A stretch of 64,000 nucleotides of DNA from Mycolicibacterium crocinum (lineage in GTDB: Bacteria; Actinomycetota; Actinomycetes; Mycobacteriales; Mycobacteriaceae). This document shows positions 1 through 64,000 of the stretch, piece by piece. The DNA lies in assembly GCF_022370635.2 (NCBI RefSeq), contig NZ_CP092362.2:5766001-5830000 (forward strand). Direction: 5' to 3'. Under the pieces are notes generated by a model that was given only the letters and a program-made list of their open reading frames with translations, had not been told where the DNA came from and ran no database searches. The position numbers were made by a program, and so were the translations under genes. The stretch's first letter is position 1, and every line of letters starts with the position of its first letter.

Positions 1-119
1 AGGGTGTCCTGGGAGAAGTCTTCGTAGACCTCTTTCCAGTCCTTGAGGCGCAGATCCACCGGACGGCGGGCCGGCGTCTCACGGTGGGTGATCTTCAGGA
101 AGCCACTCGGATCAGCCAT
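1..119 (-). CDS. gltD: Glutamate synthase small subunit (N-terminal part, cut by window edge)
   Basis: This is the start of the NADPH-dependent small subunit of glutamate synthase. It supplies electrons through FAD and 4Fe-4S clusters to GltB, so that 2-oxoglutarate and glutamine give two glutamates. Only the first 39 residues are present. They begin [14 protein letters not shown] and continue with [16 protein letters not shown], the usual GltD opening. The ATG overlaps the gltB stop by 8 bases, so the pair is translationally coupled in the common gltB-gltD order. The catalytic NADPH/FAD region lies outside the window. Confidence 0.9.
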
Positions 120-3100
120 GAGCGGCCGCCATGATCGCCTTGTCGACGTCCTCGCCGGCGGCCTCGGCCTCGGCGATCGCCTGCAGCACGGCCTTGTAGT
201 CGCGCGGCATCACTTTCACGAAATTACCTACCTGTCCGGACCAGTCAGCCAAGATGCGCTGGCCCACAACCGAATCGGTGGCGTCCACATGCGCGACGAT
301 GATGTCGCGCAGCCACTCGAGGTCGGCATTGTCGAACTCGTCGATGTCGACCATCTCGGTGTTGAGATTGGCCGGCAGCTTGCCGTCCGGGTCGTAGACG
401 TAGGCGATACCACCGGACATACCCGCCGCGAAGTTGCGGCCGGTCTCGCCGAGAATCACCACTCGTCCACCGGTCATGTACTCGCAGCCGTGGTCACCGA
501 CGCCCTCGACGACGGCGTGCGCACCGGAGTTGCGCACCGCGAACCGCTCGCCCACCGTGCCGCGGATGAACGCGGTACCGCTGGTGGCGCCGAACAAAAT
601 CACGTTGCCGCCGATGATGTTGGCTTCGGCGACATAGTCTTCCGGTGCCTTGTCCGACGGCCGCAGCACGAGCCGCCCGCCGGATAGCCCCTTGCCGACG
701 TAGTCGTTGGCGTCGCCGTAGACCCGCAGCGTGACACCCTTGGGCACGAACGCGCCGAAGCTGTTGCCCGCCGAGCCGTCGAACGTAATATCGATGGTGC
801 CGTCCGGAAGACCGTTGGCGCCATAGGCTTTCGTCAACTCGTGGCCGAGCATCGTGCCGACGGTGCGGTTGGTGTTGGCGATCGTCGTCGAGAACCGGAC
901 CGGGGTGCCTGAATCCAGCGCCTCCCGGCTCATCACGATCAGCTGCTGATCCAGAGCCTTGTCCAGACCGTGGTCCTGGCGCGAGCTGCAGTACAGATCC
1001 TGGTTCATGAACGCCGAATCCGGCTCGTGCAGCACCGGAGTCAGGTCCAGCTTGTGGGCCTTCCAATGCTCGGCCGCCTGCGCGGTGTCGAGCGCGTTGA
1101 CCTGGCCGACCATCTCGTTGACGGTGCGGAACCCCAGCTGCGCCATCAACTCGCGGACCTCTTCGGCGATGAACATGAAGAAGTTCTCCACGAATTCTGG
1201 CTTGCCCTCGAAGCGCTGACGCAGCACCGGGTTCTGGGTGGCCACGCCCACCGGGCAGGTGTCGAGGTGGCAGACCCGCATCATGATGCAGCCCGACACC
1301 ACCAGCGGTGCGGTGGCGAAGCCGTACTCCTCGGCGCCCAGCAGCGCTGCGATGACCACGTCGCGGCCGGTCTTGAGCTGGCCGTCGACCTGCACCACGA
1401 TCCGGTCGCGCAAACCGTTGAGCAGCAAGGTCTGCTGGGTCTCGGCCAGGCCGAGCTCCCACGGCGCACCCGCGTGCTTCTGAGAGGTCAGCGGCGTCGC
1501 ACCGGTGCCCCCGTCATGGCCGGAGATCAGCACGACGTCGGCGTGTGCCTTGGAGACGCCCGCCGCGACGGTGCCAACGCCGTTCTCGCTCACCAGCTTC
1601 ACGTGTACGCGTGCCTGCGGGTTGGCGTTCTTCAGGTCGTGGATCAGCTGCGCCAGATCCTCGATCGAGTAGATGTCGTGGTGCGGCGGCGGCGAGATCA
1701 GCCCGACGCCGGGCGTGGAGTGCCGCACCTCGGCCACCCACGGGTACACCTTGTGGCCCGGAAGTTGGCCGCCCTCACCGGGTTTGGCGCCCTGGGCCAT
1801 CTTGATCTGGATGTCGGTGCAGTTGGTCAGGTAGTGCGACGTCACACCGAAGCGACCGGAGGCCACCTGCTTGATGGCACTGCGGCGCCAGTCACCGTTG
1901 GGCTCGCGCTCGAAGCGGCTGACAGCCTCGCCGCCCTCACCCGAGTTCGACCGTCCACCGAGGCGGTTCATCGCGATCGCCAACGTCTCGTGCGCCTCGG
2001 CCGAGATCGAGCCGTAGCTCATGGCACCGGTGGAGAACCGCTTGACGATCTCGCTGGCCGGCTCGACTTCCTCGATCGGGATCGACGGCCGCACACCGTC
2101 TTTGAACTTCAGCAGACCGCGCAGCGAGGCCATCCGCTCGCTCTGGTCGTCGACGAGCTGGGTGTACTCCTTGAACACCTTGTACTGCCCGGTGCGGGTG
2201 GAGTGCTGCAGCTTGAACACCGTGTCCGGGTTGAACAGGTGGTATTCGCCCTCGCGGCGCCACTGGTATTCGCCGCCGACCTCGAGCTCGCGGTGGGCGC
2301 GCTCGTCGGGGCGATCCAGGTAGGCCAGCTGGTGGCGGGTGGCCACGTCGGAGGCGATGTCGTCGAGATCGATTCCGCCGACCGGGCAGCTCAGACCGGT
2401 GAAGTACTCGTCGAGCACCTTCTGGGAGATGCCGATCGCCTGGTACAGCTGCGAGCCGGTGTAGGAGGCCAGCGTGGAGATGCCCATCTTCGACATCACC
2501 TTCAGCACGCCCTTGCCTGCGGCCTTGATGTAGTTCTGCAGCGCCTTCTCACGGCTGATGCCCTCGATCACCCCGCGGCCGATCATGTCGTCGATCGACT
2601 CGAACGCCATGTAGGGGTTGATGGCTGCCGCACCGAAGCTGACCAGCGCCGCCATGTGATGCACCTCGCGGGCGTCGCCGGCCTCGACGACCAGGCCGAC
2701 CTGGGTGCGGGCCCGGGTGCGGACGAGGTGGTGATGGATGGCCGCCACCGACAGCAGCGACGGGATCGGCGCCAGGTTCTCGTTGGACTCGCGGTCGGAG
2801 ATGATCAGGATCCGGGCACCGTCGGCGATCGCCTTCGACGCCGCGTCGCGGATGTCGTCCAGCGCACGGCGCAGGCCCTCCCCACCCTTGGCGACGGGAT
2901 ACAGACATCGGATGACCGCCGAGCGCATGCCGTGCTTGCGGCCGCGCACGGTGTCGTCCGGGTTGAGGTTGATCAGCTTGGCCAGTTCATGGTTGCGCAG
3001 GATGGGCTGGCTCAGCCCGATCTGGTGGCACGACTCCGGGGTCGGGTTGAGCAGGTCGCCCTCCGGCCCGACGGTGCCCTGCAGGCTGGTCACCACCTCT

Positions 3101-4686
3101 TCGCGGATGGCGTCCAGCGGTGGATTGGTCACCTGAGCGAACAGCTGCTGGAAGTAGTCGAACAGCATCCGCGGCCGCGACGAGAGCACCGCGATCGGGG
3201 TGTCGGTGCCCATCGAGCCCAGCGGCTCCGCGCCGGTGCGCGCCATCGGCGCGACCAGCAGGTTGAGCTCCTCGTAGGTGTAGCCGAACGCCTGCTGGCG
3301 CAGCACCACGCGGTGGTGCGGCATCCGCACGTACGGGCCCTGCGGCAGATCGTCGAGGTGGAACTGCTGGTCGTCCAGCCACTCCTGGTACGGCTCGGCT
3401 GAGGCCAGCTCGGCCTTGATCTCCTCGTCGGAGACGATGCGGCCCTGGGCGGTGTCGACCAGGAACATGCGGCCGGGCTGCAGGCGCATGCGCTTGACGA
3501 CCGTGGACGGGTCGAGATCCAGCACGCCGGCTTCCGAGGCCATCACCACGAGGCCGTCCTCGGTGACCCAGATGCGCGACGGACGCAGGCCGTTGCGGTC
3601 GAGCACGGCGCCGACGACGGTGCCGTCGGAGAAGCAGACCGAGGCCGGTCCGTCCCACGGCTCCATGAGCGAGCCGTGGTACTGGTAGAACGCCCGCCGG
3701 GCGGGATCCATCGACTCGTTGCGCTCCCAGGCCTCGGGGATCATCATCAGCACCGCGTGCGCGAGGCTGCGCCCGCCGAGGTGCAGCAGCTCGAGCACCT
3801 CGTCGAAGCGGGCGGTGTCCGAAGCGCCGGGGGTGCAGACCGGGAAGACCTTCTCGACGTCGGTGCCGAAGATGTCGGTTTTGATGAGCGCCTCACGTGC
3901 GCGCATCCAGTTCTCGTTACCGGTGACGGTGTTGATCTCGCCGTTGTGGGCGACCCGGCGGAACGGGTGGGCCAGCGGCCACGACGGGAACGTGTTGGTG
4001 GAGAAGCGCGAGTGCACGATGCCCAGCGCGCTTTCCAGGCGGTCGTCCTGCAGATCCAGGTAGAACGCCTTGAGCTGCGGAGTGGTCAGCATGCCCTTGT
4101 AGACGAACGTCTGCCCGGAAAGGCTTGGGAAGTAGACGGTTTCACGACCTGGGCCATCCTGGCCGGGGCCTTTGTTGCCCAGCTCGTGCTCGGCGCGCTT
4201 GCGGATCACGTAGGCCTTGCGCTCCAGCTCGATACCGGAGGCGCCGCCGATGAACACCTGGCGGAAGGTCGGCATGGCGTCGCGGGACAGCGCACCCAGC
4301 GACGAGTCGTCGGTGGGGACGTCGCGCCAGCCGATGACCTCGAGGCCCTCGGCCTCAACGATCTTCTCGACGCCCTCGCACGCGGTCAACGCGTCGCGCG
4401 AGGACTGCGGTAGGAACGCGATGCCGGTGGCGTAGGAACCTTCTTCCGGCAGGTCGAAGTCGACAACGGCGCGCAGGAAGCTATCGGGAACCTGCAGCAG
4501 GATGCCCGCGCCGTCACCGCTGTGCGGCTCGGCACCGGCGGCGCCGCGGTGCTCGAGGTTCAGCAGCGCGGTGATCGCCTTGTCCACGATGTCGCGGCTC
4601 CGACGGCCGTGCATGTCCACCACCATGGCGACACCACATGAGTCATGCTCAAATGCGGGGTTGTACAGCCCGACACTCCTGGGCAT
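112..4686 (-). CDS. gltB: Glutamate synthase large subunit
   Basis: Large subunit of NADPH glutamate synthase, about 1524 residues, the normal family length. Cys17 (in [11 protein letters not shown]) is the class II amidotransferase nucleophile exposed after propeptide removal. It is followed by the glutaminase domain, the FMN synthase domain and a C-terminal GXGXG beta-helix. The 3Fe-4S cysteines are in [15 protein letters not shown] at about residue 1133. The ATG at 4686 is preferred: it gives the short N-terminus ([10 protein letters not shown]) remembered for mycobacterial GltB, and an AAGGG lies 12 bases upstream. A GTG at 4704 would add six residues. It is the first gene of a gltB-gltD operon, and the upstream region carries an iron-box-like sequence. 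Confidence 0.97.
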
Positions 4687-5219
4687 TCGCACCTGACCCT
4701 TCACAAGCTTTTATGCGCGGTGGTTCGTCGACGTCACCGCGCCCCGCCAGGGATTCCTCCGTGCGTCACTGAACGGGGCTCCACTGTGGTGTCAACAAGT
4801 CGTAAAACGATATGCCAAACCCCGCCTGACATGCCAACTTAGTATAGGCTAACTCGGTTGCTCTCTTCCCTCTGCTGAAGCCGCCGTCGATGGGTGCCTC
4901 AAGCTACGGAATCCGTTGTCCTAGGGATACTTTGGGGAGCTGATCCGCGGTTTGGACACCGGGGCACGGGCGGGCTGCTCCGTTAACCGCCCCGGCAGTT
5001 GTTTGCTGAGGGCGTAGGTTGCCGGCCCATGGGATGGGGCACAGCTCACATCGGTAGTCGTCACTGCCATCGGGGGGCTCACCACAGCCCGAGCCGAGAC
5101 TTTGCGCAAACTCTGGTCGGATTCTTAGCTTTTCTCGCCCAAACCGCCAAATCGCAGGAAAAGCCCGGGTGAGGACCGGCAAAACGTCGATCTCGGGAGG
5201 ACCAGCGATACTGAACACG
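4687..5219. other. Intergenic region between gltB and the MinD-like ATPase gene
   Basis: A 533-base divergent intergenic stretch. No convincing coding region was found; the open frames inside lack composition and motifs of real proteins. The part near 4835-4860 holds a likely gltB promoter and an iron-box-like sequence (listed separately). The half nearer the ATPase gene has a GGGAGG at 5195-5200. That is 19 bases before the ATG at 5220 but 10 bases before an in-frame CTG at 5211, so the ATPase start is not fully settled. Confidence 0.6.
4839..4857 (-). promoter_or_regulatory. IdeR/DtxR iron-box-like sequence over a putative gltB promoter
   Basis: TTAGTATAGGCTAACTCGG matches 13 of 19 positions of the mycobacterial iron box TTAGGTTAGGCTAACCTAA; the inner run TAGGCTAAC is exact. 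On the minus strand the same bases contain TATACT (4846 to 4841), a good -10 hexamer pointing at gltB, with a leader of roughly 130-150 bases. Binding would block that promoter. One half of the box is poor, so IdeR control is a hypothesis. Confidence 0.4.
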
Positions 5220-6269
5220 ATGACCGACCGCGACGACTACCGATACCGGCAGAGCCCGCCCCCGCCGGGGTACGGCGGCCCGCCCACCGAGCGGCTGCCC
5301 CGCATCGAGGTCCCGACGCCGCCGATGCCGCAGACGCCGTATCCCCCGCTGCCGGCTCCCGCTCCTGCGCGGGCCCCGAAACCCAAGCCGACGCGGGGTT
5401 GGCGTCGCGGCGTGCACGCCGTGACGTTCGGGCTGGTGAACCCCGGCCCGTCGCGGGAAGACAAACGGCAGGCGGCGATGGAGGCCATGGTGGCCGCCCC
5501 GCTGCGCGGGCACTACAAGATCGGCGTGCTGGGCAAGGGCGGTGTCGGCAAGACGACGGTGTCGGCCAGCGTCGGGTGCGTGCTGGCCGAGTTGCGCCGC
5601 GGAGACCGGGTCGTGGCGGTGGACGCCGATACCGCGTTCGGCCGGTTGGGCAGCCGGATCGATCCGCGCGCCGACGGCTCCTACTGGGAGCTGGCCAAGA
5701 ACAAAAACCTCCAGTCCTTCGCCGAGGTCCTCACCAGAATGGGCAGCAACTCCTCGGGATTGTTCGTGCTGGCCGGCGAGAACGGCAGCCGGCGCGGGAT
5801 TCTCGATCCGGCGATCTACCGCGAAGCCACCATGCGCTTGGACCGGCACTTCACGATCTCGATCGTCGACTGCGGTTCGACGATGGACGCCCCGGTCACC
5901 CAGGAGGCCATGCGGGACATGGACGCGCTGATCGTCGTGTCTTCGCCGTGGCCCGATGGGGCGTCGGCGGCCGCGCAGACCATGGAATGGCTTGCTGCCC
6001 ATGGCAAGACCGGACTGATGCAGCGTTCGGTGATCGTGCTCAACGACTCCGACGGCCATTCCGACAAGAAGACCCGCGGGGTGCTGGCCGACCAGTTCCG
6101 CTCCCGTCGGCAGGCGGTGGTGGAGGTGCCGTTCGATCCGGGTCTGCGGCCGGGCGGTGTCATCAACAACACGGGCGAGATGTCGCTGCCGACCCGCCGC
6201 GCATTCGTCGAAGTGGCAGCGGTCATTTCGCAGTTCTTGGCGACCGTCCCGGCCCGTGGACCCCGTTAG
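5220..6269 (+). CDS. MinD/ParA-like ATPase, ESX-associated (Rv3860/EspI-like)
   Basis: A 349-residue cytoplasmic P-loop ATPase. Residues 1-75 are a proline-rich low-complexity tail, followed by a MinD/ParA domain. The deviant Walker A is GKGGVGKTT near residue 105, and VVAVDADTAFGRLG and SIVDCGSTMD carry the switch and Walker B-like acidic residues. Mycobacterial ESX loci encode such Pro-rich MinD-like proteins (EspI, Rv3888c). In M. tuberculosis, as remembered, Rv3860 of this type sits beside gltB in the same orientation, so this is probably its orthologue. It overlaps the kinase gene by 14 bases. Its job is unknown; a regulatory or partitioning role in ESX assembly is inference. The start could be the CTG at 5211. 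Confidence 0.8.
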   Translation: MTDRDDYRYRQSPPPPGYGGPPTERLPRIEVPTPPMPQTPYPPLPAPAPARAPKPKPTRGWRRGVHAVTFGLVNPGPSREDKRQAAMEAMVAAPLRGHYKIGVLGKGGVGKTTVSASVGCVLAELRRGDRVVAVDADTAFGRLGSRIDPRADGSYWELAKNKNLQSFAEVLTRMGSNSSGLFVLAGENGSRRGILDPAIYREATMRLDRHFTISIVDCGSTMDAPVTQEAMRDMDALIVVSSPWPDGASAAAQTMEWLAAHGKTGLMQRSVIVLNDSDGHSDKKTRGVLADQFRSRRQAVVEVPFDPGLRPGGVINNTGEMSLPTRRAFVEVAAVISQFLATVPARGPR

Positions 6270-7053
6270 CATCGACGGATACGTCATCGAGTCGGTGCTC
6301 GGCACCGGCGGCACGGGCACGGTCTACCTGGCCCGCCACGAAAGAGTGCTGGTCGCGCTCAAGGTACTCACTGCCGAATGCCCCGCCCCGTTGCGTCACC
6401 CGCATATTGCGCAGGTTTACGAGGCGGGGCGGTTGCCGGACGGAAGGCACTGGCTGGCAATGCAATACCTCGCCGGTGGGGACGCCGACAGCGAGCTGCG
6501 GGCCGGCCGGATGTCACCGGCACGGGCGGTGCAGATCATCGCCGATGTCGCCGCAGCACTCGACTTCGCGCACGACCGAGATGTCGTGCACGGTGACGTC
6601 AAGCCGTCGAACTTTCTGCTGGCCGAGGACGGCCGTGCAGTGCTAACCGACTTCTGCACGAGTCCATTCGAGCGCGAGGGCATGGTGCTGACGTCGGCCG
6701 CCTTCGCGTCGCCGGAGATGTTGCGCGGCGGCCCGGTTGACGCACGGGCCGACGTATATTCATTGGGCTGCTCGCTGTTTCGGCTGCTGACCGGCAAGCC
6801 ACCGTTCTTCGACGCCGGCTCCAAGGACGAGGTGGTGCAGGCTCACCTGCATCGCGAACCTCCGCGGCCTACCCAGTTCGCGCCGTGGTTGCCTTCGGCG
6901 ATGGACGACGTCGTAGCCACGGCGCTGTGCAAGGACCCGGGCGGGCGCTACCCGAGCGCGGGCGAGCTGGCACGTGCCGCCACGGCGGCGCTACACGTTA
7001 AAGCTCCACCGGCACACGCTTTTCCGCGCACGCATCCGCCACCGCGGCAATGA
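6256..7053 (+). CDS. Degenerate Ser/Thr protein kinase (probable pseudokinase)
   Basis: A 265-residue protein made almost only of a kinase fold, with no transmembrane or extracellular part. Present: the glycine loop GTGGTGTVYLA (16-26), the VALK lysine (Lys36), the catalytic loop HGDVKPSN (112-119) and a SPEML/DVYSLG region. Unusual: only about ten residues separate VALKVL from RHPHIAQVYE, so the alpha-C helix with its Lys-partner glutamate is missing. HRD is HGD, DFG is DFC (132-134), and APE is SPE. Loss of these elements suggests weak or absent phosphotransfer. Translation probably starts at the GTG inside the ATPase gene's end, which links the two products. Its 3' end overlaps the opposing eccC-eccA gene by 56 bases. 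Confidence 0.8.
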   Translation: MDPVSIDGYVIESVLGTGGTGTVYLARHERVLVALKVLTAECPAPLRHPHIAQVYEAGRLPDGRHWLAMQYLAGGDADSELRAGRMSPARAVQIIADVAAALDFAHDRDVVHGDVKPSNFLLAEDGRAVLTDFCTSPFEREGMVLTSAAFASPEMLRGGPVDARADVYSLGCSLFRLLTGKPPFFDAGSKDEVVQAHLHREPPRPTQFAPWLPSAMDDVVATALCKDPGGRYPSAGELARAATAALHVKAPPAHAFPRTHPPPRQ

Positions 7054-8593
7054 GATCCTGCGTCCGTAGCGTCTCGAGGTCCTCGACCGTCACCGAACCG
7101 CGGCTGGTGCGGTTCTGCGCGGCGACCCGCGAGTCACGCAGTCGCTCGGCCCGTTCGACGACGTTACGGGCGAACCGGCCGTTCTGCATCACGTCGATAC
7201 CGTGGGTGCCGTCAGGCGCGAGGTAGGCACGCAGCTTGCGGCACGCGGCGTTCAGCGCATCCTGCGCGGCCGGTTCGATTACTGTGGCGCGCGGTCCGCC
7301 GTAGCGCACGGCGATCTCCACCAACTCGTCGGGACTGTAGGACTCGAACCTCAGCTTGCGGTTGAACCGTCCCGCCAAACCCGGGTTCACCGTGAGGAAT
7401 TCGTCGACTTCCTTCTCATAACCCGCGCCGATGAAGCAGAAGTCGAACCGGTGCACCTCCAGTGCGACGAGCAGCTGGTTCACCGCCTCCATGCCGATCA
7501 TGTCCGGCCGGCCGTCGTGATGGCGCTCCACCAGGGAATAGAACTCCCACTGCTCGGGGGTGCCGACGTTGTCGTCGACGATCACCCAGTGCGGACCGAG
7601 CGCGTTGCCGGAGGCCGCTTCCATAGGCGAGAGCATGGTCGTCGGACTGGAACCACTGGGCGGGGCCCACGGCCCGCGACCCTTGCGGTGCAGCTCGGAA
7701 TCGAGCGCGTCCTCGAGTTCGGTGGGCGAGGTGAAGACCAGCCGGCGCAGGCCGCACGCGTCGAACATCTCGTCGTGCTGATTGTGCGGCAACCACACCA
7801 GCCACGACCACAGTTCCGGGTGGCGGGTGACGACCATCAGCTTGATGTCGTTGGGGCTGTGATAGACCGCCAGCTCACACAGCACCGCCCGCATGAAGGA
7901 GTGCAGCTCCTCGGAATCGTCGCCGACGAAGCTGAATCCCGGACGCGAGCGCAGGCTCAGCACCTTGCCGATGCCGCGGATCTTGCTCTGCTCCAGGATG
8001 AAGTCCCGCAGCGCCCGACCGGTCACCGGTTCGAGCTCCTCGCCGACCGGTACCTCGGGCCACTGCAGGGAGACCGCGGAATCGGCGGCCGACTGAACCC
8101 CGATGCCGAGCCGCACGTCGAGGAAATCGGCGTCGGAAGGCCGACGCTCCCACATGCGGGGTCCGCCGATGACGGTGTCGAGCTCCTGCGGGTCACCGTG
8201 CACGAACAACTGGCTGCGACGCTGATCCTGGGCAGCGCGCTGCACCTCGTCGCGGTCGTCGTCGAGCTGGCGCAGGTACATCCGCCGCTGCTTTTCCTGC
8301 TCGCCCCAGCTGATTCGTCGACCGCGGCCGAGCCGGCCGCTGAACATCAGCGCGCCGAAGCCGACCAGACCGACCATCGGGAAGAAGCCGGACTGCAGCG
8401 ACCGGACACCGGAGGTGTACATCACGACGAGCGTGCCGATGATGCCGACCAGCAGCGCGGGCAGCGCGATCATCAACAGGATGTTGCGCGGCTCACGCTC
8501 GGGCAATGCCAGCGGCGGGGCGACGGCCACCCGCACCGGCGGCACGGGGGGCGTCGACTTACGTGCGCCGCGAACGAATCCTCTTTTCGACAC
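6998..8593 (-). CDS. EccC-EccA hybrid: ESX EccCa N-terminus fused to EccA C-terminus
   Basis: One open frame of 531 residues built from two ESX genes. Residues 1-348 match the EccC N-terminal region: two membrane helices (about 37-60 and 68-85), then the cytoplasmic stretch that normally precedes the first FtsK-type ATPase domain. From about residue 350 (EFYSLV, then GRPDMIGMEAVNQLL) it is the back of EccA: the AAA+ domain from the Walker B/sensor region, including NPGLAGRFNRKLRFESYSP, and the C-terminal helices with GIDVMQNGRFARNVVERAE. All EccC ATPase domains and the EccA Walker A are gone. A GTG follows GGGAGGA, 2 bases after the eccB stop. The order fits an ESX-2 locus (eccB2, eccC2 ... 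eccA2) collapsed by one in-frame deletion. The frame is intact, so it may still make a membrane protein. Confidence 0.85.
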   Translation of the reverse strand: MSKRGFVRGARKSTPPVPPVRVAVAPPLALPEREPRNILLMIALPALLVGIIGTLVVMYTSGVRSLQSGFFPMVGLVGFGALMFSGRLGRGRRISWGEQEKQRRMYLRQLDDDRDEVQRAAQDQRRSQLFVHGDPQELDTVIGGPRMWERRPSDADFLDVRLGIGVQSAADSAVSLQWPEVPVGEELEPVTGRALRDFILEQSKIRGIGKVLSLRSRPGFSFVGDDSEELHSFMRAVLCELAVYHSPNDIKLMVVTRHPELWSWLVWLPHNQHDEMFDACGLRRLVFTSPTELEDALDSELHRKGRGPWAPPSGSSPTTMLSPMEAASGNALGPHWVIVDDNVGTPEQWEFYSLVERHHDGRPDMIGMEAVNQLLVALEVHRFDFCFIGAGYEKEVDEFLTVNPGLAGRFNRKLRFESYSPDELVEIAVRYGGPRATVIEPAAQDALNAACRKLRAYLAPDGTHGIDVMQNGRFARNVVERAERLRDSRVAAQNRTSRGSVTVEDLETLRTQDLIAAVADACAEKRVPVEL

Positions 8594-8595
8594 CG

Positions 8596-10092
8596 CTATC
8601 CTCCCGCGTTCTGTTGGCCGGGTGCGGCCACTGGGGCCACCGCACCACCGGGATCGATGGTGTCGCGCGCCAGTAGTGCGGTCGCGCGGTTGATGGCCGG
8701 CCCGGCAGCGAACGTGCGCAAGATCGGCCACGGTGCCTGGACCGCCTGGCGCGGGTCCAGTCCGAGCGCCTGCAGCGTGCTCTGGTCCCACTCGACGCCA
8801 TACCGAACCCCTTGTGGCGAAACCCAATACAGGCTCTCGCGGGTGTCCGACGCGGCCGCGGCACTGGTGGATGCGACGAAGTTCGCAGACCCCGGCAGGA
8901 TCAGGGTCTGGTTGGCCTCGACGGAATCGGGATCGCGGCTGTCACGGACCAGCCGCACGATGTGCGAGTCCATGCCTTCCGGGCTCGGCAGGCCGCGCCC
9001 GCTGAAGAATGTCACCGTGGCCTGCCGGTCGGTGGTCTGCTTCTGCCAGCCCACACACGTCACCGGGTTGGCGTCGGTGTCGATGAAATCCAGCTTGCCG
9101 GTTGGATAGAAGTCGACGTTGAGCACCGACACCTGGGGAATGTCAACGAGCTTGTCGGGTGAGATCAACTGGGGCGTCGTCGAACCCTGACTGTTGGCGG
9201 TGCGCAACAGGTCGGCGACGAAGCCGGTGATCTTCTGCACACCGTCGGGAAGCAGCGCGTAGAAGCCGCTGACGTTTCCGCCTGAGTCCTTGGTCTCCAG
9301 GACACTGCCCACCACCGACCCCGCCAACAGCCGCGACGGGCTGCCGGCCTCCGGAATGACCGGCACGACAAGGGGTTCCGTCGCCGGCATCGCGTCGAAC
9401 AGGGCGTTGGAAATCTGGATGGGACGCGTCACGCCCGGGTCGAGCCCGAGATTGAAGGTGACCGAACGGTCGGCCGGGTCGATCTGGGTGCGCTGGCCGT
9501 TCCACACCAGATACGTGTTGGTGCCATGGGTGACCAGGACGGCCTGCGTCGGGCGAATGGGCTGGGCCCGTCCGCCACCGTAGATCTCACCGGCGATGGC
9601 GGTCACCATCGGCGGCTGGCCGCTGCCGCGTGCCGCCGCGGTGTCACACAACGACCATGCGGAGACCGGATTCGCCGATACGGTCAAATCGTCTGGTATG
9701 CCCGGGATCCCGATCATCGGTCCGGTCGGATACTTGGCGATCTCCTTGGCGTTCACCCACGTCGGCGTCGACGAGCTACCGGTCGCCAGTCGAGCCGAGG
9801 TCAGGTTCAGCGCCGGATACAACCGATTGTCGATCTTCGCGTAGAGCGCGCCGGTATCGCGGTTGCCGATGATGTTCGACTGGCCCACCAAGCCGGCCGG
9901 CTTCATGAAGTGCAGCAGCGCCATCCACCCGCAGCCGATCAGCACGAAGACGATCGACAGCGCGACGGCCGCCTGCTGCTTGCGGTCGTCGTGCTTCATC
10001 CGCACGGAGAAGCGAGTGATCGCCGCCCTCAGTCGGCGGTTGTAGAACAGGTGCCCGGAGTTCTGGTCCCGGTTGGACAGGTTCAGTGGCAC
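8596..10092 (-). CDS. eccB: ESX type VII secretion membrane protein EccB
   Basis: A 498-residue EccB, the ESX core component with a short cytoplasmic N-terminus, one membrane helix (about 40-62) and a large periplasmic domain. Family hallmarks seen: NSGHLFYNRRLRAAI near the start, LYPALNLTSARL, the SLCDTAA cysteine region, and SLYWVSPQGVRYGV near the end. The length is normal and there is no frameshift. The start is a GTG preceded by GGAGGG at 8 bases. It lies 32 bases after the YbaB-like gene and 2 bases before the eccC-eccA hybrid, so all three look co-transcribed. Next to the ESX-2-like hybrid it is best read as eccB2. No eccD, eccE, mycP, esx, PE or PPE genes are in the window. Confidence 0.93.
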   Translation of the reverse strand: MPLNLSNRDQNSGHLFYNRRLRAAITRFSVRMKHDDRKQQAAVALSIVFVLIGCGWMALLHFMKPAGLVGQSNIIGNRDTGALYAKIDNRLYPALNLTSARLATGSSSTPTWVNAKEIAKYPTGPMIGIPGIPDDLTVSANPVSAWSLCDTAAARGSGQPPMVTAIAGEIYGGGRAQPIRPTQAVLVTHGTNTYLVWNGQRTQIDPADRSVTFNLGLDPGVTRPIQISNALFDAMPATEPLVVPVIPEAGSPSRLLAGSVVGSVLETKDSGGNVSGFYALLPDGVQKITGFVADLLRTANSQGSTTPQLISPDKLVDIPQVSVLNVDFYPTGKLDFIDTDANPVTCVGWQKQTTDRQATVTFFSGRGLPSPEGMDSHIVRLVRDSRDPDSVEANQTLILPGSANFVASTSAAAASDTRESLYWVSPQGVRYGVEWDQSTLQALGLDPRQAVQAPWPILRTFAAGPAINRATALLARDTIDPGGAVAPVAAPGQQNAGG

Positions 10093-10123
10093 GGGTGGTG
10101 TCCCTCCGCCAGGTCTGCAGGGG

Positions 10124-10441
10124 TCACCGCAATCCACCTCCGTACCGTGCCTGGTTGTCCGTTTGGGCTTCCTCGCGCAGGGCGGCGAAAGCCAGATTCA
10201 GCCGGTCGCTGAGCTCACCGTGGCTGTAATCGGTGACGACCGCCGGGTGCAACGTGAGCTCGATGAGTTTGCCGTCGGAGTTCGCCACCGCGTGTATGTC
10301 CCCCAGATCGACGCTGTACGTGATGGTCTCGGCCTGCGCGACGAGCGCCTCCCAACGCTCGGCAGCCTCGCTCAGTTCCTTCAAGACCGCGTCGACGAGA
10401 TCCCTGTCGCTAAGCTCGCGATCGCTGCTGGATCCCGCCAC
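10124..10441 (-). CDS. YbaB/EbfC-like small protein (EspL-type), ESX-associated
   Basis: A 105-residue protein with the YbaB/EbfC layout: an N-terminal amphipathic helix (LVDAVLKELSEAAERWEAL), a central beta hairpin (ITYSVDLGDIHAVANSDGKLI, LTLHP) and a C-terminal helix (LNLAFAALREEA). YbaB proteins are dimeric DNA-associated proteins. ESX-1 encodes the related EspL, so placement just before eccB fits an ESX accessory. Function here is unknown. It probably heads the eccB / eccC-eccA transcript. Confidence 0.7.
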   Translation of the reverse strand: MAGSSSDRELSDRDLVDAVLKELSEAAERWEALVAQAETITYSVDLGDIHAVANSDGKLIELTLHPAVVTDYSHGELSDRLNLAFAALREEAQTDNQARYGGGLR

Positions 10442-10545
10442 GTGACAAGTATGTCGACCGTCACTACCTGCGTCAATTCACCTTTGCAGCATCCGCTGTC
10501 AGGATCGGTGAAAATCGCCCCAGCAACCTCCGAATTTCTCACGTG

Positions 10546-11649
10546 TCACGTCGCGGCGCCCCAATGGCTTGCGGGTGGAGCATTGAGCGCCTCGAACCAG
10601 GCGAAGTGATAGTTGGCGGACAATTCGTCGCTCACGGCGATCGCCTCGGTCGCGGCCAGCAACAGGCAGTTGCTCAGCAGTGCGGCATCGACGTCGGGAT
10701 ACTGGGCCATCAGTTGATAGCGGGCGGTGTCGGAATGTACGCGAAGGACGTCGACTTCGGCATCGAGGACGCCGGTGCGGCCCGCGCCCGCCTTCGCCAA
10801 CGTGTGCACCATCCGGGGCAGGCCGTCGCGCCAGTGGGTGGCCTCGACCAATTTCCAGCCCAGGTCGTCGACGCGGGGAAGCTCGCGAGCGTTGGTCGAG
10901 GTCGCTAGCGGGCCGGTTCGCCCGGCGGGGAACGGGTCACCCGGGTGATAGACCACGGATCGGACGACGTCGCCGAGCAGATCGCCGATCCGTCCCGCAC
11001 GTCTGCCCGGCGCGGGTAGGCCGACGCCGGTGGGGATCGCGATGCCGGGCGGGATCCACCCGTGCGCGAGGTCGGTCACCAGCAGGGTCGTCCCGTCGGC
11101 GCGCTCCCCGACCGCCCAGCGCAGGCCTGGCTCCTGGCGGGCGACGAACTCCAGCACGCGCTCCAGACTCCGGTTGTCCGGCTCGGGTTCGGGCTCGGGT
11201 TGAAACGCGACCGGTTCGGGCTCGGGCTCCGGCTCGGTGACCGTCGGCTCGACGACAGGCACCACGACAGGTATCGACGGATCGGTATCGAACTCATCTG
11301 CGGCAGCGCGCAATTGGCGAATCGTGGACTCGACGCGCTGGACCGCATAGGACCTGGCCGTCTCGATGATGCGGACTTCCTCGGCACGGCGGGCGAAGTC
11401 GGGCACATCGGCATGCCGCAGCGCACCTAGCCGCTCGTTGGCCGAGTCCGCGATGCGCTGCAGGTCGTGCTTCAGGTGTTGGGCGACGACCTCGGTCGCC
11501 GGTGTGACCGTCTCCAGCTCCGCGGGCCACAATCCCCCGATCACCCAGGGTGTGGCGTCCGGCGGCGTGGGATGGGTCGGCACGGAGAGGGCTTGCCGAG
11601 TCGCCCTCTTCAGGCGCTGACGCGCCGAGTTCCGACCGAAGATCGCCAC
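10546..11649 (-). CDS. Uncharacterised ESX-associated protein with Glu-Pro linker
   Basis: About 367 residues from a GTG with GGTAGG upstream. An N-terminal helical part (VAIFGRNSARQRLKRATRQAL, then WPAELETVTPATEVVAQHLKHDLQRI) is followed by a Glu-Pro linker of EPEPEPEP type at about 150-180. The C-terminal domain contains LRWAVGERADGTTLLVTDLAHGWIPPGI and VVYHPGDPFP. It has no signal peptide, membrane segment or catalytic motif that I recognise. From memory it resembles mycobacterial proteins of the Rv3899c/EspK C-terminal kind (DUF5631/DUF5632) found beside ESX loci, but I cannot confirm that. The upstream part of this frame is only the shadow of the oxidoreductase gene. Confidence 0.65.
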   Translation of the reverse strand: MAIFGRNSARQRLKRATRQALSVPTHPTPPDATPWVIGGLWPAELETVTPATEVVAQHLKHDLQRIADSANERLGALRHADVPDFARRAEEVRIIETARSYAVQRVESTIRQLRAAADEFDTDPSIPVVVPVVEPTVTEPEPEPEPVAFQPEPEPEPDNRSLERVLEFVARQEPGLRWAVGERADGTTLLVTDLAHGWIPPGIAIPTGVGLPAPGRRAGRIGDLLGDVVRSVVYHPGDPFPAGRTGPLATSTNARELPRVDDLGWKLVEATHWRDGLPRMVHTLAKAGAGRTGVLDAEVDVLRVHSDTARYQLMAQYPDVDAALLSNCLLLAATEAIAVSDELSANYHFAWFEALNAPPASHWGAAT

Positions 11650-11714
11650 GTTGAGGAGCCTACCGTCGATCCCTGCGCTGTCAGTTCGGCCGTAACCGCC
11701 CGCACCAGCGGCGT

Positions 11715-12842
11715 TCAGGCCAGCGGCTGGTTCTTTCGGACGCCCTTGTAGATACCGCGTCGCACGATCCACGGCATCAGGATCCGATCGATCGACCAGG
11801 CGGGGAATCGATAGGCGGTGCCGTTGGGAGCGAACACTTCCAATCCGTCGGCCTGGATTCCGACGATCGAGCCCCACCGGCGTCGGGGCGCGCGGTACTT
11901 CTTCAGTGGACGGTCGGCCAGCGTCGCGCGGATGTTGTGGGCCAGCAGCGAGTCGGCCCGCGCCCGCGCCGAGGCCCGCAGCGGGTCGGTGGCCGCCACG
12001 TCGCCGATCGCGAACATGTGGTGATGCCCGCACAGCTGCAGCTCGGGGGTGACCTTGACGAAGCCCTGCTCGTCGAGCAGCTCGGGCGGCAACCACTCGG
12101 TGTTGGGCTTGACCCGTCCGATCGCCCACAGCACCGCGTCGGCCTTCGAGTCGGGTTGTCCAGTGCTCCACTGCACAGCGTCGTCGGTGATCTCGTCTCC
12201 GTCGAACCCGTCGGGCAGTACCGCGCGGTGACCGGGATGGACTCCGGCGCCCAAGCGAATCAGCCTGTCGTGCAGCGTGTTCCACGCCTTCTCATGATGC
12301 TCGGTCAACGCTCGTTCGCCCGGGAAGTACAGGTCCACCTTCTTGCCCGGCCATGCGGTGGCGATATTGGCAGCCGAACTGACTGCTGCGGCGCCACCGC
12401 CGACGATGATCACCGAGTCGGCTGCGGCCAGTCGCTGGTGCGTCGCGGTCAGGTCGGCGGCGATCTCCTCGGGTGTCTGCAGCGTGGGCTGGCGCCAGAA
12501 GCCGTTGCGCACCCCCGTCGAAATCACCAGTACCTCATAGGGTTCGGTGACCGGCGAGCCGTCCGGCGCGGTGCCCGACAGTGTGCGGTTCTCCAGATCC
12601 AGACCGGTGAGCGTGGCCTGCACGGTGCGCACCCGGTCCAGACCCCGGTACTTGTCGAAGGAGATCCAGTTGTCGCGGGCCCAGTCCTTCGGCCGGGCCA
12701 GCCGCAATCCGAGCTCTTGGCCGCTGACCAATGCCGGCTTGGCCGAGATGCCGACGACGTCGGCGTGCCGGGCCAGCTTGATCGCGGTGAGCAGCCCGCT
12801 GTCGCCGAGGCCGGCGATCACCACGCGCGGCTTACGAGTCAT
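11715..12842 (-). CDS. FAD-dependent pyridine nucleotide-disulfide oxidoreductase family protein
   Basis: A 375-residue two-dinucleotide-fold flavoprotein. VVIAGLGDSG near the N-terminus binds FAD, VIIVGGGAAAVSSA around residue 150 is the NAD(P)H Rossmann loop, and MFAIGDVAATDPLR is the second FAD motif. There is no redox CxxC, so it belongs with NDH-2/AIF-like or ferredoxin-reductase-like enzymes rather than disulfide reductases. It overlaps the DUF1295 gene upstream by 4 bases (ATGA) and shares its promoter region with the KstR-type site. That suggests a role as electron partner in steroid or lipid metabolism. Its electron acceptor is unknown. Confidence 0.85.
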   Translation of the reverse strand: MTRKPRVVIAGLGDSGLLTAIKLARHADVVGISAKPALVSGQELGLRLARPKDWARDNWISFDKYRGLDRVRTVQATLTGLDLENRTLSGTAPDGSPVTEPYEVLVISTGVRNGFWRQPTLQTPEEIAADLTATHQRLAAADSVIIVGGGAAAVSSAANIATAWPGKKVDLYFPGERALTEHHEKAWNTLHDRLIRLGAGVHPGHRAVLPDGFDGDEITDDAVQWSTGQPDSKADAVLWAIGRVKPNTEWLPPELLDEQGFVKVTPELQLCGHHHMFAIGDVAATDPLRASARARADSLLAHNIRATLADRPLKKYRAPRRRWGSIVGIQADGLEVFAPNGTAYRFPAWSIDRILMPWIVRRGIYKGVRKNQPLA

Positions 12843-13732
12843 ACGACGGCCTTTCGGGGCGGGCGGGGAATCAGCATCGGCACTCGATCGATCACGTCCT
12901 GATACTGCGGGCGCCGGGCCAGGCTGCGCTTCTCCATCATCGGAATACTGGCGCCGAGGAACATCGCGACCATGGCCACCACCCCGACGAACAGCCACCA
13001 GGCATCGGCGGGTGCGGCGGCGACTCCGAACAGGGCCAGGGCGAACCAGAAGCTGATCTCGCCGAAGTAGTTCGGGTGCCGCGACCATGCCCACAGTCCG
13101 CGGTCCATCACCGCGCCGGGCTTCTTGTCACGGACGAAGCGGTGCATCTGGGTGTCGGCGACCAATTCGAGCGTCACCGCCGCGATGCCAACGGCGAATG
13201 CGATCCAGCTCAGCCACATCAGGCCGTCTCCCGGTCGGGTGACCGCGACGTAGACCGGCAGCATGCCGAGGAACACCTGCACAGTCGGGATCAGGTGGAT
13301 CCCGAAGAGGTCGGCGAAGAATTCGAGCCGGCCCGCGCTGTCGCGCAGTTGCGGGTAGCGCCAGTCCTCGTGGTGCAGGCCGGGAAAGCTGTACGCCCAG
13401 TTGCCGGTCAAGCGGATCGCCCAGTACATGACGACGATCGCGACGAGCCAGCACCGCATCGAGTCCAGGCCGAGCGGCCCGGCGGCCCACCAGTAGATGA
13501 GCAGCAGCGGCGGGATGACGCTCCAGAAGGCGTCGTAGAAGCTGGAGTTGCGGTACGCCCGACTGAAGACGAACACCACCAGGGTGGCGATGACGTCGGC
13601 GGTGAACCCATCTAGCCACAACCGGCCGGTCGCCGACGGACCGTAGAGCAGCCAGGCCGCGCCGGCCCCGACCGCGACGACGTAGGCCGCAGTGACCAAC
13701 CACAGCGACTGGGCTTTGCTCCGGTTCACCAT
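12839..13732 (-). CDS. DUF1295 membrane protein (steroid 5-alpha-reductase/ICMT-like fold)
   Basis: A 297-residue polytopic protein with about seven hydrophobic segments. The C-terminal signature includes WAWSRHPNYFGEISFW and a trailing RRPQYQDVIDRVPMLIPR, typical of DUF1295 and related isoprenylcysteine methyltransferase/steroid reductase folds. The ATG is set by a strong AGGAGG 6 bases upstream. A KstR-type palindrome lies 26-39 bases upstream of the start. This, and the FAD oxidoreductase coupled behind it, suggests reduction or modification of a sterol-derived compound; that is inference. Confidence 0.88.
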   Translation of the reverse strand: MVNRSKAQSLWLVTAAYVVAVGAGAAWLLYGPSATGRLWLDGFTADVIATLVVFVFSRAYRNSSFYDAFWSVIPPLLLIYWWAAGPLGLDSMRCWLVAIVVMYWAIRLTGNWAYSFPGLHHEDWRYPQLRDSAGRLEFFADLFGIHLIPTVQVFLGMLPVYVAVTRPGDGLMWLSWIAFAVGIAAVTLELVADTQMHRFVRDKKPGAVMDRGLWAWSRHPNYFGEISFWFALALFGVAAAPADAWWLFVGVVAMVAMFLGASIPMMEKRSLARRPQYQDVIDRVPMLIPRPPRKAVV

Positions 13733-13757
13733 TTCCAGCCTCCTACCGCGGCCGAAC

Positions 13758-13771
13758 TGTAACACGTTCTA
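13758..13771. promoter_or_regulatory. KstR-type operator (cholesterol regulon)
   Basis: TGTAACACGTTCTA fits the KstR consensus TnnAACnnGTTnnA at every fixed position. It lies in the 209-base divergent gap, 26 bases upstream of the DUF1295 start and 170 bases upstream of the first acyl-CoA dehydrogenase. KstR is the TetR-family repressor of sterol catabolism in mycobacteria. Position favours control of the DUF1295-oxidoreductase pair, possibly both directions. Confidence 0.75.
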
Positions 13772-13941
13772 GTTGCCGTTCGGCGGTCTCAAGTCCCGCT
13801 CTGTAGTCTCTGCATCGACTGTGCGTCCAGAGTGCGTTCGTGGGCCCACTTGACGCTCTCACCGCAGACTCGATCCGACGCCCGAGCCAAAACTTGACAC
13901 CTGCCAACAACCGGCCGCGAGGGGCTGCTTATCGTGTCGGA

Positions 13942-15138
13942 ATGAGCACCGTCGCTGATGCCGAGCGGGTCGAAGACCTGGCCCGGCGGGTCGTGGCCGA
14001 CCACGACCCAAAGAAAGTCCCGATTCCGGAATTCCTCGGCGCCTGTTACGACGCCGGCCTGTCCTGGGTGCACTTCCCCGAAGGTCTCGGCGGGCTCGGC
14101 CTGTCGCGAGGTCTGCAGGCCGTCGCCGACCGGATCCTGCAGGGCGCAGGCGGCCCGGTGCCGCTGGGCCTCAACCCCATGGGCTACGGCATGGCCGCGC
14201 CGACCGTGCGCGAACATGCTCAGTCCGACGATCTCAAGAAGTCGCTGCTGCGACCGCTGGCCACCACCGAGGACATCTGGTGCCAGCTGTTCTCCGAGCC
14301 CGGCGCCGGCTCCGACCTGGCCGGCCTGGCCACCACGGCGGTGCCTGACGGCGACGAGTGGGTGATCAACGGCCAGAAGGTCTGGACCAGCCTGGCGCAC
14401 CGCGCCCGGTGGGGTCTGCTGCTGGCGCGCACCAACCCCGACATCGCCAAGCACAAGGGCTTGACCTACTTCGTGCTCGACATGCACGCCCCCGGCGTGG
14501 AGACCCGGCCACTGCGCCAGATGACCGGGCAGGCGGAGTTCAACGAGGTCTACATGACCGACGCCCGCATCCCGGACAGTCACCGCCTCGGCGCGGTCGG
14601 CAACGGCTGGAACGTCGCGATGACCACGCTGATGAACGAGCGCAGCGCCCTGGGCGCCAGCGGCAGCCGCCGCGGCAGCGGCACCATCAAGGAGGCCACC
14701 ACGCTGTGGGCCTCGCGGCCCGACCTGCACACCCCGGTGCTGCGGGACCGGTTGGCGCAGTTGTGGTTACGGTCTGAAGCCCAGCGGCTGACCTCGGAGC
14801 GCTCCCGCGCCTCGGCCACCTCGGGCGGCCCGGGCCCGGAGGCCTCCGTCGGCAAGCTGGTCGGCGCCCTGCTCAATCAGCACATCTACGAATGGTGCAT
14901 GGATCTGCTTGGGCCCGAAGGGATCCTCTACGACAGCTACGCATTGGCCGATGGCGCCGGTGACGCAGGTGTCTGGCGCGGGCCGATCCAGCAGCGCTTC
15001 CTGCGCAGCCGCGCCAACACCATCGAGGGCGGCACCACCGAGGTGATGAAGAACATTCTCGGCGAGCGGGTGTTGGGCCTGCCCGGTGATCTGCGTGCCG
15101 ACGCCGGCATGCCGTGGAAGGAGATCCCCCGTGGCTGA
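13942..15138 (+). CDS. Acyl-CoA dehydrogenase, catalytic subunit
   Basis: A 398-residue FAD acyl-CoA dehydrogenase that introduces the alpha-beta double bond in acyl-CoA thioesters. Seen: the FAD/substrate loop WCQLFSEPGAGSDLAGL, the middle beta domain with INGQKVWTS, and the C-terminal helical region ending RANTIEGGTTEVMKNILGERVLGLP, which carries the IEGG glutamate expected to act as base. The next gene overlaps it by 8 bases. Mycobacterial FadE proteins often form alpha2-beta2 heterotetramers from adjacent genes, with one subunit keeping the base. Proximity to a KstR-type site suggests a sterol side-chain or ring substrate. Confidence 0.93.
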   Translation: MSTVADAERVEDLARRVVADHDPKKVPIPEFLGACYDAGLSWVHFPEGLGGLGLSRGLQAVADRILQGAGGPVPLGLNPMGYGMAAPTVREHAQSDDLKKSLLRPLATTEDIWCQLFSEPGAGSDLAGLATTAVPDGDEWVINGQKVWTSLAHRARWGLLLARTNPDIAKHKGLTYFVLDMHAPGVETRPLRQMTGQAEFNEVYMTDARIPDSHRLGAVGNGWNVAMTTLMNERSALGASGSRRGSGTIKEATTLWASRPDLHTPVLRDRLAQLWLRSEAQRLTSERSRASATSGGPGPEASVGKLVGALLNQHIYEWCMDLLGPEGILYDSYALADGAGDAGVWRGPIQQRFLRSRANTIEGGTTEVMKNILGERVLGLPGDLRADAGMPWKEIPRG

Positions 15139-16312
15139 GAAGCTTGCGGATCAGCCCATCAGCAGCGCTGAGTTCCAGTTCAGCGAGGAGCAGCAGCAGC
15201 TGCGCGCCGCCGTCCGCAAGTTCTGCGCCGACAACTTCGACGAGTCCACCGTGCGCCGGTTGATGGAGTCCGAGGTGCCCTTCGACGCCAAGGTGTGGAA
15301 CCGCCTCGGCGGCGAGCTCGGCGTGCTCGGACTCTCGGTGCCCGAGGACGACGGCGGTGTCGGCGGATCGCTGGTCGATCAGGCCGTCGCGGTCGAAGAA
15401 TTCGGCGCCACCCTCGCGTGCGGGCCGCTGTTCGGCACCGTCTATCTCGCCGTCCCCGCGCTGGTGGCCAGCGCGGCCGGTCCGGCGCGTGACGAGTTGC
15501 TGGCTGCGCTGGTGGAGGGGACGACCACTGCCGCCTTCGCGGTGGCCGACAAGGCCGGCGCGTTCGACCCGGCCGCCGTCACGGTCACCGCCGCCGGTGA
15601 CACGGTATCCGGCACGGTCGCTCGCGTGATCGACGGTGCCGCGGCCGACGTAATCCTGGTGGCGGCAACCGGTTCCGACGGCCTCGGGCTGTACGCGGTG
15701 GACGCCAACGACGCTGCGCGCACCCCGCTGTCGACCCTGGACCTGACCCGGCCACAAGCCAACATCACCTTCACCGACTCCCCCGCCCGGCTGCTGGCCG
15801 GCCCCGAGGAAGCCGAGCGGGTGATCACCCATGCACTGCAGGTGGGTTCGGCGCTGTTGGCCGTCGAGCAGGTCGGTGCCGCACAGCATCTACTGGATCT
15901 GTCGGTCGAGTACGCGAAGTCCCGGTTGCAGTTCGGCCGTCAGATCGGTTCGTTCCAGGCGATCAAGCACAAGTTGGCCGACATGCTGGTCGACGTCGAG
16001 CACGCCCGCTCAGCGGCCTATCACGCCGTGTGGGCGCTGACGGACGGCTCCGATGATCCGGCCCTGGCGGTCAGCATCGCGCAGGCCACCGCATCGGCAG
16101 CTTTGAGCCGCGTCGCCGCCGACACCATTCAGGTGCACGGTGGGATCGGCTTCACCTGGGAACACCACGCGCACCTGTATTTCAAGCGCGCCACAACCGA
16201 TGCCGCGCTGCTGGGTAGTGCCGAGCAGCACCGGGCCCGGGTCGCCGAGATCGTGTTGGACGAGGCGAGCGCCGAGGATGCCACCCGAGTGGCGGACGGT
16301 CTGCCGGTCTAA
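15131..16312 (+). CDS. Acyl-CoA dehydrogenase, partner subunit
   Basis: A 393-residue acyl-CoA dehydrogenase fold protein starting at a GTG inside the end of the previous gene. It keeps the N-terminal helical domain, YAKSRLQFGRQIGSFQAIKHKLADM and QVHGGIGFTWEHHAHLYFKRA. It lacks the IEGG/YEGT motif with the catalytic glutamate and ends soon after the C-terminal domain. This is the pattern of the non-catalytic subunit of heterotetrameric mycobacterial dehydrogenases. The two products probably work only together. Confidence 0.92.
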   Translation: MAEKLADQPISSAEFQFSEEQQQLRAAVRKFCADNFDESTVRRLMESEVPFDAKVWNRLGGELGVLGLSVPEDDGGVGGSLVDQAVAVEEFGATLACGPLFGTVYLAVPALVASAAGPARDELLAALVEGTTTAAFAVADKAGAFDPAAVTVTAAGDTVSGTVARVIDGAAADVILVAATGSDGLGLYAVDANDAARTPLSTLDLTRPQANITFTDSPARLLAGPEEAERVITHALQVGSALLAVEQVGAAQHLLDLSVEYAKSRLQFGRQIGSFQAIKHKLADMLVDVEHARSAAYHAVWALTDGSDDPALAVSIAQATASAALSRVAADTIQVHGGIGFTWEHHAHLYFKRATTDAALLGSAEQHRARVAEIVLDEASAEDATRVADGLPV

Positions 16313-16327
16313 CCCTCACGATACGAA

Positions 16328-16370
16328 AGTTCGGGTGCGAGAAGTGCTGAGGACTTCTCGCACCCGAACT
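16328..16370. terminator. Bidirectional hairpin terminator
   Basis: An 18-base perfect stem (16328-16345 with 16353-16370) and a 7-base loop, directly after the acyl-CoA dehydrogenase stop and facing the end of the opposite His-rich gene. It should end transcription from both sides. Confidence 0.88.
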
Positions 16371-16394
16371 GTTTGAAGTGGTGCGCCCGGCTCG

Positions 16395-16640
16395 TCAGCC
16401 GCGATGGCGATTCCACTGGTGGTGATGATGGATCGAGGAACCCGGGACCGGCTGGTTGTGCTGGTGGGGGAACGTGGTGTGCGGCGTCGGAGAGCTCATG
16501 TTAGGTCCGGTCGTGTCGGCGTGGCCGGCACCGGCTGCGCCGAGTGCCACCATCGCGGACCCGGTGGCCAGAACTGCGCCCGCGGCGATGCGCTTGAACC
16601 AGAGGCTCGTCGAGTTGGTGGTGTTCATCGTGATCGTCAT
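16395..16640 (-). CDS. Tiny secreted His-rich protein (paralogue 1)
   Basis: An 81-residue precursor with a Sec signal peptide: LWFKR, then a hydrophobic core, cleavage after GAGHA at residue 41. The mature part is about 40 residues, 8 of them histidine. It starts DTTGPNMSSPTPH, continues TTFPHQH and ends HHHHQWNRHRG. The gene at 23197 encodes the same layout: GPNMSxPxxHxTFPxQH, PGS, HHHHQW. No Cys is present. Clustered His suggests Zn, Cu or Ni binding outside the membrane, but no known family is recognised. Its upstream region contains a 63-base element also found ahead of the paralogue. Confidence 0.72.
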   Translation of the reverse strand: MTITMNTTNSTSLWFKRIAAGAVLATGSAMVALGAAGAGHADTTGPNMSSPTPHTTFPHQHNQPVPGSSIHHHHQWNRHRG

Positions 16641-16716
16641 GGCTGTGCAATGTCCTTGCTTCGTCTTTCACCGGTTTGCCGGCGGTGATCCAACGATCCC
16701 GCGAATCGGCGCCGAC

Positions 16717-16779
16717 GTCTGTCGGGTGACCAGGCCAAAGCAGGGGTGAAAGCGGTGTCCACCGATCGGTGGACACCGC
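16717..16779 (-). promoter_or_regulatory. Conserved upstream element of the His-rich secreted gene 1
   Basis: A 63-base stretch alignable without gaps to 23508-23570. Both copies begin GTCTGTCGGG and end with the identical CGATCGGTGGACACCGC (plus-strand reading). The two copies sit 77 and 84 bases from the starts of the two paralogous genes. This copy ends in a perfect 28-base palindrome. It is probably a shared promoter or regulator site. Confidence 0.6.
16752..16779. repeat. Perfect 28-base palindrome
   Basis: A self-complementary sequence (arms GCGGTGTCCACCGA and its complement, no loop) five bases after the stop of the DUF1254/1214 gene. It could be a terminator hairpin for that gene or a dimeric operator. 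One half, but not the other, is repeated at 23553-23570, which favours an operator derived from a shared half-site. Confidence 0.7.
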
Positions 16780-16783
16780 GACG

Positions 16784-17941
16784 TCAAGGCGTATTGCGCT
16801 CTGCGAAGTGCGCGTGCCGTCTGACCATGGCGGCGGCTCGCTCCGCCGCGGTGAGGCGCTGCGACGGATCGAAGTAGCGGTCGATCTCGTCGGTGCCGAT
16901 GACGGTGACGGTCGGGGCGGCAGGCTGATTCGGGGTGCTGGCACGCCAGGTCACCACGCCGCCGCGGTAACCGCGGGCGTCCAGCCAGTTGGGTACACCG
17001 AAGTCCTCGGTGGACAACAGGATTCGGACGCGCCCGTCGACCACGTCGGACTGGCCGAGGTTGAGGCTGGTCTGGCGGGTCTCGATGTCGATCATCGCGC
17101 TCCACCGATCGGTCAGGCAGATACCGACATACGGACTGCCGTCAGGGATCTCGTACTCGATGATCATGGCCTGTCCCTCGGCGAGCTCCCACGCGATCGG
17201 GACGAACCAGGCGCCGGCCATCGCAGAGGGAGGCTGCATCGGCGGTATGGCGAAATTCTTGGGCAACGCTGCGAACACCCGCGCCGGAATGTCTTTGACC
17301 CACATGGTGAACAGGTCCCGCGAGTCCGTCAGGTGCGTGGTGAACGCGTCGATCGCGGCGCTCACCGATTGCGGCGCGGCGGCCGGCACGTCCCCTAGGC
17401 ATTCGATACGAATGGTGCCCTTACGCTGACGGTCCCAATCGCCGTAGGTCTGGTAGGCACAGAACGAGTCGGCCCCGGGCGGTAGCTCGAACCAGTTGCC
17501 GCCCCGCGGTTCTCGGCCGAAAATGATCTCGAACGAGCCGTCCTCGGCGATGGCGAGATCCTCGGCGAGCACCTTGACCGAGGTGCCCTGATCGTCCTTG
17601 CCGGTGTAGACACCGAACGTAGTCTGGGCCACCGATCCCAGCGTTCCCGACACCCGATAGTCGTGGGCGTCGTCGATACGCGCCGACAGGTAGAGCGTGT
17701 CCGGATTCGAGTGGCCCCAATTCCACGGTGAATACTGGGTATTGATCAGCGTCGGCCACGCGGGGTCGCTGCTCAACAGCAATCCGCTGTACTGGATGTG
17801 CCCCACCAATCGCGCCAGCAGTGTGGCTGCCGATCCGTCGTCGAGTTCGCCGTCGGCGAGCGCGAGTTCGAGGAGTTCCTCGTTGAGATCGGTGAAGCTC
17901 CGCCAGGCGGCCCGTATCCGGTCGTTGTTGTCGGTGGTCAC
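16784..17941 (-). CDS. DUF1254/DUF1214 domain protein
   Basis: A 385-residue protein without signal peptide or membrane helix. It has the DUF1254-like N-terminal part (SPWNWGHSNPDTLYLSARID) and a DUF1214 C-terminal part (GNWFELPPGADSFCAYQTYGDW, PYVGICLTDRWSAMIDIETRQ). Proteins of this kind are widespread in mycobacteria; biochemical function is unsettled. The GTG start overlaps the sulfotransferase stop by 4 bases, so both are translated from one mRNA. A 28-base palindrome follows its stop. Confidence 0.8.
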   Translation of the reverse strand: MTTDNNDRIRAAWRSFTDLNEELLELALADGELDDGSAATLLARLVGHIQYSGLLLSSDPAWPTLINTQYSPWNWGHSNPDTLYLSARIDDAHDYRVSGTLGSVAQTTFGVYTGKDDQGTSVKVLAEDLAIAEDGSFEIIFGREPRGGNWFELPPGADSFCAYQTYGDWDRQRKGTIRIECLGDVPAAAPQSVSAAIDAFTTHLTDSRDLFTMWVKDIPARVFAALPKNFAIPPMQPPSAMAGAWFVPIAWELAEGQAMIIEYEIPDGSPYVGICLTDRWSAMIDIETRQTSLNLGQSDVVDGRVRILLSTEDFGVPNWLDARGYRGGVVTWRASTPNQPAAPTVTVIGTDEIDRYFDPSQRLTAAERAAAMVRRHAHFAERNTP

Positions 17942-19203
17942 GATCGGGTGTCCTCGATTCCGTAGAAGTCGCGGTAGAACTGCAAGTGCGGCCACAGGTC
18001 GTCGATGTCGAGTCCGTAGTCTTCGGCACGGTAGACATGTGGTTTGCGCGTGGCGATTCCGCGTTCGTCGACGAAGCGGCTCATCTTCGCCCGGTTGGGC
18101 CCGGTGAGCTCGATCCCGAAGTGGTCGTACATCTCGGTCACGCACGACAGCGGATCGGAGACCATCCGCTTCATCGAGAAGTCGATGAACCGGTCCGCGA
18201 GATGGCTGAATTGCCGACGCAATTCGACATTGCGCTTCAGCATTTTGGTGGTGCGCCATCGCATGAACCGACCGTGGTCGTGCCAGTCGGGAGAGTCTTC
18301 GGCCATGTGGAATACGGTGCCCGCCAGACTGCATCCCGACGCGACGATCTCGGTGGGCTCGCGATAGGTGGTGATGAAACGGGCGTCCGGGAACACCGCG
18401 AGGATGTTGTGGATGTTCTCCATGTGTGGCGGCGTCTTGAGCAACCAGCCTGTCGTCGGTCGCAGGCCGCCGCTCTGCATGTACTGCAGCAGCAATTTCT
18501 CTTCCTCGTACACCCACCGAAGGTCCTGCTCGGTCAGCCAGCGCGCATAACCCTGGCAGTTGAACATGACATGGAAGGTGTCGCTGTGAAATGCGTAGGC
18601 GTGCAACAGCGCACACTCCTGCGCTTCCCATGCTCCGACCGGGTGGGCGGCATCGAGGTTCGGCGCCAGCGTCATGATCTGTCGAATCTGTTTCTCGCTG
18701 CGGGCAATTCGCGGGTCACGGTCCATCGTCGCCGGGTCAAGGGGCGGGTGTAATTCGTCGCATTCCCAGGTCAGCGGATAACGAAAACCGCTGTCCTGGC
18801 TGAGAAGATGATGGGTGACGGTGGTGCCGGTGCGAGGCGCACCGACGATGAAGATCGGCCGTTCGATTGGCTCGTCGCGGATCTCGGGGTGCCGGCGGAG
18901 GTGCTCGGTGAGCAGCAACCGCTGGCGCAGCAGGTTCGTCAGGTGGGTACGGGCCAGGATCCGGCCGAAGCCGTTGAGCCGGTCCTCGTTTTCCAGTGAG
19001 TCGATCAGGTGCTCGAGGCCGGCTTCGAAGCGCGGGTCACCGAAATCGGTCAGTCCACCCGCAGCGCGACTCGCGCGGTTCGTCAACGCGTCCGCGCGCA
19101 ACGTCAGTGGCCGCGTTCGAACGCGCCGTGCCGTGCGATAGGCCAGATTCATCGCCCGGATCGGCATCGGCCTGGGCGGTGTCTCGATGGCGATGTCGAT
19201 CAC
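17938..19203 (-). CDS. Sulfotransferase family protein
   Basis: A 421-residue PAPS-dependent sulfotransferase-like enzyme. The phosphosulfate-binding loop is FIVGAPRTGTT near residue 118, and the 3'-phosphate region follows in the FITTYREPTEIVASG segment. LLKTPPHMENIHNILAVFPDA is typical of the Sulfotransfer_3 type in mycobacteria. No membrane segment was seen. It is the first gene of a two-gene unit with the DUF1254/1214 protein and divergent from a TetR gene 59 bases away, which may control it. The start is uncertain: the GTG used has GGGAGG abutting it; an ATG at 19167 is an alternative. Confidence 0.85.
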   Translation of the reverse strand: MIDIAIETPPRPMPIRAMNLAYRTARRVRTRPLTLRADALTNRASRAAGGLTDFGDPRFEAGLEHLIDSLENEDRLNGFGRILARTHLTNLLRQRLLLTEHLRRHPEIRDEPIERPIFIVGAPRTGTTVTHHLLSQDSGFRYPLTWECDELHPPLDPATMDRDPRIARSEKQIRQIMTLAPNLDAAHPVGAWEAQECALLHAYAFHSDTFHVMFNCQGYARWLTEQDLRWVYEEEKLLLQYMQSGGLRPTTGWLLKTPPHMENIHNILAVFPDARFITTYREPTEIVASGCSLAGTVFHMAEDSPDWHDHGRFMRWRTTKMLKRNVELRRQFSHLADRFIDFSMKRMVSDPLSCVTEMYDHFGIELTGPNRAKMSRFVDERGIATRKPHVYRAEDYGLDIDDLWPHLQFYRDFYGIEDTRS

Positions 19204-19262
19204 CTCCCGGCGCAGCGGGGTCGGTAGCCCCGAACGTCGAGTTACATTACGATCTTAACGAA

Positions 19263-19862
19263 ATGGAGTCAACGAAAAAGCAGCGTTCCACTCGGCCTCG
19301 CCAAGGGCGGCCGCGCGACAGTCGGATCGATGACGCCGTGCTTCGCGCCACGGTCGAACTCCTGGACGAGATCGGCTATGCGCGTTTGACCATTCCCCTG
19401 GTCGCCGCGCGCGCCGGCGCCACTCCGCCTGCGGTATACCGGCGTTTTCCGACCAAGGTGGAATTGGTCTACGAGGCGGTGTTTCCCACGCCACCCGAGG
19501 CCGATTTGCCGTTGACCGGTGATGTGGACACCGCGATTCGCGGTCTGCTGGTGGCCAGCATCGAACTGTTCGCCAGCCCCGCCGTGCACACCGCGATGTC
19601 CGGGCTGATGGCCGAGCTCCCCGCCGAGCCGGGCCTGTCCGCACGTCTACTCGGTCGACTACAGGGCAGTACCTACGTTCAGTTGCAGCGGTTCCTCGAC
19701 GAGGCCGCTGCCGCGGGGCGTACGGCCCCCGGTGTCGATGCCCGCCTCCTTCTCGACACGATCGGTGGCACCGTGATGATGGCGCTGGCCAACGAGCGCA
19801 CGCTCGATACGAACTGGGTGGATCAGGCGACCTCGCTGATCGTGACGGGGCTGGCGCGATGA
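19263..19862 (+). CDS. TetR-family transcriptional regulator
   Basis: A 199-residue repressor. The helix-turn-helix covers about residues 20-65 (DDAVLRATVELLDEIGYARLTIPLVAARAG, then TPPAVYRRFPTKVELV), followed by a helical ligand domain. It is divergent from the sulfotransferase gene and overlaps the F420-type monooxygenase gene by 4 bases (ATGA). Local control of both neighbours is likely. I saw no clean palindrome in the 59-base gap. Ligand unknown. Confidence 0.9.
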   Translation: MESTKKQRSTRPRQGRPRDSRIDDAVLRATVELLDEIGYARLTIPLVAARAGATPPAVYRRFPTKVELVYEAVFPTPPEADLPLTGDVDTAIRGLLVASIELFASPAVHTAMSGLMAELPAEPGLSARLLGRLQGSTYVQLQRFLDEAAAAGRTAPGVDARLLLDTIGGTVMMALANERTLDTNWVDQATSLIVTGLAR

Positions 19863-20911
19863 CGATGCAGGTAGTCACCTCTGCCCCCGCGGCGATGGGT
19901 CCCGGGGAGATCGGTCCATGGGCGGTCCGCGCGGAGCGGCTCGGGTTCGACGTCATCCACATTTCCGAGACGATCCACGATCCCTTCACCGTTGCCGCGT
20001 TGGCCCTGCAGCACACCAAGCGGGTGACGGTGCGGACCAGCATGGCACTCGCCTTTCCGCGCAGCCCGATGATCATCGCTTACGCGGCATGGGATTTGGC
20101 GAAGTTCTCCGGCGGCCGGTTCCACCTCGGCATCGCCTCACAGGTGCGCGGCAACATCGTCGGCCGGTTCTCGGCCCAGTGGTCAGAGCCGGTCGCCCGC
20201 CTGGCCGACTACATCCGGGCACTTCGGGCGATCTTCGCCTCCTTCCAGACCGGTGCCCCGCTGAATTATGTTGGGCCGCTTTACCGATTCGAGCGTCTGC
20301 AGCCGTACTTCAACCCAGGTCCGCTCGAGCATCCCGCTCCGCAGATCTGGACCGGTTCGGTGAACGCCCGAATGTGTGCGATGGCAGGGGAATTGGCAGA
20401 CGGCTTCGTCTGCCATCCGACGAACTCACACCCTGTCGTCCTGCGGTCACGCACCCTGCCCGCCCTGGCCGAGGGTGCGTCCCGTGCGGACCGCGCCGTG
20501 TCAGACCTGGCGGTCGTCGCCAATCCGCACGTCATGACCGCCGCCACCCGCGACGCCGTGGACGCGATCCGGGACCAACGGCGCTCGGAGCTCGCCTTCC
20601 TCTACAGCACGCCCGCCTACCGCAGGCAGCTGGAGGACTTCGGCCTGGCCACAGTCGGCGCCGCGCTGTCGGAGATGGCGCAGCGCTCCGAATGGGATGA
20701 TTTGCCAAGCATTCTCACCGACGAGGTGATGGACCGACTGGTTCCCCAGGGCACCTACGACGAGATCCCCGATGTGCTGCGCCAGTGGTATTCCGGGCTG
20801 TGCAGCGGGATCAACCTGCCGGTGCCGCCCGACGAGGCCGACGACGACCGCTTCGCCGCTCTGCTTGCGGCCTGCCGTCAGATCCCGGCCGCGGCACGCA
20901 ATTCCTCGTAG
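19859..20911 (+). CDS. LLM-class F420-dependent oxidoreductase
   Basis: A 350-residue luciferase-like TIM-barrel enzyme. Typical features: the opening with GPGEIGPWAVRAERLGFDVIHISET, LALQHTKRVTVRTSMALAFPRSP, FSGGRFHLGIASQVRGN, and the APQIWTGSVNARM region. Mycobacterial members of this group use F420. The substrate is unknown. Translationally coupled to the TetR gene. Its last 34 bases overlap the convergent acyltransferase gene. Confidence 0.88.
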   Translation: MTMQVVTSAPAAMGPGEIGPWAVRAERLGFDVIHISETIHDPFTVAALALQHTKRVTVRTSMALAFPRSPMIIAYAAWDLAKFSGGRFHLGIASQVRGNIVGRFSAQWSEPVARLADYIRALRAIFASFQTGAPLNYVGPLYRFERLQPYFNPGPLEHPAPQIWTGSVNARMCAMAGELADGFVCHPTNSHPVVLRSRTLPALAEGASRADRAVSDLAVVANPHVMTAATRDAVDAIRDQRRSELAFLYSTPAYRRQLEDFGLATVGAALSEMAQRSEWDDLPSILTDEVMDRLVPQGTYDEIPDVLRQWYSGLCSGINLPVPPDEADDDRFAALLAACRQIPAAARNSS

Positions 20912-22155
20912 GCTCGGTCTACGCAGCGCGCCAGTCTGGCGATGTCGGGCAGGGCATTCGGATCGGTGCAGAGTCCGATACCCATGTCTCCGGCACACGA
21001 GATGGCCGAGATCCGTAAGGCATGATGCGCAGCCGGTTCCGAGGACGAAAACAGGTGCGCGACCCGACGGCCGGCAACCTGAACCGGATCGCGCGGTCCT
21101 GGAACGTTGGAAATTGACAGGCAGAATTCCTGTGCGCTGCCGGCCAGGCGCCGGACCGCCGCTTCGAGACGCGGAACGCAGCCCAAAGCGTGAAACAGGT
21201 CGTACATCTCGTCGGCGTCGTCGAGGCGCTTGCGCTCCCGCGTCTCGGCACTGATCCGGTCGAGACGCGACAGCGGATCGGCTTCCGCTAGCGGAAGATC
21301 GATGTTGAGAAACGAATCCCGGTTACCAAGACCGGTTTCGCCGCGGTGATGCAGGCTCACCGGGATCTGAGCGCGCAGGTTCCGCGCCTCGGATTCCCCG
21401 AGCCAGCGCCGCAGGCCGCCGGCGATTACCGCGAGAAGAACGTCGTTGACGGTGGCCCGGTCGGGTCGCGACGCACCGATCGCTGTGAAGGCGGCCAGCG
21501 GGGCCACCGCGAACGCCAGCTCCCGCGCGACGGTGATGGGCCGGTCGAACGGCGAATGTCCACCGGGATGACCCAGCTCGCGCACCAGGGCCGAGGGCAT
21601 TCGCCACGCTTCTTCCACCGGCGTCAGTGGGACCGAATCATGATGACTCGGTCGGCTTTCCGCGACGGTCGGCTCTTGATGGGCATCGAAGAGCGCGGAG
21701 TTGAGGAAACGTACGCCGGCGATACCGTCGGCCATCGCGTGGTGAATGCGCGCCGCGATCGCCTCACGACCATCGGCCAGCGGCCCGATGAGGTCGAAGG
21801 TCCACAGCGGCCTACCGCGGTCGAGGTGCTTCGACATCAGCGCGCTGACAATGCGCCACAGGTCGGCTTGGCTCACACAGTTCGCGTCCGTGTGACGCCG
21901 GACGTGCTCGGCGATCTCGAAGTCGGTGGCAGGCACCCACCGCGGGGCTGGCCCCGTGGTGTCGACGCGCTGGGTCGCACGCGGCTGACTCGGTAGTCGT
22001 TCGGCCACTGAGGCCCGGAGCTCGTCGATGTCCAACGCAGCCACCCCGGGCTCCAAGATGACGAGCTTGAGAGTGTGTCCGGTGATCGACGCGGATTCCA
22101 CGCTCAGGATGTGCGCATCGTCGGCGGAGAGCGGTTCGGAGTCGTCGGGCCCCAC
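20878..22155 (-). CDS. Wax ester synthase/diacylglycerol acyltransferase (WS/DGAT)
   Basis: A 425-residue acyltransferase of the bacterial WS/DGAT family that transfers acyl-CoA to alcohols or diacylglycerol. The catalytic HHxxxDG motif is HHAMADG (138-144). SADDAHILSVES at the N-terminus and SISNVPGPRDPV near the C-terminus are family features. The GTG start lies 11 bases after the patatin gene stop, so the two lipid genes form one unit. The protein is slightly shorter than the usual 450-470 residues but shows no break. Confidence 0.9.
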   Translation of the reverse strand: MGPDDSEPLSADDAHILSVESASITGHTLKLVILEPGVAALDIDELRASVAERLPSQPRATQRVDTTGPAPRWVPATDFEIAEHVRRHTDANCVSQADLWRIVSALMSKHLDRGRPLWTFDLIGPLADGREAIAARIHHAMADGIAGVRFLNSALFDAHQEPTVAESRPSHHDSVPLTPVEEAWRMPSALVRELGHPGGHSPFDRPITVARELAFAVAPLAAFTAIGASRPDRATVNDVLLAVIAGGLRRWLGESEARNLRAQIPVSLHHRGETGLGNRDSFLNIDLPLAEADPLSRLDRISAETRERKRLDDADEMYDLFHALGCVPRLEAAVRRLAGSAQEFCLSISNVPGPRDPVQVAGRRVAHLFSSSEPAAHHALRISAISCAGDMGIGLCTDPNALPDIARLARCVDRAYEELRAAAGI

Positions 22156-22165
22156 CCGTGTCAGC

Positions 22166-23173
22166 CTAGGTGCGGAACCGTTGGATGTAGGCCCGCTCGT
22201 CCCAGGTCGACAGGAACGTCGTGGCGGCGTCATACCCTTCGGCATACAGGGCATCGATCTGTGGCTGCTTGATGTCGAAATCCAGCACGCCGACCTTCCT
22301 CGAATCGACCCGGATGGTCCTGGCACTCACCCACGGCAGGTTGAGGTACGCCTGGTCGCGGCCGACAAGGATCGTGGTGATGACGTCCTCGAGCAGACTC
22401 GGGCCGCCGAACAGCCGCAGCGGCGCCAGCGCGGGAATCACCTTGTCGTTGTGTTCGGGTAGGTCGGGCAGCAGCGTCACCCCGAGCGTCGGCCACCGGG
22501 GTTTCTTGCCGTCGCAGCGGTCCAGCGAGTCGATCGGGTAGTTCGACAACAGGCCGCCATCGACGAGCGTCGACTCGCGGCCCGTCGAGCTGGTCAGTGT
22601 GACGGGGCGGAAGAAGAACGGGATCGACATCGAGGCTCGCACCGCATCGGCGACCGGTTGCTCGTCCGGGTCCAGGCCGTAAACCCTGCGGTAGTCCCAC
22701 GGCAGGCGGACCAACTGGCCGGTCGTCACGTCGGCCGCGGTCACCACCAGCCGGTAGCGCTGTTCAGGGGGCAGTTCGTCGTCGTCGAGTCGCAAATCGC
22801 CGAACGTGGTGACCCCGAGTGCGCGCAGCTGGTCGGCGATGAAATCGTGCGCGTAGTCACCCCGGTAGATGCCGGTGCCCTGCAGGATCGCCCAGCCGGC
22901 GCCGAGCAGGGGCACGCGTTCCACGGGTCCGGGATCCAGGAACTTGCGGTAGTCGATGCTCAGCGTGAGCTCCCGGACGTCGTTCGGGGTCAGCTGATCG
23001 TTCTTGGCGGCGGCCGCCACTATCGAGCCGACGATCGACCCCGCCGAGGAGCCGGCGACGCGGTAGGCCCGATAGCCGGCCTCCATCAGCTTGACGACGG
23101 CACCGGCCAGGCCGATCCCCTTCACGCCACCGCCGGCCAGAACCAGGTCGACGGGCTTCGTGGTTGTGGCCAT
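22166..23173 (-). CDS. Patatin-like phospholipase
   Basis: A 335-residue lipid acyl hydrolase. It has the oxyanion glycine loop GGGVKG (14-19), the nucleophile elbow GSSAG with Ser43, and the dyad aspartate in DGGLLSNYP. Cytoplasmic, no signal peptide. It precedes the WS/DGAT gene by 10 bases, suggesting that one product releases and the other re-esterifies fatty acids. Reverse-strand neighbour of a tiny secreted protein gene. Confidence 0.92.
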   Translation of the reverse strand: MATTTKPVDLVLAGGGVKGIGLAGAVVKLMEAGYRAYRVAGSSAGSIVGSIVAAAAKNDQLTPNDVRELTLSIDYRKFLDPGPVERVPLLGAGWAILQGTGIYRGDYAHDFIADQLRALGVTTFGDLRLDDDELPPEQRYRLVVTAADVTTGQLVRLPWDYRRVYGLDPDEQPVADAVRASMSIPFFFRPVTLTSSTGRESTLVDGGLLSNYPIDSLDRCDGKKPRWPTLGVTLLPDLPEHNDKVIPALAPLRLFGGPSLLEDVITTILVGRDQAYLNLPWVSARTIRVDSRKVGVLDFDIKQPQIDALYAEGYDAATTFLSTWDERAYIQRFRT

Positions 23174-23196
23174 CGACCCATGCTAGGAGCCGCCGG

Positions 23197-23424
23197 TCAC
23201 CCGGCGTGGTGCCACTGGTGGTGATGGTGTTCGGGCGAGCCGGGTGCCGCGGGGTGTTGGCCGGGGAAGGTCTGGTGGCGGCCGGGCTGGCTCATGTTGG
23301 GACCGCCGTTGAACGAGCCGCTGTCGGCGACGGCGTCGGTAGCCGCACCGAAGGCGAACAGTGCCGAGCCCGCGGCCAGGGCGCTACCGGCGGCGAATCG
23401 CTTCATCCAAGTCATGGTGGTCAT
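23197..23424 (-). CDS. Tiny secreted His-rich protein (paralogue 2)
   Basis: A 75-residue precursor. The signal peptide (MKRFAAGSALA, hydrophobic core, cleavage after DAVA at 33) is followed by a mature part of about 42 residues with 8 His: GGPNMSQPGRHQTFPGQH, then HHHHQWHHAG at the end. It shares its motif order with the protein encoded at 16395-16640. No Cys. Likely exported and metal-binding; function unknown. The start could also be Met4 or Met7. Confidence 0.72.
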   Translation of the reverse strand: MTTMTWMKRFAAGSALAAGSALFAFGAATDAVADSGSFNGGPNMSQPGRHQTFPGQHPAAPGSPEHHHHQWHHAG

Positions 23425-23507
23425 GGGGTTCCTCTGGGTCGTCGTTGACTATGTCGTGGCCCTTGCGTTTCGCCAGTGCATTAACGGTCTCGCATCCGAG
23501 GGTCGGT

Positions 23508-23570
23508 GTCTGTCGGGCAGCCGGTGGATCACGGGGCGGAGGCGAGCGTCCCCCGATCGGTGGACACCGC
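23508..23570 (-). promoter_or_regulatory. Conserved upstream element of the His-rich secreted gene 2
   Basis: The partner of 16717-16779: same 63-base length, same GTCTGTCGGG start and same CGATCGGTGGACACCGC end, with a diverged middle. It lies 84 bases upstream of the His-rich gene. It also sits between that gene and the divergent small secreted gene at 23692, so it might serve both. Confidence 0.58.
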
Positions 23571-23691
23571 TCAATTCCTGCCAACCGCCGATCATCTGCT
23601 GCCAGTGGAATTACCGCGCCCCTACCCGGTGTTGAGACAGTCAGCGGCCCGGAAACCCCACACCGGACGCAGATGAAGAAGAGGGAATGAC

Positions 23692-23859
23692 ATGAAGAAG
23701 TACGCAATCACCACAGCGATCGCAGGCGCGATGACCGCCGCCGTCCTCGGCCTTGCCGGACCCGCGCAGGCCGACCTCGGTCACAACGACTGGGTCAACA
23801 ACATGGGCCCGACGGCGACCGCGCCGCACGTAGACACAACGGTCCACGGAAGCCGTTGA
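23692..23859 (+). CDS. Tiny secreted protein, divergent from the His-rich gene
   Basis: A 55-residue precursor. MKKYAITTAIAG plus a hydrophobic core ends in GPAQA (cleavage after 27). The mature 28 residues are DLGHNDWVNNMGPTATAPH and VDTTVHGSR. The NMGP and scattered His recall the neighbouring GPNM His-rich proteins, but the resemblance is weak. A GAGGGA lies upstream of the ATG and a strong terminator follows 16 bases after the stop, both supporting a real gene. Confidence 0.75.
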   Translation: MKKYAITTAIAGAMTAAVLGLAGPAQADLGHNDWVNNMGPTATAPHVDTTVHGSR

Positions 23860-23875
23860 TCGTCAACGAACTCCA

Positions 23876-23902
23876 GAGGGGCACCCGATTCGGGTGCCCC
23901 TC
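23876..23902. terminator. Rho-independent-type terminator
   Basis: A 12-base perfect stem (GAGGGGCACCCG with its complement) and a 3-base loop, followed on the plus strand by TTTCGTTG. It closes the small secreted gene and probably also hrpA coming the other way. Confidence 0.9.
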
Positions 23903-23910
23903 TTTCGTTG

Positions 23911-26900
23911 TCAGGCCAGGACCGCGTCGATCGCGCGGTAGATGCGTTGCTCGCTGACCGGGCGTGGGGTGCCCAGCTGCTGAGCCCACAGGCTGACACG
24001 AAACTCTTCGATCTGCCACCCGATGTCGCGCACATCGGAGGCCGCCGCGCGGGTGGGCGAAAGTGCGTGCAGCAGTTCGGAGTAGGCGTCCTCGACGGCG
24101 TGCACCCGTTGCATGCGCTCGCGGTCGGCCTGCGGGGCCTGGGACAGCCGGTCCAGGCGTCGGCTGATCGCCGTCAGGTAGCGGGTCAGGTCGGCCAGCC
24201 GCCCGGCCCCGGTGGAGGTGACGAACGGTGTCGCGACCAGTCCCGCCAGCTGCGCGCGAATGTCGGCGACCGCATCGGCCTGCGCCGCAGGCGGCTTGTC
24301 GGGCAGGGCGAGCTGCACCTCGTGCACGGCGGCGAGAACCTTCTGTACCCGGCTCACGATTTCGCGGGTCGTCGACGGCAGCGCCGAGGCCACCCGGTCT
24401 CGCAGCGCAGCGAAATCGGCCTTGGTCCAGACCGGTTGCGCGGCCAGCACATCGACGGCCGCATCGGCGCAATCGTCCAGAAGCGCGGCCAACGAGCCGT
24501 CGGGGTTGGCTCCCAATACCAGTCGGGTTCGCGGATCCAGGCTCTTCTCCACCGATTTCACCGGCGACGGCACCGCCAGACGCAGCAGCCGCCTTGTGCC
24601 CGCTCGCATCGCGGCGTCCCGTTCGGCCTCGGTGGCGAAGACCCGTACATCCACGCCAGTGCCGGCATCGACCAATGCCGGGTAGCCACGCACGAGGTGA
24701 CCGCCCACGGTTCGCTCGACGCCGGCCGGTAACCGGTCGAGGTCGTCGGGCCAGGCGCGCAGCCCTTTTCGTTCCAGATCGCTGGCCACCGCGTCGGCCA
24801 CCGCCTTGCGGGCGGACCCGGCGAGCTGACGCTGCAGCACATCGAGGTCCTTCCCACGGGCCACCTCGGCTCCGTCCGGTCCCTCGACGGCGAAGGTCAC
24901 CCGCAGGTGCGCGGGCAGTTTGTCCAGATCGAAGGCGGTGATTGGCACCAGAATCCCACTGCGGCGGTGTAATTCACGCTGCAGCGCTTCCAGTAGCGGT
25001 TCGCGGCCAACCTGGATGTCGGCGAGTACCGCCCGTGCGGTGTCAGGAGCAGGAACGAAATTGCGCCGCAGGTCTTTGGGCAAGGACTTGATCAGCGCGG
25101 TCACCAGTTCCTCGCGCAATGCCGGTACCTGCCAGCCGAATTCGTCGCCGCCGAGCCGGGCCAGCACTTCGACCGGAATGTGTACCGTCACCCCGTCGTC
25201 GGCGGCGCCGGGCTCGAACCGGTAGGTCAGCGGTAGCGACAGGTCGCCGGCCTGCCAGTTGTCCGGCCGTTCGGCGGCGTCATCGACGCGGAGCAGGTCG
25301 TCGCGCGTGAAGGTCAGCAGGTCGGGGGTTTTGTGCCGCTGCTTCTTCCACCAGCCGTCGAAATGACGGGCGGACACCACCTGCGGCGGAATCCTGCTGT
25401 TGTACCAGGCGTAGATCTCGTCGTCGTCGACCAGCAGGTCGCGCCGGCGGGCGCGCTCCTCCAGCTCGGCCAGTTCCGCCCGCAGCCGCGCGTTGTCGGC
25501 GAAGAAGTGGTGGCGGGTCTGCCACTCCCCCTGAACCAGCGCATGCCTGATGAACAGCTCGCGGGACGCGGTCGGGTCGACGGTGGCATAGCCCACCCGT
25601 CGGCGCGGTACGAGCGGAAGTCCGTAGAGCGTCACCCGTTCGAAGGCCATCACGGCACCGCGTTTAGCGTCCCAGTGCGGCTCGCTGTAGCTGCGCTGCA
25701 CCAAATGTCCGGCCACCCGCTCGACCATCTCGGGTTCGACGCGGGCGGCGATGCGGCCGTAGAGGCGGCTGGTCTCCACGAGGTCGGCGACCACCAGCCA
25801 GCGTGGCGGCCGTTTGGTCAGCACCGACCCGGGAGCCAACACGAATCGGGAGTTGCGCGCACCGGTGTACTCGCGCGAATCCCCCTCCCGCAGACCGATA
25901 TGCGAGAGCAGGCCGGCAACCAGGGCCGCGTGCACACGTGCCGGATCGGCCGGCTCTGGGTCGTCGGATTCCCGGATACCGATATCGCGGGCGATGCTGC
26001 GCAGCTGTCCGGTCAGGTCCTGCCACTCCCGGATGCGTAGGTAGTGCAGAAACTCCTCGCGGCACATGCGCCGGAACGCGTTGCCGGAACGGGCTTTTCG
26101 CTCTTCCCGGAGGTACCGCCACAGGTTCAGGAACGATACGAAGTCCGAATGCTCGTCGGCGAACCGCGCATGCTTCTGCCGCGCCGCTTCTTCATGGTCC
26201 GACGGTCGCTCACGAGGGTCAGGTATCGACAGCGCGGCGGCGAGCACCAGCACCTCGCGCACGCAGCCTTCGGTGTCGGCCTGCACGATCATGCGCGCCA
26301 GCCGCGGATCCACCGGCAACTGCGCGAGCCGGCGGCCGATATCGGTGATGGCCCCGCTCGCGTCAAAGGCGCCGAGTTCCTGCAGCAGTTGAACACCGTC
26401 GCGGATGCTGCGCTGCTCGGGCGGGTCGAGAAACGGAAAGCTCTCGATGTCGCCGAGTTGCAGCGCCGCCATTTGGAGGATCACCGCCGCCAGGTTGGTG
26501 CGCAGAATCTCCGGATCGGTGTAGCGGGGACGACCCGCGAAGTCCTCCTCGGAGTACAACCGGATGCACACCCCGGGTGCGGTACGCCCGGAGCGGCCGG
26601 CCCGCTGCGCGGCCGAGGCCTGCGAGATCGGCTCGATCGGCAGCCGCTGCACCTTGGTGCGCCTGCTGTAGCGGGATATCCGCGCGGTCCCCGGATCAAC
26701 GACGTAGCGGATGCCCGGCACGGTCAGTGACGTCTCGGCGACATTGGTGGCCAACACGATTCGTCGACCGGTCCGCGATGGCTGGAACACCCGCTGCTGC
26801 TCGGCCGTCGGCAGCCGCGCATACAGCGGAAGCACCTCGGTGTTCTTCAGGTCCCGCAGGGCCTCAGCCGTGTCCCGGATTTCTCGTTCACCGGACAGGA

Positions 26901-27849
26901 ACACCAATACATCGCCGGGCGGCTCGGCCTCCAACTCGCGGACGGCGTCAACGATGGCTTCGGTCTGGTCGCGGACCTCGGTGCGGACGATCTCGTGGTC
27001 GGGATCGTCTGGGTCTTCGGAGCCGCCCCGGCGGCGACCTCCGGCTTCCGAATCATCGTCCACCACAGGTACTTCCAGGGGTCGATAGCGGATCTCCACC
27101 GGGTAGGTGCGTCCGGACACCTCGACGATCGGAGCGTCGTTGAAGTGCGCGGCGAACCGTTGCGGCTCGATGGTGGCCGAGGTGACGATCACCTTGAGAT
27201 CCGGCCTCCGGGGCAGCAGTTCACGCAGATAGCCCAGGAGGAAGTCGATGTTGAGGCTGCGTTCGTGCGCCTCGTCGAGGATCAGGGTGTCGTAGCGCAG
27301 CAGGCGCCGGTCGCGCTGGATCTCAGCGAGCAGGATGCCGTCGGTCATCAGCTTCACCAGGGTGCGGTCGCTGGCCTGGTCGGTGAAGCGGACGGTGTAG
27401 CCGATTGTTTCGCCCAGCGGGGTGCCCACCTCGTCGGCGATGCGCTGAGCCACCGTGCGCGCCGCCAGCCTGCGCGGTTGGGTGTGGCCGATGGTTCCGC
27501 GGATCCCGCGGCCCAGCTCGAGGCAGATCTTGGGCAGCTGGGTGGTCTTGCCCGAGCCGGTCTCGCCGGCGACCACCACGACCTGGTTGTCGGTGATGGC
27601 TTTGGCGATCTCGTCGCGGCGGTGACTGACCGGCAGATCGGGGTAGGTGATGACCGGCACCGCGGCTTCCCGGGTGGCGATCACGGCCTCGGCCGCCGCA
27701 ACCTGGTCGGCGATCTTCTGCACGGTCGCCGCGGACACCTCGCCGCGCAGGGATTTCAACCGCCGGCCCAGCCGGGCCGCGTCGCGGAAGGTCAGCCCGT
27801 CGAGGCGGTTGCGCAGCTGGCGCACCTGCTCGACGGAGACCTCGGACAC
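23911..27849 (-). CDS. hrpA: ATP-dependent RNA helicase HrpA
   Basis: A DEAH-box helicase of about 1312 residues, the length of full HrpA. Walker A GETGSGKTT (95-103), DEAH, SAT, and QRAGRSGRTAPG (motif VI) are all present. The winged-helix/HA2, OB and long DUF3418 C-terminal regions follow. HrpA acts in the cytosol in RNA processing and ribosome rescue. The frame is open to an ATG at 27918, but that overlaps the start of a divergent gene; the GTG used here begins the conserved VSEVSVEQVRQLRNRLDGLTF segment. True start unproven. Confidence 0.93.
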   Translation of the reverse strand: MSEVSVEQVRQLRNRLDGLTFRDAARLGRRLKSLRGEVSAATVQKIADQVAAAEAVIATREAAVPVITYPDLPVSHRRDEIAKAITDNQVVVVAGETGSGKTTQLPKICLELGRGIRGTIGHTQPRRLAARTVAQRIADEVGTPLGETIGYTVRFTDQASDRTLVKLMTDGILLAEIQRDRRLLRYDTLILDEAHERSLNIDFLLGYLRELLPRRPDLKVIVTSATIEPQRFAAHFNDAPIVEVSGRTYPVEIRYRPLEVPVVDDDSEAGGRRRGGSEDPDDPDHEIVRTEVRDQTEAIVDAVRELEAEPPGDVLVFLSGEREIRDTAEALRDLKNTEVLPLYARLPTAEQQRVFQPSRTGRRIVLATNVAETSLTVPGIRYVVDPGTARISRYSRRTKVQRLPIEPISQASAAQRAGRSGRTAPGVCIRLYSEEDFAGRPRYTDPEILRTNLAAVILQMAALQLGDIESFPFLDPPEQRSIRDGVQLLQELGAFDASGAITDIGRRLAQLPVDPRLARMIVQADTEGCVREVLVLAAALSIPDPRERPSDHEEAARQKHARFADEHSDFVSFLNLWRYLREERKARSGNAFRRMCREEFLHYLRIREWQDLTGQLRSIARDIGIRESDDPEPADPARVHAALVAGLLSHIGLREGDSREYTGARNSRFVLAPGSVLTKRPPRWLVVADLVETSRLYGRIAARVEPEMVERVAGHLVQRSYSEPHWDAKRGAVMAFERVTLYGLPLVPRRRVGYATVDPTASRELFIRHALVQGEWQTRHHFFADNARLRAELAELEERARRRDLLVDDDEIYAWYNSRIPPQVVSARHFDGWWKKQRHKTPDLLTFTRDDLLRVDDAAERPDNWQAGDLSLPLTYRFEPGAADDGVTVHIPVEVLARLGGDEFGWQVPALREELVTALIKSLPKDLRRNFVPAPDTARAVLADIQVGREPLLEALQRELHRRSGILVPITAFDLDKLPAHLRVTFAVEGPDGAEVARGKDLDVLQRQLAGSARKAVADAVASDLERKGLRAWPDDLDRLPAGVERTVGGHLVRGYPALVDAGTGVDVRVFATEAERDAAMRAGTRRLLRLAVPSPVKSVEKSLDPRTRLVLGANPDGSLAALLDDCADAAVDVLAAQPVWTKADFAALRDRVASALPSTTREIVSRVQKVLAAVHEVQLALPDKPPAAQADAVADIRAQLAGLVATPFVTSTGAGRLADLTRYLTAISRRLDRLSQAPQADRERMQRVHAVEDAYSELLHALSPTRAAASDVRDIGWQIEEFRVSLWAQQLGTPRPVSEQRIYRAIDAVLA

Positions 27850-27910
27850 TGGCGCCACAATAGCGCCGAGCGCCGCTGAGAGCGTGACGGAGTGCGTAGG
27901 CTCGATGGCA

Positions 27911-28054
27911 ATGACCATTTGGATCGTCGTGGGTGTGCTGCTGGTAGGCCTCGGAATCGTGGCCAGTCAGCTGTTTCGGCTCAAGGACTGGCTGAATAAG
28001 CCGGCCCCACCCAGCGAGTCACCCAGCGAGCATCCCGACGAACCCCAGACGTGA
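27911..28054 (+). CDS. Small single-pass membrane protein
   Basis: A 47-residue peptide: TIWIVVGVLLVGLGIVASQLF is one membrane helix, followed by RLKDWLNKP and a Pro/Ser/Glu-rich tail. An ATG six bases earlier is possible. It overlaps the phosphotransferase start by 4 bases (GTGA), the usual sign of a real coupled gene. No family recognised. The hrpA frame in the other direction reaches its start codon only if the longest hrpA start is used. Confidence 0.6.
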   Translation: MTIWIVVGVLLVGLGIVASQLFRLKDWLNKPAPPSESPSEHPDEPQT

Positions 28055-29010
28055 GCGACCTGCCCGCCGCGGTGCGGGCGATGGCCGAGCGTGGACCGCA
28101 GTGGGCGGCGTGGATCGACACGCTGCCCCGGCTCACCCGTGAGGTCGTCGCGCAGTGGCAACTTCGGCCCGACGGTCCGGCCGCCCACGGTTACTGCTCG
28201 CTGGTGCTGCCGGTCCGCGCGCCCGACGGTACGAGCGCCATGCTCAAGATCAGCTTCCCCGACGACGAATCCGAACACGAGCACCTGGCGTTGCGGCGCT
28301 GGGGCGGCGACGGCGCGGTCAAGCTGCTCAGCGCCGACCCGCATCGTCGCGCCCTTCTCCTCGAGCGGCTCGCCGGCGAAGACCTGACCTCTGTCACCGA
28401 TGTCGAGGCCTGCCAGATCGTCGCGGGCCTGTACCGGCACATCCACGTCCCGGCCATGCCGCAGCTGCGAACGCTGACGCTGTATCTCGACCGGTGGGCC
28501 GCCGAACTCGCCGATCTGCCGCGCCGCGCGCCGATCCCGCACCGGCTGGTCGAACAGGCGCTGAGCCTGTGCGCCGACCTGACCACCGACCCGGCGACCA
28601 CTGCACGGGTCATCCATGGCGATCTGCACTACGCCAACGTGCTCGCCGGTGACCGCCGGCCCTGGCTGGTCATCGACCCCAAGCCGGTCAACGGCGACCC
28701 GGCCTACGAGATCGCCCCGATGCTGTGGAATCGCTTCGACCAACTCGCCGGTGACGTCAGGGACGGTGTGCGACGGCGGTTCTACACCCTGGTCGACGCC
28801 GCCGGATTCGACGAGGACCGCGCGCGAGCTTGGGTGATCGTGCGGATGGTGCTCAATGCGATGTGGGCGGTGCACGATGCGGCGGGCTGGGGGTACCGCC
28901 CAGCCGAAGGCGAGGGGGAGAGCGAAGCGACTCGGGGAATCAGGTGGGGCCTGCCCGAGCCGGACTGGCTGACCACCTGCATCGCCGTCGCCAAGGCCGT
29001 GCAGGACTGA
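28051..29010 (+). CDS. Aminoglycoside phosphotransferase-family protein (streptomycin 6-kinase-like)
   Basis: A 319-residue APH-fold kinase starting with GTG. It has SAMLKISFPDDESEHEHLALR (ATP-binding Lys and the Glu helix), the catalytic loop VIHGDLHYANVL at about residue 187, and the metal motif VIDPKPVNGDPAYEIAP. This combination matches the streptomycin 6-kinase (APH(6)/HPK) group. Many chromosomal actinobacterial members have unknown natural substrates, so resistance should not be assumed. Coupled to the small membrane protein. Confidence 0.88.
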   Translation: MSDLPAAVRAMAERGPQWAAWIDTLPRLTREVVAQWQLRPDGPAAHGYCSLVLPVRAPDGTSAMLKISFPDDESEHEHLALRRWGGDGAVKLLSADPHRRALLLERLAGEDLTSVTDVEACQIVAGLYRHIHVPAMPQLRTLTLYLDRWAAELADLPRRAPIPHRLVEQALSLCADLTTDPATTARVIHGDLHYANVLAGDRRPWLVIDPKPVNGDPAYEIAPMLWNRFDQLAGDVRDGVRRRFYTLVDAAGFDEDRARAWVIVRMVLNAMWAVHDAAGWGYRPAEGEGESEATRGIRWGLPEPDWLTTCIAVAKAVQD

Positions 29011-29029
29011 AAGCCAAGGGCCACAACGA

Positions 29030-29776
29030 CTATCGAGGCGGGTCGCCGCGCCACATGAAGCTGTTGACGTACTTGCCCATGTCCTTGGCGATGTCGAGGT
29101 TCGCCGGTGACGGCGGCCCCGGCCCGTCGTCGGGCCCGAACTGGTGGAACGGCCCCACCGCACCGGCCACCAGGGCGAGGTCGTTCTTCACCGCGACGAT
29201 GAGGATGATGCGCAGATGCTGGGCGTCGGTCGTGGTGCCCTTCGGCCAGTCGTCGTCGACCTCGCCGTAGCCCGGCTCGTAACCCAGGATCGCGTTGGGC
29301 AGCTCATAGGACGTCACCGCGTCCGGAAACATCTGACCCTTCAGGTCGGCGGCCACCTGGCGCGCGTCGCGACCCCTGGCCGGCTCGCTGAACAACCGCA
29401 GCGTCCCCCCGTCGCCGATGTTCAGTTCGGCTCGAACACCGTTGGGTTCGGTGGTGACGTCGTAGGCGGTTCCGGACGCGGGATACGACACCGAGAACGA
29501 CCCGTCCTGGGCGAAGAAGCGTGGGTTGATCGCCACCGGCAGCCCCGTCGGCGGGCGGCCGCAGTCGGGTGGGCAGTGGTATGTGGTCGAGGTCGGCGTG
29601 ATGCGGGTAGCCAGCACGCTCAGCCCCATCATCGCCGCCACCAACAGGATTACCCAGAGGCCGATGGTGACGAAGTAGGCCGGACCGCGCTCTCGCCGGG
29701 CGCGGTAGTCGCCCGCAGGCACCGCGTAGCCGGTGAACGAGTCGGCGCCGTCCGATGTTGTCGTCATATCGCTCAT
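29030..29776 (-). CDS. Single-pass membrane protein, partner of the S53 peptidase
   Basis: A 248-residue protein with a cytoplasmic N-terminus, one membrane helix (YFVTIGLWVILLVAAMMGLSV, near 35-56) and an exported domain starting with TYHCPPDCGRP, a close Cys pair. The rest (FFAQDGSFSVSYPASGTAYDV) looks like a beta-rich mycobacterial surface domain. Family unknown. Its ATG overlaps the S53 peptidase stop by 4 bases, so the two are co-produced and may interact outside the membrane. Confidence 0.78.
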   Translation of the reverse strand: MSDMTTTSDGADSFTGYAVPAGDYRARRERGPAYFVTIGLWVILLVAAMMGLSVLATRITPTSTTYHCPPDCGRPPTGLPVAINPRFFAQDGSFSVSYPASGTAYDVTTEPNGVRAELNIGDGGTLRLFSEPARGRDARQVAADLKGQMFPDAVTSYELPNAILGYEPGYGEVDDDWPKGTTTDAQHLRIILIVAVKNDLALVAGAVGPFHQFGPDDGPGPPSPANLDIAKDMGKYVNSFMWRGDPPR

Positions 29777-31386
29777 CGGCGCAGCGACTTCAGGACGAGG
29801 AGGGCCTTGATCAGGTTGTCGACGTTGGGCGTCCCCAGCCCGGTGATCATGTCGTAGCCGACCATGACCGGCGTCACCGCGTTGGCACCGAGGAAGATGT
29901 CCCGGAAGGCGGGTACCTCGGCGCCGCCGGCGATCTCGTAGAGCAGCGGGTTGAAATCGCCGAGCTGACCCAGTCCGCGCGCGGTCAGGAATTGGTTCAT
30001 CACCGCGGCCATCCCGGCCCAGATCGGCGCGGCCTGCGAGGTGCCGCCGCCGACGAGTACCTGTCCGTTGAACACGAACTTCACGCCGGTGAAGGGATCG
30101 GCCACCGCGGCGATGTCGGGCACCAGTCGCTTGTCGTGCGGTCCGGCCCGCGTTCCGGTGTCCTGCCACGACGGACGGGCGAACAACACTGACGCGCCGC
30201 CGCCGCTGCCCTGCGTCAATGGAACGTCGTACCAACCTTGTTCGGCCAACCACCGGCCCTGAGAGTCGGTCGACAACGTCGTGCCGCCGACGCCGGTCAC
30301 CTCCGGCAGTGAGGCCATCACGTCGACGCCGTAGTCGTCCGGACTCGGCGGATCCGACCAGGTTTTGCCGCCCTTGCATTCCAGGCCGGCCAGATCGCCG
30401 CTGGCGACGAAGGTCGTCGTCCCATTGCGTTGTGCGCGGGCCAGCGCCGAACGCACGGGCGCGAGATCCGCGCGAGAGAGCAGCCGATCGCAGCCCCAAC
30501 CGATCGAAAAGCTCCACACCGCACCGGGATACCGGCGGTCGACGTCCTCCATCAGCTTGCCGAGCTTCACGTAGGTCGCGTCGCCTTCGGCGGTGGGGCG
30601 GGCGTTGACCAGAACGATCTTCGCCGACGGCGCGATCGCGTGGACGAACTGGACGTCCATGGTTGCCTCGCCTCGCCGGTCGGGCGGCATACCGCCCATC
30701 ACCTCCAGGCTGAACGGCGGCAGCGAGAACCACTCGGAGAACTTGTCCAGGTCGCGCTGATCGACGCCGTCGAAGGTGAAGACCACGACGGTCTGTCTTT
30801 TTCCGGTGTAGCCGGCCGACGTCAGCGAGGTGAGGTTGTAGGCGGTGAGTAACTCGGTGGGCGCGAGCCCCGCGTTGGGCACGTCCAAGGGCGGGGTCGG
30901 CGGGAGGCCTTCATGAGACGGCGTGTAACCCAGAATCCGCCCCAGCTCGCTGACTTCGCCGCTCAGCTGTTGCGGGACAACGGGCTGCTGCGGCGAGGCG
31001 TAGAACACCACCCCGTTCGTGCGGCGGTAGTCGTGGACCACGACGTCGAGCGCGCGGGCCATCGCGCGGGGCGCACCCTCCACGACCGCCCAGGCGTCGC
31101 CCTCACGCCACTGCACCGACAACCCGTGCGAGCCGGCCCACTCGGTCAGCGCCGCCGGCTGGGCGGCGTCCCGCAGTTCGGCGGTCAGTTGCACGCGCTG
31201 GGTGCGCGCGGGCCCGAGGTCGACGGCCTGGGCCAGTAACCGGGCGAACGGCCCGGCGATCAGGTTGTAGGGCAGCGACGGTGTCGGGCGGTCCGCGGTG
31301 AACACCACCATGACCACGGCCACCGTCACCAGAAACGGTGCCAGCGGTCGCCCCCGGCGACGCCGTTGCCACAAGCGTCTGAGCAT
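29773..31386 (-). CDS. Membrane-anchored S53 (sedolisin/kumamolisin) peptidase
   Basis: A 537-residue serine-carboxyl peptidase. After an arginine-rich start comes a membrane anchor or signal (LAPFLVTVAVVMVVF, 15-30), a pro-domain-like segment, then the catalytic domain. Catalytic Glu240 and Asp244 lie in RRGEATMDVQF, the oxyanion Asp331 in VASGDLAG, and the nucleophile Ser450 in GGTSQAAP. FRDIFLG and GTPNVDNLI near the end form the calcium site. S53 enzymes are normally secreted and acid-active; the anchor and the coupled membrane partner suggest cell-envelope work. The ATG at 31386 is chosen over 31446 as it begins the anchor. Confidence 0.88.
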   Translation of the reverse strand: MLRRLWQRRRRGRPLAPFLVTVAVVMVVFTADRPTPSLPYNLIAGPFARLLAQAVDLGPARTQRVQLTAELRDAAQPAALTEWAGSHGLSVQWREGDAWAVVEGAPRAMARALDVVVHDYRRTNGVVFYASPQQPVVPQQLSGEVSELGRILGYTPSHEGLPPTPPLDVPNAGLAPTELLTAYNLTSLTSAGYTGKRQTVVVFTFDGVDQRDLDKFSEWFSLPPFSLEVMGGMPPDRRGEATMDVQFVHAIAPSAKIVLVNARPTAEGDATYVKLGKLMEDVDRRYPGAVWSFSIGWGCDRLLSRADLAPVRSALARAQRNGTTTFVASGDLAGLECKGGKTWSDPPSPDDYGVDVMASLPEVTGVGGTTLSTDSQGRWLAEQGWYDVPLTQGSGGGASVLFARPSWQDTGTRAGPHDKRLVPDIAAVADPFTGVKFVFNGQVLVGGGTSQAAPIWAGMAAVMNQFLTARGLGQLGDFNPLLYEIAGGAEVPAFRDIFLGANAVTPVMVGYDMITGLGTPNVDNLIKALLVLKSLRR

Positions 31387-31555
31387 CACGCAAACGATCC
31401 CACACTGATGCGGGGTCACAGGGCAGGACGCGGTGGCAATCGACATCGACGACCTGCCGGTGGTTCAGCGTCGAGCGGGATAACGCTCTCGTTCGCCGCC
31501 GCGATGAACTGGGTATCCGAACTTCACTTGAGGTTTGTCGTCGAGGAGGTGGACG

Positions 31556-31816
31556 GTGAAGAAACTCGGTTCACTGGTGGTCTGCGCGATCACCGCTATG
31601 GGTATCGGCGTCATCAGCGCGCCCGCGGCACAGGCGGGATGCCAGGGCCTGTGGACGCCGTGGGGCGGCGGTCAGCGTTGTGACGACCCGATCGATACCA
31701 ATGGCTTCTTCCAGCGCTGCGACACCGGCGGCGCCTTCGGTTTCAGCACACCCCCGCAGTGCTATCAGGTCGATGCGAACAACCTGGGCAACAACCAGCC
31801 GTGGATCGGCCCCTGA
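31556..31816 (+). CDS. Small secreted four-cysteine protein
   Basis: An 86-residue precursor from a GTG with GAGGAGG ahead. The signal peptide (KKLGSLVVCAITAMG to AAQA, 27 residues) is followed by a 59-residue mature part with four Cys (GCQG, QRCDD, QRCDT, QCYQ), rich in Gly, Trp and Pro. Two disulfides are likely. No known family. It stands alone between the S53 peptidase operon and the SGNH gene, ending 3 bases from the latter's end. Confidence 0.75.
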   Translation: MKKLGSLVVCAITAMGIGVISAPAAQAGCQGLWTPWGGGQRCDDPIDTNGFFQRCDTGGAFGFSTPPQCYQVDANNLGNNQPWIGP

Positions 31817-31819
31817 TCC

Positions 31820-32536
31820 TCACAGCGGGATGGCCAGCTGGCTCCGGATGAGCGGGGCGATCTTCTCCGCCATGTAGGCGTGGCCGGCATCGGTGGGATG
31901 CACACCGTCCGGACCGATGAGTTCGGGGTGTCCGACGAACCAGCCTTCGGCCAGCGGGTCGATGAAGACGGCGCCCACGGTTCTGGCCTGGGTGCGCAGG
32001 TTGTCACGCAGGGCCAGCACCTCGGCCGGTGGGTCGGCGGTCGGCCACGGCGGCCCGATCACGAGCACCTTGGCCTTGGGCGCTACCCGGCGGACGATCT
32101 GGAAGGTCTCCCCGACCAGGACCGGGTACTTCTGCATGTCGACAGGCTGGTCGTTGCGGGAGCCGAAGAACACAACGAGGGCGTCGTCGCGGTCGACGGC
32201 TCGCACGGTGAGGTCCTCGAACAGGCTGCCCTGGTTGCCGCGGATCCCGTAACCGGCACCGCCCTCGGCGGCCACGTCGGCGTCGACCCGGGCACCCTGA
32301 CTGGCGAGCATCAGCCAGGCGCGCGACGTCCACGACTGCGGACCCTCGCCACCCTCGTCAGTGCCCGTCGTGTACGAATCACCGATCACCGCGATACGGC
32401 TGAAACCCGAACCGCGATTTGCCAATTGGTAACCGACGGCCGGATGCGAATTGCCGACGACAGCGGCGAGCACCGCGACTGCCGACAGGCCCGTCGTGAC
32501 GACGCGCACAAGTCCTTCCCTGCGGATCACTGACAC
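31820..32536 (-). CDS. Exported SGNH/GDSL-type hydrolase
   Basis: A 238-residue esterase-like protein with an N-terminal signal or anchor (VVTTGLSAVAVLAAVVGNS). Block I is VIGDSYTTG with the nucleophile Ser, block III the Asn in FGSRNDQ, and block V the DxxH in GPDGVHPTDAGH. Substrates could be acetylated or acylated cell-wall glycans or lipids. It lies 75 bases downstream of an acyltransferase-3 gene on the same strand; acyltransferase/SGNH pairs commonly handle O-acylation of surface glycans. Confidence 0.87.
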   Translation of the reverse strand: MSVIRREGLVRVVTTGLSAVAVLAAVVGNSHPAVGYQLANRGSGFSRIAVIGDSYTTGTDEGGEGPQSWTSRAWLMLASQGARVDADVAAEGGAGYGIRGNQGSLFEDLTVRAVDRDDALVVFFGSRNDQPVDMQKYPVLVGETFQIVRRVAPKAKVLVIGPPWPTADPPAEVLALRDNLRTQARTVGAVFIDPLAEGWFVGHPELIGPDGVHPTDAGHAYMAEKIAPLIRSQLAIPL

Positions 32537-32611
32537 CCCACTGAGTTTCGCCCGACGCAGGCAGCCTACTGCCTCCGAAGGTGTTGTCGCCCATCGATGC
32601 TGGGTTCGTTA

Positions 32612-33859
32612 CTACCCGGCCCGAGCCGACGACTGCGGCGGCCGGGAATCTCGGGCCTGTTCGATCGAGGTGAGCCGGCCGCCTTCCGCCCCCGGCGGGC
32701 CGGTGTGCTTGTCGTGCTTGACGTCCCGGAAATCGACCATCCGGCGCATCCAGCGCCGGGCCGGTTCCTCGACCCAGTGATAGAGCGCCATCGCGCCGAG
32801 AACCGCGGCGATGATCAATCCGACGACGACCACCTTCTGTACTGACTTCGGCAGGTCGATCTGATACTCCTGAACCGCCCAGTTCCATGAGGTGTGCACG
32901 ATCTCGTGAACCATGTAGAGGCTGAAGGAGATCTGGCCGCCGTACACCAGCAGCCGGGTGGACAGCAGGGCCGGAAGCGTGCCGACGCCGATCGCGAGCG
33001 TGACGACCAGGGGCATGAACAGCACGTCCACCAGGCCGCCGGGGTCGATCATCCCGGCGACCGGGTTCGCGTCGTAGTAGTAGAGGATGCCGACCATCGC
33101 AGCGGTCAGCAGCACCGCGGCGATGCCCGAGATGTGCTGGCCGCGCCGGCCGATCTGAAGGCGCCGCACCGCGGCACACGCCAGCGCGCCGGCCAGGAAC
33201 TGGGCGACGATGCGCGGCAGCCAGCTCCACGGGGTGTAAAAGTGACCGCTGGCCAGCAGCAGCAGGGTCGGCGGCAGCGCGGCGATGAACGCCAGCAGCA
33301 GCAGCGTGCGCGCCCGGGTGACCCGCGCCATCCGGAAGATCACCAGGATGATCCCGCCGAACAGCAGGTACGCCAACCATTCCGCGCTGATGGACCAGGC
33401 CGGGCCGTCCCAGCTGGTGCCGTCGAAGAACGGTTCGAACCACAGTTGCACCATGAACAGCTGGCGCACGTAGCTGATCGCGGTGAGCTTCTCGACGGCC
33501 GGCGAGGGTGTGGCGCCGAAGTGCAGCGTGAAGATGATCCACGCGGCCGCGATGTGCATGGTCACCAGGTACACCGGCCACACCCGGGACAGCCGCAGCC
33601 ACAGGAAATGCACAGTGGCCCGGGGCGAGAAGTGCGACCCCATCCGGTCGAGATAGTTCCAGGTGAGCACGAATCCGCTGAGGATGAAGAACAGGTCGAC
33701 ACCCTGCGCGCCAGCGTTGAGCAGCGGCGCCAGATCATCCTTGAGGCGTGGGGATGCTTCCCAGATCAGCGGGCGGAAGTGGAACAGCACGACCCACATG
33801 GCGGCGACGATGCGAAGACCGGTCAGCGCCTTGATCTCTCCGGTTCGCACAACACCCAT
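32612..33859 (-). CDS. Acyltransferase-3 family membrane protein
   Basis: A 415-residue protein with about ten membrane helices. The family opening is present: IKALTGLRIVAAMWVVLFHF (His in the R/H motif) and later FFILSGFVLTWNYLDR. SAEWLAYLLFGG and FSLYMVHEIVH are also typical. These enzymes move acyl groups from the cytosol to exported glycans or lipids. The polar C-terminal tail is short and the SGNH domain is absent, which fits the separate exported SGNH gene next door. The 246-base gap upstream holds no other gene. Confidence 0.9.
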   Translation of the reverse strand: MGVVRTGEIKALTGLRIVAAMWVVLFHFRPLIWEASPRLKDDLAPLLNAGAQGVDLFFILSGFVLTWNYLDRMGSHFSPRATVHFLWLRLSRVWPVYLVTMHIAAAWIIFTLHFGATPSPAVEKLTAISYVRQLFMVQLWFEPFFDGTSWDGPAWSISAEWLAYLLFGGIILVIFRMARVTRARTLLLLAFIAALPPTLLLLASGHFYTPWSWLPRIVAQFLAGALACAAVRRLQIGRRGQHISGIAAVLLTAAMVGILYYYDANPVAGMIDPGGLVDVLFMPLVVTLAIGVGTLPALLSTRLLVYGGQISFSLYMVHEIVHTSWNWAVQEYQIDLPKSVQKVVVVGLIIAAVLGAMALYHWVEEPARRWMRRMVDFRDVKHDKHTGPPGAEGGRLTSIEQARDSRPPQSSARAG

Positions 33860-34105
33860 TTCCGACTCTTGCTTTACGTTTCGACGTCATTTCGTCACAC
33901 GGGTCGGACCCCGCCGCACCAGGATCATGGCCCCGGTGACCCATGGCAGCGTATCAGCGTGGTAGCTGCCGCTCCGGGTTCGCAATGCTGTGGGATTGCT
34001 GGGCAGCGCCCTGCCAGCCGTTTGCCGAGGTGTGATCCTGACTACATCGAGCAGGTAGCCAGGCTGTTGACGAGGCGGCAAATTTGCGCCCCGGACCTGC
34101 CCCGA

Positions 34106-34867
34106 TCAAGTCGCGGCCCAGCCCCCGTCGACGCTCAGAATGGTTCCGTGGATGTTGGCGGCGTCGTCGCTGACCAAGAACACCACCGCGGCCGCGATCT
34201 CCTCGGGAGTGCTCACCCGCCGCGACGGCAGTCGGCTCAACGTCGGTGCGATGTGATCGGCGAACTCGACCTGCCGCTCGGTGCCGATCGGTCCTGGGGC
34301 CACGGCGTTGACCCGCACGCCATGCGGGCCGTACTCGTCGGCCCAGGACTGGGTGAACGAATGGATCGCGGCTTTGTTGGCGCTGTAGACCGCCGATCCG
34401 CTGGATCCGCGCAGACCGGTGATCGAGCCGATGTTGACGATGGCGCCGCCGCCGTGGTCGACCATCCGCGGGGCCAGCACACCGGTGAGCAGGAACGGCG
34501 CGAATACGTTGACGCCGAACACATCTCGCAGCTCCTGCTCGCTGACGTCGGCGGTCGGGGTGGGCATCAGCAAGGTGGCCGCGTTGTTCACCAGGATGTC
34601 GAGGCCGCCCGCCGCCTCAGTGGCCGCATCGGCCAGTCGGCGGGCCGCATCGCCGCCGACCCCCAGGTCAGCGGCGACGAAGGCGGCGTCGCCACCGGCC
34701 GACCGGATATCGGTGACGACGACCTCACCCCGGATTGCGTCCCGGCCACTGACCACGACGACGGCACCCTCGGCCGCCAGGGCCTTGGCGATGGCGACGC
34801 CGAGGCCGCCTGTGGAACCGGTGACAAGTGCTCTGCGCCCGGCCAACCGGGTATCTTTTGGACTCAT
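34106..34867 (-). CDS. Short-chain dehydrogenase/reductase
   Basis: A 253-residue classical SDR. TGSTGGLGVA binds the NAD(P) phosphate, NNAATL follows, IVNIGSITG carries the catalytic Ser, and YSANKA holds Tyr-x-x-x-Lys. The C-terminal GGWAAT is typical. Substrate unknown. The ATG lies inside a perfect 16-base palindrome shared with the divergent TetR gene, so it is almost surely that regulator's target. Confidence 0.92.
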   Translation of the reverse strand: MSPKDTRLAGRRALVTGSTGGLGVAIAKALAAEGAVVVVSGRDAIRGEVVVTDIRSAGGDAAFVAADLGVGGDAARRLADAATEAAGGLDILVNNAATLLMPTPTADVSEQELRDVFGVNVFAPFLLTGVLAPRMVDHGGGAIVNIGSITGLRGSSGSAVYSANKAAIHSFTQSWADEYGPHGVRVNAVAPGPIGTERQVEFADHIAPTLSRLPSRRVSTPEEIAAAVVFLVSDDAANIHGTILSVDGGWAAT

Positions 34868-34874
34868 GAGTCCA
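34859..34874. promoter_or_regulatory. Palindromic operator 1 at the SDR start
   Basis: TGGACTCATGAGTCCA, a perfect 16-base palindrome covering the SDR start codon. Its TGGAC/GTCCA arms recur in operator 2, 35 bases away centre to centre. Confidence 0.75.
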
Positions 34875-34892
34875 TATGGTTCGCCTCTGAAA

Positions 34893-35495
34893 ATGGACCT
34901 GCAAGTCCAAAATCTGACCGCTAAAGGTCGGGCCACCCGCCAGCGCATCATCGAGGGGGCCGCCGCCGAAATCCGTGCCCGCGGCGTCGCGCTGACCACG
35001 CTCGACGATGTCATGGCGCACACCCGCACGTCGAAAAGCCAACTCTTCCACTACTTTCCCGGCGGTAAGGAGCAGTTACTGCTGGCAGTCGCGGCGCTGG
35101 AGTCGCAGAGGGTGCTCGACGACCAGCAGCCACACCTGAGTGCGCTGACGTCGTGGGCCGCCTGGCAGAGATGGCGCGATTCCGTGGTCGACCGCTACCG
35201 CCGTCAGGGCCAGAACTGCCCGATCGCGGTGCTGATGTCGGAGATCGGGCGCACGACCCAGGGCGCCGAGGCCGTGACTACCGAGTTGATAGTGCAGTGG
35301 CGCGGCGCGATCGCTACCGGCATCCGGTCGATGCAGGACCAGGGCAAGGTGGCCGATTCGGTGAATGCCGAGCGCGCTGCGGCAGCGTTATTGGCCGGGA
35401 TTCAGGGCGGCGTCGGCATCATGCTCGCCACCGGGGATCTGAGCTATCTGGAAGCAGCGCTCGACGAAGGCATCGACGGGCTGCGAGCCGCCTGA
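34893..35495 (+). CDS. TetR-family regulator (LmrA/YxaF-like)
   Basis: A 200-residue repressor. The HTH covers about residues 12-60 (RATRQRIIEGAAAEIRARG, then TSKSQLFHYFPGGKEQLL), and the C-terminal helical domain includes NCPIAVLMSEIG, as in LmrA/YxaF-type regulators. An ATG at 34866 would add nine residues; the one used has a shorter leader before the first helix, and neither has a clear ribosome site, so a leaderless mRNA is possible. Two TGGAC-N6-GTCCA palindromes overlap the starts of this gene and the SDR, arguing for autoregulation. Confidence 0.9.
   Translation: MDLQVQNLTAKGRATRQRIIEGAAAEIRARGVALTTLDDVMAHTRTSKSQLFHYFPGGKEQLLLAVAALESQRVLDDQQPHLSALTSWAAWQRWRDSVVDRYRRQGQNCPIAVLMSEIGRTTQGAEAVTTELIVQWRGAIATGIRSMQDQGKVADSVNAERAAAALLAGIQGGVGIMLATGDLSYLEAALDEGIDGLRAA
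34894..34909. promoter_or_regulatory. Palindromic operator 2 at the TetR start
   Basis: TGGACCTGCAAGTCCA, the same arms as operator 1 with a near-symmetric centre, overlapping the proposed TetR start codon. Confidence 0.72.
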
Positions 35496-35507
35496 ATGCC
35501 TGAAGTC

Positions 35508-35792
35508 CTAGCCGCCGTTTTGCGCCATCGCCCAGCAGGTGACCGAGTGCCACAGGTTGCAGGGGATGCCGTTCATCGTGGGGATCTGGTTCGGTTGGAT
35601 GTTCGTCGTGACGTCCGAGGGACCGACCGCCTGCGGGACCTGGCCGCCGGACTGGCCCGAGGTGCACACCCCGGGAAAGCGGCTCGGGACGGTGCCGTAC
35701 GGACAGTCGGCCGACGCGGGCGCGGCGAGCGCCAGCGATCCTGAGGTGAGCACGAGAGCGCACCCGCCGATGAGAAGTCGTTTCACAGTCAC
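35508..35792 (-). CDS. Small secreted four-cysteine protein
   Basis: A 94-residue precursor with a signal peptide to PASA (28 residues) and a mature part starting DCPYGTVPSRFPGVC. Four Cys in two pairs, one at each end (PCNLWHSVTC), with a Gln/Gly/Pro-rich middle. No family recognised; probably a small extracellular disulfide protein. It is convergent with the TetR gene, 12 bases apart. Confidence 0.75.
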   Translation of the reverse strand: MTVKRLLIGGCALVLTSGSLALAAPASADCPYGTVPSRFPGVCTSGQSGGQVPQAVGPSDVTTNIQPNQIPTMNGIPCNLWHSVTCWAMAQNGG

Positions 35793-35856
35793 TCAATTCC
35801 GCCGTAAGGCCCCAACTCAACCACCATATCGGCGTCGCGGCCACTCGCGTTAGCCG

Positions 35857-37425
35857 TCACAGAGCGTCGTTGATCTCGGTCTTGAGCGTCTCGGCCTGGG
35901 TCCCGAAGACCGCCTGCACGCTGTTGCCGACCTCGATCACGCCGGCGGCTCCCATCGCCTTCAGCCGATCGTGGTCGACTTTGCCGGGATCCGCCACTTC
36001 CATGCGCAGCCGGGTGATGCAGGCGTCGACGCTGCGCAGGTTGTCCCGTCCGCCGAAGGCGGCGATGAGTTGTTCGCCCTTGCTGTCGGGGGCGGCCGGT
36101 GTCGATCTCACCGCTCCCCCGGCTTCGACTGAGGTCGCCGACTCGACACCTTCGCCCACGTTGGCCCGCTCTTCGGCGTCGAACTCCGCTTCGGGTTCCC
36201 GGCCGGGCGTGCGCATGTTCCATCGGGTGATGGCGAACCGGAACAGCAGGTAATACACCGCGAAGAAAACCAGGCCCATGACGATCAGCAACGGGATGTT
36301 CTTGGCGGCCGGCGCGGTGCCATAGAGCAGCAGATCGATCAGCCCGGCCGAGAACGAGAAGCCCAGGTGGATGTCGAGCAGGTAGGCGATGGCCAACGAC
36401 AGGCCGGTCAGCACCGCATGCACGATGTAGAGCGGGAACGCCACGAACATGAACGCGAACTCCAGTGGTTCGGTGACGCCGGTGAGGAACGCAGTCAGCG
36501 CGGCGGCCGACAGGATGCCGAAGGCGACCCTGCGTTGCTTTTTATTCGCGACGTGGATCATGGCCAGCGCCGCCCCGGGCAGACCGAACATCAGGATCGG
36601 ATAAAAGCCCGACGTGAGCAGCCCGGCGCTGGGGTCGCCGGCGGCGAACCGGCTGAGCTCGCCGGTGACGACATGGCCGTCGCCGCTCGGGTAGCTTCCG
36701 TAGATGAACCACACGTAGGAGTTCAGGATGTGGTGCAGGCCCAGGGGAATCAGCATGCGGTTGGCGAAGCCGTAGACGAACGCCCCCAGCGCGCCGGCAC
36801 CGCCGATGAAGTGGCCCAGTCCGGTGAGTCCCGCGTCGAAGATCGGATAGAAGTAGCTCATCGCGAAGGCCAGTACGAGACTCGCCAGTGACACCACGAT
36901 CGGCACGAACCGCCGGCCGCCGAAGAAGCCGAGGTACGACGGCAATTGGATGGTGTGGTAGCGGTCGAACAGCCAGGCGGTGAGCAAGCCGACCACGATC
37001 CCGCCGAACACGCTGTAGTTGATCTGTGCCTGCTCGCCGGCTTTGTCGAGCTGGCCGGCGAGCACGAACGGCGACATCGTCTTGAACACCGCCTGCATCA
37101 CCAGGTAGCCGACGACGGCCGAGAGCGCGGTCGAGCCATCGGCCTTGCGGGCGAAGCCGATCGCCACACCGACGGCGAACAATAACGCGAGGTTGTTGAA
37201 CAGCGCACCACCGGCGGCGCTCATCGCCTGGAAGAACGGGCCGATCACCGGTGCCTTGATCCGGCCCAGCAGGTCGTCCTGACCGAGCCGCAGCAAAATA
37301 CCGGCCGCCGGGAGCACCGCGATCGGCAGCATCAGGCTCTTGCCGAGACGCTGCAACTGGGCGAAGCCCGGTATGCGCAGTCCCGACTTTTGCTGTGCCC
37401 CTGCCTGTTTGGTGGTGTCGCTCAT
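35857..37425 (-). CDS. nagE: PTS N-acetylglucosamine/glucose-type EIICB permease
   Basis: A 522-residue sugar permease of the glucose-GlcNAc PTS family. The EIIC domain has about ten membrane helices (GKSLMLPIAVLPAAGILLRLG at the start, TGVTEPLEFAFMF in the middle). A C-terminal EIIB domain has the phospho-cysteine in DACITRLR (Cys469). The EIIA part is absent and is supplied by the divergent gene at 37537. Neighbouring nagB and nagA point to N-acetylglucosamine. Confidence 0.93.
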   Translation of the reverse strand: MSDTTKQAGAQQKSGLRIPGFAQLQRLGKSLMLPIAVLPAAGILLRLGQDDLLGRIKAPVIGPFFQAMSAAGGALFNNLALLFAVGVAIGFARKADGSTALSAVVGYLVMQAVFKTMSPFVLAGQLDKAGEQAQINYSVFGGIVVGLLTAWLFDRYHTIQLPSYLGFFGGRRFVPIVVSLASLVLAFAMSYFYPIFDAGLTGLGHFIGGAGALGAFVYGFANRMLIPLGLHHILNSYVWFIYGSYPSGDGHVVTGELSRFAAGDPSAGLLTSGFYPILMFGLPGAALAMIHVANKKQRRVAFGILSAAALTAFLTGVTEPLEFAFMFVAFPLYIVHAVLTGLSLAIAYLLDIHLGFSFSAGLIDLLLYGTAPAAKNIPLLIVMGLVFFAVYYLLFRFAITRWNMRTPGREPEAEFDAEERANVGEGVESATSVEAGGAVRSTPAAPDSKGEQLIAAFGGRDNLRSVDACITRLRMEVADPGKVDHDRLKAMGAAGVIEVGNSVQAVFGTQAETLKTEINDAL

Positions 37426-37536
37426 GACCGACGGGCCTCCCTTTGTCGCCGCACAGGCGAAGCCTAGACAACCGGGAGCAGCTGAGACGTTGTTTCCGCC
37501 ACCCCCGCAGGTACGGACTCTCTATTCTCGAAGACG

Positions 37537-38007
37537 ATGAGCACCACACCCGTCCACGCCCCGGTGTCCGGACGTGCCGTCGCGCTCGGCGACGTGCCCG
37601 ATCCCGTGTTCTCGCAAGGCATGGTCGGATACGGTGCCGCGGTCGACCCGCCGCGCGAGGTCGTCGACGCGGTGGCACCGGTCAGCGGCCGCATCCTCAA
37701 GCTGATGCCACACGCGTACATCATCATGACGAGCGAGAATATCGGCGTGCTGGTCCATCTCGGGCTCGATACCGTCGGGCTGGGCGGCGTCGGATTCACT
37801 GCGCTCGCCGCCGAGGGCGATACCGTGACCGCAGGCCAGCCGGTGATCACCTACGACGTCCCGTCAGTGGTTTCGGCGGGGTTGAGTCCCATCGTTCCCG
37901 TGGTGGTGATGGACGAACGCGAGCCAGGCAATGTCACGATGGGTGACGCAGTCGCCAATGGCACCGAAATAACCTCAGGCTCACTGCTTTTCACGGCCAC
38001 CAAGTAG
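37537..38007 (+). CDS. crr: PTS EIIA component, glucose type
   Basis: A 156-residue soluble phosphocarrier. It has APVSGRAVAL at the start and the phospho-His74 in VLVHLGLDTV, with a second conserved His in MPHAYIIM. It accepts phosphate from HPr and passes it to the EIICB protein across the divergent promoter. It leads the crr-nagB-nagA operon (6-base gap to nagB). TATTCT lies 14 bases before the ATG, so the message may be nearly leaderless. Confidence 0.92.
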   Translation: MSTTPVHAPVSGRAVALGDVPDPVFSQGMVGYGAAVDPPREVVDAVAPVSGRILKLMPHAYIIMTSENIGVLVHLGLDTVGLGGVGFTALAAEGDTVTAGQPVITYDVPSVVSAGLSPIVPVVVMDEREPGNVTMGDAVANGTEITSGSLLFTATK

Positions 38008-38013
38008 GATCTG

Positions 38014-38799
38014 ATGGAAGTCGTCATCCTCGAGGACGCCGCACAGATCGGCACCGTCGCGGCCGATGCCGTCGAGGCACTGCTCGCCCGTAAGCCGACC
38101 GCGGTACTGGGGCTGGCCACCGGCTCCTCACCACTGGCGATCTATGACGAGCTTGCGGCCCGATGTGACGCGGGCCGGATTTCGTTCGGGCACGCGCGCG
38201 GCTTCACCCTCGACGAGTACGTCGGCTTGCCCGCCGATCATCCCGAGCGCTACCGCACGGTCATCGACACGGTGTTCGTCTCGCGCGTCGATTTCGCACC
38301 GGGGGCGGTGGCCGGTCCCGACGGGCTGGCCGAGGACATTCCGGCGGCATGCGCGGCCTACGAGGCGGCGATCGACGCGGCCGGCGGCATTGACCTGCAG
38401 ATCCTGGGAATCGGTACCGACGGCCACATCGGCTTCAACGAACCTGGCTCGTCGCTGTCGTCGCGCACCCGCATCAAAACCCTGACACGCCAAACCCGCA
38501 TCGACAATGCCCGCTTCTTCGATGACGACGTCGACCGCGTCCCGACGCACTGCCTGACCCAGGGCCTGGGCACGATCATGGCGGCCCGGCACGTGGTCTT
38601 GGTGGCCATCGGCCGGACCAAGGCCGAGGCCGTGCATCAGTTGGTGGAGGGCCCGGTGAGCGCGATGTGGCCGGCCACGATCCTGCAGCACCACCCCCAT
38701 GTCACGGTGCTCCTCGATGGCGGTGCGGCCCGGCGACTGCAGCTGGCCGACTACTACCGCGAGACCTACCTATCCAAGCCGCACTGGCAGGGCATCTGA
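38014..38799 (+). CDS. nagB: Glucosamine-6-phosphate deaminase
   Basis: A 261-residue isomerase/deaminase converting glucosamine-6-phosphate to fructose-6-phosphate and ammonia. LGLATGSSPLAIYDEL binds phosphate, FTLDEYVGLPADHPERY is the signature, and GIGTDGHIGFNEPGSS holds the catalytic Asp and His. Length and motifs are normal. Its stop is directly followed by the nagA GTG. Confidence 0.96.
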   Translation: MEVVILEDAAQIGTVAADAVEALLARKPTAVLGLATGSSPLAIYDELAARCDAGRISFGHARGFTLDEYVGLPADHPERYRTVIDTVFVSRVDFAPGAVAGPDGLAEDIPAACAAYEAAIDAAGGIDLQILGIGTDGHIGFNEPGSSLSSRTRIKTLTRQTRIDNARFFDDDVDRVPTHCLTQGLGTIMAARHVVLVAIGRTKAEAVHQLVEGPVSAMWPATILQHHPHVTVLLDGGAARRLQLADYYRETYLSKPHWQGI

Positions 38800-39930
38800 G
38801 TGCTGCTCACCGCCCAGACCCTGCTGACCGGCCGAGAGTTGTTGCGCCCCGGCTGGATTGAGGTTTCGGGCACAACGGTGCGGGCCCTCGGTGCGGGTGC
38901 ACCGCCGCTGCCCGCCGATCGGGAATTGGCGACGGTCGTGCCCGGTTTCGTCGACACCCACATCCACGGCGGTGGCGGCGTCGACTTCTCGGCGGCGACC
39001 GCGTCCGACACGGCGGCCGCGGTGGACCTTCACCGCAGGCACGGCACCACCACGCTGGTGGCCTCGCTGGTCTCGGCCGGACCGGCCGAGCTGCTGCAGC
39101 AGGTCGAGGTGCTGGCCGGGCACGCGCGCGACGGGCTGGTCGCCGGCATTCACCTGGAGGGCCCGTGGCTGGCGGTGCAGCGCTGTGGTGCCCACGATCC
39201 CGTACTGCTGCGCGATCCGGACCCCGACGAGGTCGACCGGCTGTTGCAGGCCGGTGGTGGAACCATCCGGATGGTCACCCTGGCACCGGAGCGATCGGGC
39301 GCATTGGCGGCGATCGAGCGGATCGTCAGTGCCGGAGCGGTGGCCGCGGTCGGCCACACCGACGCGACGTACGAGCAGACGCGCGCGGCCATCAGCGCGG
39401 GCGCGACGGTGGGCACACATCTGTTCAATGCCATGCGCCCCATCCACCACCGCGAGCCGGGCCCGGTGATCGCGCTGCTGGAAGACCCGCGGGTGACGGT
39501 GGAGTTGATCGCCGACGGGGTGCACGTCCACCCCGCCCTGTACCGGCAGGTGGCCCACACGACCGGCCCGGATCGGATGTCGCTGATCACCGACGCCATG
39601 GCCGCGGCCGGGGTCAGCGACGGTCGCTACCAGATCGGGCGGATGGACGTCGAGGTCGCCGGTGGCGTGGCCCGGTTGGCCGGCACGTCGACGATCGCGG
39701 GCAGCACCGCAACGATGGACCGGGTGTTCGGCTTCGCCGTCGCGCACAGCGCGCTGCCCCGCGACGAGGCGCTGCTGCTCGCGGTGTGCCAGTCCTCGAT
39801 CAATCCCGCTCGTGCGCTGGGGCTTCCGTCCCCGGAGTTGGTCCCGGGCGCGCGCGCCGACCTGGTCGCGCTCTACGACGACCTCATCGTCACCGACGTG
39901 CTGCACGGGGGTGCGTGGGTCGCCCGCTGA
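38800..39930 (+). CDS. nagA: N-acetylglucosamine-6-phosphate deacetylase
   Basis: A 376-residue amidohydrolase that removes acetate from GlcNAc-6-phosphate. GFVDTHIHGGGG and IHLEGPW supply metal and substrate ligands, GHTDAT and GTHLFNAM follow, and ITDAMAAAG carries the catalytic Asp. It starts with GTG immediately after the nagB stop (TGAGTG). It completes the uptake-deacetylation-deamination route with nagE, crr and nagB. Confidence 0.95.
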   Translation: MLLTAQTLLTGRELLRPGWIEVSGTTVRALGAGAPPLPADRELATVVPGFVDTHIHGGGGVDFSAATASDTAAAVDLHRRHGTTTLVASLVSAGPAELLQQVEVLAGHARDGLVAGIHLEGPWLAVQRCGAHDPVLLRDPDPDEVDRLLQAGGGTIRMVTLAPERSGALAAIERIVSAGAVAAVGHTDATYEQTRAAISAGATVGTHLFNAMRPIHHREPGPVIALLEDPRVTVELIADGVHVHPALYRQVAHTTGPDRMSLITDAMAAAGVSDGRYQIGRMDVEVAGGVARLAGTSTIAGSTATMDRVFGFAVAHSALPRDEALLLAVCQSSINPARALGLPSPELVPGARADLVALYDDLIVTDVLHGGAWVAR

Positions 39931-39940
39931 GCGCGGCGAA

Positions 39941-40002
39941 CGTCAGTTCGATTTTCTGTCGGACCCCGGGTGCATGGTGTTCCGTACACCGTCGAACTGA
40001 CG
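39941..40002. repeat. Long-range inverted repeat between nagA and the DUF4262 gene
   Basis: CGTCAGTTCGA (39941-39951) is exactly inverted at 39992-40002, separated by 40 bases, with a smaller GGTGT/ACACC stem inside. It ends just before the ribosome site of the next gene. It could be an mRNA structure or a two-arm regulator site. Confidence 0.5.
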
Positions 40003-40016
40003 AAAGGGGCCCCGCA

Positions 40017-41562
<1,546 letters not shown>

Positions 41563-41607
41563 TTGCGAAGTGCCATGCGGGCGCGCCGGGTCGCATACCA
41601 TCCACGA

Positions 41608-42264
41608 ATGGGTGGGATCTCGTTGCAATCCGTCGAACGCTCCGTCGCCCAGAGACCGTTGATCGGTCAGATCCTGGCCCTGCTCGCCGACGCCGAGCGA
41701 GTCGTAATCCGTGCGATAAAAGCACATCTCGCCGAGATCGACCCGCCGGACGACGAGCCGGCGGACGTGGCCACCGATGAATCCCCTGCCACTCCGACCG
41801 ATGTTCTTCGTGAGCTACTCGACCGGTCGATGTACAGCCGCCCCGACGACAGTCGCAACGCCCTGTACCTGTCGCTGCTGAGCGACCTGCTGCCCGACGA
41901 GGCACGCATCCTCGCGGCGCTCTCCGACGGCTCCACCTATCCCGTCGTCGATATCGCCGAACCGCTGCTGGGCACCAGCACCGTGCTGGTGCTGACGAAT
42001 GCGTCCACGGTGGGCCGCGCGGCCGGCGTCTCGCTTCCCCATCACACCCCGCTGTACGTCAGTCGGCTCGTGCTCGCCGGGCTGGCCGTCATCGGGCCCG
42101 AGGGTGGCAACTCGATGTACGACGACTACGAGATGTTGCTCACCGACGCCGCGGTGAACATGGCAATTGCCAAGGCGCGGCGCGGTATCCGCTCGGCGCG
42201 CGTGATCCGGCGAACGGTACGGATCTCCGAGCTCGGCCAGGAGCTGTGGGAAGCCGCCAAGTGA
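41608..42264 (+). CDS. DUF4393 (Abi-alpha-like) protein
   Basis: A 218-residue soluble protein. TPTDVLRELLDRSMYSRPDDSRNALYLSLLSDLLPDEARILAALSDG resembles the DUF4393/Abi-alpha core; the rest is helical with a basic C-terminus. Family members are linked by name to abortive infection in lactococci, but most, including this, are untested. It overlaps the DUF445 membrane gene by 4 bases (GTGA), so the two products probably act together. Confidence 0.7.
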   Translation: MGGISLQSVERSVAQRPLIGQILALLADAERVVIRAIKAHLAEIDPPDDEPADVATDESPATPTDVLRELLDRSMYSRPDDSRNALYLSLLSDLLPDEARILAALSDGSTYPVVDIAEPLLGTSTVLVLTNASTVGRAAGVSLPHHTPLYVSRLVLAGLAVIGPEGGNSMYDDYEMLLTDAAVNMAIAKARRGIRSARVIRRTVRISELGQELWEAAK

Positions 42265-43499
42265 GCATCGATATGGCCAACATCTTCACCTACCCGTGGT
42301 GGGTGTATGTGTCCATCCCACTCGGCGCGGCGCTGGTCGGCTGGGCGACCAAGATCCTCGCGCTGAAGATGATGTTCTACCCCGTCGAATTCAAGGGCAT
42401 CAAACCGTATCTGGGATGGCAGGGCCAGATTCCCAAGCGGGCGCCGAAAATGGCTGCGGTTGCGGTGGATTCACTCACGTCGGGAATCCTCAAACCGGAG
42501 GAGATGTTCGACAAGATCGATCCCGACGAGTTGGTGAAGGAACTCGGGGAGCCACTCAACGCCGCCGCAACCGAACTCGTCGACACGATGATGATGGCGC
42601 TGCAGCCCCAGCTGTGGCGGGCCACGCCAGACCAGGTCAAAGACCTGATCGTGGCCAACGTCAACAACCGTATTCCGGCCGCGTCGCGGGCGATGTTCGC
42701 CGAGCTGCGCGGTCAGGTCGACCAGATCTTCGACATCAAGCACATGGTCGTCACCAACCTGGTCCGCGACAAGGCCAAGCTGAACCGCGTCTTTCAGGAC
42801 ATCGGCCAGTCCGCGTTCAAGTTCTTGGTCCGCGCCGGTCTGTGGTTCGGGTTCGTCATCGGCCTGGTCCAGGTTCTGGTTTTCGGCTTCACGGGATGGG
42901 TGTGGACGCTGCCGGCCTTCGGGCTCTTGACCGGTGGTCTCACCGATTTCGTTGCACTGCAGATGATTTTCCGTCCGCTGCAGCGATGCACGGTGTTTCC
43001 CGGCATCAAGTGGCAAGGCGTCTTCCAGGCCGAACGCGATGACGTGATCAAGGGCTACGCGGCGTTGATGGCACGAGAGATCTTCACCCCCAAGGCCATC
43101 ATGGAGAGCGTGCTGACCGGTCCGATGTCGGATAAGTTCTTCGATCTCATCCAAACCGAGATCAGCAACACGATCGACGCTCAGCTCGGCAAGGCTGTCC
43201 GGGTGATCAACGCTGTCGGCAGTCGGCAGTATCAACAGATGAAGCAGCAGATCGCCGCCTCCATCATCGCGAAACTGCCTGAGACGTCGAGCTATATCGA
43301 AGGCTACTTCCAGGAGCGGCTGCAACTCGAAGACATGATGGTCGAGAAGATGCGCGACCTCGACGCCCAGTCCTACGAGAACTTGCTGCGGCCGGCGTTC
43401 AAGGACGACGAGTGGATCATCGTGGTACTGGGTGCCGCGCTGGGCTTCCTGTTCGGCGAGCTACAGGCCGAGTTGATCGTGATGCTTGCCGGGCACTAG
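42261..43499 (+). CDS. DUF445 family membrane protein
   Basis: A 412-residue protein with membrane helices at the N-terminus (VYVSIPLGAALVGWATK), in the middle (WFGFVIGLVQVLVFGFTGW and PAFGLLTGGLTDFVALQMIF) and at the C-terminus (IIVVLGAALGFLFGEL). Long helical soluble parts lie between. ALKMMFYP and ALQMIFRP are the internally repeated DUF445 motif. Function unknown. GTG start inside the end of the DUF4393 gene. Its TAG forms a CTAG shared with the stop of the convergent VOC gene. Confidence 0.85.
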   Translation: MSIDMANIFTYPWWVYVSIPLGAALVGWATKILALKMMFYPVEFKGIKPYLGWQGQIPKRAPKMAAVAVDSLTSGILKPEEMFDKIDPDELVKELGEPLNAAATELVDTMMMALQPQLWRATPDQVKDLIVANVNNRIPAASRAMFAELRGQVDQIFDIKHMVVTNLVRDKAKLNRVFQDIGQSAFKFLVRAGLWFGFVIGLVQVLVFGFTGWVWTLPAFGLLTGGLTDFVALQMIFRPLQRCTVFPGIKWQGVFQAERDDVIKGYAALMAREIFTPKAIMESVLTGPMSDKFFDLIQTEISNTIDAQLGKAVRVINAVGSRQYQQMKQQIAASIIAKLPETSSYIEGYFQERLQLEDMMVEKMRDLDAQSYENLLRPAFKDDEWIIVVLGAALGFLFGELQAELIVMLAGH

Positions 43500-43849
43500 T
43501 CCCGGTGTGCCACAACGTTGATTACGTTGCCGTCCGGATCGCGGACGAAGAACCGCCGCACTCCCCATGATTCTGTCGTGAGCGGGTGGACGATCTCGTA
43601 GCCGCGGGCGCGGGCCTGATCGTAGGCGGCGTCGACGTCGTCGGTCGCGACCGAGATGACGGGCGCCACCGGCGCGGTCGCATCCTGGGTGACCAGTTGC
43701 AGGTTCGCACCGGTCTCTGGGCTGGTGTATCTGGCCACCCAGCCGAGGTTGAACTCCTCGGTGGTCAGGCCGAGATAGTCGGTGTAGAAATCCTTGGCCG
43801 ACTCGATGTCGGTGACCTGCAGGTCGGCGATGATCCGGTTGACACGCAT
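43496..43849 (-). CDS. VOC-family (glyoxalase/bleomycin-resistance-like) protein
   Basis: A 117-residue protein with two beta-alpha-beta-beta-beta units: RIIADLQVTDIESAKDFYTDYLGL and VRRFFVRDPDGNVINVVAH. Only part of the usual metal triad is present, so enzyme activity is uncertain. The stop shares four bases with the convergent DUF445 gene. Divergent from a small membrane protein gene 62 bases away. Confidence 0.85.
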   Translation of the reverse strand: MRVNRIIADLQVTDIESAKDFYTDYLGLTTEEFNLGWVARYTSPETGANLQLVTQDATAPVAPVISVATDDVDAAYDQARARGYEIVHPLTTESWGVRRFFVRDPDGNVINVVAHRD

Positions 43850-43911
43850 AGGTCGATCTAACCCCTCACGCCCTCGCGGTGGCACACTCTCATCGACAGG
43901 AGGTCGGCCGG

Positions 43912-44244
43912 ATGGCGCACCCCGTATCGATTGTGCTGGTGGACAGCAAAACCGCAGCCACCCTGGCTCAGGTGATGCCGCTGCTACTTCTCACGCTCGC
44001 GGTGGAACTACGCCGCACTCAACGACATCGAAGCATGCGGCGATGGCGCATCGGGGCATTCCTGGCGGTGTTCGGGTTGATCGAGGTGATCCTCGTGCTC
44101 TCGATCGACGGCGCGTTCTACCCGTTCCAATGGTTCGACATCATCTCCGCGGTGATCATCCTGTGGCTGAATGTCGCTGATCTTCCGCCTGTCGCTGTCC
44201 GACCCGTCGAGTGGCGACAGCGACGAGTGAACTTCCCGGCTTAG
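43912..44244 (+). CDS. Small membrane protein
   Basis: A 110-residue protein with hydrophobic stretches at VMPLLLLTLAV, WRIGAFLAVFGLIEVILVLSI and WFDIISAVIILWLNVAD, so two to three membrane helices, and a basic linker (RRTQRHRSMRRWR). No family recognised. Its stop overlaps the convergent HNH fragment by four bases. Confidence 0.6.
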   Translation: MAHPVSIVLVDSKTAATLAQVMPLLLLTLAVELRRTQRHRSMRRWRIGAFLAVFGLIEVILVLSIDGAFYPFQWFDIISAVIILWLNVADLPPVAVRPVEWRQRRVNFPA

Positions 44245-44720
44245 CTGCCCAGTAGTCGTTCCGGGTGGTGATAGGTGTTGGTGCCCGCGGCCAGTGGGAG
44301 TTGCGGTGGTGGTATCCATTCGGTGTCGCCGTTGGCGAGTTTGCGGGTTTTCCAGCCCTGGTCGAGGAGTCGGTGGTCGGCTCGGCAGGCCAGGGTGAGT
44401 TTGTCGATGTTGGTCAGGCCACCCTCGGCCCATTCGTCGACGTGGTGGACCTCGGTGAGATATCCGGGTGCGTCACAGCCGGGCCGGGTGCAGCCGCGTT
44501 CCCTGTTGTGCAGCATGATTCGCTGATCGGCGGTGGCGATGCGTTTGGTGCGGCCCAGCCACAACGCCTGACCGTTCACGCCATCGAACAGGGCAAGATA
44601 ATGGTAGGCGTGGCTGGCCATCCGGATGACGTCGGGGATGGGCAGCAGGGTGCCGGTCGCCGTGACGGCGTGCCCGGTCTTGGCCTGCAGATCCTGCAGC
44701 GTCGCCGAGGCGATCACCGT
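44241..44720 (-). pseudogene. DUF222-HNH (13E12-type) endonuclease, C-terminal fragment
   Basis: The last 159 residues of a 13E12-repeat-type protein, cut off by an IS256-family element. It holds an HNH nuclease site with zinc Cys: CTRPGCDAPGYLTEVHHVDEW, then GLTNIDKLTLACRADHRLLD. Joined to 46196-47032 through one copy of the GACAGGTA duplication, the frame continues without a gap (GLPV then TVIASATLQDLQ) to give 438 residues. A GTG just inside this fragment could allow separate translation, but no promoter remains. Confidence 0.88.
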
Positions 44721-44728
44721 GACAGGTA
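44721..44728. repeat. Target-site duplication, left copy (IS256)
   Basis: GACAGGTA, repeated exactly at 46196-46203 on the other side of the element. Eight bases is usual for IS256. Confidence 0.92.
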
Positions 44729-46195
44729 GAGCTTGTCAAGATTTTTGTGTAAGTAATTGTGCTCGTTGGGGTTAGAGGTAGGGGTTGATTCGTTCGGGGT
44801 AGGCCAGGGCGAGTTGGGCGAGGGCTTGTTTCCAGTTAGTGGTGATCTGGCCCTCGACGAGGCGGGCTTCGGCGGTGCGTTTCGTGCCGAGCCCGCGCCC
44901 GCGTTCCTTGGCGCGGTCGCGGGCCCGTTTGTCTTCGATGTTGCAGATCGCCAGCCACAGCAGCTTGACCACCGCCGCGTCGTTGGGGAAGTGGCCGCGG
45001 TTTTTGATGATCTTGCGCAGTTGGTAGTTCAGCGACTCGATGGCGTTGGTGGTGTAGATGACCCGGCGCAGCATCGGCGGGAACGCCAAGAAGGGAGTGA
45101 ACCGCTCCCACGCGTCCTCGAAGACCCGCACCGTGTTCGGGTTGGCTTGACCGAGATCGGAGGCCGCGAACGCGTCCAACGCCGCCCTAGCGGCCTCGGC
45201 GTCGGGCGCCTGATACACCGTTTTGAGTGCGGCCGCGACGGCCTTTCGCTGGGTGTAGGACACGAAACGCATCGCTGCGCGGATCAAGTGCACCACACAG
45301 GTCTGCACCAACGAGTCTGGCCAGGTCGCCTCGATCGCCTCGGGGAATCCGGTCAGTCCGTCGCAGCACACGATCAGGACGTCGGCGACACCACGATTGG
45401 CCAACTCGGCGCACACCCCGGCCCAGAACTTCGCGCCCTCGGTGGCCTGAATCCAGATCCCCAGAACGTGTTTCACGCCCTCCATATCGACGCCAACGGC
45501 GATGTGGGCGGCCTTGTTACGCACATGGGCACCGTCACGGACCTTGACCACGATCGCGTCGAGATAGATCACCGGGTAGAACGATTCGAGCGGGCGACGC
45601 TGCCAGGCCAGCACCTCCTCGAGGACCTCGTCGGTGATCTTGGAGATCGTCTCGCGACTGATCTCGGTCCCGATCGTCGATGCGAGGTGATGCTCGATAT
45701 CGCGCACCGTCATCCCGCCGGCATACAGCGAGACGATCATGTCGTCGAGCCCCCCAACTCGGCGCGAGCCCTTGGGCACCAGCGTGGGGGTGAACGTGGC
45801 GTCGCGATCACGCGGGATCGCCAGTTCGACATCGCCGACGCTGGTGGCCACCGTCTTCGCCGACGAGCCGTTGCGTGAGTTCGGGAACAACGCAGCCTCG
45901 GGATCGCCCTTGTCGTAACCGAGGTGATCGCTGAGCTCGGCCTGCAACCCCCGTTCCAGGCCCGCCTTGATCAGCTGCTGGATCAATCCATCCTTACCCT
46001 CGAGAGTGACCTCGCCAGCGTCGATCATCGCGTACAGCTCATCAAGAGCGCCCGAGGCCTCCAGGGCTTCTACACCCGCTCGCTGCTCACGCCGACGTTC
46101 TTCACGCTCAAGCTTCTTATCCACCACGGTCATCAGTGTGTCTCGGCTTTCAAATCGGGAGCACCACTACCTCACACAAACCATCTGACACGCTC
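44729..46195 (-). mobile_element. IS256-family insertion sequence, complete
   Basis: A 1467-base element with imperfect inverted ends: GAGCTTGTCAAGATTTTTG at one end and GAGCGTGTCAGATGGTTTG at the other, similarity extending to about 36 bases. One transposase gene fills it, and exact 8-base duplications flank it. It splits a DUF222-HNH gene in the same orientation. Intact ends and clean in-frame target suggest a recent insertion. Confidence 0.95.
44772..46133 (-). CDS. IS256-family transposase (mutator type)
   Basis: A 453-residue DDE transposase. The triad is Asp in VIYLDAIVVK, Asp in IVCCDGLTGFPEAI, and Glu in TNAIESLNYQLRK. CVVHLIR is the C/D-x2-H motif of the family. The N-terminal part holds DNA-binding helices. 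Full length, no frameshift; the element should be active. Confidence 0.96.
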   Translation of the reverse strand: MTVVDKKLEREERRREQRAGVEALEASGALDELYAMIDAGEVTLEGKDGLIQQLIKAGLERGLQAELSDHLGYDKGDPEAALFPNSRNGSSAKTVATSVGDVELAIPRDRDATFTPTLVPKGSRRVGGLDDMIVSLYAGGMTVRDIEHHLASTIGTEISRETISKITDEVLEEVLAWQRRPLESFYPVIYLDAIVVKVRDGAHVRNKAAHIAVGVDMEGVKHVLGIWIQATEGAKFWAGVCAELANRGVADVLIVCCDGLTGFPEAIEATWPDSLVQTCVVHLIRAAMRFVSYTQRKAVAAALKTVYQAPDAEAARAALDAFAASDLGQANPNTVRVFEDAWERFTPFLAFPPMLRRVIYTTNAIESLNYQLRKIIKNRGHFPNDAAVVKLLWLAICNIEDKRARDRAKERGRGLGTKRTAEARLVEGQITTNWKQALAQLALAYPERINPYL

Positions 46196-47032
46196 GACAG
46201 GTAAGCCGTTGTGCTGCCCCAACTTCGGATCACCGAGCTGGCCGCGCACCAACGCCGTCAACGCATCATGCTGACGCTGCCCATGGCTGCGCCGGTCACG
46301 CTCGGCCACCTCCTCAGACGGAGCGAGGGTGGGACTTTGGTCGGCCGGATTGCACACCCCGGGTGCGGCGAACTTGGTGAACCACGCATCCAGCATCGAG
46401 CGCAACTGCGGGTCGGCGACCAACCGGCCCACACTCATGCCGTCGACCCGTTGGCCCCCGCACCAGACGAAGCCGCGCTTGCGGGCCCGATCCTCATCGG
46501 AAAACTTGCCGTCGGGGTTCAGATGCAACGCCAACCGCAGCGCGACTTTCTCCAACTGGTCCGGGCGCAGCACCGCCGCCTTCTGCGCCAGCATGCGTTC
46601 CGCGTTCTCAATATCCACCGGCGCGACGTGCTCGGGCAGGTCGCGGAAGAACTTCTGGATCACCCGTAGATGCTCGCCATCCAACAGTCCGGCCTGCCAG
46701 GCCTTCGCGGTCTCCGGCAGCAGCGGCGGCAGCGGCTCCCCGGACAACGCCCGCCGCGGCGCGAGCTGCTCGGCATCCCGGATCCGCCGCTTGGCCTCCC
46801 GCGGACTCACCCGCAACACATCCGCCACCGTGATCGGCACCGGCGGGCACCCCTCGAACTGCTCCAACCGTGCGGTCAGCGCATGCGACACCGCCACCTG
46901 GCGCCGACGCACCGTCTCCAACCGCTCCAACACCACGAACCGCTCCGGCGGAGCCAAGACATCGAGATCGACCGCGGCCAGGGACTCGACGACATCATCG
47001 AGCGCCTCCAACACCGCACAGATCGAACTCAT
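46172..47032 (-). pseudogene. DUF222-HNH (13E12-type) endonuclease, N-terminal fragment
   Basis: The first 279 residues of the interrupted gene, running eight codons into the IS256 element before a stop. It has the DUF222 layout: LAPPERFVVLERLETVRRRQ, VSPREAKRRIRDAEQLAPR, WCGGQRVDGMSVGRLVADPQLR. The HNH part lies beyond the element. 13E12-repeat genes in M. tuberculosis are LexA-controlled and host phage attachment sites. Here a perfect SOS box covers the ATG. A second element begins 37 bases upstream of the start, so the promoter is probably also disturbed. Confidence 0.87.
46196..46203. repeat. Target-site duplication, right copy (IS256)
   Basis: GACAGGTA, identical to 44721-44728. Confidence 0.92.
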
Positions 47033-47038
47033 GTTCGA
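47023..47038. promoter_or_regulatory. LexA SOS box
   Basis: TCGAACTCATGTTCGA, a perfect match to the mycobacterial SOS box TCGAAC-N4-GTTCGA. The ATG of the DUF222-HNH gene lies in its centre, so LexA binding would block the promoter or initiation region. DNA damage should de-repress the gene, now a fragment. Confidence 0.88.
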
Positions 47039-47063
47039 AACACTACGCCGCGCCACCGACAGA

Positions 47064-47068
47064 GACCG
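47064..47068. repeat. Probable target duplication, left copy (outer element)
   Basis: GACCG, repeated at 51031-51035. Five bases only, so chance is possible, but both copies abut the element ends with matching spacing. Confidence 0.55.
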
Positions 47069-47071
47069 CGC

Positions 47072-47134
47072 GTTGACTCGTCGTAAATGCGCGCGAAATG
47101 GGGATTCGTTGCCTCATTGAAAATGCGCGCGTAG
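47072..47134. repeat. Left-end double repeat of the outer element
   Basis: Two copies of the terminal motif (47072-47098 and 47108-47134) with 36-base period. The inner copy matches the right outer copy best (GTTGCCTCAT, ATGCGCGCGTAG). Likely transposase binding sites. Confidence 0.75.
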
Positions 47135-47143
47135 GCCCAGTGG

Positions 47144-47376
47144 ATGGGGTTGACGTTGGCCGAACGCAGAGCAATCACTGAGACGACTGCGGCCCGCTAT
47201 CAGCGGGCGAGTAAGAGCGCTAAGGGTCGGATTCTCGATGAGTTGTGTGCCAACACTGGCTGGCACCGAAGTCATGCCCGTAAGGCGTTGGCGGGGGCGC
47301 TGAGGCCTAAAGTGGCTCCGCCACGCAAGCCGCGACCAGTGAAGTATGGTCCGGATGTTATTGCGGCACTGACGGT
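47144..47376 (+). pseudogene. Outer-element transposase, N-terminal fragment
   Basis: The first 77 residues of a transposase: [22 protein letters not shown], a helical DNA-binding part with LCANTGWHRSHARKAL, then a basic RKPRPVKYGPDVIAALTV. It runs into the IS21 element and stops at 47503. Joined with 50017-51016 through one GACGGT copy it reads on in frame (ALTVCWTVLGMPAGKRLAP), giving 410 residues. Confidence 0.85.
47371..47376. repeat. Target-site duplication, left copy (IS21)
   Basis: GACGGT, repeated at 50011-50016. Six bases, within the 4-8 usual for IS21. Confidence 0.85.
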
Positions 47377-47494
47377 TGTCGACGGACATGAAAAACTGCC
47401 CGTAGGCGGACATGAAAGTGCCCATCCGCGGCCAATAAGAACTGCCCACTGGCGGACACGAATGTGCCCGCTGGCGGCCATGAATCTGCCCAGA
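47377..47494. repeat. IS21 left-end tandem motif array
   Basis: Five imperfect copies of a 22-24-base unit of the GGCGGACATGAAAGTGCCC type in tandem. IS21 transposase binds such multiple terminal repeats. This is not a CRISPR: there are no unique spacers. Confidence 0.8.
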
Positions 47495-47504
47495 CCCTTG
47501 TGAT

Positions 47505-47533
47505 GCCGCCCGGCGCGTCAGCGCCGGGGCGGC
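47505..47533. terminator. Hairpin upstream of istA
   Basis: GCCGCCCGGCGC pairs with GCGCCGGGGCGGC across a GTCA loop, one bulged G. It lies between the end repeats and istA and may block transcription entering from the host gene, a common way to limit transposase. There is no T run. Confidence 0.55.
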
Positions 47534-47594
47534 CTCTCCTGCGGTTTCGATGTCGATGCCTAGTCGAACTCGAACACCACAGGAGAGACCTACC

Positions 47595-49112
47595 TTGAAG
47601 TCTGACGGAGAACTTATGGACATACTCAATGCTTACGACCTGACCGGCAGCTACCGCGCTGCCGCTGAACTGTGCGGCTGCTCGCACCACACCGTGAAAA
47701 ACGCTGTCGACAACCGCAATGCCGGTCTGCCACCGGCGACCCGGCGAGCCCGGATGATCGACGACTGGCGCGGCCTGCTCGAGACGTGGGTCGCCGACTC
47801 GAAAGGCAAGATCCGCGGCGACAAAGCCCACGACAAGCTGGTCGCACTCGGCTACACGGGTACCGACCGCACCACCCGCCGAGCCCTGGCGGAGGTGAAA
47901 GCGCAATGGCGCGTGGGCAATACCCGGGTGCACCGACCGTGGATCACCGAACCCGGATTGTGGCTGCAGTACGACTTCGCCGACGGCCCCGTGGTCGCTG
48001 GCCGCAAGATCGTGCTGCTGGTGGCCTGGCTGGCCTGGAGCCGCTACCGCATCGTCCTCGCCCTGCGCGACCGCACCGTACCGAGTGTGTTCGCCGGCCT
48101 GGACCGCATCTTCCGCCACCTCGGCGGTGCCCCGACCTACCTGCTGACCGACAACGAGAAAACCGTCACAGTCGGGCACATCGCCGGCGTGCCGGTCCGC
48201 AACCGCGCCGCGGTCACCTTCGGCCGGTATTACGGCATCTCGGTGCTGACCTGTGAACCCGCGGATCCGGCGTCCAAGGGAGGGGTGGAAAACGCCGTGA
48301 AATTGGCCAAAGCCGACATCGTGCCCACCGAGACGAACCTGCTACCGCAGTACGACTCGTTCGCCGACGTCGAAGCCGCGTGCGCGGGGTTCACCACCGA
48401 GATCAACGCCCGGACCCACCGCGCCACGGGTCGGCGCCCGGTGGAGATGCTCACCGCTGAGCGTCCCGCCCTGCACGCGATCCCGGACCTGCCGCACACC
48501 GCCGCCCTCGGTGTCACCCGCCGGGTCCCCGACAACACCCCGATGGTCACCTTCGAACACTGCCAATACTCTGTTCCAGCAATACTTCTGGGGCAGACGG
48601 TGTGGATCCGCCACCACGACGGCACCGATGAGGTCATCTGCTGCGCCCTTGATGACGGCGGCCCGGTCGAGGTGGCCCGGCACCGCCGCGCCACCCCGGG
48701 CAGCCCCGCGATCGATGACGCGCATTTCCCCGGGCACCATGACAAGATCCCCGGTGACTACACGGTGCGGGCCCGCACCGTCAGTGAGCAGACGTTCCTG
48801 GCACTCGGGCCGGGTGCAGCGGTGTGGCTCAAAGAAGCCGCCGCCGTGGGCACCGAACGCATCTTGCAGAAGATGGCGCACGCCGTCGAGCTGGCGGCGT
48901 TGGCCGGCCGCGCCGATGTCGACTGGGCGCTCGGGCATGCGGCCGTGCACGGTCGGTTCGCCACCGGCGACCTCGACTCCATCCTCGCCGCCAAAGGGTT
49001 GGATCTGACTCGCCGCGGCGCCGATGAGCACACCTCGCTGGCGCAAGGCACCAGTGGGTGGAACCTGTTCGGCCGCACCGTCATCGACACCGACGAGGCA
49101 GGCATCCGATGA
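47595..49112 (+). CDS. istA: IS21-family transposase IstA
   Basis: A 505-residue DDE transposase. The N-terminal HTH is YDLTGSYRAAAELCGCSHHTVKNAV, followed by an integrase core: Asp in LQYDFADGPVV, Asp in TYLLTDNEKTV, Glu in PASKGGVENAVKLAK. The C-terminal beta domain reads TFEHCQYSVPAILLGQ. TTG is chosen as start because AGGAGAG lies 7 bases before it; an in-frame ATG at 47550 has no such site. The istB start overlaps by 4 bases. Confidence 0.94.
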   Translation: MKSDGELMDILNAYDLTGSYRAAAELCGCSHHTVKNAVDNRNAGLPPATRRARMIDDWRGLLETWVADSKGKIRGDKAHDKLVALGYTGTDRTTRRALAEVKAQWRVGNTRVHRPWITEPGLWLQYDFADGPVVAGRKIVLLVAWLAWSRYRIVLALRDRTVPSVFAGLDRIFRHLGGAPTYLLTDNEKTVTVGHIAGVPVRNRAAVTFGRYYGISVLTCEPADPASKGGVENAVKLAKADIVPTETNLLPQYDSFADVEAACAGFTTEINARTHRATGRRPVEMLTAERPALHAIPDLPHTAALGVTRRVPDNTPMVTFEHCQYSVPAILLGQTVWIRHHDGTDEVICCALDDGGPVEVARHRRATPGSPAIDDAHFPGHHDKIPGDYTVRARTVSEQTFLALGPGAAVWLKEAAAVGTERILQKMAHAVELAALAGRADVDWALGHAAVHGRFATGDLDSILAAKGLDLTRRGADEHTSLAQGTSGWNLFGRTVIDTDEAGIR

Positions 49113-49885
49113 CCACCGCCACACCTGCCACGTCCTTGCCCGCCGAGGTGGAATCGCTGATGCGGTCGCTGCGGTTGCCGCACGCCCGGGCGATCGCCGC
49201 CGACGTGCTGGCCACCGCCCGGGCCCAACGCTGGGACCCCACCGAAGTCATCAAAGCGTTGCTCACCGAGGAAGCGGCCGGGCGGGCCCGGTCCATGCTC
49301 GCGGCCCGCCGCAAAGCCGCCGGGTTCCCCACAGGCAAGACGTTCGACGTCTGGGACCCGGCCGCCTCATCGATCCCGCTACCCACCCAGCAGGCGCTGC
49401 AGACCCTGGAATGGGTGCACCGACGCGAGAACCTGGTGGTCTGCGGGCCCGCTGGCACCGGCAAGACATTCTTCCTCGAAGCGCTGGGACAGAAAGTGAT
49501 CGAAGCCGGGATGCCGGTGGCATGGTTCACCCTGGAGCATATCGGGGTCCTGGTGCGGGCCCACCGTGCCGACGATTCCCTGGGCAAAGCGGTGGCCAAG
49601 ATCGTGCGCGCAGAGCTCGTCGTCATCGACGACGTGGGACTTCTCCCGGTCGGTGCCGATGCCGCTGAAGGGCTCTACCGCATCGTTGAAGCCGCCTACG
49701 AGCGCCGCTCCGTGGCGATCTCGTCGAACCTACACCCCAGCGGCTTCGACGAACTGATGCCCAAGACCTTGGCCACCGCGACCGTCGACCGGCTGCTCCA
49801 TCACGCGCACCTATGCCAAACCAGCGGTGACTCCGTGCGCCTGGCCCAAGCCCTGCACGGGAAAGGAGTCAAGCCCCTGACCTGA
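49109..49885 (+). CDS. istB: IS21-family helper ATPase IstB
   Basis: A 258-residue AAA+ ATPase that assists IstA in target choice. Walker A is VVCGPAGTGKTFFLEAL, Walker B is ELVVIDDVGLLPV, and the C-terminal arginine region is TATVDRLLHHAHL. Typical length. Its ATG overlaps the istA stop (ATGA). Confidence 0.95.
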   Translation: MTTATPATSLPAEVESLMRSLRLPHARAIAADVLATARAQRWDPTEVIKALLTEEAAGRARSMLAARRKAAGFPTGKTFDVWDPAASSIPLPTQQALQTLEWVHRRENLVVCGPAGTGKTFFLEALGQKVIEAGMPVAWFTLEHIGVLVRAHRADDSLGKAVAKIVRAELVVIDDVGLLPVGADAAEGLYRIVEAAYERRSVAISSNLHPSGFDELMPKTLATATVDRLLHHAHLCQTSGDSVRLAQALHGKGVKPLT

Positions 49886-49913
49886 CAGACACCACCGGTG
49901 GCGGACACACCCG

Positions 49914-50010
49914 TCTGGGCAGATTCATGTCCGCCACTGGGCAGTTCTTATTGACCACCTACGGGCAGTCCTTCCGTCCGCCAATGGGCACTTTCAGATG
50001 TCCATTGACA
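49914..50010. repeat. IS21 right-end tandem motif array
   Basis: Four inverted copies of the motif seen at the left end, ending in the terminal TGTC. The order of variants mirrors the left end. Confidence 0.8.
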
Positions 50011-50016
50011 GACGGT
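50011..50016. repeat. Target-site duplication, right copy (IS21)
   Basis: GACGGT, identical to 47371-47376. Confidence 0.85.
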
Positions 50017-51016
50017 CTGTTGGACAGTGTTGGGCATGCCGGCCGGTAAGCGCCTGGCGCCGATGTTGGGTGAACTGGTGCCGGTCTTACGACATTTCGC
50101 AGAACTGGTTATCGATGATGAGACCGCGTCGCTGTTGGTGTCGATCTCGGCGGCCACCATCGATCGGCGCTTGGGCGCCGCGCGGGCGAAATATCAGCTC
50201 AAGGGTCGCTGCACCACCAAACCCGGCTCGCTGCTGAAGAGCCAGATTCCGGTGCGGACCTGGGCTGACTGGAACGACGCTCGGCCTGGCTTTGTCGAGA
50301 TCGATTTGGTTTCCCATGACGGCGGCAATCTCACCGGGGCGCACGCCTTCACCCTGACCGTCACCGATATAGCGACCGGCTGGACGGAGAACCGCTCCGT
50401 GCCCAAAAAGACCGCCAACTGCGTGTTGGCCGCACTCAATGACATTGCCTATCGGATGCCCTTTCCGGTCTTAGGGGTCGACTCCGACAACGGATCGGAA
50501 TTCATCAATCTCACCGTGCTGCAGTGGTGCGAACGCCACCACCTCACCTTCACTCGAGCGCGGCCGGGCAACAAAAACGATGGCTGTCATGCGGAGCAGA
50601 AGAACTGGGCGGTGGTGCGTACCGTGGTCGGCTACCACCGCTATGACACCGCTGCAGAACTGCTGCTACTCAACGAGATCTGGAAACTCCAGTCCAAACT
50701 GACCAACTACTTCTATCCCCAGCAGAAACTGATATCCAAGGTCCGCCACGGCGCTAAAGTCACGAAGAAATACGACACAGCAGCCACCCCTTTCCACCGT
50801 GCGATCGATCACCCGACGATCAACGAAGACCAGATCGCAGCCCTAGCCCGAACCCACGCACAGATCAACCCCGCCGCCACCCGCCGCCGAATACAAGCCT
50901 TGGCCGGCCAACTACTCACCATTGCCACCAGCAAAGCTGGACCAGCAGCCAAAGCGCAACTTCCCAAGCGCGCACTCTCGCGTGAGGCAACCAACAGCAC
51001 TACGCGCGCATCTTGA
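50017..51016 (+). pseudogene. Outer-element transposase, C-terminal fragment
   Basis: The last 333 residues of the interrupted transposase. An HTH-like part with LLVSISAATIDRRLGAAR precedes a retroviral-integrase core: Asp in GFVEIDLVSHDGGN, Asp in VLGVDSDNGSEFIN, and a downstream Glu in GNKNDGCHAEQKNW. The stop lies inside the right terminal repeat. A GTG at 50027 could start a shortened protein holding the catalytic domain. Confidence 0.86.
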
Positions 51017-51027
51017 CATGAGGCAAC
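50966..51027. repeat. Right-end double repeat of the outer element
   Basis: Two inverted copies of the terminal motif, ending at 50991 and 51027, again with a 36-base period. The inner copy lies within transposase coding sequence. Confidence 0.72.
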
Positions 51028-51030
51028 AGG

Positions 51031-51035
51031 GACCG
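51031..51035. repeat. Probable target duplication, right copy (outer element)
   Basis: GACCG, matching 47064-47068. Confidence 0.55.
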
Positions 51036-51084
51036 GCCCGGAAAAGACGAATCTGTGGATGAATCCGAGCGTGGGGATAAAGAC

Positions 51085-51777
51085 CTAATCCCCGAAGCTG
51101 ATGACCTCACCCCGGTTGATCGAGACCCAGTCGCGGGCCTCCAGATACGGGCGGAATGTCTCGGCGATCACTTGCTCGTCGGCTGGCGTCTTGGGCCGCT
51201 GAAGCTCGTAGAGATGCGGGAATTCGGTCCATGCGACGACTGCATCCCACAGCCGCACCGCCGCGTCCCCGGTCGGTGGGTCGATGAGCACCGGACCGAA
51301 CAGGCACTGGCCGTCGGGGAAGAACAATGTCGGCACGCCGTATCCGTCGGCCGCCACGACGCGGTTGTGGTCGGCCAACACTTCGTCGCCGGTGGTGGGG
51401 TCGGCGATGGCTTGGTCGACGAGTGCGGGATCAAAACCGAGTTCGGTCAGCAAGTGCCGGGCCACCGCCGGGTCGTGCGGTTTGTGACCGTCGACATGCA
51501 GTGCCCGCCCGGCACGTTGATACCAGGCCTCCACGGCGGCCATCGACTGGCGGCGTAGCAGCGCACCGATCCGCATCATCGACCAGCCGTAGGACCAATC
51601 CCGTTCCCACGGATGCTTCTTGCCCTCTTGGCGATTGATCTCCTCGAGGCTGAAGAAGCGCCAATTCACCACCAGTCCGGTGCGGTCGCGCACCTCGCGG
51701 ATCCAGCGCGACGTCTGGTAGGCGTAGGGGCACATGACGTCGAAGTGGAAGTCGACGGACTCGGGCCGGGCGCTCAC
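51085..51777 (-). CDS. DsbA-family oxidoreductase with single active-site Cys
   Basis: A 230-residue thioredoxin-fold protein of the DsbA/2-hydroxychromene isomerase superfamily. [18 protein letters not shown] holds Cys16 in a C-P-Y-A motif; the second Cys of CxxC is absent. [13 protein letters not shown] has the cis-Pro. A one-Cys DsbA in mycobacteria may use mycothiol, like the mycothiol-linked Rv2466c group, though that one keeps two Cys. Cytoplasmic. It overlaps the upstream mycothiol-type isomerase gene by 4 bases, which fits a thiol link. Confidence 0.87.
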
Positions 51778-52556
51778 ATCGTGAACCTCAGGTTGCGGGC
51801 GGCGCGTTCCCCGAGCTCGGCATCGCCGGTCCAGCTGACCGCGCCCGAGTCGATCTGAGCCTGTGGGTCGATGCGTCCGCAGGCAAGCATGATGAACGTG
51901 GTCGAATCGGTGGTCAGCGTCGCAGTCGGATTGTCAAGGTGGTCAACCTGTTTCGCGCGACCGTCGACGGCTACATCGATCTCGCGAACCAGTGGTCCGG
52001 TCAGCCGGAAGGCGATGCTGCTGCCCTCGGGCACACCGACCTTCTTCCCGGCGATGTAGCCGATCGAGCTCTCCACCTGCGCCAGCGCCAGTTCCGCGGC
52101 CAGGCCCGCGTCGTCGGTGGGCCTGCCGAGCGGAATCGTGATGTCGCGGACATGGACCCAGAAATCGAACACGCGGATCTCCAGGAAGCGGCCGTAGGTG
52201 CCGCGGCCGGTGGGCATCCACGACGGCCGGTCGAGGTCGGCGGCCGTCAGCGCGCTGAGGTCACCCCGCCGCTCGGCGAATACGGCGCTGACCTTCTCGG
52301 CCAGGATCGCCGGGTCGTCGGTCCCGGCCAGGAACTCGGCCGCCCGCTCGAACGGCGGCGGGGTGGCATCGTCCTGCGGCAGCCAACCGGCCATGACGGC
52401 TTCGATACTGACGACGTGCTGAATGACGTCGCGGACGACCCAGTCGGGGCACAGCGACTGGGTCTTCCACTCGGCCTCGCTCAAGTCGGCGCACAGGCCT
52501 TCGATCGCCGAGTAACACGCCTCGAGCGCGGCGCGGATCTCGTCCAGACTCCTCAT
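51774..52556 (-). CDS. Maleylpyruvate isomerase-family mycothiol-dependent protein (TIGR03083 type)
   Basis: A 260-residue DinB-like protein. [24 protein letters not shown] and [13 protein letters not shown] provide the His/Glu/His-type metal ligands of mycothiol-dependent isomerases; an SCP2-like C-terminal domain follows ([19 protein letters not shown]). Such proteins use mycothiol in place of glutathione. The substrate is unknown. It leads a two-gene unit with the DsbA-like protein. Confidence 0.86.
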
Positions 52557-52572
52557 CTGGATCAAATTACGC

Positions 52573-53148
52573 TCAACCAGCGGCGTTGGGCAGCAGTGGT
52601 GGGCAGTTCCCTGCGGCGTCGGTGGCCAGCTCGAAATGCCACACCTCATTGGCGTAGATGCGGCACAACCCGTACCGGGCGCCGTTGTCCATCAACCACT
52701 GGTCAGCGCCGACACCGCCAATGTCGACCGCCTCACCGATGACGTGCTTGGACGCCCCGGGCGTCTGCACGTACTGGCGGGCGGCCGCCAGGCTGCCGTA
52801 TTGGGCCACCGCGCTGTCGAGCAAGCGCTGCTGGAACTCCGGCGAGCGCCATCCGGATGTGACGGTCATCGTGATGCCGTTGGCCGACGCCGCGGTGGCG
52901 GCCTGCTGGATCGCGTCCAGAAGTCGCGGGTCCAAGCGGCCGACGGCGGGGTTCTGCACGTCGAACGGCGTCAGGATCTGACCGTCGGCCAGTGACCCGT
53001 CACCCGCGGGTGGATCGACGCTGACGGTGTTGTCCGCCAAAGCTATTCGAGGCGTCTGGGTCACCGAGCCGGCGGCGCCCACCAGCACCACCGCTGTTGT
53101 GGCCGCGCCCAGTAGTCCGGCCGCCACGACCGTGACATCTATCCGCAT
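52573..53148 (-). CDS. Exported M15 (VanY-type) D,D-carboxypeptidase-like protein
   Basis: A 191-residue protein with signal peptide or anchor (VTVVAAGLLGAATTAVVLVGAAG). The zinc site is SKHVIGEAVDI (His and Asp) plus EVWHFEL (Glu and His). TMTVTSGWRSPEFQQRLLDSA is the M15 substrate region. Expected to trim peptidoglycan stem peptides outside the membrane. Divergent from another cell-wall gene 62 bases away. Confidence 0.88.
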   Translation of the reverse strand: MRIDVTVVAAGLLGAATTAVVLVGAAGSVTQTPRIALADNTVSVDPPAGDGSLADGQILTPFDVQNPAVGRLDPRLLDAIQQAATAASANGITMTVTSGWRSPEFQQRLLDSAVAQYGSLAAARQYVQTPGASKHVIGEAVDIGGVGADQWLMDNGARYGLCRIYANEVWHFELATDAAGNCPPLLPNAAG

Positions 53149-53210
53149 GATCTCCTCATCATCCCAGACCGAACCTGGTGCTCACCGCCGCAGTAGGACA
53201 GACTTCACCG

Positions 53211-54146
53211 GTGCGCACCGGACTCTCGCTCATGGCCGCCACGGTCCTGCTGACCGTCGCCGCCTGCGCATCGGAGACCGCTCGCCCGGTCAGCACGCCG
53301 GTGACCGGCCCGGCTGCCACCTCGGTGCCCGCCGCCGCGCTGGACTCCCCGGCCGCACCCGACGCGGCGCCGGCGGGTGCCCAACCCCGGCTGGCGTCGG
53401 ATCCCGCGCAACTCGCCGACGACCTCGTCGCCGACGAACTGGCCATCCGCGACCCGTCGACCCCGGAGGCCGCTCTCGTCGCGGCCGCACGCCGTCAGCA
53501 GGTCGCATACCGCAGCATCGGGCGTCACCCCGAATGGGACGCCACGATTCGCCCACGAATCCCGGCGTCGCTGCTCGACGCCTACGACCGTAACGTCGAC
53601 GCCCGGCGCCAGCTCGCCGCGATGGCGCATCCGCGAGACAAGCTGCCCGCCTGGCAGATTCAACCGCCGGCACCGGCCGACGAACTGCTCAGCCACTACC
53701 ACGCGGCCGAGGCCGCGACCGGTGTCGGCTGGAATTACCTGGCGGCGATCAACTTGATCGAAACCCGCTTCGGCAGCATCGCCGGGTTGAGCACCGCCGG
53801 CGCAGACGGGCCGATGCAGTTCCTGCCGTCGACCTTCGCCGCCTACGGCGAGGGCGGCGACATCCGCTCACCGCACGACAGCATCCTCGCCGCCGGGCGT
53901 TACCTGGCCGCCAACGGCTTCGCCACAGAACCCGATCACGCAATTTTCCGCTACAACCACGCCGACCAGTACGTGGCCGCCGTCAAGGATTACGCCGCGG
54001 TACTGGCCGACCCCGCCACGTTCGCCGGCTTCTACCGCTGGGACGTCTACTACGTGACGACCGAGGGCGATGTCGTCCTGCCGATCGGCTACGCCGCCGA
54101 CGCGCCGATGCCCGTGGGCGATTACCTGGCCACGCACCCGCAGTAG
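53211..54146 (+). CDS. Lytic transglycosylase-like (SLT/lysozyme-fold) lipoprotein
   Basis: A 311-residue protein. LLTVAAC is a lipobox with Cys19 as the lipidated residue; then an Ala/Pro-rich linker and a catalytic domain. The catalytic Glu is in AAINLIETRFGSIAGL, and GADGPMQFLPSTFAAYG is the family signature. Expected to cleave peptidoglycan glycan strands while anchored to the membrane. It starts at a GTG. With the divergent M15 peptidase it forms a wall-remodelling pair. Confidence 0.88.
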   Translation: MRTGLSLMAATVLLTVAACASETARPVSTPVTGPAATSVPAAALDSPAAPDAAPAGAQPRLASDPAQLADDLVADELAIRDPSTPEAALVAAARRQQVAYRSIGRHPEWDATIRPRIPASLLDAYDRNVDARRQLAAMAHPRDKLPAWQIQPPAPADELLSHYHAAEAATGVGWNYLAAINLIETRFGSIAGLSTAGADGPMQFLPSTFAAYGEGGDIRSPHDSILAAGRYLAANGFATEPDHAIFRYNHADQYVAAVKDYAAVLADPATFAGFYRWDVYYVTTEGDVVLPIGYAADAPMPVGDYLATHPQ

Positions 54147-54156
54147 ACCGGCCCGA

Positions 54157-54909
54157 TCACAGCACCGGCAGCAGTCGCCGCAGGATCGCGACCGACGACG
54201 CGGCCACTTCGTCGACGAACGCGAGGAAATCGAATCGGGAGTCCCGGCCGGCCAAATCCGACAGTGCCCGGATGACGAGCCACGGGATCCCGAAAGCGTC
54301 CGCCACCTGAGCGACCGCCCCGCCCTCCATCTCGACCGCCAGGCCACCGAACTCCCCGTGCAGGCGCTGCCTGGTGAACTCGCTGTGCACGTACTGATCG
54401 CCGGACAGCACCGTCCCGAATCGGATTGCCGCAGGCCGATCGCCGCCACCCGCGGACCCCGACAGAGCGGGCAACGCGAACCCGTCGAGCCGGCTCGTGA
54501 CGCGAGCCAACAGCTCGGCGTCCACCGCAAACCCGAGCCGGTCAGTGGGGTTGATGAAGGGAACGTGTCCGGCCTGGTAGGTCAAAAGGCCGTCGTCGTC
54601 GATCAGCCCCGCATCGTGCTGGATGACACGATCGGCGATCACCACGTCGCCTACCGCCAATTCCGGGTCGAGCCCACCGGCTACACCCGAGAAAACGATT
54701 GCGCTACAACCGAACCGGTCGGCCAGCACGGTGGTGACGAGGGCGCTGTTCACCTTGCCCATCCCGGCACCGGCCAGTACGACATCGCAGCCGTCCAGCG
54801 TCCCGGCGATGAACTCGGTGTGCCCGACGCGGACCCCCGTAGCGTCGGGCAGCAGCGTGACCAGATGACCGAGTTCTCCCGGAATCGCACAGATCAGTCC
54901 AAGAGGCAC
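54157..54909 (-). CDS. mtnN: 5'-methylthioadenosine/S-adenosylhomocysteine nucleosidase
   Basis: A 250-residue purine nucleosidase. [10 protein letters not shown] is the opening Glu region, [19 protein letters not shown] and [21 protein letters not shown] are typical, [13 protein letters not shown] binds the ribose, and RALSDLAG has the catalytic Asp. It hydrolyses methylthioadenosine and S-adenosylhomocysteine to adenine plus thiosugar in the cytosol. Starts with GTG. Convergent with the lytic transglycosylase gene. Confidence 0.9.
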
Positions 54910-54980
54910 GGTGCAGTGTGGCGGCAGGTACCGCCGGCACGCAATGTTCTCCCGTCAGCCGGTCGATTGGCTGCGACGCG

Positions 54981-55139
54981 TCAGCGAGTGGACTCGTCGG
55001 CGATCTGGTCGGTGTCGACCTTGCCAGGCCCAGCTGGATCGTCGTTCTGGTGATCCAGCTGGTCTTGCAGGACACGCTGCTCTTCGCTGGCTTTCCTGGC
55101 ATCGACCGGCGTTGCCGGCGGCTCGTTGCGCAGTTCCAT
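54981..55139 (-). CDS. Small acidic protein coupled to the CsbD gene
   Basis: A 52-residue highly charged protein, MELRNEPPATPVDARKASEEQ then VLQDQLDHQNDDPAGPGKV, ending DQIADESTR. Hydrophilic, no membrane or signal segment, probably disordered with one helix. Its ATG overlaps the CsbD stop in TGATG, which strongly suggests translational coupling. No family recognised. Likely part of a stress response with CsbD. Confidence 0.65.
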   Translation of the reverse strand: MELRNEPPATPVDARKASEEQRVLQDQLDHQNDDPAGPGKVDTDQIADESTR

Positions 55140-55312
55140 CAGTTCTTGAAGGCGTCTTTGACCTTCTCGCCGGCGTCCTTGAGGCTGGACTTGGCCTGAT
55201 CGAGCTTGCCTTCGTTTTCGGTGCTCTTGTCACCGGAAGCGCGGCCCACTCCCTCTTTGGCCTTGCCCGCGACGTCGTCGACCTTGTTGCTGATCTTGTC
55301 TGAGATACCCAT
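55139..55312 (-). CDS. CsbD-family stress protein
   Basis: A 57-residue protein. GISDKISNKVDDVAGKAKEGVG and KLDQAKSSLKDAGEKVKDAF are the CsbD pattern, a small helical general-stress protein of unknown mechanism. The upstream part of this frame is noncoding. Coupled to the 52-residue acidic gene. Confidence 0.88.
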   Translation of the reverse strand: MGISDKISNKVDDVAGKAKEGVGRASGDKSTENEGKLDQAKSSLKDAGEKVKDAFKN

Positions 55313-55353
55313 AGGTCGCGTGTACCTCGGTAGCCCGATTACGAAACTCGCCG

Positions 55354-55692
55354 TTACTTCTCGGGGCCGCGGACCGTCCACACCACGAGGTACGAACCGG
55401 CGACCGGAACCCAGCCAAAGCGCCGCGAGTCGACGGCGCCCGGCGCGCGGGGATTGTCCGAGCACGCTTCAAAAGTCGCGCCACGGCCGCGCCCGCGCAC
55501 CTCCCCCACGCGTTTGATCAACCACCGCGACGGCGACGTGGGATCGGGGAACACCCGTAGCTGGCCTGTACGCATCCTGCCGCCGCGAACCGCCAGGAGA
55601 CCGTCACCGGGCCGAAGCGTCGGCAGCATCGAGTCCTCGACCACCAGAAACCGGCGCAGTGGCCAGTACCCGAGCCCATGGTTCTCGCGCAT
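55354..55692 (-). CDS. sodX: S24/S26-type peptidase, probable NiSOD maturation protease
   Basis: A 112-residue signal-peptidase-like protein. VEDSMLPTLRPGDGLLAVRGG holds the nucleophile Ser, and WLIKRVGEVRGRG the general-base Lys; no membrane helix is seen. SodX proteases of this family remove the propeptide of nickel superoxide dismutase. It is divergent from sodN with only 23 bases between ATGs, so both are controlled together, or its true start lies further inside. Confidence 0.85.
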   Translation of the reverse strand: MRENHGLGYWPLRRFLVVEDSMLPTLRPGDGLLAVRGGRMRTGQLRVFPDPTSPSRWLIKRVGEVRGRGRGATFEACSDNPRAPGAVDSRRFGWVPVAGSYLVVWTVRGPEK

Positions 55693-55715
55693 GTTGAAAG
55701 GGTAAGTTAGGGCAC

Positions 55716-56138
55716 ATGCTGCATAGACTTTTCGCCAACGCCACCCCTGCCCATGCTCACTGCGACCTGTACTGCGGCGTCTACGACCCCGCCCAGGCCA
55801 AGATCGAGGCCCTGTCGTGCCTCAAGACGATCCAGAAGTACCACGACTCCGATGACGACCATTTCAAGGCCCGCGCGATCATCATCAAGGAGCGGCAGGC
55901 CGAGGAGGTCAAGCATCACCTGATGGTGCTGTGGGCCGACTTCTTCACCAAGGACCACTTCGAGCAGTTCCCCAACCTGCACCAGCTGTTCTGGGACGGC
56001 GTGCACGGTGCCGGCGACGTCAAGAAGTCGCTCGACGCCGCCGTCGCCGAGAAGCTGCTCAAGACCATCGACGAGATCTCCGACATCTTCTGGCAGACCG
56101 ACAAGGGCAAGCAGATGGGCGTGTACCCGCCTGCCTGA
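55716..56138 (+). CDS. sodN: Nickel superoxide dismutase
   Basis: A 140-residue precursor. A 14-residue propeptide (MLHRLFANATPAHA) precedes His1 of the Ni hook HCDLYCGVY, in which His1, Cys2 and Cys6 bind nickel after cleavage. Four-helix bundle motifs follow (RAIIIKERQAEEVKHHLMVLW). Position 5 is Tyr rather than the Pro of the Streptomyces enzyme, and an extra Cys occurs in ALSCLK. NiSOD is not typical of mycobacteria, which usually rely on Fe/Mn-SOD. A strong hairpin follows the stop. Confidence 0.94.
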   Translation: MLHRLFANATPAHAHCDLYCGVYDPAQAKIEALSCLKTIQKYHDSDDDHFKARAIIIKERQAEEVKHHLMVLWADFFTKDHFEQFPNLHQLFWDGVHGAGDVKKSLDAAVAEKLLKTIDEISDIFWQTDKGKQMGVYPPA

Positions 56139-56152
56139 CAACTGACGTCCCA

Positions 56153-56183
56153 GTGCCGCGCGGTCGCAATGACCGCGCGGCAC
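56153..56183. terminator. Hairpin terminator after sodN
   Basis: A perfect 13-base stem (GTGCCGCGCGGTC) with a 5-base loop, followed by TTGTGTTTT. It serves sodN and, from the other side, the Nudix gene. Confidence 0.88.
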
Positions 56184-56196
56184 TTGTGTTTTGGGG

Positions 56197-56913
56197 TTAC
56201 TTCCAGGCGAACAGCGGCTGCTCGAGATCGTCGACCGGATCGTGGCGGCCTTCGAGGCACAGCCACCGAAGCTGAAGCAGCACAGCACCGGTCGGCGCGT
56301 GAATGAGGTCGTTGCCCAGCGGCATCTGGACGACAGGGCGAGGGCTTTCGGGGATGGTGATGAAGCGCGGCGAGTCCGGTCGCTGCAGCTGATGCAACCC
56401 CACCCGGTAGACGGCGACGACCTCGTCGGGTGAGGGCCGGGGATCGAGCCGGCCACCTCCCCAGATCACCACCGGGGTGATGATGTAGCCGGAGCGTGTC
56501 GGATAGTCGTCGAGCAGTCCCAGCACCGATGAGTCGGGCAGGTTCACGCCGACCTCCTCGTCGAGTTCCCGCAGGGCCGCGTCGACGGCGGTCTCCCCCG
56601 GGTCCAGCCGGCCACCGGGCAGCGCCCATTGCGCGGAATGCGAACTCAGTCGGGATGCCCTGCGACACAGGAAGAATGCAGCGCCCCCGGAGACGCCGAC
56701 CATCCGGCCGTCGAGGCCGGGCTCCATCGGACGGCCGGCGATCCAGTCGTCGACGGGCGCTGGATCGACCCGATCCTCACCGGTCTCGGAGTCGACCAGC
56801 ACCACCGCGACGGCGGCGTGCCGCTTGCTCGGATCGCTCACCGCACGACGGTCATGTCCGGCCAGATGGTCGCGGATCTGGTCCCGCAGCGCCTCGTTGT
56901 AAGTGATCGTCAC
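56197..56913 (-). CDS. Nudix hydrolase
   Basis: A 238-residue hydrolase. The Nudix box is complete: GGRLDPGETAVDAAL with RELDEEVGV. The N-terminal part (DHLAGHDRR, then KRHAAVAVVLVD) is as in CoA-pyrophosphatase-like mycobacterial Nudix proteins. Substrate unknown. GTG start. Convergent with sodN. Confidence 0.88.
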   Translation of the reverse strand: MTITYNEALRDQIRDHLAGHDRRAVSDPSKRHAAVAVVLVDSETGEDRVDPAPVDDWIAGRPMEPGLDGRMVGVSGGAAFFLCRRASRLSSHSAQWALPGGRLDPGETAVDAALRELDEEVGVNLPDSSVLGLLDDYPTRSGYIITPVVIWGGGRLDPRPSPDEVVAVYRVGLHQLQRPDSPRFITIPESPRPVVQMPLGNDLIHAPTGAVLLQLRWLCLEGRHDPVDDLEQPLFAWK

Positions 56914-57014
56914 CGTTGCACCATAGAGCGGCGTACTTGCCCCTGAGACACGAGGACGCCGCGAGGCGCCGACATCCAGGCGATCAGATGGCACCCCGCG
57001 GCGTCACGCGGAAA

Positions 57015-57299
57015 TCAGTACGTCGGGACAAAAACTCCGTTGATCCAAACGCCCCAGTGATTCCAGCCCTCGTCCCAGACCTGCTTGTTGCCGTTGGCCC
57101 ACGACGGGTCGACCGGCTTCGGCGGCGCCCAGGCCGGCGGAGTGCCGGCATCGGGACCGGCCGGCGGCAGCATCGGCTGCCCGGGAGCGGGCGGCGGGGG
57201 CGGCGGGCTGGCGCTGGCGGTTGCGGCACTCAATCCCAAGGCGCTCGCCGCTACTCCACCGGCAACTGCGGCACCGGCAACAATGTCGATCAACTTCAT
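57015..57299 (-). CDS. Small secreted Pro/Trp-rich protein
   Basis: A 94-residue precursor. The signal peptide (MKLIDIVAGAAVAGG to ATASA, 30 residues) is followed by a Pro-rich run and a Trp-rich end (DPSWANGNKQVWDEGWNHWGVW, then VFVPTY). Trp-rich tails of this kind occur in mycobacterial small secreted proteins of unknown function. GGAG precedes the ATG at 9 bases. It stands alone. Confidence 0.78.
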   Translation of the reverse strand: MKLIDIVAGAAVAGGVAASALGLSAATASASPPPPPPAPGQPMLPPAGPDAGTPPAWAPPKPVDPSWANGNKQVWDEGWNHWGVWINGVFVPTY

Positions 57300-57422
57300 G
57301 GCTTCGTGCTCCAATCCTGCGTCAATCGTGCTTGGTTAACGATCTGCCTGGTATGGCTATAGCTATCCAGATCTGCGATCGATAAACATCCGAAGCACTG
57401 GGCAGGGCAAATACCGGACCAC

Positions 57423-58244
57423 TCAGTCCGATCCCATCGCCGCCGCAATCGACTGCGCCATCAACCGCGCCGCGTCGTTGCGATCCATCGATGCCAGCAA
57501 TTGCCCGACGCCGCGCATCTGCTCACCCACGAGCACCGTCGGACCGTTGGTCAGGTTGGCGAACGCCTCGGACACGACGTCCCCGACGGGTACCGCGTCG
57601 GTCGGCATCTGGTCCTCGGACGCGAGTGTGCCGCGTTGGTATTCGAGCTTGCGCAACGCAGGTGTGTCGGTCTTGCCGAGGATGAGCCCGATGACGTCGA
57701 CGCCCTTGTCGTGCAGTTCGCTCCATAGGGCCTCGGCGAACACCATGTCGAAGGCCTTGGATGCGCCGTACGCCACCATGTTGGGGCCACCGACGAAACC
57801 GGCCCCGGACCCGAACACCACGATCCCGCCTCGGCCCCGCTGGACCATGGGGGCGGCGTAGTGATGGCTGAGCTGCATCGGCACCACGCAGTTGCGCTGC
57901 ACCATCGTCTCGGCGGCTGCGATCGAATTGGACAGAAACGGTGTGAAGTCGGGGTCGGCGCCCGCGCAGTACACCAGGAAGCCGACCTCGAGGTCGGCGG
58001 TCGCGTCGATCACCGAGGCGGCCGCACCGGATACGGCGAGATCGATTGCCAGTGTGCGAGTTTCGACGCCGTACCGCTGGCGGATGCTCGCGGCGACATC
58101 GTCGAGCACCGCTTGCCTGCGTGCGAGCAACACCACGTTGAGTCCACGCTCGGCCAGCGCGTCGGCGAAGGCCGCACCCACCCCGTCGGAGGCACCCGCG
58201 ATCACAGCCCAGGGTCCATACCGCGTGGCGAACTCGTCGCTCAT
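57423..58244 (-). CDS. Short-chain dehydrogenase/reductase
   Basis: A 273-residue SDR. Cofactor loop IAGASDGVGAA, VYCAGAD, then YGASKAFDM with the active Tyr and Lys. The C-terminal part is longer than in classical SDRs (TVLVGEQMRGVGQLLASMDR). Substrate unknown. Last of three coupled genes; its ATG overlaps the NTF2-like stop by 4 bases. Confidence 0.92.
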   Translation of the reverse strand: MSDEFATRYGPWAVIAGASDGVGAAFADALAERGLNVVLLARRQAVLDDVAASIRQRYGVETRTLAIDLAVSGAAASVIDATADLEVGFLVYCAGADPDFTPFLSNSIAAAETMVQRNCVVPMQLSHHYAAPMVQRGRGGIVVFGSGAGFVGGPNMVAYGASKAFDMVFAEALWSELHDKGVDVIGLILGKTDTPALRKLEYQRGTLASEDQMPTDAVPVGDVVSEAFANLTNGPTVLVGEQMRGVGQLLASMDRNDAARLMAQSIAAAMGSD

Positions 58245-58645
58245 GAGAACTTGACCTGCACGCTCGTGAACACACGCCGTGCGATCCGCCAGCCGGCCTC
58301 GGTGCGGACGATCTCGTCGTCGTAGAAGCCCTTGGCGTTCACCCCGGAGTTGTTGTCGGCAGCCATGATCCACGCGTCGACGTAACAGCGGGTGACAGCA
58401 CGGTCGCCCTGCAGGTCGATCACGATATTGCTGATGCGATGCATGAGGTAGCCGGCTTCGCGATGCGCGACGTCCATGAACTCGGTGACCGCCTCGACTC
58501 CGTCCCACACCCCGATCTCGCCGTAGTCGAGCTGGCAATCGGGAGTGAACACCATCCGGAAGAGGTCCCAGTCGCGCCGGTCGATACCGGTGGCGTAGCG
58601 GATGAGAAGGTCCGAAACGTCCTGCCGGTCTTGAAGTTCACTCAT
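58241..58645 (-). CDS. NTF2-like (SnoaL-type) protein
   Basis: A 134-residue cone-shaped alpha+beta protein: DVSDLLIRYATGIDRRDWDLFRMVF, LDYGEIGVWDGVEAV, and GFYDDEIVRTEAGWRIARRVF. Such proteins are dehydratases, isomerases or small-molecule binders of polyketide or steroid metabolism. It overlaps both neighbours by 4 bases, giving a tightly coupled three-gene operon. Confidence 0.88.
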   Translation of the reverse strand: MSELQDRQDVSDLLIRYATGIDRRDWDLFRMVFTPDCQLDYGEIGVWDGVEAVTEFMDVAHREAGYLMHRISNIVIDLQGDRAVTRCYVDAWIMAADNNSGVNAKGFYDDEIVRTEAGWRIARRVFTSVQVKFS

Positions 58646-59694
58646 GCGGGGTCTCCGTTCGGGTGCACGATGATTCGCGGCGGCCCAGCGGAACGCCGGG
58701 CCAGGTCGATGGCTTCGGGTACCTCGTCGAGGGTCACGATCCTACCCACGCTCGGCAGGGGGTCGAGGCGCTTGGCGGCGATCGCATCCAGCGTGCCGTA
58801 CCAGTCCTGCGGCATGGGACCGCCACCGAATTGGATGGTCACCCCCTGCCGCGTCGCGGTGGTGATGTCGAGAGTGTCACCGGTGTACCAGCCACCGGCA
58901 CAATAGATTCGAGTGGCCATGTCGGCGGATTCGACGAGCTTCTGGATCAGTCCGCTCGCGCCGACGCATTCGAACACGACGGCCGGCCCCCACAGATTGC
59001 GCTCGCTGCGCAGTTCGCGCCACACATCGAACGGGGAGCGCTCCGCCGGGTCGACGACGACGTGGGCACCGAAGGCGTCGCGTGCCAGATCGCGGCGGTC
59101 CTGCTGATAATCGGACACCACGATCGGTTCGATCACACGCTCGGCCAGTGCCGCCACCGCCGACAATCCAATGGCGCCTGCACCGATGACGATCGGGATC
59201 TCACCAGGTTGTACATCAGCCGATCGCACGTAGAACTCGCCCACCGCGAACGCGTCGACCAGAGCCGCCGCGTCGCTGGAGACGTCGCCGTCGACCACCC
59301 GGGCGATCGACTCGGCGACCACGAGTAGCTCGGCGAAGCTGCCCTGCGCCTCCGGGTGCTGGCCGATGATGCGCGCACCGTCGGCTCCGCCGTTGACCAG
59401 ACGGATCGGAATGGACGTCACCCGGGCGCCGATCGGGATCTGCTCGCTGCACCCCGGCCCACGCGCGATGACCTCCCCGACGAACTCGTGCCCGAGGACG
59501 ATGTCGCGGTCCGCGTCGTACAGGGAGCGGCCCGTGGGATCGTCGAGGCTCAGCTGCGGGTGATCCATGAAATGCACGTCAGATGCACAGATCGCGGTGC
59601 TCAGTGTGCGCAGAAGCAATTCCCCCTGGCCGGGGACCGGATCCGGTGTCTCCCGCACCTCGACCGCGCCGTGTCGCAATACCGCTGCCCGCAC
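58642..59694 (-). CDS. Zinc-binding medium-chain alcohol dehydrogenase
   Basis: A 350-residue MDR enzyme. The catalytic zinc site is ICASDVHFMDH and GHEFVGEV; the NAD(P) loop is GAGAIGLSAVAA. The four-Cys structural zinc lobe of classical alcohol dehydrogenases is missing. Substrate unknown. GTG start fixed by the conserved VRAAVLRHGAVEV. First gene of an operon with NTF2-like and SDR genes, divergent from an IclR gene that probably controls it. Confidence 0.9.
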   Translation of the reverse strand: MRAAVLRHGAVEVRETPDPVPGQGELLLRTLSTAICASDVHFMDHPQLSLDDPTGRSLYDADRDIVLGHEFVGEVIARGPGCSEQIPIGARVTSIPIRLVNGGADGARIIGQHPEAQGSFAELLVVAESIARVVDGDVSSDAAALVDAFAVGEFYVRSADVQPGEIPIVIGAGAIGLSAVAALAERVIEPIVVSDYQQDRRDLARDAFGAHVVVDPAERSPFDVWRELRSERNLWGPAVVFECVGASGLIQKLVESADMATRIYCAGGWYTGDTLDITTATRQGVTIQFGGGPMPQDWYGTLDAIAAKRLDPLPSVGRIVTLDEVPEAIDLARRSAGPPRIIVHPNGDPA

Positions 59695-59726
59695 GCCCGG
59701 CCCCTCCGGTTGGCTTTCTCTACTAT

Positions 59727-59743
59727 TCGAGATAGCATCTCGA
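59727..59743. promoter_or_regulatory. Palindromic operator between the dehydrogenase operon and iclR-type gene
   Basis: TCGAGATAGCATCTCGA, two exact 7-base arms around AGC, 33 bases from the dehydrogenase start and 44 from the IclR start. A likely IclR binding site controlling both directions. Confidence 0.72.
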
Positions 59744-59786
59744 CCATTCAAAATGACACTAGGAAGACCGGCGGCTGGAGTCAAGG

Positions 59787-60653
59787 ATGAAAGGGTCCAC
59801 ATCGGCGCCGACCGCGCGCGTTCTCGACATCGTCGAATTGCTTGCCAAGCCCGGAAACGAGCAACTGCGGTTCTCCGACATCGTGCGCGAACTCGACCTG
59901 ACCCAGGCCACCGCGCACTCGATCCTCAAGACCCTCAGCGACCGGGGATGGGTGACCCGGGACCCGGTGGGCAAGGCGTTCCGCCTGGGTCCTGCACTTG
60001 CCGTCGTGGCCGCACGCACCGGCGCGGTGCGGCCGCTGGCACATGCGGCGCATAAGGCCGTCGCGCAGCTGTCCGCGGAATTGGGTTATGCGGCTTCGGT
60101 TGTCGAACGCGTCGGTGACTCCCTGGTGATCACCGCCTTCGAAGGCGGCGATGCGGGCACGCAGACCCCGCACGGGGAGCGGATCGCCTATGCCCCGCCG
60201 TTCGGGGTTGCCTTCGCGGCGTGGGATACCCCTGAGGAACAACGGGCGTGGATCGCCCGCTCCGGCTCGGCGAATCCTGAACTGGCCGAACGGTTGGAAC
60301 GGGTGTTGGTGCGCACCCGCGAGCGTGGGTTCGACGTGGACTGGACCACGCAGGCCCTCGGGCAGATGACCAAACTGGTGGGCGCACTGCGTGACGATGT
60401 GCCCGCGCATGTCGGGGCGATGTTGGATCAGCTGCTGGTCGAGTGCGCGACCATCGGCCTGCTGCCCGAAAATGACTTGGCGCCAAGGCCGCAACCGATT
60501 GCGTCCATCTGCGCACCGGTCTTCGACGACACGGGCCGGGTGGCCATGATCCTGGCGGTGCACCCGTTCGTGCGGCTGCCGATGCGCCGCGTCACCGCAC
60601 TGGGGACACGGCTTGTCGAGGCGGCGACTTACTTGCGCGCGAGCGGGCTGTAG
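59787..60653 (+). CDS. IclR-family transcriptional regulator
   Basis: A 288-residue regulator. The N-terminal winged HTH is ARVLDIVELLAKPGNEQLRFSDIVRELDLTQATAHSILKTLSDRGWV; the C-terminal IclR ligand domain includes RIAYAPPFGVAFAAW. It lies opposite the three-gene dehydrogenase operon. Its end overlaps the convergent VOC gene by 25 bases. Confidence 0.93.
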   Translation: MKGSTSAPTARVLDIVELLAKPGNEQLRFSDIVRELDLTQATAHSILKTLSDRGWVTRDPVGKAFRLGPALAVVAARTGAVRPLAHAAHKAVAQLSAELGYAASVVERVGDSLVITAFEGGDAGTQTPHGERIAYAPPFGVAFAAWDTPEEQRAWIARSGSANPELAERLERVLVRTRERGFDVDWTTQALGQMTKLVGALRDDVPAHVGAMLDQLLVECATIGLLPENDLAPRPQPIASICAPVFDDTGRVAMILAVHPFVRLPMRRVTALGTRLVEAATYLRASGL

Positions 60654-60985
60654 AAGACCAGCCCGTTGCCCTTGGGGTCGTAGACCACGGCGCGGCGCTC
60701 GTGCGCATCGTCGTACGGGCCCTTCACGATCCCGCCGCCGGCGGCCTCGACAGCCTTGGCTGCCGCGTCGACGTCGGCGGTCTTGATGCCGACGACGACC
60801 TGTCCGGGGATCGGATGGTCGATCTCGGTCGCCAGCGCCAAGGTGATCGGACCGCCATCGAGCGCGGCGAAATGCGTGCCGTCGCTGAATTTCACGCCCA
60901 TGCCCAGGGTGTCACTGTAGAACTTGATCGACTCATCCAGATTGTCGGTCGACAGGATGATCATCTTGACTTCGTGGTCGCTCAT
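60629..60985 (-). CDS. VOC-family protein
   Basis: A 118-residue glyoxalase-fold protein: VKMIILSTDNLDESIKFYSDTLGM and RRAVVYDPKGNGLVFYSPL. Ligand unknown. Last gene of the sigma factor-led operon, 31 bases behind the ThuA-like gene. Confidence 0.88.
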   Translation of the reverse strand: MSDHEVKMIILSTDNLDESIKFYSDTLGMGVKFSDGTHFAALDGGPITLALATEIDHPIPGQVVVGIKTADVDAAAKAVEAAGGGIVKGPYDDAHERRAVVYDPKGNGLVFYSPLARK

Positions 60986-61016
60986 TACGCCTCCTGTGTC
61001 TGAAGCGCCCTCAAGA

Positions 61017-61904
61017 TTACGACAGCGACACGTGCGTCATGGGTGGCGCGGCGGGATAGGCACGGATTCCCGGGTGCAGCCACTCCGCGACGTTGCGGAC
61101 ATAGTCCTTGAAGACGACCAGCCGGGCCGGATCGGCGAGGATCTGTGTGCCGGGTGTCTCACTGACGAATGACGGTGCCCCGCAACCCAAATCCCAGTTG
61201 TAGTCGGCGAAGTGGTGGAAGGTCGATTCGGCCAGTGCACGACCCATCGGTAAGCCGTCGGAGGTCTCACCGTCGATCGCGACGGCGAGGTTGAAACGAC
61301 GGCCACTGGCGCTGCTGCGGCCCTGCGCCACGACGGTGGCGCAGGGCACGCTCGCCGAGACCGCTCCCTCGTGCGGATGGGCGGGAAACCACTCTATGCG
61401 CCCGCTGGCGGACTGCGAGGTGCGCAGCAGCGGATGCACCGGGTCGGTGGCGAGTACCGGTTGGTAGTCGCCGTTGGCACCGGAGTGGTAGTTGGGCCAG
61501 GAGATCGTCGGGGTGTCCCGGTCGTCGCAGAGGTGGCTCTGGTCGACGGTTTTGTCCTGGAATTCGTTGACGTGGCCCAACGAGCCCAGGCGGGTCAGGC
61601 AGCAACCCAGATCCTGATGGTCGCGGGCGGTGAGCACGCCACCACCACCGCGGCGAAACTTCATGATGGCGTCGGCTTCGGTGTCGGTCAGGCCGTCACC
61701 GGTGTCGACTGCCATCAGCCACAGCTGGTCGAACGCGAGGTCGTCGAGAACGCTGAGGATCGGATCGTCACCGTGGTGTGCGCGGTCGCGGGCGACCACG
61801 TCGTGTCCGGCCGCACTCAGCTCGGCGGCCAGCAGCGAGAAGCGCCCGATGTTCCAGTCGTCGGGCTGTGCGGTGATCGTGGTCTGGAGCAGGATGCGAG
61901 ACAT
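61017..61904 (-). CDS. ThuA-like (glutamine-amidotransferase-fold) protein
   Basis: A 295-residue protein. RILLQTTITAQPDDWNIGRFSLLAAELSAAGHDV and DQLWLMAVDTGDGLTDTEADAIMKFRRGGGGVLTARDHQDLG look like a ThuA/class I amidotransferase-like Rossmann fold; there is no clear nucleophile triad. Exact function unknown. Between cupin and VOC genes with short gaps, so part of the same operon. Confidence 0.68.
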   Translation of the reverse strand: MSRILLQTTITAQPDDWNIGRFSLLAAELSAAGHDVVARDRAHHGDDPILSVLDDLAFDQLWLMAVDTGDGLTDTEADAIMKFRRGGGGVLTARDHQDLGCCLTRLGSLGHVNEFQDKTVDQSHLCDDRDTPTISWPNYHSGANGDYQPVLATDPVHPLLRTSQSASGRIEWFPAHPHEGAVSASVPCATVVAQGRSSASGRRFNLAVAIDGETSDGLPMGRALAESTFHHFADYNWDLGCGAPSFVSETPGTQILADPARLVVFKDYVRNVAEWLHPGIRAYPAAPPMTHVSLS

Positions 61905-61913
61905 CGTTGGCGT

Positions 61914-62342
61914 TCAGTCCTTTCCGGTAGCCGGTACGGCTGGCACCCGCAGATGGCTGCGGGTGGCCAGCTCGTCGTCGTCGACGAGTTCGAGCATCGG
62001 GCGACCCGGGACGCACACCATCGTGACGACGAAACGGCTCTTCACGTCGTCGCGGTTGTTGGCATCCGAGTAGTGGATGACGTCGCCGCCGGGTTCCCAG
62101 AAGGCTTCGCCCGCGCGGATGACACGTGGTGGCTGCCCCTCGAGTTCAAAGAGCATCTCGCCTTCCAGCATGTAACCGAACGCCGGGCCGCTCGGATGCC
62201 GGTGCGGCGGGGCTCCGGCGCTGCCGGGCGGATACTCGATGACGACGGTCATCACGTCGGCACCCTCGGGAATGAACGGCGGGTGCACGTCCTGCACCAC
62301 GGTTAAGGCGTTCTCCCATTGCGGGTCATGGCTTTTCGACAT
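61914..62342 (-). CDS. Cupin-domain protein
   Basis: A 142-residue single cupin. Motif 1 is GAPPHRHPSGPAFGYMLEGE and motif 2 is EAFWEPGGDVIHYSD, giving His ligands for a metal. Such proteins are small dioxygenases, isomerases or sensors. Second of the SDR-cupin-ThuA-VOC set. Confidence 0.9.
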   Translation of the reverse strand: MSKSHDPQWENALTVVQDVHPPFIPEGADVMTVVIEYPPGSAGAPPHRHPSGPAFGYMLEGEMLFELEGQPPRVIRAGEAFWEPGGDVIHYSDANNRDDVKSRFVVTMVCVPGRPMLELVDDDELATRSHLRVPAVPATGKD

Positions 62343-62359
62343 GTCCGATCTCCTTGGTG

Positions 62360-63094
62360 TCAGACGGCGGTTCCGCCGCCGTCGGCGTGCAGGGTGGTGC
62401 CGGTGATGAAGCTTGCGCGAGGCGAGGCGAGAAAGAGCACGGCGTGCGCGATCTCGTCGGGGGCGGCGGTGCGGCCGAGCGGCAACGCGCGGCCGAGTTC
62501 TTCGTTGGTGTCACCCCATTGCGCTTCGACCCCTTCGGTCTTGGTAGGCCCGGGTGCGACGCTGTTGACGCGCACACCGTAGGGACCGAACTCCGCCGCC
62601 CACGATCGGGTCAGCGACTCGACCGCGGCCTTGGACGCGCCGTAGGTGGACGCTCCGCCAACGCCTTTCGATGCGACCATCGAGGTGACGTTGACGATGC
62701 TGCCGCGGCGTCGCCCCAACATCCCCGGAACCAATCCCGCGGTCAGGAAGTACGTCCCGCGCACATTGGTGTCGAAGGTCGTCTCGAAGCTCGCGACGGT
62801 CTGGTCGACGGTCAGTGCACCGGGAAAGCTCGCCGCGTTGTTGATCAGGATGTCGACATCGCCTGCCTGGTCCACCAGCGCCTGCACCGATACGGTATCG
62901 GAGAGATCCGCGGGCAGGAAGCGGGCGCTGCCCGGTATCTGGCCGACCGCGACCTCACCGCGGTGCTGGTCTCTGCCGGTGACGATCACCGTGGCACCCG
63001 CGCCGGCCAACAGTCGGGCGCAGGCCAATCCGATCCCTGCGGTGCCCCCGGTGACCAGGGCCGTCTGCCCGCTCAGTTCGATCGCGGCGGTCAT
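62360..63094 (-). CDS. Short-chain dehydrogenase/reductase
   Basis: A 244-residue classical SDR: TGGTAGIGLA, NNAASF, NVTSMVASK and YGASKAAVE with catalytic Ser, Tyr, Lys. Normal length. Its ATG overlaps the sigma-factor stop by 4 bases, so it is translated from the sigma message. Confidence 0.93.
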   Translation of the reverse strand: MTAAIELSGQTALVTGGTAGIGLACARLLAGAGATVIVTGRDQHRGEVAVGQIPGSARFLPADLSDTVSVQALVDQAGDVDILINNAASFPGALTVDQTVASFETTFDTNVRGTYFLTAGLVPGMLGRRRGSIVNVTSMVASKGVGGASTYGASKAAVESLTRSWAAEFGPYGVRVNSVAPGPTKTEGVEAQWGDTNEELGRALPLGRTAAPDEIAHAVLFLASPRASFITGTTLHADGGGTAV

Positions 63095-63645
63095 GCGATC
63101 TGGGCAGTCGGCGCAAACGCGGTGTCGGCGAGGGCGATTCGCAGTCGCTGCCGGCCGCGGGACACCCGCGACATCACGGTGCCGCGCGGGATGTTCAGGA
63201 TCGTGGCTGTTTCGGCATAGGTGTGGCCCTGCACCTCGGCGTAGAACAACGCCGTGCGGAAGTCCTCCGGCAGGGCGGCCATCGCGGAGCGGAGCTCGCC
63301 GTCGGGCAGCCGCGTGAGGGCCTCGGCCTCGGCCGAGCGGGCCGCCGTGGACAGGCGAGCCGCACTGCCGGCCAGCTCACCCTCGGTGACATCGTCGACC
63401 GGCACCTCAGCCGGTCGCCGCTGCTTGGCCCGGAAGGTGCTCACCCAGCGGTTGTAGAGAATCCGGAACAGCCACGCCTTGAAGTCGGTTCCCTCGCGGA
63501 AGGTGTGATAGCCCATGAAGGCGTGCAGCAAGGTGTCCTGCACCAGGTCCTCGGCATCGGCGTTCGTCTTGGTCAGTCCCCTGGCCCGGCGCAACAGGGC
63601 ATCGAACAGTGGTTGCGCATCCTGGGCGAATCGTTCGGCGGTCAT
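63091..63645 (-). CDS. ECF RNA polymerase sigma factor
   Basis: A 184-residue sigma-70 of the ECF group. Region 2 reads ADAEDLVQDTLLHAFMGYHTFR and FKAWLFRILYNRWVSTFRAKQRRP (SigH/SigR-like). Region 4 reads LPEDFRTALFYAEVQGHTYAETA and IPRGTVMSRVSRGRQRLR. No anti-sigma gene is adjacent; instead SDR, cupin, ThuA-like and VOC genes follow. The ATG 54 codons into the open frame is used because it precedes region 2 as in relatives. Confidence 0.93.
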   Translation of the reverse strand: MTAERFAQDAQPLFDALLRRARGLTKTNADAEDLVQDTLLHAFMGYHTFREGTDFKAWLFRILYNRWVSTFRAKQRRPAEVPVDDVTEGELAGSAARLSTAARSAEAEALTRLPDGELRSAMAALPEDFRTALFYAEVQGHTYAETATILNIPRGTVMSRVSRGRQRLRIALADTAFAPTAQIA

Positions 63646-63694
63646 ACGACCAGCCTCGCGGCCTGCTGGTCTGAGCGAACCCTTGAAAACCCGT

Positions 63695-63717
63695 AGTCCG
63701 TGGCGCGGAGTCCGTGG
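63695..63717. repeat. Short direct repeat upstream of the sigma gene
   Basis: AGTCCGTGG twice with a 14-base period, between the LuxR-type gene end and the sigma-factor start. Possibly a regulator site. Confidence 0.4.
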
Positions 63718-63725
63718 GTCCGGGC

Positions 63726-64000
63726 CTAGCTCGCCCAGGACATCGCGCGCAGCTGCCTGCGCGACGAGATGCCGAGCTTGGCGAATACCTTCCGCAGATG
63801 CCATTCGACGGTGTGAGTGCTGATGAACAGCTGCGCACCGATCTCCTGGTTCGTCAGCCCCTCACCCGCCAGCCGCGCGATCTGGGCCTCCTGTGCGGTC
63901 AGTTCGCCGCCCGTGCTCGGCTGCTGTTTGCGCACCTTCTCGCCCGTGGCGGCCAATTCCCGCCTCGCCCGCTCGGCGAACGCGTCGGCACCCATTCGGA
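63726..64000 (-). CDS. LuxR-type regulator, C-terminal part (cut by window edge)
   Basis: About 90 residues ending a larger protein whose start lies beyond the window. ARRELAATGEKVRKQ leads into a LuxR HTH: LTAQEAQIARLAGEGLTNQEIGAQ, then STHTVEWHLRKVFAKLGISSRRQL. This tail is typical of large ATP-binding LAL/MalT-like regulators. It ends 80 bases before the sigma gene on the same strand and may control it. Confidence 0.87.
   Translation of the reverse strand, partial: RMGADAFAERARRELAATGEKVRKQQPSTGGELTAQEAQIARLAGEGLTNQEIGAQLFISTHTVEWHLRKVFAKLGISSRRQLRAMSWAS

Follow-up and report, generated by a model that had tools for sequence, protein, structure and literature searches.

A NarL-linked palindromic promoter block upstream of His-rich and other predicted secreted mini-proteins in mycobacteria

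The window analyzed here, a 64,000-nucleotide stretch of DNA from the soil-type mycobacterium Mycolicibacterium crocinum, carries two genes on the same strand whose starts are separated by 6.8 kb and whose short products share an unusual His-rich composition (Table 1). The original prediction had singled out this pair on the basis of a common pattern, GPNMSxPxxHxTFPxQH ... PGS ... HHHHQW, in His-rich mature parts of 40 and 42 residues devoid of Cys. Both open reading frames are present, the pattern is exact in both, and the composition agrees, with His making up 20% of the predicted mature part of gene 1 and 19% of that of gene 2, and 0 Cys in either. The N-termini display KR, a hydrophobic stretch and an A-x-A type end (by eye), so that a Sec signal peptide is likely on both products; by inspection, the same organization of positive n-region, hydrophobic core and A-x-A is kept across the aligned members of the family described below. 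Pairwise BLASTP aligned 56 aa of the two proteins at 54% identity (E 4e-9), and each is the only strong match of the other in the 6.18-Mb M. crocinum genome. The pair was found again in about 20 related species, on the same strand and 2–8 kb apart. Because of these mutual matches, this recurrence and the low dN/dS of the genes (see below), the pair is confirmed as real rather than a product of chance.

Table 1. Features of the two His-rich mini-protein genes and their surroundings (positions within the window)
Feature	Position	Strand	Basis or remark
Gene 1, His-rich secreted mini-protein preprotein (predicted), 81 aa	16395..16640	-	ORF, BLASTP, family matches, dN/dS
Mature part of the gene 1 product (predicted), DTTGPNMSSPTPHTTFPHQHNQPVPGSSIHHHHQWNRHRG, 40 aa, 8 His	16398..16517	-	cleavage after GHA, by eye
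Putative -10 (GATCGT), gene 1 promoter	16693..16698	-	conserved block
CCCGACAGAC element in the promoter of gene 1, likely -35 / second half-site	16717..16726	-	
Perfect palindrome TGTCCACCGATCGGTGGACA, candidate NarL operator, upstream of gene 1	16756..16775	.	
Gene 2, His-rich secreted mini-protein preprotein (predicted), 75 aa	23197..23424	-	ORF, BLASTP, family matches, dN/dS
Mature part of the gene 2 product (predicted), DSGSFNGGPNMSQPGRHQTFPGQHPAAPGSPEHHHHQWHHAG, 42 aa, 8 His	23200..23325	-	cleavage after AVA, by eye
CCCGACAGAC element in the promoter of gene 2, likely -35 / second half-site	23508..23517	-	
Palindrome with 1 mismatch to consensus, candidate NarL operator, between gene 2 and divergent 55-aa gene	23547..23566	.	
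Divergent 55-aa secreted mini-protein (predicted) MKKYAITTAIAGAMTAAVLGLAGPAQADLGHNDWVNNMGPTATAPHVDTTVHGSR, different family	23692..23859	+	palindrome shared with gene 2
Hairpin, 18-bp stem, between gene 1 and convergent acyl-CoA dehydrogenase gene	16328..16370	.	RNA -35.4 kcal/mol, z -6.6

With a profile built from two sequences, 116 of the 397 Mycobacterium genomes (the genus taken in the wide GTDB sense) had family matches at E<=1e-3. Copy number reaches 7, with some genomes holding 4–7 copies that are partly arrayed and with tandem copies in several, while other genera of the same taxonomic family yielded no convincing member, only weak or signal-region matches. We gathered 84 distinct sequences, setting 3 doubtful ones aside, and these comprise two conserved subtypes that correspond to gene 1 and gene 2. 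Across 32 diverse aligned members, the start, the signal-peptide-like N-terminus and the C-terminal motif are conserved, and the mature part, with about 20% His, follows H..FP.Q....P....HH.HQ, which includes an invariant HHxHQ and further invariant His. Synonymous changes exceed replacements, with dN/dS of 0.24 among 19 type-1 genes and 0.28 among 25 type-2 genes, and the proteins are thus judged to be under purifying selection at a dN/dS of about 0.25. No match at family cut-off was obtained in Pfam, NCBIfam, PHROG or PDB chains for the window proteins and their relatives. The proposal of a new secreted family accordingly stands, given the lack of a curated match, the signal-peptide-like N-termini and the genus-wide conservation; the two are not PE/PPE proteins, a PE-like family being one of the outcomes that would have counted against it, as neither had a Pfam match above cut-off. 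AlphaFold2 modeling with the 32 sequences gave no confident fold (pLDDT 55, below 70 everywhere), the outcome expected for a short unfolded peptide, and we regard the family as probably consisting of short, secreted, unfolded His-rich mycobacterial peptides.

Both genes are preceded by a 20-bp palindrome, TGTCC(C/A)CCGATCGG(G/T)GGACA, with the window form TGTCCxCCGATCGGxGGACA, of which the window holds two copies against 0.04 expected. Among the 81 family genes having enough upstream DNA, 79 carry the palindrome, 72 of these with at most two mismatches, and in nearly all of them its position relative to the start is between -126 and -153; six placed at -107 reflect an over-long start chosen for those genes. 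The presumed transcription start follows the palindrome at about 80 bp, and conservation continues 3' of the palindrome at fixed spacing through TTC..CC, a GACAGAC element similar to one of its halves, an AT..TT element that is probably the -10, and CGCCGGAA...CCGG within the leader. Within the 5' leader, the element CGCCGGAACACACCGG is conserved (alignment A3 columns 49–66) and is predicted to form a short RNA hairpin. Pattern searches in 10 genomes returned 7–15 sites per genome with at most one mismatch, versus 0–2 for the reversed pattern. The palindrome letters appear in none of the papers searched, and the palindrome was not recognized as a metalloregulator site or as any other known mycobacterial operator.

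Gene 1 and gene 2 belong to a broader group of predicted secreted mini-proteins that share a candidate operator, a point overlooked in the original prediction. The same promoter block precedes several unrelated families of secreted mini-proteins, with median palindrome–start distances of 142–146 bp and with the same downstream elements, without gaps; TTTLNDYSPYTDSSSTGNFYAPTTYATPATTYVPWGAWINGSY, AADGCGYGYHLDGGTCVLNAPGPGARFISPNCWINDNGDERCFAGS and STQAPVGPGYSYSPDTYAKPAPTAAPGWHNNHGPARIAHLLGS exemplify products with unrelated mature parts encoded at equal distance from the palindrome. The window itself provides such a case, as the palindrome of gene 2 lies midway between this gene and the divergent 55-aa gene, a homologue of which occurs in 15 of the 15 related loci checked. 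In other genera of the taxonomic family, the palindrome stands before the gene for a secreted protein (about 150 residues) with ITNNT...NPYGxW, for which the two representatives tested had no Pfam match; loci encoding such a protein of about 150 aa comprise L248, L249, L252, L256, L259 and L260 from other genera, together with L149. The target set is not pure, because a minority of sites adjoin genes other than those for small secreted proteins. Palindromes were thus seen near genes for App1-like, thioesterase-like, MFS transporter and IHNQTPV proteins (L110, L103/L161, L163 and L107; named by eye), which may be further targets or chance occurrences.

In the M. crocinum genome, one palindrome is found about 20 bp ahead of the gene for a response regulator, and a kinase gene directly follows the latter. 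The regulator combines a receiver with a LuxR/GerE domain, matches M. tuberculosis NarL (Rv0844c; PDB 3EUL, receiver domain) at E 8e-63 and is on these grounds a NarL-type response regulator; the kinase gene encodes an HATPase_c domain behind a hydrophobic N-terminal half. At this narL promoter (L165:1557-1720, C1 about 298 kb), the palindrome is accompanied by a gene for a divergent 54-aa secreted mini-protein, MDRTFTRRFTTALAGPTLAVGVLAGTLIVDTPAASDTMGLSLSAATAGLVDIHL, at the usual distance. The palindrome occurs in the narL promoters of many genomes, with mini-protein genes that differ by species placed divergently from, or adjoining, narL–narS; in G396, a member of the His-rich family is itself divergent from narL with the palindrome in between.

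In their phyletic distribution, the family and the site track the regulator. NarL is present in 79 of the 80 genomes with strong family members versus 201 of 317 others, the sole NarL-less genome of the 80 being an 80%-complete assembly. The exact palindrome, counted as a 16-base site, was found in 84 of 102 NarL-positive versus 12 of 98 NarL-negative sampled Mycobacterium genomes (Fisher 5e-25), and among 56 genomes of other genera the palindrome is present in 7 of the 12 with a close NarL versus 2 of the 44 without (Fisher 1e-4), although these P values overstate independence because shared ancestry is ignored. The repeated physical linkage of narL and palindrome is independent of them. Statistically, therefore, the candidate operator lies upstream of its presumed targets mainly where NarL exists, with exceptions on either side. 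The exact 16-base site is absent from 18 of the 102 NarL-positive genomes, and the NarL orthologues of G314, G063 and G340 are without the palindrome in their own promoters. Conversely, the 12 NarL-negative genomes carry 1–5 sites each; some of those with several look like incomplete assemblies, among them G145, in which no NarL was found and which has 5 sites, four of them adjoining mini-proteins. From this combination of linkage and co-occurrence, we infer that NarL quite likely binds the palindrome and has secreted mini-proteins as its regulon. The literature searched described neither an operator nor a secreted mini-protein regulon for NarL of mycobacteria.

The best explanation overall, to which we assign a probability of about 0.72, is a promoter block under NarL control that drives secreted mini-proteins, with the His-rich family as one branch. 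The palindrome might instead be read by a different regulator that co-occurs with NarL, either another LuxR-type response regulator, for instance MnoR, or an unlinked protein of TetR/MarR type, which would account for the narL promoters lacking the site, for the sites retained in NarL-negative genomes and for G418, where the site shares a contig with a NarL-like regulator of 43% identity only. In M. smegmatis, MnoR binds a palindrome that lies 137 bp before its target (PMC11303327). However, the MnoR consensus, for which the text gives no motif letters, is reported to be single-copy in M. smegmatis with 0 one-mismatch sites (PMC11303327), and no other regulator was recognized beside the palindrome sites in the M. 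crocinum genome. With the divergent or adjacent placement of narL repeated in many species, and with NarL co-occurrence in two taxon sets, another regulator appears rather improbable.

A second alternative, that of the original prediction, casts the mini-proteins as secreted Zn-, Cu- or Ni-binding peptides, a His-based counterpart of metallothioneins or a metallophore, with NarL playing an incidental part or none in their control. It draws on the invariant HHxHQ, the further invariant His and the high His content of the aligned members, but the sister mini-proteins driven by the same block are without the His cluster, which speaks against metal binding as the theme of the regulon. Nor was a metal-linked regulator or gene recognized among the neighbors examined, and the palindrome was not recognized as a metalloregulator site; we consider this alternative doubtful. 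MymT, the mycobacterial copper metallothionein, is Cys-rich and cytoplasmic. The window proteins resemble it as small mycobacterial proteins with possible metal ligands; they differ in their signal-peptide-like N-termini and in the absence of Cys from both mature parts, so that they are not metallothioneins of the MymT type, and no sequence relation to it was found. Far less probable still is a reading of the mini-protein genes as spurious or decaying ORFs, with the conserved block as the mark of a mobile element or small RNA. The shortness of the ORFs and the conserved 5' leader with its GCCGG...CCGGC hairpin would fit such an origin, yet substitutions are biased to synonymous ones, the start, N-terminus and C-terminal motif persist throughout the 32 diverse members, and differing coding sequences stand behind one block. 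An RNA family was rejected for want of an Rfam match, as was a mobile-element or phage origin given no match in phage or plasmid records; only 8 palindrome-bearing stretches were present in 2.9 million viral contigs.

If NarL indeed controls the block, the NarS membrane kinase would sense an envelope or extracellular signal, as suggested by its hydrophobic N-terminal half, and would then phosphorylate NarL. Dimers of phosphorylated NarL would most likely bind the palindrome, and probably also the half-site over the -35, whereupon RNA polymerase would transcribe the mini-protein gene, with NarL presumably switching it on rather than repressing it. The mini-proteins would be exported and probably act outside the cytoplasmic membrane. 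In the His-rich branch only, the His cluster might let the peptides bind the envelope or other ligands in a metal- or pH-dependent manner, a guess that we hold to be on the unlikely side.

The mycobacterial DevR/DosR regulon is controlled by a response regulator of LuxR/NarL type through primary and secondary boxes. The combination of a 20-bp upstream palindrome with a second, weaker element over the -35 resembles this layout; it differs in that the DevR boxes read GGGAC...GTCCC, in contrast to GTCCC...GGGAC here, and in that the targets here are mostly secreted mini-proteins. With MTB12 and other small secreted mycobacterial proteins, the products share short length and probable Sec-type signals, but a sub-threshold MTB12 match of one sister mini-protein (14 bits versus a cut-off of 125) comes from the signal region and is far below the curated cut-off, and the mature parts are unrelated.

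For mycobacterial NarL, the analysis supplies an explicit 20-bp candidate operator together with the layout of the promoter and a list of candidate targets, mostly orphan secreted mini-proteins without a match to any curated family; this makes the question of what the little-understood NarL–NarS system controls directly testable and places several unnamed secreted families within one regulatory setting. More speculatively, and with somewhat less than even odds in our estimation, mycobacterial NarL–NarS may chiefly switch a fast-diversifying repertoire of secreted mini-proteins, whose mature sequences are unrelated while the promoter block before them is fixed and of which the His-rich family is a branch, rather than chiefly respond to nitrate. 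If so, this repertoire may serve envelope remodeling, signaling or competition, and the mini-protein genes would have been duplicated and re-targeted together with their promoter as a unit.

Two further features accompany the gene pair in the window. The hairpin that separates gene 1 from the acyl-CoA dehydrogenase gene convergent with it is likely a bidirectional terminator, and an ESX type VII secretion locus, with EccB (Pfam) and an AAA protein, lies upstream of the pair at 6998-10137.
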